Virus record (IMG/VR): IMGVR_UViG_3300042731_007477
Span: 1-25,032 of that record
DNA from: a virus
DNA length: 25,032 nucleotides
Direction: 5' to 3' (one strand)
The notes beneath the pieces are model-generated. The model was given only the letters and a program-made list of their open reading frames with translations, was not told the origin of the DNA and did not search any database. Both the position numbers and the translations under genes were made by a program. Shown here piece after piece: positions 1-25,032 of the stretch. Positions within the stretch are counted from its first letter, which is position 1. Every line of letters starts with the position of its first letter.

Positions 1-16
1 AGTTTGTTTATAGGTA
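1..16 (+). promoter_or_regulatory. Candidate phage promoter motif (AGTTTNTTTATAG class)
   Basis: The first 16 bases read AGTTTGTTTATAGGTA, 43 bp before the start codon at 60. Near-copies lie upstream of genes starting at 12776, 17387, 20357, 21013 and 23915, always in the same orientation to the gene. The leader between motif and gene also shares the string AATGGAG, used as the ribosome binding site. The motif touches the window edge and may extend to the left. The promoter role is inferred from recurrence and position only. Confidence 0.6.
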
Positions 17-59
17 GAGTATAGACAACACTAATACTACACCAATGGAGTATAAATAA

Positions 60-1016
60 ATGAGTGACTTTACATTCAAAAAAGGAACATTCGTCCAACT
101 CAAGGCAAACTCAACCATCCATCTTGGTCGCCTTGAGAGGAACATCTATGAGGGAGACATCGTTGAGTTTGATGGGTTCTCATTGAAGTTCAACGGACAG
201 CAGACGGATATGCCAGAGCTTAAAGCTGGTTTGAAGCGTGGCTGGCTTGCTCTTGTCGAGGACGCAGGAGAAGCAGTGGCAGAGGTTGCTCCTGCTCCTG
301 TCGCTCCAGCTAAAAAAGAGATGCCTGTTCAGACTGTCTATGATGAGGAGCGAGCGGTTGCCGAGGTTAAGCCAAAGCAAGAAGAAGCACCTAAGAAGTT
401 CCCTCTTGTTGTAGAGAACCAAGATGATGACATTCGACCTGTTGCTAAGGTTGAGAATAAGTCGGGTGCTGACATCGCAGGTGCATCAAGTGCAGGTGAC
501 GGTATTGCAGAGTCTCAAGGGGCAGAGTCTGTGAGTGCGATTAAGCTCAAGACAGCGGCGAACACCAAGACTGTGATCTCGGACGGATCACAAGCGAGTG
601 CCGAGATTTCTAAGCTCGACAATATGCAAGCATCTGTGACTAAGACTGCAAGTGAAGAACCTGTGGTTGAGGAAGAAGTCGTTGAGGAGGAGGAGGACGA
701 CCTCTTCGCTGACATGGAGATCGAGATTGAGGGAGAAGATGAAGTAGACGAGCAAGATTTGGAAAACGCTCAAATCCTTCAAGCGATTGATGGTGATGTA
801 GATCCTGCACAGGGAGCTGTCGCTGTCGGTAAGGACAACTCAAAGATCAAAGTCTTGCCAGGAGGTATCGAGTGGGACACCTCTAAGCACTGGAGCAAGA
901 GAGCTAAGATTGCCCTAGAGATGTACGGTGATGACCAAGCAACTCTTGAGGCAATCATGGCTGTGGAGACTAAGGGTGTGATCACAGCGATCCAAAAGGG
1001 TCTTGAGGAGGGCTAA
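60..1016 (+). CDS. Acidic low-complexity phage protein, function unknown
   Basis: 318 residues in three parts. The N-terminal region (about 1-65) looks like a compact beta-rich domain. The middle (about 70-245) is low in complexity, rich in Ala, Glu, Val and Pro, with a strongly acidic run near 200-240. The C-terminal 50 residues look folded and helical (GGIEWDTSKHWSKRAKIALE). An ATGGAG ribosome binding site and the recurrent promoter motif at 1-16 lie upstream. The same promoter-leader pattern precedes the split virion gene and the tagged proteins, so a late or virion role is possible. That is inference, because I do not recognise the family. The stop overlaps the stop of the convergent gene at 1013 by 4 nt. 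Confidence 0.8.
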   Translation: MSDFTFKKGTFVQLKANSTIHLGRLERNIYEGDIVEFDGFSLKFNGQQTDMPELKAGLKRGWLALVEDAGEAVAEVAPAPVAPAKKEMPVQTVYDEERAVAEVKPKQEEAPKKFPLVVENQDDDIRPVAKVENKSGADIAGASSAGDGIAESQGAESVSAIKLKTAANTKTVISDGSQASAEISKLDNMQASVTKTASEEPVVEEEVVEEEEDDLFADMEIEIEGEDEVDEQDLENAQILQAIDGDVDPAQGAVAVGKDNSKIKVLPGGIEWDTSKHWSKRAKIALEMYGDDQATLEAIMAVETKGVITAIQKGLEEG

Positions 1017-1411
1017 GGCTTTCCATTCTGTTCGTACCATACCTTCCTTAAGTTTATTAAGAAATCTTGGAAGTAAGGTATGAATAGGTCATCATCACGC
1101 ATTTGGTAATGTATCCAGTCGTGCTTGGCTGTTGGGTAGCAGACCATATGTGTTTTGATCTCTGTTGAAGCAGAGGTGATCACCTTTACTATGGTGGCTC
1201 GGACACCATGTATTGAACACGCAAACTCCTCTATTGGGGGTTCGTTGTTCGGTTGAGGTATGAGGTTATATATCGGGTCATATTGTGATCTACATTCCTC
1301 ATTGATCTTTATCAGAACCTCTCTAAAAGAGGGGCTCTTCATTTGCCACCAGCGATAATAGGAATGTTCACATATCACTCGCTTGTTGTCCTCTACTGTG
1401 GTTATATCCAT
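1013..1411 (-). CDS. Small protein of unknown function
   Basis: 132 residues with no recognised domain, signal peptide or membrane segment. The start lies inside the 3' end of the upstream gene (1368-1718, same strand, 44 nt overlap), preceded by AGGAAAGAG, so the pair is probably co-transcribed. A central stretch beginning SIHGVRATIVKV and the C-terminal LRKVWYEQNG loosely resemble DLHGVHVSATFN and YRKEWNGYNH in the neighbour. The two may be diverged paralogues, but the likeness is weak. Confidence 0.65.
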   Translation of the reverse strand: MDITTVEDNKRVICEHSYYRWWQMKSPSFREVLIKINEECRSQYDPIYNLIPQPNNEPPIEEFACSIHGVRATIVKVITSASTEIKTHMVCYPTAKHDWIHYQMRDDDLFIPYFQDFLINLRKVWYEQNGKP

Positions 1412-1718
1412 TCCACTCTTTCCTATATGTGTCTATAAAGTCATTTAGGGTATCTTTCATTGAACCCTTATATGACACACGCTTGCCAAAGACACTTAGG
1501 GTGAGGTTTTCGTAGGCATTGAAGGTCGCAGAGACATGGACACCGTGTAGATCACCTTTGATGTACCAAGGGTCATCTCCCCTTAGAGGTTCAACCCCCT
1601 CGGACTCTTCCATACCTAGCTCATAAAAGAGCTGTTCAGCGTATGCGTACTTAAAGCAGTCTGAATCGAACAAGTCTGAATCAATAAGTGTTTTTCCGTT
1701 TTTCTTCGTGGTAATCAT
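1368..1718 (-). CDS. Small protein of unknown function
   Basis: 116 residues, soluble and acidic in the first half, with no recognised motif. It has a strong ribosome binding site (AAGGAGGT) before ATG 1718. It is the first gene of a two-gene minus-strand unit with 1013-1411 and is divergent from purB. Only 43 bp separate the two start codons, so promoters for both must be packed into or beside that space. It may be distantly related to its downstream neighbour. Confidence 0.7.
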   Translation of the reverse strand: MITTKKNGKTLIDSDLFDSDCFKYAYAEQLFYELGMEESEGVEPLRGDDPWYIKGDLHGVHVSATFNAYENLTLSVFGKRVSYKGSMKDTLNDFIDTYRKEWNGYNHSRGQQASDM

Positions 1719-1734
1719 GTGTACCTCCTTATGA

Positions 1735-1751
1735 CTTTATTATAGATAAAG
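1735..1751. promoter_or_regulatory. Inverted repeat between divergent genes
   Basis: CTTTAT-TATAG-ATAAAG is a perfect 6-bp inverted repeat with a 5-nt spacer, in the 43-bp gap between the divergent starts at 1718 and 1762 (purB). Its place suits an operator or a shared promoter element. The arms are short and AT-rich, so chance is a real alternative. Confidence 0.3.
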
Positions 1752-1761
1752 GGTTACTCAC

Positions 1762-3036
1762 ATGATAGCTCGATATGCTTGTCCCCAGATTGAAAGTATC
1801 TTCAGCCCGATCCATCGTTTGAGGATCTTTGTCGAAATCGAGAGACTTTTTTGTTCGAGTCAAGGATGTCCAGATTCAATCCTTGAGGATTTCTCGAAGG
1901 TAGACCTTGAACTGCTCCTTAAAGATTTAGCAGTCAAAGAGAAAGAAACCCGACATGAGACGGTCGCTTTCATACAGGCTCTAGGGCTTCAGATGAGTAA
2001 GGAGTCTTTGCCTTATCTTCATAAGGGGGCAACTTCGTCTGACATCCTTGACACTTGTCTTGCAAAGCAGATGATGAACGCTTCTGATGTTGTCATTCAA
2101 AAGATTGAGTATCTTCTTGAAACGCTCAAGAAGAAGGCGATTGAACATAAAGACACTCCCATCTTAGGACGCTCTCATGGGATGTCGGGTGAGATCACGA
2201 GCTTTGGGGTTATCTTGCTTGGGTTTTATTCAGAGTGGACACGCAACTTAGAACGCATGAAGAGAGCACAAGAAGAAATCTCTGTCGGGAAAGTATCTGG
2301 TGCTATGGGGAACTATGTTCATATAGACCCTCAAATCGAGAAAACAATATGCAAGGCTCTAGGGCTTGATTTTGAGCCTGTTTCGACTCAAGTAGTACCA
2401 AGAGATAGACACGCATACTTTATGAGCGTATTGGGCATTTTAGGGGCTTCTATGGAAAGGTTAGCCATAGAGGTGAGGAACTTATCTCAATCTCTCATAC
2501 AAGAAGTGGCAGAAGGGTTCGGTAAAGATCAAACAGGATCATCAGCTATGCCCCATAAGAGAAATCCAATCTTGTCGGAGAACCTAACTGGACTATCTCG
2601 CATGATCCGATCTTATGTTCAGCCTAGCCTTGAGAATGTATCTCTTTGGTATGAACGAGATATGAGTCATTCATCTGTAGAGCGTATCGCCATCGAGGAC
2701 TCCCTACATCTCGTTTGCTTTGGTCTAAGCAGGCTTAACGGAGTGATTAAGAACCTCTATGTAGATGCAGACAGGATGGCTCATAACATAGACCAAGTTA
2801 AAGGGTCTTATTTGAGTCAGACTTGTCTGCTGTTCCTTATGGACAAAGGGTACGCTAGAGATGATGCGTACAAGGTAGTCCAAGAGATGACCTTGTACGG
2901 ACAGAAAGACCTTCTTGATGTTTTACAAGGGATCAAAGAGGCAGGTCATTTGACTCAAGAGGAGTTGGATCAAATCACTTCGAGAGATCGCTTTTTAGCT
3001 CGGACGAGCTTGATCTTCTCTAGGTTTGGTTTCTGA
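1762..3036 (+). CDS. purB: Adenylosuccinate lyase (PurB), phage-encoded
   Basis: 424 residues, the usual full length. The enzyme splits fumarate from adenylosuccinate (giving AMP) and from SAICAR in purine synthesis. The fumarase/aspartase superfamily signature is intact: SSAMPHKRNP at 260-269 holds the catalytic serine on its flexible loop. Other conserved blocks are HKGATSSD at 87-94, GRSHG at 136-140 with the expected histidine, and ERDMSHSSVER at 298-308. The usual second histidine of the THGxHAEP block is absent (SHGMSGE here). The start fits the family N-terminus (bacterial PurB begins MIxRY). No frameshift is seen. Such a gene is rare in phages. It could boost ATP supply or act on a modified-purine intermediate (see findings). 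Confidence 0.95.
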   Translation: MIARYACPQIESIFSPIHRLRIFVEIERLFCSSQGCPDSILEDFSKVDLELLLKDLAVKEKETRHETVAFIQALGLQMSKESLPYLHKGATSSDILDTCLAKQMMNASDVVIQKIEYLLETLKKKAIEHKDTPILGRSHGMSGEITSFGVILLGFYSEWTRNLERMKRAQEEISVGKVSGAMGNYVHIDPQIEKTICKALGLDFEPVSTQVVPRDRHAYFMSVLGILGASMERLAIEVRNLSQSLIQEVAEGFGKDQTGSSAMPHKRNPILSENLTGLSRMIRSYVQPSLENVSLWYERDMSHSSVERIAIEDSLHLVCFGLSRLNGVIKNLYVDADRMAHNIDQVKGSYLSQTCLLFLMDKGYARDDAYKVVQEMTLYGQKDLLDVLQGIKEAGHLTQEELDQITSRDRFLARTSLIFSRFGF

Positions 3037-3105
3037 CTCGTCTTTTTTATCTTGTTGTTTAGGTTTGGGCTTGTTCATGTGTTTGATTACTTCAAGACAC
3101 CACAT
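2995..3105 (-). CDS. Possible small lysine-rich peptide
   Basis: A 36-codon frame beginning MWCLEVIKHMNKPKPKQQ, very polar and rich in Lys, Pro, Asp and Glu. AAAGGAAAT lies just before the ATG. It begins 23 nt after the PAS-membrane gene's stop, on the same strand, so it could be the last gene of that unit. Its 3' 42 nt overlap the end of purB on the opposite strand. Evidence is limited to the ribosome binding site and position. Confidence 0.35.
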   Translation of the reverse strand: MWCLEVIKHMNKPKPKQQDKKDESETKPREDQARPS

Positions 3106-3127
3106 AGATTATTTCCTTTCTAAAAGG

Positions 3128-3871
3128 TTATTTTCCCTTGCCCCCATTACGAGAGTCAAAGACCGAAGCCATAGCTGACCCTAATATACCCGTTAATACC
3201 AATAAAACACGCTCAATCATAGCTAATGAATCTTTTGCCTCATTATTGCCTGTAATCCATGAGGTGATGATGAGCAAACCTAGCATGGTGACTAATCCCA
3301 CTGTTCCATTGAATAACTGACGCAATAGGGTGATCTGACCAGTTAGCTTCTTCTCCTGTAGTAAAGCGTATTCGGCTTTGGATTTATCTTCTTCAGCTTT
3401 CTTCTTCATCTCCTCAAGCTCGATCAAAGTAGCTTTGTTCTCTTCAATGATCTTCTCAAGCTCGCTGTGTGTCTTTAGCTCCTCTGATCTATCTGCAAAG
3501 ACAGCTACGAAGTATCTCTCCTCGCTGTTTTTTATGTCGGCTACATTCGCTTTAACAGGGACTACAGAACCATCTTTTTTAACTGCTTCGAGGTTTCTCC
3601 AGCTACCCATGATGCCATGACGCTTACCATTGGTAGCTCCCTTGTAGCTCTTAACATACCCTCTATGGTTATCCCCTATGTTAGAGGGCATAAGACTTCT
3701 AACATCTAGCCCAACCATCTCTTGATGTAGATAACCGAACATCATTGAAGCTGGTAGGTTAGCGTATCTAATAAATAGATCACCATTGCCCTCTTCTTGA
3801 GGATAATCACAAACGACAATGGCGATCTGTAGACGATCACCCATCATTTCAAGTGTTTCTATAACTTTCAT
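3128..3871 (-). CDS. PAS-domain protein with coiled coil and two-helix membrane tail
   Basis: 247 residues. Residues about 30-128 form a PAS domain: N-P-A-like entry, GYLHQEMVG, then RNLEAVKKDGSVVPV and FVAVFADRSEE, the classic order. Residues about 130-180 are a Lys/Glu-rich coiled coil. Two hydrophobic helices follow (about 188-207 and 217-238), then a short Gly/Lys tail. No histidine-kinase, GGDEF or methyl-accepting domain follows the PAS, which is odd. The likely topology is a cytoplasmic sensor with a membrane hairpin. A C-terminal two-helix hairpin with a charged tail recalls small holins, so a signal-gated membrane or lysis-timing role is possible but unproven. It has a good ribosome binding site (AAGGGAG) and a weak copy of the promoter motif 32 bp upstream. 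Confidence 0.8.
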   Translation of the reverse strand: MKVIETLEMMGDRLQIAIVVCDYPQEEGNGDLFIRYANLPASMMFGYLHQEMVGLDVRSLMPSNIGDNHRGYVKSYKGATNGKRHGIMGSWRNLEAVKKDGSVVPVKANVADIKNSEERYFVAVFADRSEELKTHSELEKIIEENKATLIELEEMKKKAEEDKSKAEYALLQEKKLTGQITLLRQLFNGTVGLVTMLGLLIITSWITGNNEAKDSLAMIERVLLVLTGILGSAMASVFDSRNGGKGK

Positions 3872-3903
3872 TTGAAGCTCCCTTTGTTTTTCTAACTAGG
3901 GAG

Positions 3904-3919
3904 GCATCATAAAGAAGTT
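3904..3919 (-). promoter_or_regulatory. Weak copy of the phage promoter motif
   Basis: On the minus strand it reads AACTTCTTTATGATGC, 32 bp upstream of the PAS-protein start at 3871. It keeps the CTTTAT core but has GATG where the best copies have AGGC. It is included because position and orientation fit. Confidence 0.3.
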
Positions 3920-3920
3920 A

Positions 3921-6443
3921 TCACTTCAAGAAACCGAATGTGTAAACCCCATGCTCAAGATTATTAGCGAGCTGACGATGCTTCACCTTTAAGGCTTCCC
4001 ACTTTGCTTTGAGTGTCGGGTCTGTTTTCCACATCTTGTTGTGTTGATAGATACCAGCATCCCATGACCCTAGATGAAGATCCACCTCTTTACCTTTCTC
4101 GATCACTTTTGATGTCTTTGACCTTAACTCAAAGCTCTCTACAAAGAGATCATTTAGATCACTCATAATCTCTTGAGCAAGGGGTGAGAGGTTAAGCGAG
4201 GGTAAGACATGGGAAAAGTAAGGATCTCCATTCTTAGCCCATTTTGGTGCGTCTACGAGATCTCTCTCATGGTGGTAGGGGATAGGATTTGCTTTGGCAT
4301 CACGATAAAGGCTTCTAGCACTCTTATGTGATCCATAAAGATCTTGTGCATCTTTACGAGTAAGCCAGAAGAAGTGATTATGGATGTTATGGGTCTTACC
4401 CTTGTACTCGACATCACGCATAGCTGTCATATTGTTAGATGTATGAAGCAAAGCATAAACATGACAGTCATCAACCCATTGCTCATACCCCTCTTTATCG
4501 GTTTGAGGAGCTAGATACTCGTCTTTGTCATTGACCCATGAGGCTTTAGTGAGCTTTCGTGCTGAGTAAAGAGCGATAGCTCTCCTCCAACCTTCACCTT
4601 CTAAGGCAGAAGCTCCCCCATGTCCGTTCGGGGAGCAATGAGGGGTAAGGTATACGATCTGATTGTTTTGGACATTGTTCCCCGCGTTTGTGAAGTAAAG
4701 CAGAGATCCTTTCACATCTTTCCCTCTAAAAACACCCTCTTTTTTGATCGCTAACCCCGATTTCATTTGAGGTGCGTCTTGTGTCTCTAACCCTTTTACA
4801 AGTGATCTAACCCAATCAGAAGCCTTTCTCCCATCTGCGTTGTAGACTCTTTTAAGTGAGAGAGTCTCGATTTTTTCAAGATCTCCCCTTTCCTTTAAGA
4901 CGACATGGAGGTCTTGATTGATCTCAGTTTCTCCCTCGCTCCAAAGAGTGAAAGACACACCCCACGCTCCACTTACATCTGCAAACTGAGAGGCTTGGAA
5001 CATGAAGCCCGACTGATAGTCGTATCGTTTGTACCAGAAAGGTCGGAACTTGGAAAAAGAACCCGAAGTCATAAACCCAGGCTTGCAGAAGATACCAACT
5101 GATTTGCTCTCGTACCCATACTCCGAAGCCACTTGCTCACACTGATACATGAATTGTGCATAAAGCTGTTGGCTACAAGCACCAAGTTTAGACTCCTTCA
5201 TTGATGTGTTGACTCTTGTGGTAGCTACCCCTGCTTTAGATGTTCCTGTCTGACCTGCATTATTCGCTGTGGCATAAGGTGGGTTGATCAGAAAGACCAA
5301 ACGCTTACCTTGCTCTGCACCTTCTTTTAAGAGCTTCTTCACTGATAAAGGTAAAACATTGTCGCCACCCTCTGTAAAGAATGGACTCTCTGCCTCCGAG
5401 TTTAGAAAGTCATGTTGAAAGATATAAGCACCCTTGTTGTACTCTTCCCTTTGCATCGCCTTTACATCGGGTGCTTCGGCTGTTGATAAGATCAAGCTCT
5501 TAAAGTCATAGTCACGAGTGAGATTGCCTGTTCCTGCACAACAATCCCAAACAATACACTCATCTTTCCAGTTTGAACCTAGAGCCTTTTCGATCTCCAT
5601 GTGAGCTTCATCTACCCATAAAGTAGGTGTGTAAAAAGCTCCTTGTCGTCTACGAGTATCATCCTCGATGATACGATCCCTCATAGATAAGAGCCTGTCA
5701 ATCTCCTTTGCTGATAAGCCACGCTCCCTACGCTCAAAGAAAGCCCTCATAGAAGAAAGGTTTAGAGTGTACTCTTTACCCCCCAAGATGATGGTGTCTT
5801 TCTTTGAAGGATGCTCATAAGCATAGTTGTCATCTTCCTCCGAGTAAAACACACACCCAAAGAAAAGGTCGATCATATCAACAGGCTGATAACGATCTTT
5901 AGGGAAGATATGATCTACCCAATACTGATACATAGCCGAGATGTTTTTCTCCGAAGGCTTGACCTTAACGATAGCACCCTCTGATAGTTGCTCACAGAGT
6001 TGCTTGAGCTTCTTTCCATCTACCTCAAGTACAGACTCAAGATGCACATCAACAGACACCTTTAGACTTGGGTCGGGCGAACTAGGTCGTCTGCTCCAGT
6101 CTATATCAGCTTCAAGGAAAGCCTTGATCGACTCAAAACTGACCACAAAGCAAAACTTTTCATCACCGATGAAAATCACGCTTGGTAGATCATGTCCTTT
6201 CTCCTCAAACCTCTTGCAGTAGTATAGAGCTTGAGCAAGTACACTTGAGCGAGCTGTTTCGAGTGTGAGGTCAGTACCATACTTAGCCTCAAGCAATACC
6301 CGAACAGGTGTCTTACTTGGAGCTTCCCAATCTAAGACTCCATCTGTCGCCCAGTCTCGACCCGAAACAGTGGTGAAGTTATTCCCAACCTCTTTTTCGA
6401 GGATGCCTCTTAGGAAGGCATTTACATCTTGTTCTTTTCTCAT
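3921..6443 (-). CDS. Type IIG-like restriction endonuclease / N6-adenine DNA methyltransferase
   Basis: 840 residues. The N-terminal region has a PD-(D/E)XK-like nuclease core: GRDWATDGVLDWE at 28-40 and LLEAKYG at 50-56 (E52-x-K54). The methyltransferase follows in gamma-class order: GAFYTP at 268-273 (motif X region), WDCCAGTGN at 299-307 (motif I, S-adenosylmethionine binding), and NPPY at 387-390 (motif IV, adenine-N6 catalysis). The remaining 400 residues probably hold target recognition. Cutting and methylation in one chain is typical of type IIG enzymes, and no separate specificity gene is adjacent. It could attack competing DNA or protect phage DNA. The nuclease assignment is less certain than the methylase. 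The ribosome binding site is AAAGGAGA. Confidence 0.85.
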   Translation of the reverse strand: MRKEQDVNAFLRGILEKEVGNNFTTVSGRDWATDGVLDWEAPSKTPVRVLLEAKYGTDLTLETARSSVLAQALYYCKRFEEKGHDLPSVIFIGDEKFCFVVSFESIKAFLEADIDWSRRPSSPDPSLKVSVDVHLESVLEVDGKKLKQLCEQLSEGAIVKVKPSEKNISAMYQYWVDHIFPKDRYQPVDMIDLFFGCVFYSEEDDNYAYEHPSKKDTIILGGKEYTLNLSSMRAFFERRERGLSAKEIDRLLSMRDRIIEDDTRRRQGAFYTPTLWVDEAHMEIEKALGSNWKDECIVWDCCAGTGNLTRDYDFKSLILSTAEAPDVKAMQREEYNKGAYIFQHDFLNSEAESPFFTEGGDNVLPLSVKKLLKEGAEQGKRLVFLINPPYATANNAGQTGTSKAGVATTRVNTSMKESKLGACSQQLYAQFMYQCEQVASEYGYESKSVGIFCKPGFMTSGSFSKFRPFWYKRYDYQSGFMFQASQFADVSGAWGVSFTLWSEGETEINQDLHVVLKERGDLEKIETLSLKRVYNADGRKASDWVRSLVKGLETQDAPQMKSGLAIKKEGVFRGKDVKGSLLYFTNAGNNVQNNQIVYLTPHCSPNGHGGASALEGEGWRRAIALYSARKLTKASWVNDKDEYLAPQTDKEGYEQWVDDCHVYALLHTSNNMTAMRDVEYKGKTHNIHNHFFWLTRKDAQDLYGSHKSARSLYRDAKANPIPYHHERDLVDAPKWAKNGDPYFSHVLPSLNLSPLAQEIMSDLNDLFVESFELRSKTSKVIEKGKEVDLHLGSWDAGIYQHNKMWKTDPTLKAKWEALKVKHRQLANNLEHGVYTFGFLK

Positions 6444-6481
6444 TTGGTTCTCCTTTCAACAGGAGTTATATGTTTAAAGGG

Positions 6482-7123
6482 CTACAGACCTACCACCCCT
6501 TCAAGATTAGCTCCCTCAAATACCACACCCTCTAAGATAGCGACTTTGAAGTTTGTGCCCTCTGAATGGTAAAAGTAATCCTCTGGACTAGAGCTAAGAT
6601 CACAGTCTTTGAAACTCGCCCCTGTAAGATCAGCACCCTCAAACTGAGCATGGGTAAGAGTTAATCCGTCAAACTTAGCACCTCGAAGATTACACTCATC
6701 AAATAGAAGTCTAGGGTCTTGTAGATACCCATTTACGCAGTCCGACTCTGACTCCTCAAAGTCGTATACAATGCGAGTAAAGTCTACATCCTCAATAGTT
6801 GACCTTATGAAGTTTCCGCCATTGAACGCTGTCTGATTGAGCTTTACCCCTCTAAGATCGCACCCTTCCATAATCGGCTCATGGAACTTAGCCTTATCAA
6901 AGGTCGCCCCTGTTAAGTCAGATCCTGTGAAGTCAACATCTTCTATGGTGCAGTCATCAAACTTAGCTTCCTTGAGGTTTAATCCTTTAAGACAGCATCC
7001 GATCAGTGTTGAACCTCTTAGGTCAGCACCCTCAAGGTTGGTATTTACAAAGTCTACATTCCTAAAAGTTCCGTTCCTTAAGTCAGCCCCTTTAAGATTG
7101 AGGTCTTCAATCGTGTTGCTCAT
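6482..7123 (-). CDS. Pentapeptide-repeat protein
   Basis: 213 residues made almost wholly of A(D/N)LxG-type pentapeptides (for example ADLRGSTLIG, GSDLTGATFD, GADLTGASFKD). These should fold as a right-handed quadrilateral beta helix. Some relatives mimic DNA and protect gyrase, while most have no known role. The repeat is interrupted near 115-135 by an acidic loop (YDFEESESD). No signal peptide or membrane segment is seen. It starts inside the 3' end of the upstream gene (17 nt overlap) after GGAGGAAAG, so it is the distal member of the minus-strand operon beginning at 8780. A gyrase- or DNA-mimic role is only one option. Confidence 0.9.
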   Translation of the reverse strand: MSNTIEDLNLKGADLRNGTFRNVDFVNTNLEGADLRGSTLIGCCLKGLNLKEAKFDDCTIEDVDFTGSDLTGATFDKAKFHEPIMEGCDLRGVKLNQTAFNGGNFIRSTIEDVDFTRIVYDFEESESDCVNGYLQDPRLLFDECNLRGAKFDGLTLTHAQFEGADLTGASFKDCDLSSSPEDYFYHSEGTNFKVAILEGVVFEGANLEGVVGL

Positions 7124-7415
7124 CTTTCCTCCAATGTGCTTTCATCTTTTCACGCACATTGGTTATATGTTTTAGTAGCTCGTCCATTTCTTTAAGTGTC
7201 TCAAATAACTCACCACGAGCCATTATGTGTAGGGGAAATACTACTAACCAAATACCGATCAAACAAGGTGCTAGGGTGATCGGCACATAGTCTCCCTTCG
7301 AGAAAAAATAACACTCAATGAATAAGACCGCACTTAAAAAAACCCAAGCCATCTCCAGCTTGAAGATGCGAGACTCGATTTCTTTTCGTTTACGATAGAG
7401 CTGTTGTAAGGTCAT
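7107..7415 (-). CDS. Small two-helix membrane protein
   Basis: 102 residues. A charged N-terminal helix (about 1-20) is followed by two membrane segments (about 22-40 and 45-66), then a charged helical tail (about 70-102) likely to form a coiled coil. Both ends should lie on the same side of the inner membrane. The start overlaps the stop of the upstream gene as ATGA (7412-7415), after GAGGAGG, so translation is probably coupled. The shape would fit a holin or a membrane anchor, with no decisive motif. Confidence 0.75.
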   Translation of the reverse strand: MTLQQLYRKRKEIESRIFKLEMAWVFLSAVLFIECYFFSKGDYVPITLAPCLIGIWLVVFPLHIMARGELFETLKEMDELLKHITNVREKMKAHWRKDEQHD

Positions 7416-7837
7416 ATCCCATCCTCCTCATAGTGTATCCTTGGAGGCAGAATAACTTTTGTTTTTCTTCTCTCTCGCTTTTGAGCGTGATTGATTATCG
7501 CCCAGTTCCCATCCCCGACAAGTATCTCGATCTTTTCCCACTTGAAAAACGACTTTCGATCACCAGCTCTCATACTCGTGTTCGTAGTCTCGGTTCGTAC
7601 TCTTAGGTCTTTTAACGCTGTGATATGGATGAGGCTACCCACAACCTCTTTAACATAGAATGACTTAACCCATTCTTCCCTTAACTTCCTTGCTGTCTCT
7701 TCTGGAAACACCACGACAGGTGGGAGTTCAAGGACAGGCATAGAGGTGTTGTCGGGTAGCTTAGGTAGCTCAAGTGGAGGAGGGCATTGAGCGAACGCTG
7801 TATTCATCATAAATAGCAAAGCAAATAGGTATCTCAT
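7412..7837 (-). CDS. Secreted (periplasmic) protein of unknown function
   Basis: 141 residues from the preferred start. An upstream in-frame ATG at 7852 would add MGLYT. I prefer ATG 7837 because it overlaps the previous stop as ATGA and puts the signal peptide at the extreme N-terminus. MRYLFALLFMMNTAFA is a clear signal peptide with cleavage before QCPPP. The mature protein begins with a proline-rich stretch, then a folded region of about 90 residues with GDGNWAIINHAQKRERR. I do not recognise the family. It is part of the secreted/membrane protein operon 7107-8780. Confidence 0.75.
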   Translation of the reverse strand: MRYLFALLFMMNTAFAQCPPPLELPKLPDNTSMPVLELPPVVVFPEETARKLREEWVKSFYVKEVVGSLIHITALKDLRVRTETTNTSMRAGDRKSFFKWEKIEILVGDGNWAIINHAQKRERRKTKVILPPRIHYEEDGI

Positions 7838-8184
7838 TGTATATAATCCCATAGGTTGATGAGGTCTTTGACTTCCATTTCTTTATCGTTAATAAATAAA
7901 TAAAACTCTGGGTGACCCATCTTCACTAAAAGTGTGAAGCTGTCTTTAGTCCATTCATAGTAGGTAAGACTACCCTCAGTCTTAATCGGTCTATTAAGAC
8001 TGATGCCGACTTCCTTGAATGACCTGTTGATGAACCAAACCATCTCCATTAAAGTCCAACCACACTCCTCTTCAAGCAAGTTATTAAAGTGGTCAATACC
8101 ATCTTTGTTCCATACCCTTTTCTCCGCATCATTGATCTTGGTAAGGGCATATTTAGGTAGTCTTAACTCTCTACAGAAATCCAT
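7834..8184 (-). CDS. Small protein of unknown function
   Basis: 116 residues, soluble, with several aromatic residues and mixed charge. No signal peptide and no recognised domain. It sits between two genes for exported proteins, 8 nt after the upstream stop and overlapping the next start as ATGA. The tight spacing argues for a real gene in the same operon. Confidence 0.7.
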   Translation of the reverse strand: MDFCRELRLPKYALTKINDAEKRVWNKDGIDHFNNLLEEECGWTLMEMVWFINRSFKEVGISLNRPIKTEGSLTYYEWTKDSFTLLVKMGHPEFYLFINDKEMEVKDLINLWDYIQ

Positions 8185-8192
8185 TAATATCT

Positions 8193-8780
8193 TCAGCCTG
8201 TGTTTTTTCGATCAAATGCCTGTTGTTGACGATCAAAGTCATTATGATCCATACGGTCAACTTGATGACGCATATCGTCAATGTGCCTTCTTATTTCATG
8301 GAGATGGGATCTGTCGATTTCTGGTCTTTGCCTAGACTTACTTCGCTTAGGTCTACTCTTGCGTTTTACTGTTCTCTTAGGTTTGGGTCGTGGCTTAGGA
8401 CGAGATAAAATCTTAGGTCGCTTCAAACGAGGTGTACGCTCAAGCTCTCGGATAGCTTGCTCTGTCTTTCGCCTTTCTGTTTCTAAAGCCTTAGCTTCAC
8501 GATCCTCTTTAGCTGTCTGTGCAGTCTCTGCAAGACCAACACCAAGAATAACACCTGCCGCCACCACAGGTGGAGCGACTAGCCCTACTGTACTTGAGAT
8601 CACAACTTCTGTTGCCCTACGATTAAGCTGTCGTTGCTCTTTAGAAATAGGCTTCGGCTTGCTGATGTTTGAACCAGAGTTCCCGTACCACACTTCTTTA
8701 GGTTTCTTATCCGATGGCTCTTCAGCAAATGCTACATTGGTAGCAAATAACACAGTAAAGGCGATGAGCAAGTGTCTCAT
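8193..8780 (-). CDS. Exported, very basic protein with glycine-rich hydrophobic segment
   Basis: 195 residues. A signal peptide (MRHLLIAFTVLFATNVAFA, cleavage before EEPSD) is followed by a short polar region, a Gly/Val/Ala-rich hydrophobic stretch (about 62-85) that could span a membrane, and a charged helix (about 88-115). A strongly basic Lys/Arg/Pro region (about 115-150) and a His/Arg/Asp-rich tail complete it. I do not know a matching family. The basic domain could bind nucleic acid, lipopolysaccharide or acidic wall polymers, which is inference. It is the first gene of the operon running down to 6482. The ribosome binding site is AAAGGAC. Confidence 0.75.
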   Translation of the reverse strand: MRHLLIAFTVLFATNVAFAEEPSDKKPKEVWYGNSGSNISKPKPISKEQRQLNRRATEVVISSTVGLVAPPVVAAGVILGVGLAETAQTAKEDREAKALETERRKTEQAIRELERTPRLKRPKILSRPKPRPKPKRTVKRKSRPKRSKSRQRPEIDRSHLHEIRRHIDDMRHQVDRMDHNDFDRQQQAFDRKNTG

Positions 8781-8878
8781 ATAAGTCCTTTCGCTAAGGT
8801 TAAGTCATGGCAATCCTTATAACTGCCACCTACATAATCTTATACGAAACGACTTTTATTCAATGAGTGAAATATGTT

Positions 8879-10222
8879 TCACCCGACAAGAAAACTCACC
8901 ACTCGCTCAATCACTGAACCCTCGTCTGAACGAATGTCTCCCTCCCAAATTACAAGGCAATCAAGACCTACCTCTGCATAAGCCTCTATCGTATTACGCT
9001 CATGCTCCTCTTTACTCATTCCCGTCTTAGACTCACCATGCCAGTAATCACCGAAACACTCTACTACCTTTGTAGCACCCCTATAAGGATGTTCGGGATC
9101 ATCACTCACACAAACTACAAAGTCTGGGTTCTTATAGCCACCAATCGAACCGTCAAAGTTCTTCTTGCTTGGAAGAAATCTCCAATATGCCCCATTACCT
9201 GTAAAAGTGAGCTTGTCGCTATATGAGGCAACCCTTGACTCAAATCCGTTCATGTCATTCGCAACTAAGCCAAGGAAAGGTGTACCGTACCTTTCCATGT
9301 TGGTTGCGTACTGTTTCTCCCTAAACTCTTGGAGTTGTAGTGGATGCTCGACACCATAACGCTTTAGGTTGGTTTTCTTGACCTTATCCCAATGACCATC
9401 AATAGCACCAGGGAAATCAACACCATATCTGTCCATCATCGTATCCCTAATCTCCCTCTTGCCTTGCTCGGACGCAAAGTAGTGGCTTCCATAGTTCTCG
9501 ATCATCGTTTTGAGTTGCTTCTCCCTAAACTCCTCCACAGCACTAGTGTAAGGCACACCGTATCGCTCCATATTAGTCGCTACAACCTTCTCCATGACTT
9601 CTTCACTCATGCTAGGGATTGGCACTCCATAACGCTCTATATTCGTTGCCTCAATCTTAGCCCTAAGCTCCGGTGATCCCAATAGCGTTCCACCATACCT
9701 CTCAAGATTAGTAGCCTCTGTCTTAGCCTTGACCTCATCATTCTGTTGAGGGTTGACTACACCATATCTCTCAAGGTTCGTCTGCTTAATCTTATCTTGT
9801 ACGCTCTCCCAAGCAAAAGGGTTATCCTTACCCTTTAAGACAGGACGCTTACCATCAAGGGCATCTTGTACCTTTTCAAAGACACTACTCTCTTTTGAGA
9901 AAGGATTCTCTGCACCATAACGCTTGATGTTAGTCTGTTTACGCTTCTCCACAGACTCTTTGTTGTGAGCTGGGTTCTCAACCCCATAACGCTTGAGGTA
10001 AGTATTCTTCCTCCTCGCATTAGCAATGGCTTTCTTATCCCGACCTTGCCATACCTCACACCCACTCTTATGTCTTTTCATCTGTGTGTTTGATGTAGCT
10101 TGATGTCCACAGATACATGGTGTGATTGGTTCGGGTTTCCAATCTGTCCAACAAACCTTGCGATGCCGACCACTAATTGTTGCTGTTTTGAACACTCTTT
10201 TACAATGGGGGCAAGTAGCCAT
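8879..10222 (-). CDS. Vsr-like homing endonuclease with zinc fingers and tandem YG repeats
   Basis: 447 residues. Two short Cys/His zinc-finger-like units open the protein (C4-C7-H20-C24 and C36-C38-H51-C55). Residues about 76-315 hold about 11 repeats of 22-23 residues with the pattern K-x-x-T-N-x-E-R-Y-G-V-x-x-P. The C-terminal 110 residues look like the Vsr/EDxHD nuclease fold: NPDFVV (365-370), VVECFGDYWHG (386-396), then the helix ERNTIEAYAEVGLDCLVIWEGDI. Zinc finger, repeat array and nuclease are a known layout for phage homing endonucleases, with the repeats as likely DNA readers. Its RBS and start codon lie in a perfect 11-bp inverted repeat, suggesting translational control. It lies downstream of the split-intein unit. 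Confidence 0.85.
   Translation of the reverse strand: MATCPHCKRVFKTATISGRHRKVCWTDWKPEPITPCICGHQATSNTQMKRHKSGCEVWQGRDKKAIANARRKNTYLKRYGVENPAHNKESVEKRKQTNIKRYGAENPFSKESSVFEKVQDALDGKRPVLKGKDNPFAWESVQDKIKQTNLERYGVVNPQQNDEVKAKTEATNLERYGGTLLGSPELRAKIEATNIERYGVPIPSMSEEVMEKVVATNMERYGVPYTSAVEEFREKQLKTMIENYGSHYFASEQGKREIRDTMMDRYGVDFPGAIDGHWDKVKKTNLKRYGVEHPLQLQEFREKQYATNMERYGTPFLGLVANDMNGFESRVASYSDKLTFTGNGAYWRFLPSKKNFDGSIGGYKNPDFVVCVSDDPEHPYRGATKVVECFGDYWHGESKTGMSKEEHERNTIEAYAEVGLDCLVIWEGDIRSDEGSVIERVVSFLVG
9275..9997 (-). repeat. Array of about 11 YG repeats (22-23 codons each) inside the endonuclease gene
   Basis: Tyr-Gly pairs fall at residues 79, 102, 153, 176, 198, 221, 244, 266, 289 and 312, with one degenerate unit (KGKDNP) near 131. 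Spacing is 22-23 residues throughout apart from the degenerate unit. Each unit reads roughly as a helix (EKxxxTNxERYG) plus a variable loop (VxxPxxxxE). DNA identity between units is partial, so the array is old or diversified rather than recently expanded. Confidence 0.85.
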
Positions 10223-10258
10223 AAGTTAATCCTTTCTGTTTGAGTTGGGATTAACTTA
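10222..10258 (-). promoter_or_regulatory. Hairpin sequestering RBS and start codon of the homing endonuclease
   Basis: Perfect 11-bp arms TAAGTTAATCC and GGATTAACTTA are separated by 15 nt. In the minus-strand mRNA the 3' arm contains the GGA of the AAAGGA ribosome binding site and reaches the A of the start codon at 10222. Translation should therefore be blocked unless the stem is opened or the transcript starts inside it. Comparable hairpins control some phage T4 intron-encoded endonucleases. The pairing is seen directly and the function is inferred. Confidence 0.7.
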
Positions 10259-10351
10259 CACCACAGCCTACATTAAGTCCAAATGTTTTTTTAGGGCTTT
10301 ACTAACACCAACCCCATACTTTCGCTGTTTGAGGGTGGTCTTTGAGGGTTC

Positions 10352-11050
10352 TCAGATGACCCCTTGAGCTACACTCAAAAAGCCCGAAAGCATCTCGTAG
10401 CTACCTATAAATAAAGGCAAAACCAGGAAGTTTCTAGGTGCTAAAACACCCCTTCCCACATGAGGTCCGAAGGCCGAGCGGATACCCACACCGTACTTGG
10501 GTTGCTTCAACCCACGCATATATTTTGTGGTTCTTGCTTTTGCTTCAACGGACATCGACCACATTTGCTCGGCAGATGATTTGAGTCCTTCATACTTTGA
10601 GCTACGCTCTACATCTAAGGAAATCCCACCTATTGAATACGAGTTGTGGGCTAGTATTCCGTTAGCAAGCACAAAGTTTTCGTTCATAGGCACACAGAGG
10701 TCATAAGTGTGTTCGCAGTCATCCTCTTGAGAGATGTTAGTGATAAGACACCCTTTGACTTGACCATCTTCAACGATAGCGAGAGTATCTCCAACAGAAA
10801 ACTGATCTGTTTCAATGGCTTTGATTTTACCCTCTTCGATAGTGAATAGGGAGTGGTCTTGGGTAGCGATAACGAACTGTCCGTTATCCAGTTCTACTTT
10901 AAGTATCTTTTTATGTGGGGTGTGATGCCTCATCACATCCGAGATAACTTGGTAGTCTACTTGGCTGGTTTCATTGTCAACAGAGAGAACTTTAAGTTCC
11001 CCTTGTAAGAAAGCCTGCTTGATTGCTTGTTTGGTCGAGTTGTCCATCAT
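10352..11050 (-). CDS. Split intein C-part (IntC) joined to C-extein of a virion-like protein
   Basis: 232 residues. Residues 1-136 are a HINT/intein C-part. Block B is present (ATQDHSLF at 62-69, T-x-x-H), as is the block F/G end (TYDLCVPMNENFVLANGILAHN at 115-136, broken here as TYDLCVPM / NENFVLANG / ILAHN) with His135-Asn136 next to Ser137. Block A is missing and lies in the gene at 11994-12776. Residues 137-232 are the C-extein (SYSIGGISLDVERSSKYEG onward), which resembles the C-terminal half of a phage structural protein. Splicing would join it to the 225-residue N-extein to give about 321 residues. The start overlaps the endonuclease stop as ATGA (11047-11050) after AAAGGAG, so the three genes are coupled. 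Confidence 0.85.
   Translation of the reverse strand: MMDNSTKQAIKQAFLQGELKVLSVDNETSQVDYQVISDVMRHHTPHKKILKVELDNGQFVIATQDHSLFTIEEGKIKAIETDQFSVGDTLAIVEDGQVKGCLITNISQEDDCEHTYDLCVPMNENFVLANGILAHNSYSIGGISLDVERSSKYEGLKSSAEQMWSMSVEAKARTTKYMRGLKQPKYGVGIRSAFGPHVGRGVLAPRNFLVLPLFIGSYEMLSGFLSVAQGVI
10402..10417 (-). promoter_or_regulatory. Possible promoter motif inside the C-extein 3' end
   Basis: On the minus strand it reads CCTTTATTTATAGGTA, matching the copy at 1-16 in 13 of 16 bases. It lies in coding sequence about 180 bp upstream of the YG-repeat endonuclease, so it could start a separate transcript for that gene. The distance is longer than for the other copies, so confidence is low. Confidence 0.3.
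10643..11050 (-). other. IntC: C-terminal part of natural split intein (136 residues)
   Basis: It begins at the initiator Met and ends at Asn136. The order is a short charged lead, a HINT beta core (KVLSVDNETSQVDY), block B with the conserved His of TQDH, a linker, then the block F/G end with HN before Ser. The large IntC with a very small IntN matches the split position known for AceL-TerL type inteins, rather than the more common late split that leaves about 35-residue C-parts. Confidence 0.85.
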
Positions 11051-11994
11051 ACGCTCCTTTGCTGGACTAGGGTTTTTATTCTTTCAAGACAAGAATTTGG
11101 GGAATCATATATTTCGTGTTCTTTTAACCTAAGCACAGCCCACCCTAGCTTAGATAGGTTTGTGTTTTTGGCTTTATCATTCCCTGCGATTCTTTTTGTG
11201 GGGGTAAACCCACAGGCATCGCACCCATGCCAATAACATCCGTCAACCTCTATAGCGATTTTGAGAGAAGGTATGGCTTCATCTATATGGTAGTAAGAAA
11301 CGCTATGTTCAGTCAAAGTCTCGATACCCTCTGAAACAAGCATCTGTTTCAAAGTCTGATGCGGTTTTGTGTAAGTGTGGGAGATGTGTTCCCTTGCGTA
11401 CTTACAGCTTTCAAGGACTTGATCTCGGTTATCCTTGTGCCAATTTTTTATCTTTTCTTGATGGGACTTGGTAGCCCACATCGCTTTAGACTTTTTGCTC
11501 TTTTTAGCGAGAGTGATAGGGTTTTTGTTATTTTCTCTAAGAGCATCTTTGATGCGATCTCCCACCTCACTCTGTTGCATCTTTATGCTTGCTTGGCTAA
11601 TCTGCTTCCTTGTGATCTCGCCTTGTGGTGTTTTAAATCGAGCCTTGAGTGTTTCTGATTGCCTGGCTTTTTGCTCCTCTGATTTCTTTTTGTTCTCCTT
11701 TGTGAAGGTACACATAACAGGAGCATCCGTGTGCTTCTTAAAGTAAGAGTCTACGGTTAATCCAGAGCAAGATTTTAAATGCATTGTAGTCACTTGAGCG
11801 AGCCTCGCCCCACATTCCTTACATGGAATGTAGTGATCCCCCTCTAAGAGACTGTCAAAAGAGTTGGGGTCTATAAGTGGCACTTTACGCTTACCCTCTG
11901 TGGGTAAGGTTTTAAGGATACCTTCCTCAATCAAACTCTTTAGGTGTCTTTGGTTAAAACCGTATTTCATTATGAGGTGTCTTTGCTTCAACAT
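11047..11994 (-). CDS. Vsr-like (EDxHD) homing endonuclease between split-intein halves
   Basis: 315 residues. A helical N-terminus (about 10-50, helix-turn-helix-like) precedes a zinc finger (C58-C61-H72-C76). A long basic helical region (about 100-200) with NUMOD-like S-E-x-x-K/A-R repeats probably contacts DNA. The C-terminal 95 residues carry the Vsr-type nuclease core: YYHIDEAIPSLKIAIEV (234-250), DGCYWHGC (251-258), and a KNTNLSKLGWAVLRLKEHEI helix-strand end. It starts by TAATG overlap with the N-extein gene and ends by ATGA overlap with the IntC gene. This matches the 'fractured gene' layout described from marine metagenomes, in which a Vsr-like endonuclease sits between split-intein halves and spreads them by homing. 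Confidence 0.9.
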   Translation of the reverse strand: MLKQRHLIMKYGFNQRHLKSLIEEGILKTLPTEGKRKVPLIDPNSFDSLLEGDHYIPCKECGARLAQVTTMHLKSCSGLTVDSYFKKHTDAPVMCTFTKENKKKSEEQKARQSETLKARFKTPQGEITRKQISQASIKMQQSEVGDRIKDALRENNKNPITLAKKSKKSKAMWATKSHQEKIKNWHKDNRDQVLESCKYAREHISHTYTKPHQTLKQMLVSEGIETLTEHSVSYYHIDEAIPSLKIAIEVDGCYWHGCDACGFTPTKRIAGNDKAKNTNLSKLGWAVLRLKEHEIYDSPNSCLERIKTLVQQRSV

Positions 11995-12776
11995 TACTCC
12001 TCACCCTCCTCTTTTATAATCTCATGTAGCTCCTCAATAGTGAGTTTGACTTTTTCCCCGCTGGGGAGCAATACCTCTAAGTCGGTATCCCCCCTAACCG
12101 AGAATTCGTCCACGATCCAGTTTGCTTGTAGAGCCATAGCCGCGAACTGTATAGCACCTTGAAGGATAGGGGTTCTCCAAGCAGGTTTTTGGGATACGAG
12201 AGCGTCTAGGTTTTGTAGCTCTTCAGTTTCGGGTGGTTGCATATTCCACCAATCTAAAGCTCGCTCTAGGTACTCAAGCATCTCCTCATCTTCCCACACT
12301 TGACCAAAGACTTGATTGTAAGCTCCGATGTTAGCTTCGTGCTCTGGTGGTCTGAACTTATAATACTTGTCTGGATTCTGGTCTCGGACCAGCATCCTAA
12401 GTTTCCATACCATAGCTCTTTGGGCTTCGGTGAGCTGTAATCCAAGCACAGCGTTCTCAGCGACTACCCCGAACTCTTGGACAACAGTTTGGGGTTGGCT
12501 ATTGACCAACTCTTTGAGCGTCCATCTGATCCGATAGCGACCATAGGTAGCTGTGGTGGGTATGCGTACAGAGGCATAGTATTCACCAACCGATGGGTTT
12601 TCTGGTATGCGAGCAGGATCACCGATGAGTACATCAGTTTCGGGTGGACCAGGATCAACATAATATAGTGCGTAAGTGATCTCGGCGGCGTTTGCGACAT
12701 TCCCACTTGAGTTTGTGAGGAAGATGTCGAGATCGCCACGAGAGAGGATTTGATTTCTTTTAAATGCTACAGCCAT
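11994..12776 (-). CDS. N-extein of a virion-like protein fused to split intein N-part (IntN)
   Basis: 260 residues. Residues 1-105 look like an immunoglobulin-like beta domain (VGEYYASVRIPTTATYGRYR, IRWTLKE, VVQEFGVV) of a type seen in structural proteins of large phages. Residues 106-225 are a helical region (VWKLRMLVRDQNPDKYYKF, ALDWWNMQPPE). Residues 226-260 are intein block A: SVRGDTDLEVLLPSG then EKVKLTIEELHEII, closely like CVxGDT-type intein starts, with Ser in place of Cys at position 1. The frame stops 35 residues into the intein and overlaps the endonuclease start as TAATG. An AAAGGAGG ribosome binding site and a promoter-motif copy lie upstream. The virion assignment is by resemblance only. 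Confidence 0.85.
   Translation of the reverse strand: MAVAFKRNQILSRGDLDIFLTNSSGNVANAAEITYALYYVDPGPPETDVLIGDPARIPENPSVGEYYASVRIPTTATYGRYRIRWTLKELVNSQPQTVVQEFGVVAENAVLGLQLTEAQRAMVWKLRMLVRDQNPDKYYKFRPPEHEANIGAYNQVFGQVWEDEEMLEYLERALDWWNMQPPETEELQNLDALVSQKPAWRTPILQGAIQFAAMALQANWIVDEFSVRGDTDLEVLLPSGEKVKLTIEELHEIIKEEGEE
11997..12101 (-). other. IntN: 35-residue N-terminal part of natural split intein
   Basis: It starts at Ser226 of the host frame (codon TCG at 12101-12099), directly after NWIVDEF of the extein. The pattern S-V-x-G-D-T, a short hairpin, then KLTIEELHEI corresponds to intein block A and the following strand-helix. A 35-residue IntN is near the shortest known for natural split inteins. 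Confidence 0.85.
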
Positions 12777-12802
12777 GATGTGAGCCTCCTTTAATAGAGG
12801 TT

Positions 12803-12818
12803 GGATTATAAACGAGCT
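12803..12818 (-). promoter_or_regulatory. Candidate phage promoter motif
   Basis: On the minus strand it reads AGCTCGTTTATAATCC, 26 bp upstream of the N-extein start at 12776. It keeps AG(T/C)T(T/C)NTTTATA. The distance to the start codon is shorter than for the other copies (about 40-46 bp). It lies in the 112-bp gap between divergent genes. Confidence 0.45.
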
Positions 12819-12888
12819 AAAAAACCTCTTAATAGCTTTTATATTGTAGGGGTTTAGTAAGTTATACCAATTACAAAGGAGATACCTT

Positions 12889-13431
12889 ATGTGTGTGATT
12901 ACAGAGGGGATTACAGCTCAACTGCTTAAAGGGGGTCTAGTCCGACTTAATGACGGATCTGTGTATAGGTTAGATGACTGCAAGCTAGAAGCAGGAGGTC
13001 GTATTGTTCTTGCTGTGGGTATTGAAAGGGAGAAGCCTAGACCGAAGCCTAGACCGAATCCTAGACCAAAAATAGTGGGGGAAGTGAACCTTGAGGGGGT
13101 AGAGGTGAGTTTGGGTGATTTCTCTTTGGAGACACAAGAGATCATCTTACACCCACCTAAAGAGCCACCACCTCCCTTTGAGCCTCCAGCTACTCTTGTG
13201 CCTTTTACCTTAGTGGGGGCGGCTTTGCTTTATCTACTCAAGAAGGTGTCTGGTCTTGATCGTAAGCTAAAGCATGGTTCATGTGAAGTAAGACATCAAG
13301 AAGCGATTACTCGTATTGCGAAGTTAGAGGGCAAGGTATTGAGGAAGCAGGTTGTGGACGGTGGTAAAGCAGTTAAAGCTAAACTTGATGAGAGGAAGGC
13401 GAATAAGGGCAATGATGGGGAGTCTAAATGA
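12889..13431 (+). CDS. Proline-rich single-span membrane protein, function unknown
   Basis: 180 residues. An N-terminal domain (about 1-48) is followed by a Pro/Arg/Lys repeat (PRPKPRPNPRPK, 50-61), a short beta-like region, a second proline-rich run (KEPPPPFEPP, 91-100), one membrane helix (about 102-118), and a basic helical tail of about 60 residues likely to coil. There is no signal peptide, so orientation is uncertain. The proline-rich spacer beside a membrane helix recalls proteins that bridge the periplasm (spanin- or TonB-like), but no diagnostic motif is present. It has a strong ribosome binding site (AAAGGAGA) and lies just upstream of the CapA-CHAP gene. Confidence 0.75.
   Translation: MCVITEGITAQLLKGGLVRLNDGSVYRLDDCKLEAGGRIVLAVGIEREKPRPKPRPNPRPKIVGEVNLEGVEVSLGDFSLETQEIILHPPKEPPPPFEPPATLVPFTLVGAALLYLLKKVSGLDRKLKHGSCEVRHQEAITRIAKLEGKVLRKQVVDGGKAVKAKLDERKANKGNDGESK
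13033..13068 (+). repeat. Three tandem 12-bp repeats coding KPRP units
   Basis: AAGCCTAGACCG occurs twice in tandem, followed by a two-mismatch copy, AATCCTAGACCA. It encodes the Pro/Arg/Lys run of the membrane protein. Near-identity suggests recent slippage expansion. Confidence 0.9.
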
Positions 13432-13483
13432 TTTAATACTTTTTTTATGCCCTTCCATTTAGGTAAACGAAGGAGAACGACTT

Positions 13484-14869
13484 ATGAAAATACTTGTAGG
13501 TGGAGATGTCAGCTTTGGCAGAATCTATGAAGGTCAGAGGATTTCTTATTCAGCACCTTTGTGTTTAGCTTCCATAGGCGAACTAGAGAGAGATTATTGT
13601 ATCTTTAACCTTGAGAGCCTTTTCTGCGATGACTGGAAAGCAAATAAAAGAGATGTAGATGAGAAGTGGGGTACGAGCTACACTCATGCTAATCCAGAAG
13701 ATGTGAAGCATCTCATTGAGTGTGGTGTAGATCATGTTTCTCTAGCTAACAACCATACACTTGATTGGGGTGAGGTAGGGGTAGAACAGACCTGTAAAGT
13801 CCTCAACAAGTTTGGCATCTCACATTCGGGGTGTGGTTCTAATGATAGAACGCACATAGATAAAGAGAAGAAAATAATAGTATTCTCGATAGATACGGTT
13901 GAGTGTCATTACAAAAAAGAAGATCCTTTAAACTGCAAAGAGGACATCAAAGACTTCTTTAAAGAGGTTAAAGAGCTTAGAGCAAAGCACGAGGATTACC
14001 TTCTGATTTGTTGTGTTCATTGGGGTCGGTTTAGGGTGAGTCCGAACAAGGGTCAGAAATCTATGGGTCGGAAGCTCATCGACTGTGGCATTGATGTTGT
14101 TTTAGGTAATCATTCACATAAGGTTCAATACTTCGAGATGTATAAGGGTAAGCCTCTGTTTTACTCTTTAGGGAACTTGTACTTCACTCATAGAAATCCA
14201 GAATACAATAAGCCACCAAATGTTCATTACGCTTACCTTTCAACTCTTAACTTTGAAGGTCGAGACTTTAAAGGTGTAGACCACCATCAAACTTGGTGTG
14301 ACGATAAGAAGGTGGTTCTTAAAGAGGAGAAGCCCTCTAATCTTGGCTTAGAGGCGTTGAGGTTTGCTCGGAGCTATATTGGCTTTGGGGAGTCAGAGCA
14401 TACGACTAATGTTGGTTGGTTTATGAAGCATATAGACGCACCGAATAAAGAGACAGCGGCGTGGTGTGCGAGGTTCATATTTTACTGTATTAAGAAAGCC
14501 TGTGAAGAGAATGGTATTGATCCTGTCTTAGAGAAGAATGACAAGACTGGATATGCTAAAGAGCTTTACAAGCAGATTGCAGAGATCGGGTATGTCTCAT
14601 TAAATCCGATGCCTGGAGACATCATTGTTTGGGATAGAAAAGAGGAGGGGAACAAGAACGGACACATTGGGATTATAGAGTATGTAGAGGGAGATAAGAT
14701 CACAGCGATTGAAGGAAACAGAGCACCAAATCCTGGTTCAAAGGTTGATCGTTTTACTTACTCTTTGAACGAGCTTTTAAACTACAAAGAATGGGACGAT
14801 GAAGATAAGCATTTCCATCTTTTTGAAGGGTTTGCTCGCTTACCTCACCTTAAAAAGTTGGACGAGTAA
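13484..14869 (+). CDS. CapA-like metallophosphoesterase fused to CHAP amidase/peptidase domain
   Basis: 461 residues. Residues 1-275 are a CapA (poly-gamma-glutamate synthesis protein) type calcineurin-fold domain: GGDVSFGR (6-13), FNLE (41-44), SLANNHTLDWG (86-96), CVHWG (177-181), LGNHSHKVQ (207-215), FYSLGN (226-231). These give the Asp/Asn/His metal ligands. Residues about 287-461 form a CHAP (NlpC/P60-like) hydrolase with catalytic Cys328 (AAWCARF) and His394 (NGHIGII), followed by Glu410/Asn412 (AIEGN). CHAP domains cut peptidoglycan peptide or amide bonds and occur in phage lysins. No signal peptide is seen. Fusion with CapA is unusual and suggests an enzyme acting on a capsule or wall gamma-glutamyl polymer. 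The ribosome binding site is AAGGAGA. Confidence 0.88.
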   Translation: MKILVGGDVSFGRIYEGQRISYSAPLCLASIGELERDYCIFNLESLFCDDWKANKRDVDEKWGTSYTHANPEDVKHLIECGVDHVSLANNHTLDWGEVGVEQTCKVLNKFGISHSGCGSNDRTHIDKEKKIIVFSIDTVECHYKKEDPLNCKEDIKDFFKEVKELRAKHEDYLLICCVHWGRFRVSPNKGQKSMGRKLIDCGIDVVLGNHSHKVQYFEMYKGKPLFYSLGNLYFTHRNPEYNKPPNVHYAYLSTLNFEGRDFKGVDHHQTWCDDKKVVLKEEKPSNLGLEALRFARSYIGFGESEHTTNVGWFMKHIDAPNKETAAWCARFIFYCIKKACEENGIDPVLEKNDKTGYAKELYKQIAEIGYVSLNPMPGDIIVWDRKEEGNKNGHIGIIEYVEGDKITAIEGNRAPNPGSKVDRFTYSLNELLNYKEWDDEDKHFHLFEGFARLPHLKKLDE

Positions 14870-15708
14870 TGAAGATACTAGTTGGAGGAGACATATCCTT
14901 TGGTCGTATTTACAAAGGAAAAGAAATCCATTATGGCACTGATGGGTGTCTAACAGAGCTTGCATTGATCCCTAGAGACTACTCTATTTTCAATCTTGAA
15001 AGCCCTCTTACAAGGAAGCCAAGAGTGAAGCTCCCTAAGCCTCACGCTGGTGTTTATTTATATGGTGAGATCAGTGATGTGGTGCATCTTTTAGACTCGG
15101 ATGTGGACTATCTATCTCTAGCTAATAATCATGCTATGGACTTTGCTTCTAGTGTCGAAGATACAATCTCAACTCTTGATAAGGTTGGCATCTCACATTC
15201 GGGTACAGGTACAGACTATTTGAAGCCTCATATCGACCATGATCTTGGGTTAGCGATTTTCTCAGCCGACTTAATCGGTAAGTATGGGTATGAAGATCCT
15301 GTTTGCTGTGGCCCTTATTTTCTTGACTTGTTAGTGAAAAAAGTCGTCCCTCATTATCGAAAGCTACTTCCCGATTATGCGTTCCTATGTTGTGTACATT
15401 GGGGAGCTGAATATGAGATGCCTACAGAGGAGCAAAAGAGGGTCGGTAAAAGGCTCATTGATTGTGGTGTGGATATGGTTATCGGTCATCACCCTCATGT
15501 GATACAGCCTATGGAAGTCTATAAAGGTAAGCCTATTTTTTATTCGTTAGGCAACTTGTACTTTACTCATCACAGGAAAGACCTAGAGGCGAGGGAAGAT
15601 ACACATCTTGGTTGCTTATCTTTAGTTGAAATGGATGGTAGAGAGTATGTAGGGCATACCGACTACCATACATGGACGATAAGTGGAGAGAGAGTGATTT
15701 TGTTATGA
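14869..15708 (+). CDS. CapA-like metallophosphoesterase (second copy, no CHAP domain)
   Basis: 279 residues covering only the CapA phosphoesterase fold, clearly paralogous to the first 275 residues of the preceding gene: GGDISFGR, FNLESPL, SLANNHAMD, CVHWG, IGHHPHVIQ, FYSLGNLYFTH. This copy has the canonical HHPH metal-ligand motif (207-210) where the neighbour has NHSH. It is therefore probably the more typical enzyme. It starts by TAATG overlap with the CapA-CHAP stop. Tandem duplication followed by gain or loss of the CHAP domain explains the pair. The substrate is unknown. Confidence 0.88.
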   Translation: MKILVGGDISFGRIYKGKEIHYGTDGCLTELALIPRDYSIFNLESPLTRKPRVKLPKPHAGVYLYGEISDVVHLLDSDVDYLSLANNHAMDFASSVEDTISTLDKVGISHSGTGTDYLKPHIDHDLGLAIFSADLIGKYGYEDPVCCGPYFLDLLVKKVVPHYRKLLPDYAFLCCVHWGAEYEMPTEEQKRVGKRLIDCGVDMVIGHHPHVIQPMEVYKGKPIFYSLGNLYFTHHRKDLEAREDTHLGCLSLVEMDGREYVGHTDYHTWTISGERVILL

Positions 15709-15932
15709 GTAAGAAGCAAAAGTACGAGAAGATAGACCATCCCGACCATTATCAAGCAAAGGGGATGGAAGCCATAGATGTGATTGAGGCTTACAATCTC
15801 AACTTTTCGCTTGGGTCAGCGATCAAGTACATATTGCGAGCAGGGAAGAAACCAGGTGAGAGTTCTATTGAGGACTTGAACAAAGCGATCTGGTATCTTC
15901 AACGAGAGGCAAAGAGACACGCAGAGGGTTGA
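15705..15932 (+). CDS. DUF3310 phage protein
   Basis: 75 residues. The pattern KIDHPDHYQAKGMEAIDVIEAY, then LGSAIKYILRAGKK and DLNKAIWYLQRE, is the DUF3310 signature common in phages (the run is given in pieces: DHPDHY, EAIDVIE, IKYILRAGKK). Members are sometimes annotated as nucleotide kinases, but the activity is not firmly established. I prefer ATG 15705, which overlaps the previous stop as ATGA. An in-frame ATG at 15672 would add 11 residues not typical of the family. It fits a nucleotide-metabolism theme with thyX, purB and pyrD. Confidence 0.88.
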   Translation: MSKKQKYEKIDHPDHYQAKGMEAIDVIEAYNLNFSLGSAIKYILRAGKKPGESSIEDLNKAIWYLQREAKRHAEG

Positions 15933-15980
15933 TTTCATATAAGGGGTTATTATCTGACCTCTTTTATGAAAGGACTGCTC

Positions 15981-16433
15981 ATGTCTAATATGGAGACTTC
16001 TCGTGAAGCACTTGAGTCCATTGAGCCTCAAATCACAAACATAACAGATCGGGTTTACCGACACATACTCTCTAAAGGCGACCAAGGCATCACAGACGAT
16101 GAGGGCTTTCGAGCGTTGGGTATGAACCCAAACACATATCGTCCATGTCGGATCAACCTTATGGATAAAGGTCTTGTCCTCAACACGAACACTAAGGGCA
16201 TCACCGAGTCGGGTCGAAAGGCTTGGCGATGGAAAGCTGTACCAGAGTCTGAAGCTGTGCCTCCAAAGCGTGTTAAAAAGAGGCAACGAAAGACGCTTCC
16301 TTCCATTGATCCTGTGCCTTTGCCCGAAGGGTATGACATCAGCCTTAAAGATGCGAGAAATCGTATGCTCGCTAAGTTAGATGTGGCAGATGAATGTCGT
16401 TGCCCCTGTTGTGGGATCAGCGTCAGTAAGTAG
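15981..16433 (+). CDS. Winged-helix DNA-binding protein with C-terminal Cys cluster
   Basis: 150 residues from ATG 15981, chosen because AAAGGA sits 6 nt before it. The in-frame ATG at 15966 has no ribosome binding site. Residues about 15-70 resemble a winged-helix domain found in phages: RVYRHILSKGDQGITDDEG, FRALGMNPNTYRPCR, NLMDKGLV, then SGRKAWRW. The linker is basic (PPKRVKKRQRK). The C-terminal CRCPCCGISV could bind zinc. A regulatory or replication role is possible. The 48-bp gap before it holds AT-rich sequence suitable for a promoter. Confidence 0.75.
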   Translation: MSNMETSREALESIEPQITNITDRVYRHILSKGDQGITDDEGFRALGMNPNTYRPCRINLMDKGLVLNTNTKGITESGRKAWRWKAVPESEAVPPKRVKKRQRKTLPSIDPVPLPEGYDISLKDARNRMLAKLDVADECRCPCCGISVSK

Positions 16434-16497
16434 TGTCATTTATTGATGGGTAGTAAGGTATAACCTTTAAATCAAACCCAGAATAAAGACACTTGAA

Positions 16498-16671
16498 ATG
16501 AACCGACAACTTTATTGTGCCTTAGTTAGCCTAGCTTGTTTTTTCTATGCCCGATACCTCAACTCAAAGTCCTCCGAGGGGCTAAGTGAGGAGGAGTATA
16601 GGGATAGGCTCAATGACATCACATTCTATTCTCTGTTTGGAACGACTGCGTTGTTGTTGAGCTTCTTTTAG
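16498..16671 (+). CDS. Small two-helix membrane protein
   Basis: 57 residues beginning MNRQLYCALVSLACFFYARY and ending in a second hydrophobic segment (ITFYSLFGTTALLLSFF), with a polar acidic loop between. The predicted topology is a membrane hairpin. There is no strong ribosome binding site (AAAGACACTTGAA precedes the ATG). Its stop overlaps the stop of the convergent gene at 16668 by 4 nt, the same TTAG/CTAA arrangement as at three other convergent junctions here, which supports it as real. It could be a holin-like or host-membrane-modifying peptide. Confidence 0.6.
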   Translation: MNRQLYCALVSLACFFYARYLNSKSSEGLSEEEYRDRLNDITFYSLFGTTALLLSFF

Positions 16672-17387
16672 CGTTTGATAGAGATGACGAGATCAGTGCC
16701 TCTGACATTAAATTTAATGCCCTTAGCTAACTTATCTGCGTGAATGTATCGGCTCGCTGGTACATCATAGTTTGCCGCTTCTTCGGCAACCCCTAAGTTA
16801 TAGTCGTTAATCCATTCACTATCTTCAAACCCTCTAATGAATGCTTTTTGAAACCATTTGTCCGCCGCAATAAACTTTCCTGTTTTTGAACAAATAAGTC
16901 CAGCCCACCAGTCAGCATCAGGTTTTTTTGCAGGTAAAACATCTACGCCAGAAATGACAATCTCTCCATGACGCAACAGAAAGGCTGACCAGTTATCCCC
17001 AAGAGCATGACCAACCTTCTTTGAGAGGTCCATTCTTTCTTTAAGACTCATACCCTTAGCTTCTTCCCATAAGGGAAGTTTAATCCCTAACTGGCCGAGG
17101 TACTTTACAATATCAGCGGATTTGAGGTGATTTTCCGCCGCTTGTCTTTCGAGACGAGCGATCCTCATCTCAAGGCTTCTGATTACTTCCGAGGCTGATT
17201 TGCGTGAACTCTGAACTTTAAGCTGATCTATTCTGAAAAAAGTCTTGCTTCCTTCAAAAGCTCTTACAGGACTCTTTGCAACTAAAACCTCAAGTGCAAG
17301 GTTTCCACTTACGCTTGTGATCTCGCCAACAGATCCTTTAAGTGGGCCTGAAACAACTTTGACTGTATCTCCGATTGTAAATCCCAT
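16668..17387 (-). CDS. KOW-like domain plus internal SASE-tag helix protein
   Basis: 239 residues. Residues 1-56 resemble a KOW/SH3-type beta barrel (IGDTVKVVSGPLKGSVGEIT). Residues about 61-84 (SRKSASEVIRSLEMRIARLE) are almost the same helix that begins the proteins at 20357 and 21013, but here it is internal. Residues 85-239 form an unrecognised domain with KPDADWWAGLICSKTGKF and a basic end. The ATGGAGAAAT leader and the promoter motif at 17429 match the other two tagged genes. The KOW call is moderate. The shared regulation and tag point to a common destination, perhaps the virion. Confidence 0.75.
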   Translation of the reverse strand: MGFTIGDTVKVVSGPLKGSVGEITSVSGNLALEVLVAKSPVRAFEGSKTFFRIDQLKVQSSRKSASEVIRSLEMRIARLERQAAENHLKSADIVKYLGQLGIKLPLWEEAKGMSLKERMDLSKKVGHALGDNWSAFLLRHGEIVISGVDVLPAKKPDADWWAGLICSKTGKFIAADKWFQKAFIRGFEDSEWINDYNLGVAEEAANYDVPASRYIHADKLAKGIKFNVRGTDLVISIKR

Positions 17388-17404
17388 GTCATTTCTCCAT
17401 GTGT

Positions 17405-17424
17405 TAGGTGTTTTAAGACACCTA
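17405..17424 (-). promoter_or_regulatory. Leader hairpin between promoter motif and RBS
   Basis: AGGTGT-TTTAAG-ACACCT is a perfect inverted repeat, extended to 7 bp by a flanking T-A pair, in the 5' leader of the 17387 gene. It has no T-run after it, so it is not a terminator. It could stabilise the mRNA or affect initiation. Confidence 0.4.
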
Positions 17425-17428
17425 TGGA

Positions 17429-17444
17429 GATATATAAATAAACT
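17429..17444 (-). promoter_or_regulatory. Candidate phage promoter motif
   Basis: On the minus strand it reads AGTTTATTTATATATC, 41 bp upstream of the start at 17387. It is one of six good copies. Together with the ATGGAGAAAT ribosome-binding leader it forms the same cassette as upstream of 20357 and 21013. Confidence 0.55.
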
Positions 17445-17445
17445 A

Positions 17446-18189
17446 TTAGTCTAAGGGAGGGATCTTCCCATGCTTGACGAAGTTAGCGTGGGCGAGAGGC
17501 CATAGCTTTTGGATTTGCCGAGAAATCTCACGAGCGAGGAGCTTGATCTCCCATTGAGCGTCTGCGTGATCTCGTTTAGCAATAAAGCTATTGACCCAGT
17601 TGTGGAGAGAACCTGTCGCCCAATAAGTGGTGTATAGGTTCTGTGGGAGGATCATACGAGCTTGATCTCTTGCCACACCCTTTTCTACTAACTGATTGTA
17701 GAGTCGGATAGAGTCAGTCGCATGGCTCTTGATAGCAGAGACAGCATCGAGCTTGAGGAACTTAGGGAAGTCATTTGGGTCGAACTCAACGACAGGATTG
17801 AAGGTTTCGTCAAGGCTTGCTTGCCTGTTCTTAGTGTCTTGCTTACGCATCTCGCTTGGGAAGTAAAACTCGATGTCCGAGCTTGTGTATCGCCTAGAAA
17901 TCTCGTTGTAAGAGAATGTCCTGTGTCTCATCTGTTGTCGGGCAACGAACAGAGGTGCTTTGATCCAAAACGATACGACATTATGTTCTGTGGTAGAGGT
18001 GTGTCCTTCTTTGATGAGGAAGTTGCAGAGTCGTTCCTCACGCTCACCCATCTCTGTGCTGACTTGCCCTAGACTTGCCCTAGCACTGTTGACGATTGTG
18101 AGGTCATCGCCCATAGCTTGAATGAGGGCTACCCCTCCGATACCGTCATCATAAATACTGACCATCTCAGATCTAAAGTCATTCGTCAT
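17446..18189 (-). CDS. thyX: Flavin-dependent thymidylate synthase (ThyX)
   Basis: 247 residues, usual length. It converts dUMP to dTMP using methylene-tetrahydrofolate, NADPH and FAD. The ThyX signature RHRxxSxNExSxRY is intact at 88-101 (RHRTFSYNEISRRY). EGHTSTTEH (61-69), ending in the FAD-site histidine, also fits. The C-terminal DHADAQWEIKLLAREI region matches the family's dUMP-binding helix. Phages often carry thyX to raise dTTP for replication. It is monocistronic on the minus strand, divergent from a small zinc-ribbon gene at 18261. Together with pyrD and pyrF-pyrE it covers much of pyrimidine supply. Confidence 0.97.
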   Translation of the reverse strand: MTNDFRSEMVSIYDDGIGGVALIQAMGDDLTIVNSARASLGQVSTEMGEREERLCNFLIKEGHTSTTEHNVVSFWIKAPLFVARQQMRHRTFSYNEISRRYTSSDIEFYFPSEMRKQDTKNRQASLDETFNPVVEFDPNDFPKFLKLDAVSAIKSHATDSIRLYNQLVEKGVARDQARMILPQNLYTTYWATGSLHNWVNSFIAKRDHADAQWEIKLLAREISRQIQKLWPLAHANFVKHGKIPPLD

Positions 18190-18260
18190 AAGTCCACGAT
18201 CCTTTCGCTGTTTGTGGTATTGTTATCTATACCGACAGACCATAAAAAGGAAAGTGAATA

Positions 18261-18434
18261 ATGCCCTGCTTCCATCCAGACTTAGACAAACGAAACATAG
18301 AGCTTAAATGTAAGAGGTGTGATTCACCTTTGCCTTCTGAGGGAGATTCTGCTATTTGCCACGAGAGTGGTTTTACCCTTCCTTGTGTGTCTCGATGCAA
18401 TCGAACACATCAGAGGGGAAAGCAGGCAGAGTAG
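18261..18434 (+). CDS. Small cysteine-rich (zinc-ribbon-like) protein
   Basis: 57 residues with Cys at 3, 17, 20, 33, 42 and 46 plus several His, consistent with one or two zinc sites (LKCKRCDSPLP has a Cys-x2-Cys knuckle). AAGGAAAG lies before the ATG. It overlaps the convergent gene 18373-18618 by 62 nt, so one of the pair could be spurious, but both have good ribosome binding sites and Cys pairs. Function unknown. Confidence 0.5.
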   Translation: MPCFHPDLDKRNIELKCKRCDSPLPSEGDSAICHESGFTLPCVSRCNRTHQRGKQAE

Positions 18435-18618
18435 GTTTGAGGATGCTCTTGACAGCCGACAGTCTTTTTTCATAGAGCTTCTTGTATTGTACCTTTGATA
18501 GAGGTACAGGAGTCTTTCTCTCTCGGCTTGTGGGAGAACATTCAATGCAAATGTTTTCGTTAAAATCTTGAGTCAAGTAGTACAATTTGCAAGACGCACA
18601 ACGCTCATAACCAAACAT
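18373..18618 (-). CDS. Small zinc-ribbon protein
   Basis: 81 residues. Two CxxC knuckles at C7-C10 (RCASCKLYY) and C24-C27 (ICIECS) form a classic treble-clef or ribbon zinc site, followed by a basic helical tail. A TGGAG ribosome binding site is present. It overlaps 18261-18434 on the other strand at its 3' end, and is divergent from 18641 with 22 bp between. Such ribbons occur in phage nucleic-acid-binding or transcription-modifying proteins, but the role here is unknown. Confidence 0.6.
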   Translation of the reverse strand: MFGYERCASCKLYYLTQDFNENICIECSPTSRERKTPVPLSKVQYKKLYEKRLSAVKSILKPTLPAFPSDVFDCIETHKEG

Positions 18619-18640
18619 ATAAAACTCCAGAGGACAAATA

Positions 18641-19225
18641 ATGCGAAGAGACGGAACAGGGAAGTGTCCTGTAAAGTGGTATATAGACGATCTAGGGAAA
18701 AAGAGGTGGGTGTGCTTTGCTCATCTCGCCCCTTATACTAGACATTATGAGTCCTCGGAACAGTGCTGGTATTCCACCTGTCCTGGCAGGAGCATGGTTG
18801 GCTACCCTTTGACCGATCAAGAGCTTGAGGATCAAAAAGCCGAGCAAGCCCGAAAGACGATCAAAGAGGTCGAGGAGGTCATTCAGATTGATGAACCTAA
18901 GAAATCGACTAAGGAGTGCGACAATTATGGATGCACAAACGAGGTCGCTTTAGGTCGCAAGAGGTACTGCTCGGACAAGTGTCGTATGCAAAAGGCTCGT
19001 GCTGACTACGAGACACGAAATCCTAAGCGAACTCGCACTCGTAAGGTGGAGACATCAGAGAAGAAGCAAACTCCGATCACTCCACCTAAGCCGATTGCAC
19101 CAGAGCCGAGCAGTATCTGTACCTCGATCACTTGCTCGAACGAAGTACCTAAGAACCGAAAGGCTTACTGCTCTGATCCATGTAGGAAAAGAGCATATGT
19201 GCAGAGGAAGAGAGGACTAATCTAA
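18641..19225 (+). CDS. Protein with two C-x4-C...CSDxCR zinc-binding modules
   Basis: 194 residues. The N-terminal part (1-52) has Cys/His spacing of its own (GKCPVKW, WVCFAHL, QCWYSTCPGR). A charged helix (about 58-85) links to two matching modules: CDNYGCTNEVALGRKRYCSDKC (in pieces: CDNYGCTNEV, RKRYCSDKCR) and CTSITCSNEV, RKAYCSDPCRKRAY. This Cys pattern is a known small zinc-binding unit in bacteria and phages. The linker between modules is Lys/Arg/Pro-rich. A nucleic-acid-binding role is likely, the target unknown. The ribosome binding site is AGAGGACA. Confidence 0.75.
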   Translation: MRRDGTGKCPVKWYIDDLGKKRWVCFAHLAPYTRHYESSEQCWYSTCPGRSMVGYPLTDQELEDQKAEQARKTIKEVEEVIQIDEPKKSTKECDNYGCTNEVALGRKRYCSDKCRMQKARADYETRNPKRTRTRKVETSEKKQTPITPPKPIAPEPSSICTSITCSNEVPKNRKAYCSDPCRKRAYVQRKRGLI

Positions 19226-19333
19226 CCAAGGTTTAGGTCTTTGAGACTCATCCCCCCTTTTGTATGCTTTATAGGCTTCTATAAAGTAAATTGAATAGAT
19301 AAGAGTGGTACAAGAGATAGCAAGAACTGTCAT
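19217..19333 (-). CDS. Small single-span membrane peptide
   Basis: 38 residues starting MTVLAISCTTLIYSIYFIEA, with one membrane helix and a polar basic tail. An upstream in-frame ATG at 19423 would extend it, but the ATG at 19333 has an excellent ribosome binding site (AAAGGAG, good spacing), and the longer form would run into pyrD. Its 3' end overlaps the end of the convergent zinc-module gene by 9 nt. Function unknown. Confidence 0.6.
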   Translation of the reverse strand: MTVLAISCTTLIYSIYFIEAYKAYKRGDESQRPKPWLD

Positions 19334-19414
19334 TTTAAGCTCCTTTGGTGTATTTAAGGGTGCGTATATACCACCGACAGTACCCCCTAGCAAAAAAAAA
19401 TTTGGGTAAAAACT

Positions 19415-20296
19415 ATGCTCCATCTCTTAGACCCCTTTACAGCTCATAAAATAGCTATTTCTTTACTAAAAAGATCTTTTCCGTATCCGAAAATCTTTGA
19501 CCCACATAATGTCTTTGGGTTAGATTTCCCTAATCGGTTAGGTCTTAGTGCTGGCTTCGATAAAGACGCGGTTGCTTTGAGGGGCTTAAAGTCTTTCGGC
19601 TTCGGTCATGTAGAGGTAGGTACAGTCACTCTTGCTATGCAGAGAGGGCACACGCCTCAGTATATAGAGAGGCAACCGAACGCACTTATCAATAAGCTCG
19701 GACTCCCTAATGTCGGGGTGAACCAGATGGTTCGGAACATCAAAAGATGCCGACCTAAAGGATTAGTTCTTGGAGGATCAATCGCTTATGGCGATATGGG
19801 AAATCCTGGATATTGTCTCACCGAGATTTATGAGACATTCTCCCGACTGCGTAAGAGTGTAGATTACATCGTTCTAAATGGGTCTTGTCCGAATGTGGAG
19901 ACACCAGAGAACATATATAAATGTTTAAACCTCATAGATCATACCGATACACCAGTTCTTGTTAAGCTCCACATCATGGAGGACAAGATGAAGCTGATCC
20001 ATACTTTAAGTGTTCTCAAGGAGAGTGGGGTTAAGGGAGTGATCTGTAGCAATACGCTCCCCACAGTAAAAGGGGGGTTGTCGGGCAAGCCTCTTACACA
20101 TATAGGGCATCAGCAGTTAGAATGGGTGAAAGAGAATAGCGACTACCCTGTGATTTCTAGTGGAGGTGTGATGACTCCTCAAGATGCTGTTGATCGTATT
20201 CGACTTGGGGCTGATCTCGTACAGGTATATACAGGCTTCGTTTACGGTGGGATAACCTTCCCTTATCGAGTGGCTAAGGCGATGAAGGGTTTGTAG
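19415..20296 (+). CDS. pyrD: Dihydroorotate dehydrogenase (PyrD), phage-encoded
   Basis: 293 residues. It oxidises dihydroorotate to orotate with FMN. The overall sequence is class 2 (quinone-linked) like: FGLDFPNRLGLSAGFDKD (34-51), VEVGTVT (66-72), ALINKLGLPN (90-99), GGLSGKPL (220-227), SSGGV (248-252), and VQVYTGF (269-275). The catalytic position in NGSCPN (155-160) is Cys158, as in class 1 enzymes, where class 2 has Ser (N-x-S-S-P-N). The long membrane-binding N-terminal helix pair of class 2 is short or absent. The start agrees with the family (LDPxTAH), though the ribosome binding site is poor. It is a real outlier for a phage gene. Confidence 0.95.
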   Translation: MLHLLDPFTAHKIAISLLKRSFPYPKIFDPHNVFGLDFPNRLGLSAGFDKDAVALRGLKSFGFGHVEVGTVTLAMQRGHTPQYIERQPNALINKLGLPNVGVNQMVRNIKRCRPKGLVLGGSIAYGDMGNPGYCLTEIYETFSRLRKSVDYIVLNGSCPNVETPENIYKCLNLIDHTDTPVLVKLHIMEDKMKLIHTLSVLKESGVKGVICSNTLPTVKGGLSGKPLTHIGHQQLEWVKENSDYPVISSGGVMTPQDAVDRIRLGADLVQVYTGFVYGGITFPYRVAKAMKGL

Positions 20297-20394
20297 TTTC
20301 TTTATAGACTTCTCATAAGTGATCTCTTAAATCTTAAACCAAATGGAGAAATCGCTATGAGAAGATCTGCATCAGAAATCATTAGCAACCTTGA
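20293..20394 (+). repeat. Promoter-leader-tag direct repeat, copy A
   Basis: About 102 bp covering the promoter motif, 5' leader, ribosome binding site and first 12-13 codons of the 20357 gene. It matches 20949-21050 at about 98 positions by my count, with a constant 656-bp offset and no gaps. After the tag the two genes diverge completely. Confidence 0.9.
20295..20310 (+). promoter_or_regulatory. Candidate phage promoter motif
   Basis: AGTTTCTTTATAGACT lies 46 bp before the start at 20357, just after the pyrD stop. It sits in the duplicated cassette, followed by a leader with the AAATGGAGAAAT ribosome binding site. Confidence 0.6.
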
Positions 20395-20938
20395 AGGTCG
20401 TATCGCTAAACTTGAGCGTCAAATGCGTGTGGCGGCTAACTACAACCCAAATGACACCTTTGAGATCGTAAAGGGGAAGGGTTTTATTCGTATCTATGTT
20501 GGCGGTAAGTACAACGACAAACGCATGATCTCCAAAATCGAAGAGACTTTCAAAGAAACCTTTGCCAATGACTTCATTTATAGTAATGGTCTACCACCAG
20601 ATTTTACAGTCGAAAGATGTGTCGAGGATGCCTTTGACAGCTCTAACTTGATTGAAGAATTGAATCGAGTTGCTCCAGGGAGAGGTGAAAGAGCTATCAA
20701 TTTTAATCTTTACAACACAGATAAGTTTCTTAAAAATGTTGTGAGAGAGCTTGAGGATAGCCGAGGTGAATTCGATAATCCAGATCACGGTAATCCAGAA
20801 TGGGAAGATTATTTTCTTGAATGGTCTGATGAATATGAAGCAGACACTGCTGTTAAGAAAGCTGTGAAAGCACTTATGGATAAGTATGGGAAAGTCAATC
20901 CAAACAGGATCGACCCTCGCACTTATCGCCTGTCCTAA
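20357..20938 (+). CDS. SASE-tagged phage protein 1, function unknown
   Basis: 193 residues. The first about 22 residues (MRRSASEIISNLEGRIAKLE) form a heptad-patterned helix nearly identical to that of the next gene and to an internal helix of the 16668-17387 protein. The rest is unrelated to its neighbour: a mixed alpha/beta acidic domain (about 30-193) with no motif I recognise. No signal peptide or membrane segment. It has its own promoter motif and leader. The tag may direct it to a shared partner or compartment. Confidence 0.8.
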   Translation: MRRSASEIISNLEGRIAKLERQMRVAANYNPNDTFEIVKGKGFIRIYVGGKYNDKRMISKIEETFKETFANDFIYSNGLPPDFTVERCVEDAFDSSNLIEELNRVAPGRGERAINFNLYNTDKFLKNVVRELEDSRGEFDNPDHGNPEWEDYFLEWSDEYEADTAVKKAVKALMDKYGKVNPNRIDPRTYRLS

Positions 20939-20948
20939 GACATTATTT

Positions 20949-21050
20949 GTAGTTCCTTTATAGGCTTCTCATAAGTGATCTCTTAAATCTTAAACCAAAT
21001 GGAGAAATCACTATGAGAAGATCTGCATCAGAAATCATTAGCGACCTTGA
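20949..21050 (+). repeat. Promoter-leader-tag direct repeat, copy B
   Basis: Second copy of the cassette at 20293-20394. Differences are two in the promoter motif region (TTTC to TTCC and GACT to GGCT), one in the leader (TCGCT to TCACT) and one in codon 11. Such conservation of non-coding sequence points to recent duplication or to constraint on the promoter and leader. Confidence 0.9.
20951..20966 (+). promoter_or_regulatory. Candidate phage promoter motif
   Basis: AGTTCCTTTATAGGCT lies 46 bp before the start at 21013, in copy B of the duplicated cassette. Confidence 0.6.
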
Positions 21051-21816
21051 GTCAAGAGTCGCTCGCCTTGAGAAATCAGCGGGTCGCCATGAGCTACCTA
21101 AAAAAGTGTTGGCAGAGCTTGAAGATCTGCTAAGTGAAGATCCCTTCTATGAGAATGACATGGAGGATTATTGGTTTACTATTGAGGTAAACAAAGCTAA
21201 AGAGATTGGCTACAGGGAAGATATGAGTTCATACTCGGAAAACTTTAATGTATATGAGTATGAGGTCGAAGCTACAGTCACTCTCAATGACTTGATTGTT
21301 GATGACGCTACGATTGAGAACCCTCGTTCAAAGCTATACCACTTTGTTGATGAGGCACTTGAACAGGCTAACTTTTCTGGTGTGCGAGTGTTGAAAGACG
21401 CTGGTTTCGGTGTCAAAAAGGTTGGGACTCCCAAACTTACCACTAGAAGTGGTTATCCTTCTAAGCTAGAAGTTCCTGTTAAAATCGTTTTGGTTGCAGA
21501 CGGTAGGTCCGACTTTTTTTTAGTTAATAGAAGTCGTCTTGCTTCTACTCGTAAGGTTGCAGGACACATTATCCTCGCTGGTACAGTAAATGTTCGTCAG
21601 CTTAGAAGGGATCTTGAGGACACCTTCGGCATTGAGGACATCGAGATTGAAGATGGTGTCCTTACTTTCCTCATGTCAACAATGGACAACAAGCAGGTGG
21701 AGAAGCAAGTTAAATCACTTGCTAAGAAGCATGATGTGAAGTTTGAGAAGGGTGAGTTCACAGATGGTCTTGGAATGATCTACACCAAGAACGCTTCACG
21801 CAGAAATCGTTACTAA
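21013..21816 (+). CDS. SASE-tagged phage protein 2, function unknown
   Basis: 267 residues. It begins with the tag helix MRRSASEIISDLESRVARLE. An acidic alpha/beta domain (about 30-165) follows, then a basic linker (NRSRLASTRKVAGH), then a small alpha/beta domain (about 188-267) with repeated I-E-D-I-E-I-E-D-G character and a Lys/Arg end. Apart from the tag it does not resemble the preceding gene. Same promoter-leader cassette. Its stop overlaps the stop of the convergent gene at 21813 by 4 nt (CTAA). Confidence 0.8.
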   Translation: MRRSASEIISDLESRVARLEKSAGRHELPKKVLAELEDLLSEDPFYENDMEDYWFTIEVNKAKEIGYREDMSSYSENFNVYEYEVEATVTLNDLIVDDATIENPRSKLYHFVDEALEQANFSGVRVLKDAGFGVKKVGTPKLTTRSGYPSKLEVPVKIVLVADGRSDFFLVNRSRLASTRKVAGHIILAGTVNVRQLRRDLEDTFGIEDIEIEDGVLTFLMSTMDNKQVEKQVKSLAKKHDVKFEKGEFTDGLGMIYTKNASRRNRY

Positions 21817-22190
21817 ACACCAACGGTGATCTTGAGGGTACTTGAACCCTCAACTTTCACATGGTGAACACGCTTCCCCCCGACCACATTCAACTGAGTA
21901 AATCCTGTGTACTCTAAGAGGCTTACAATAGGGTTTATCTGAATGTGGTCTTGCATTATATATGTTCCATAGATACGGATTTGTAGGACATTACCCTCAT
22001 ATAGTGTCTCCACATCTATGTCTGTGGGGGGTTGTATGATTACCCTAATCGTTAAGATGTCTTTGGTACGCTCTACATGGGCTGACTCTACCTTTGAGTA
22101 GTCAGCGTCAATGCACCCGATCTGAGCGTGAGAGATTAGAGGTGTTAAGAGTAGGCTAAGTAAGATTACATTCTTTTTTATATCTAGCAT
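21813..22190 (-). CDS. Secreted protein of unknown function
   Basis: 125 residues. A signal peptide (KKNVILLSLLLTPLISHA, cleavage before QIGC) precedes a beta-rich mature domain of about 100 residues (ILTIRVIIQPPTDIDV, VLQIRIYGTYI, VKVEGSSTLKITVGV). The beta pattern suggests a small periplasmic or outer-membrane-associated fold. I do not know the family. The start lies inside the 3' end of the Myb-like gene (35 nt overlap) with AAGGAAA before it, so the two are co-transcribed. Confidence 0.75.
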   Translation of the reverse strand: MLDIKKNVILLSLLLTPLISHAQIGCIDADYSKVESAHVERTKDILTIRVIIQPPTDIDVETLYEGNVLQIRIYGTYIMQDHIQINPIVSLLEYTGFTQLNVVGGKRVHHVKVEGSSTLKITVGV

Positions 22191-22761
22191 ATCGTTTCCT
22201 TACAGAACTCTCTGTTCGATTTAGTTTCTTGGCAATCCTCTTATATGACATACCATTTAGTCTGCCCTCATGTAGTAGCTTTAAATCTTTAGTTGTCCAA
22301 TCTCTCCTCTGGTCAAGATTAAGCCCAATCTCACTCGCTTTCTTCCGACAAGCGTCCTCGGTTCTACCTACCTTTTCGGCTATCTCTGTCCAGTCGCATA
22401 GGTGAAGGGATTTCTCAAGTCTTTCCATCTCTCCCTCTGTCCATAACCGATACTTTTTTGTTCTTAGGCTCACCCCCATTCGATTGGCTTTGAGTTTCAC
22501 TCTGTTGACAGGCATCTTTAACAGGCGAGCTATAGATTTTGTGCTTTGATTTCCGGCCTTCGTCTTTAAGAGCTTTTCCATCTCCTTTGTCCACACTCGG
22601 TTAGGGTATATGTTCTTCTTCTTGATGCCTAGCGTTTGAAGTCTGGACTTAACGCTCCCCACAGACCTATTAAGTCTCTCGGCTAACTGTTCACAAGACT
22701 CTTGATCGCACCACACCCTAAGTATCGTATCTTCCACATGATCCCATCGCTTATATCCCAT
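22156..22761 (-). CDS. DNA-binding protein with four Myb/SANT-like repeats
   Basis: 201 residues made of four tandem helix-turn-helix units of about 50 residues, each led by a Trp (W6, W57, W107, W155) and ending in a recognition-like helix: RSVGSVKSRLQTLGI, MPVNRVKLKANRMGV, RTEDACRKKASEIGL, RTESSVRKRYARYK. This W-x-x-E-x-x-L...I-A-x-x-L-x-R-[ST]-x-x-[AS]-[VC] pattern is Myb/SANT or homeodomain-like. Four units can read a long site. It is probably a transcription regulator. A perfect 9-bp inverted repeat lies 15-42 bp upstream of its start and could be its own operator. Confidence 0.85.
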   Translation of the reverse strand: MGYKRWDHVEDTILRVWCDQESCEQLAERLNRSVGSVKSRLQTLGIKKKNIYPNRVWTKEMEKLLKTKAGNQSTKSIARLLKMPVNRVKLKANRMGVSLRTKKYRLWTEGEMERLEKSLHLCDWTEIAEKVGRTEDACRKKASEIGLNLDQRRDWTTKDLKLLHEGRLNGMSYKRIAKKLNRTESSVRKRYARYKKECNLT

Positions 22762-22775
22762 GTTTATAACTCCTA

Positions 22776-22803
22776 ATCATATAAGACCTGTAGATTATAT
22801 GAT
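22776..22803. promoter_or_regulatory. Inverted repeat operator candidate between divergent genes
   Basis: ATCATATAA and TTATATGAT are perfect 9-bp arms separated by 10 nt, in the 57-bp gap between the Myb-like gene (minus) and the SLOG gene (plus). The minus strand contains TATAAT within it. The symmetry and position suit a shared operator-promoter. Confidence 0.5.
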
Positions 22804-22818
22804 ACAGGGGGAGTAAAT

Positions 22819-23349
22819 ATGCACTACGCTGGAATAGGTAGTAGGAAAACACCACAAGCCTGTCTTGACTTTATGACTAAGGTAGGTCGGGTCTGTACTA
22901 AGAAAGACTTGACCCTACGCTCTGGTGGAGCTGTCGGGGCTGACCAAGCCTTTGAGCGAGGGTGCGATCTTGAAGGTGGTCAGAAAGAAATCTTTACACC
23001 CAAGAGTCAATACATTGTTGAGCATGAGTGGGCTGTCGAGAAAGCTAAGGCTGTGTGTTGGGAATACCCTTTACACAAGATGAAGCCTTACACACGCTCA
23101 CTCATCATACGCAATATGTATCAGATCTTTGGGGATGATCCCGAAAACCTCAAGCCAGTTAAGTTTGTGGTTTTCTATTGTGAGGGCGACCCTCTTATGC
23201 AAGGTAAGTTGTCGGGGGGTACGAGGTACGCAGTAAGGGCGGCCCATAACTACAACATCCCTCATTACAACCTACGCACCCATCAAGTACACTTTGCGAA
23301 TGTGCTTAAAGCGTTCCCCGATGTTTGGTATGACCCCAACCCTTTTTAG
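22819..23349 (+). CDS. SLOG/DprA-like Rossmann-fold protein
   Basis: 176 residues. GIGSRKTP (5-12) and LRSGGAVGADQAFERG (33-48) are the nucleotide-binding signatures of the SLOG superfamily (relatives include DprA, YpsA/YspA and LOG proteins). Later KFVVFYCEGDPLMQG and SGGTRYAVRAAHNYNIPHYN complete the Rossmann core. Members bind nucleotides or single-stranded DNA, or act as nucleotide-sugar hydrolases. Phage copies are common but uncharacterised. It lacks the extra domains of DprA, so a recombination role is not assured. The ribosome binding site is GGGGAG. It is divergent from the Myb-like regulator. Confidence 0.85.
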   Translation: MHYAGIGSRKTPQACLDFMTKVGRVCTKKDLTLRSGGAVGADQAFERGCDLEGGQKEIFTPKSQYIVEHEWAVEKAKAVCWEYPLHKMKPYTRSLIIRNMYQIFGDDPENLKPVKFVVFYCEGDPLMQGKLSGGTRYAVRAAHNYNIPHYNLRTHQVHFANVLKAFPDVWYDPNPF

Positions 23350-23915
23350 AGTTTTACAACCCTTCTGGTATCTACATTCACTTCGTAGGTTTCAGTCCAA
23401 GAACCACCCTCGGCAGACCACCATTTCACCTCAAAAGTGATTGTGTTTCCATCAATGTCGATGTATCTTTTCTCGTCAGAAAAGCCCATTTCTCCGTCCC
23501 ACCACTCATTCATTTCTGCAAGGTCGCTTAGGTATTCTCTTAGCACACCCTTTCCAATCTGGATCAGTTCATTACGAGCTTCGTTAGGGTTCGGTTGGCT
23601 CTTGAGAAGCCTACGAACCTCGTCCTCAAACTTAACACCAGAGGGTAGACTTGGTACAGCGTGTTTGTAGTCACGATACCTACGATATATGATCTGACGG
23701 AGAGTACGAGCTTGCTTCTCGCTTAAAGCTGTTGCAGGCTCGATACCTCTGCGTCTATTAAGCAATCCACCCATCTTGTCGATGAACTCACGCTCAAACT
23801 TATTGAGCGTTTCGCAGTTATCGAGGATGATGCGAAGCAGGTGGCTGATCTTGCCTTGACGATCTGATGCCTTCTCGTTCCGAGGGGGCCATAGTGTTGC
23901 TGTTCTCATATTCAT
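23346..23915 (-). CDS. Phage protein of unknown function with candidate late promoter
   Basis: 189 residues. Residues about 20-85 are helical and basic (SHLLRIILDNCETLNKFE, ALSEKQARTLRQIIYRRYRD). Residues about 90-145 are a charged helical region, and the C-terminal 45 residues form a small beta domain (RYIDIDGNTITFEVKWW, TYEVNVDTRR). No family is recognised. AAGGAG lies 3 nt before the first ATG and 9 nt before ATG 23909, so the shorter start may be the real one. The recurrent promoter motif lies 40 bp upstream, placing it with the tagged and virion-like genes. Confidence 0.75.
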   Translation of the reverse strand: MNMRTATLWPPRNEKASDRQGKISHLLRIILDNCETLNKFEREFIDKMGGLLNRRRGIEPATALSEKQARTLRQIIYRRYRDYKHAVPSLPSGVKFEDEVRRLLKSQPNPNEARNELIQIGKGVLREYLSDLAEMNEWWDGEMGFSDEKRYIDIDGNTITFEVKWWSAEGGSWTETYEVNVDTRRVVKL

Positions 23916-23955
23916 TCTCCTTACATGATGTAATAAATAAGGGGTTACACTAGGT

Positions 23956-23971
23956 AGCCTATAAATAAGCT
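23956..23971 (-). promoter_or_regulatory. Candidate phage promoter motif
   Basis: On the minus strand it reads AGCTTATTTATAGGCT, 40 bp upstream of 23915. It is one of the best copies of the recurrent motif and lies in the 64-bp gap after the lipoprotein gene. Confidence 0.55.
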
Positions 23972-23979
23972 ACAAACCT

Positions 23980-24213
23980 CTATCTGATGTTTTCTACAAG
24001 CACATCACAAGACATCTCTAGTATCTTATCTGCGTATGATTGAGAGCAACTAACGAAAGGTGCTATTCGTACCCCTTTTCGCTCGTATGCACATTCGTTC
24101 AAATAACGATGGGCTAGATCGCATGAGTCTTTCCTTATGCGTTCTAACTTTTCCTCTTTCGTTTCAAACTTACAACCACTAAACAGGATGGTAATAATAA
24201 TCAACGCTCTCAT
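23980..24213 (-). CDS. Small lipoprotein with four further cysteines
   Basis: 77 residues. MRALIIITILFSGC is a lipoprotein signal with a plausible lipobox (FSGC, Cys14 acylated). The 63-residue mature part holds C31, C41, C56 and C69, enough for two disulfides in the periplasm, and is charged. The GGAG ribosome binding site is well spaced. Small phage lipoproteins of this size are either outer-membrane spanins or superinfection-exclusion proteins that block a receptor (for example T5 Llp). The cysteines and lack of proline-rich sequence favour the latter slightly. Both are inference. It is divergent from pyrF-pyrE by 23 bp. Confidence 0.75.
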   Translation of the reverse strand: MRALIIITILFSGCKFETKEEKLERIRKDSCDLAHRYLNECAYERKGVRIAPFVSCSQSYADKILEMSCDVLVENIR

Positions 24214-24236
24214 GTTAAACTCCGATAGGGATTACA

Positions 24237-25032
24237 ATGTTTTTTAAAAATTTGAAGTCATTAGCTAGGTCAAAGAAATCTAGCCTCTGTGTTGGTCTTG
24301 ATGACCCGAATGAAAGTCAAAGGGTAGAGCGAGTTTGCTCGATCATAGATCAGACTGAATCCTATGTGGTCTGCTACAAGTTAAATCCAGCTTTCTATCA
24401 TGGTAATGCAGAGCATATAAAAGCTATTACAGATTACATGAATGAGAGAGGTCTACTCTGGATATATGATGGCAAGCTCGGAGATGTGCCACACACCAAT
24501 GTAGAGTATGCCAAGTATGTCTATGATGTCTTAGGTGCGAGTGCCATGACAGCCCACCCTTATTGTGGCTATGACTCCCTCACTCACCTCATGCGTAAAG
24601 ATAAAGGTCTTTTCGTATTGGCTCGGACAACAAACCCCTATGCGTATAAGATACAGTCCCAAGTCCAAGACCACCTTTATGAGTGGTGTAATCGCTCTAA
24701 AGAGATGGGTCTTGTTGTAGCTGGTAATAAAGAGGCGTTCTTACATGATATGAGGAAGAACCTTCCGAACACTTGGTTTTTATCACCAGGTATTGGGGCA
24801 CAAGGTGGGGGGATTAGATATGCTGTTCCAAACACTCTGTACTCAATGAGTCGGACAATCCTAAACGCATCAGATCCAGCCGAAGTAGCGAAGGAATATG
24901 GTAGACAGTCTTACTTTGATTTAGAGATTGAGCTTGAACACCATGAACTTATCAAGAGGGGCGAGTTCACATTAGCGAGTGGTCAGAAATCTAACCTCTA
25001 CATTGACCTCAAGGGAGTGAGTGGAATACCCG
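24237..25032 (+). CDS. pyrF/pyrE: PyrF-PyrE fusion (OMP decarboxylase / orotate phosphoribosyltransferase), 3' truncated by window
   Basis: 265 codons are visible and the frame is open at the window end. Residues about 10-230 are OMP decarboxylase: LCVGLDDP (17-24), the catalytic DGKLGD (78-83, D-x-K-x-x-D), AHPYCGYDS (106-114), LARTTNP (128-134) and SPGIGAQGG (183-191). From about 232 a PyrE N-terminus follows: ELIKRGEFTLASGQKS then NLYIDLKGV, the start of orotate phosphoribosyltransferase. One chain would turn orotate into UMP via OMP. The order PyrF-PyrE is opposite to animal UMP synthase. The start ATG 24237 has AGGG before it. With pyrD it gives the last three steps of UMP synthesis. Confidence 0.93.
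   Translation, partial: MFFKNLKSLARSKKSSLCVGLDDPNESQRVERVCSIIDQTESYVVCYKLNPAFYHGNAEHIKAITDYMNERGLLWIYDGKLGDVPHTNVEYAKYVYDVLGASAMTAHPYCGYDSLTHLMRKDKGLFVLARTTNPYAYKIQSQVQDHLYEWCNRSKEMGLVVAGNKEAFLHDMRKNLPNTWFLSPGIGAQGGGIRYAVPNTLYSMSRTILNASDPAEVAKEYGRQSYFDLEIELEHHELIKRGEFTLASGQKSNLYIDLKGVSGIP

What the first reader, a model, noticed from the sequence alone, without database searches (positions are those of the whole stretch)
10352..12776. Fractured virion-like gene rebuilt by a natural split intein with a homing endonuclease between the halves
Seen: gene 11994-12776 ends in intein block A (SVRGDT...). Gene 10352-11050 lacks block A but carries block B (TQDHSLF) and the HN|S splice end. A Vsr-like endonuclease gene lies exactly between them. 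Known: 'fractured genes' with split inteins and Vsr-like endonucleases were described from metagenomes, and TerL was split this way (AceL-TerL type). Inference: trans-splicing gives a 321-residue protein (225 + 96) that reads ...NWIVDEF|SYSIGGIS.... A structural-type protein as host would be an unusual target and would make virion assembly depend on protein splicing.
Basis: partly seen in the sequence, partly recalled or inferred. Interest (0 to 1): 0.95.

Follow-up and report, generated by a model that had tools for sequence, protein, structure and literature searches.

The report
Phage connector gene split by inteins
A large bacterial virus carries a probable virion neck-protein gene in two separate pieces that a self-splicing protein element (a split intein) should stitch back together, and its relatives show the same gene whole, split at this place, split at a second place, split at both (three pieces), and healed again, so the life cycle of a gene-breaking mobile element can be read from the sequences.

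Summary
Window 12776-10352 (minus strand) is a fractured gene: N-extein (225 aa) plus a 35-aa intein-N; a Vsr-like endonuclease gene; a 136-aa intein-C plus C-extein (96 aa). The decisive test passes: 45 distinct related phages encode the same protein as one uninterrupted ORF across the junction. They have Asp where the spliced product has Ser. A relative (L086/L087) has the same intein as one continuous ORF, which proves that the 35-aa tail is the missing intein-N; its AlphaFold model is a confident Hint fold. The intein uses Ser1/Ser+1, carries the motif-NX histidine and has an atypically early split; only one natural intein of that type (PolB16) was called known in 2026. Intein and endonuclease are far more alike between phages than the flanking gene, so the cassette moves. 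Beyond the finding: the gene has a second split-intein site (Cys1; TnsA-like or HNH endonuclease). One phage (L004) has both, making a three-piece gene. L086/L087 has lost the endonuclease and re-fused the halves, leaving a ribosome-binding-site/start-codon scar. Splicing itself is untested. The host protein is probably a head-tail connector, on moderate evidence.

The parts
12102..12776 (-). N-extein (225 aa): residues 1-225 of the probable head-tail connector protein
   Evidence: colinear with residues 1-225 of intact homologues, 93-94% identity to L005-L007
11997..12101 (-). intein-N, 35 aa, catalytic Ser1 (SVRGDT...); stop codon 11994-11996
   Evidence: identical to L004 intein-N; found fused in frame to intein-C in L086/L087; forms the first strands of the Hint model
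11047..11994 (-). Vsr-like (EDxHD / PD-(D/E)XK) homing endonuclease gene, 315 aa, between the two halves
   Evidence: Pfam DUF559 28.7 bits (cut-off 20.6), MTES_1575 34.2 (cut-off 38.2), Vsr 24.8 (cut-off 27); conserved EVDGCYWHGC catalytic block in the homologues L004, L046, L090, L095
10643..11050 (-). intein-C, 136 aa: motif NX R41-H42, block B T63QDH66, block F, C-terminal H135-N136
   Evidence: PF14890 57.6 bits; AlphaFold/Foldseek of the fused homologue; motif NX in all six Ser1 intein-C regions aligned besides the window's (PMC10189870)
10355..10642 (-). C-extein, 96 aa, +1 = Ser (SYSIGG...); stop 10352-10354
   Evidence: colinear with residues 226-321 of intact L006/L005; +1 is Asp in intact alleles
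12375..12380 (-). site a (Q133|N134), empty in the window: second split-intein insertion point used in related phages
   Evidence: occupied in L012/L013, L086/L087, L004, L019, L092, L114 (split) and L077 (contiguous)
8879..10222 (-). free-standing DUF7487-type homing endonuclease directly downstream of the gene
   Evidence: PF24308 153.6 bits, PHROG 3339 homing endonuclease; the same type follows the gene in L006, L007, L012, L019, L064, L092

Best explanation
A fractured gene of a large (probably jumbo) tailed phage. The gene for a probable head-tail connector has been invaded at its most conserved stretch (DEF|DYSIGG) by a mobile split intein that carries a Vsr-like homing endonuclease gene between its halves. 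The three genes are translated as an overlapping operon. Intein-N (35 aa) on the first half binds intein-C (136 aa) on the second; Ser1 attacks the F225 carbonyl, the ester moves to Ser+1, Asn136 cyclises, and the 321-residue protein is released with the intein excised. The endonuclease cleaves intein-free alleles during co-infection, and repair copies the whole cassette, including the +1 Ser codon, into the new phage. After the endonuclease decays the intein either stays split or is re-fused by deletion. Shown by sequence: anatomy, homology across the junction, Hint fold, catalytic motifs, cassette transfer, endonuclease decay and re-fusion. Inferred: that splicing and DNA cleavage actually happen, and the connector function.
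For: Intact homologues continuous across the junction in 45 distinct loci. Ser or Thr at +1 in the 7 site-b carriers with a known C-extein, against Asp in intact alleles (44 of 44 scored). A contiguous copy of the same intein in L086/L087, identical over the gene in two contigs. AlphaFold pLDDT 94.3, pTM 0.86, and Foldseek to inteins including cysteine-less Aes123 PolB1 9HTH (2e-10). PF14890. Motif NX His preceded by R/K in all b-inteins and absent at that column in the Cys1 a-inteins (rule from PMC10189870). Window vs L004: dS 0.21 in intein-C and 0.40 in the HEN, against 1.35 in the N-extein and saturation in the C-extein; identity drops from 96-99% to 67-77% at the intein ends. dN/dS below 0.13 wherever it could be computed. 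On the extein tree the b carriers need at least 8 changes and the a carriers 6; most carriers' nearest relative is intact.
Against: No splicing, cleavage or virion experiment. The connector assignment rests on weak profile hits and one annotation; the extein model is mediocre (pLDDT 72.8) and has no convincing PDB match. The window is a 25-kb contig, so the host and the rest of the genome are unseen.
Confidence: 0.93

Rival explanations
1. A decaying gene: a broken connector gene whose halves no longer splice.
For: Endonuclease insertions can kill genes; the endonucleases themselves do decay in relatives (L018 nonsense codon, L004 deletion).
Against: All intein and extein parts are under purifying selection (dN/dS below 0.13); catalytic residues are intact in every carrier; the product would be needed for virion assembly; the same layout occurs in several independent site-b carriers.
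Confidence: 0.04
2. The two halves work as two separate subunits that assemble without splicing, like the genes-in-pieces ribonucleotide reductase split by a homing endonuclease in another phage.
For: Such a case is known for an endonuclease-split nucleotide reductase (cited in PMC10448857).
Against: Complete intein-N and intein-C sequences with all nucleophiles are conserved; the same intein occurs contiguous in L086/L087, where it must splice in cis or leave a 169-aa insert; the junction lies in the most conserved segment.
Confidence: 0.02
3. The host protein is not a head-tail connector but another virion or baseplate-type structural protein (a rival for the host only; the intein reading stays).
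For: The N-terminal beta-sandwich matches BppU-like and baseplate domains; PHROG connector matches are weak; in the window the gene stands among metabolic genes.
Against: PHROG 17327 connector matches fall on residues about 150-271, spanning site b; the Tunturi_5 homologue is annotated connector beside tail terminator and sheath genes.
Confidence: 0.3

Closest known systems
Fractured genes with split inteins and free-standing Vsr-like endonucleases (Dassa et al. 2009, doi 10.1093/nar/gkp095; not held, known from memory and citing papers)
   Same: Gene broken in two by a split intein with a Vsr-like endonuclease gene in the gap; phage setting
   Different: As I recall, those hosts were DNA synthesis and repair enzymes; here a probable virion connector, with two split sites in one gene, a three-piece member and a re-fused member
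AceL TerL and GOS TerL atypically split inteins
   Same: Short intein-N (natural atypical range 15-37 aa), large intein-C; phage packaging or assembly gene
   Different: AceL TerL is Cys-dependent and GOS TerL is Ser1/Cys+1 without motif NX (PMC13014065, PMC10189870); here Ser1/Ser+1 with motif NX His, in another gene
PolB16 OarG intein (PMC10189870)
   Same: Ser1/Ser+1, motif NX histidine, atypical early split; called the only natural intein of this type in 2026 (PMC13014065)
   Different: Intein-N 15 aa vs 35 aa here; DNA polymerase host; here several carriers with endonuclease, in split and continuous forms
MIJ3 jumbo phage split PolB with endonuclease between halves (PMC6892783)
   Same: Jumbo phage gene split by an intein with an endonuclease gene between the halves
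   Different: DNA polymerase host; [quoted passage not shown] HNH endonuclease

Membership tests
Split intein (Hint superfamily) | Intein-N with nucleophile at position 1 and intein-C ending His-Asn followed by Ser/Thr/Cys, on separate ORFs | tested here: met
Split intein (Hint superfamily) | Hint fold formed by intein-N plus intein-C | tested here: met
   AlphaFold of the contiguous L086 copy, pLDDT 94.3; Foldseek to inteins
Split intein (Hint superfamily) | Protein trans-splicing activity | not testable with these tools
   needs expression; purifying selection and conserved catalytic residues support it
Ser1/Ser+1 ('cysteine-less') intein | Ser/Thr at positions 1 and +1, R/K-His motif NX, block B His | tested here: met
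   Ser1 in all carriers, +1 Ser (Thr in L046), NX R/K-H in every b-intein aligned; rule from PMC10189870 and PMC12707363; three non-catalytic Cys are present in the window's intein-C
Atypically split intein | Intein-N of 15-37 aa | tested here: met
   35 aa in the window, 33-43 aa in site-b relatives; range from PMC13014065
Fractured gene | Host gene homologous to an intact gene across the junction, endonuclease gene in the gap | tested here: met
Vsr-like (EDxHD) homing endonuclease | Vsr-type catalytic core | tested here: met
   Pfam DUF559 above cut-off, MTES_1575 and Vsr just below theirs; conserved E, D, H, D columns in L004, L046, L090, L095; lost in L018
Vsr-like (EDxHD) homing endonuclease | Cleaves the intein-free allele at the insertion site | not testable with these tools
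   cassette transfer between diverged phages is consistent
Head-tail connector | Profile match, gene neighbourhood and fold | tested here: inconclusive
   PHROG 17327 in 11 of 43, E down to 1e-4; Tunturi_5 annotation; no PDB match

The most novel reading that the evidence does not exclude
In the 296-kb phage of L004 a virion protein is made naturally from three separately translated polypeptides by two orthogonal split inteins, one Cys-dependent (site a) and one Ser-only (site b). That would be a natural version of tandem trans-splicing, which synthetic biologists build by design. The two sites together show every stage of a split-intein cycle, including reversal from split to continuous.
Probability: 0.72. 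Interest if true: 0.85.

Novelty: new variant of a known kind. Interest (0 to 1): 0.74.

Why it matters
It would put protein splicing on the path to an assembled virion. It adds a lineage of natural Ser-only, early-split inteins, of which only PolB16 was called known in 2026; these are wanted as thiol-free protein ligation tools, and a 35-aa intein-N is near the reach of peptide synthesis. The gene carries two sites in empty, split-plus-endonuclease, split-with-dead-endonuclease, split-without-endonuclease and continuous states. That makes the homing cycle of split inteins, and the assumption that splitting only runs from continuous to split, directly testable. Both inteins sit just before otherwise invariant residues (N134, D226) and replace them with their own nucleophile, a measurable cost to the host protein.

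Tried and rejected
A group I intron or other RNA element in the gap: no Rfam match in the window. Readthrough joining the halves: a whole endonuclease gene lies between them in the window, and in L004 five stop codons lie between the site-a halves. Assembly artefact: the window's arrangement is identical in the 15.2-kb contig L003, though this may be the same phage; L086 and L087 agree over 2,810 bases; independent diverged carriers exist. Class 3 intein: rejected because Ser is present at position 1 and the Cys in block F (YDLC) does not lie at the class 3 position (position rule partly from memory; class 3 described in PMC7891396). Finding the intein or endonuclease in isolated phages: no tblastn match in 50,697 phage records. 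PDB profile search with the extein alignment: nothing. Only one contig supports the three-piece gene. Host assignment: one relative (L114) lies in a Verrucomicrobiota MAG bin, too weak to name a host.

Full report
WHAT IS THERE. On the minus strand the window holds, in order, an N-half gene (12776-11994, 260 aa), an endonuclease gene (11994-11047, 315 aa) and a C-half gene (11050-10352, 232 aa). Stops and starts overlap (TAATG; GTATGATGG) and each gene has a purine-rich ribosome-binding site, so they look like one coupled operon. The C-half matches the Pfam intein splicing domain above its cut-off; the endonuclease matches DUF559 above its cut-off and MTES_1575 and Vsr just below theirs. The window is a whole IMG/VR record of 25,032 bases.

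DECISIVE TEST: INTACT HOMOLOGUES. The joined 225 + 96 residues match uninterrupted ORFs in related phages. In L005 to L011 the N-extein match ends and the C-extein match resumes exactly one codon later; L006 encodes the whole 321-aa protein. A wider scan gave 79 loci, and 45 distinct uninterrupted genes entered the tree. In the intact alleles the residue at the junction is Asp (44 of 44 scored); in the 7 site-b carriers with a known C-extein it is Ser or Thr. So the intein sits just before an otherwise invariant residue and swaps it for its own nucleophile.

PROOF THAT THE 35-AA TAIL IS INTEIN-N. In L086 and L087 (312-kb and 50-kb contigs, identical over the gene) the same intein is one ORF...DEF|SVRGDTDLEV...EELHEIIKEERMMDNLTKQ...LANGILAHN|SYSIGG. 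AlphaFold of that 169-aa stretch gives pLDDT 94.3 and pTM 0.86, and its best PDB matches are inteins, including the cysteine-less Aes123 PolB1 split intein.

CHEMISTRY. Ser1, Ser+1, block B TQDH and C-terminal His-Asn are all present. Ser1/Ser+1 inteins carry a motif-NX histidine preceded by Arg or Lys (PMC10189870). Every b-intein aligned has it (R41-H42 in the window), and the Cys1 a-inteins in that alignment have another residue at that column. [quoted passage not shown] By that literature's usage, Ser/Thr at 1 and +1 even with non-catalytic Cys (PMC12707363), the b-intein is another, with a 35-aa intein-N.

MOBILITY. Window and L004 share 96% of intein-C residues and all of intein-N, but only 84-85% of the exteins. 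Synonymous divergence is 0.21 (intein-C) and 0.40 (endonuclease) against 1.35 (N-extein) and saturation (C-extein). Nucleotide identity falls from 96-99% to 67-77% at the intein ends. On the extein tree the b carriers need at least 8 changes and the a carriers 6, and most carriers' closest relative is intact. This is what homing predicts. dN/dS is below 0.13 for all parts wherever it could be computed.

A SECOND SITE AND A THREE-PIECE GENE. The same gene is split by a different, Cys1 intein at RDQ|N134 in L012/L013 (375 kb), L086/L087, L004, L019 (LR745208, 485 kb), L092 and (C-half seen) L114, and holds a continuous intein there in L077. The site-a slot holds a TnsA-like endonuclease or, in L092, an HNH one. 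L004 (296 kb) has both inteins: piece 1 (extein plus intein-N a), piece 2 (intein-C a, 92 middle extein residues, intein-N b), the endonuclease, and piece 3 (intein-C b plus extein). To rebuild the protein two orthogonal trans-splicing reactions are needed. This rests on one contig.

STAGES OF A CYCLE. Empty (45 genes). Split with intact endonuclease (window, L046, L090/L091, L095, L043 as far as its contig reaches; L012, L019 at site a). Split with a dead endonuclease: L018 has an in-frame TGA and an Asp-to-His change in the EVDGCYWH catalytic block. Split with a deleted endonuclease: L004 site a keeps a 33-residue ORF made of the two ends of the TnsA-like gene. Re-fused: L086/L087 site b, where ATTATAAAAGAGGAG joins CGTATGATGGATAAT. 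The window has AAAGAGGAGGGTGAGGAGTAA at the intein-N end and CAAAGGAGCGTATGATGGAC before intein-C, so the fused copy retains the ribosome-binding site and start codons of the former intein-C gene, consistent with deletion between AGGAG repeats. In the intein tree L086 lies among split copies (87/88 support with the window). [quoted passage not shown] The homing cycle itself is an established model (PMC3229294).

HOST PROTEIN. Probably a head-tail connector. PHROG 17327 matches 11 of 43 homologues, residues about 150-271, and the Tunturi_5 homologue is annotated as such beside tail terminator and sheath genes. The extein model is an N-terminal beta-sandwich plus helices at modest confidence, without a good PDB match; phage G gp165 is a structural neighbour. 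Inteins in mycobacteriophages were described as lying in terminase and non-structural genes (PMC3706429); I found no report of a connector host in the held library, which lacks most subscription papers and Dassa 2009.

VERDICT. Confirmed and extended. The kind (fractured gene with split intein) is known; the host gene, the Ser-only early-split chemistry, the doubly split gene and the re-fusion make it a new variant.

Noticed in passing
window 1762-3036, 17446-18189, 19415-20296, 24237-25031: Phage-borne nucleotide synthesis genes: adenylosuccinate lyase (purB), ThyX, dihydroorotate dehydrogenase (pyrD) and orotidine decarboxylase (pyrF, running off the end and perhaps fused to pyrE).
   Followed up: partly
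window 8879-10222; also L006, L007, L012, L019, L064, L092: A free-standing DUF7487 homing endonuclease lies directly downstream of the connector gene in many relatives, suggesting a third endonuclease target at the 3' end of the same gene.
   Followed up: partly
window 10280-10333: A short partial repeat of the C-extein coding region (KQ.KYGVG) lies between the gene end and the DUF7487 endonuclease, perhaps a scar of its insertion.
   Followed up: no
window 10355-10423: The C-terminal extension LVLPLFIGSYEML... is present in L005-L011, L022, L023 and a variant in L046, but most relatives stop at RNFL.
   Followed up: no
L092:6034-6528: L092 has Ser, not Asp, at the site-b +1 position without an intein there: possible scar of a precise intein loss.
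   Followed up: no
window 13484-14869 and 14869-15708: Two tandem PGA_cap (CapA-like) genes, the first fused to a CHAP domain.
   Followed up: no
whole contigs of L004, L086, L013, L046, L095, L091, L077, L090: These contigs have 2 to 8 intein-domain matches each, several in ORFs of 800-1850 aa: intein-rich genomes.
   Followed up: partly
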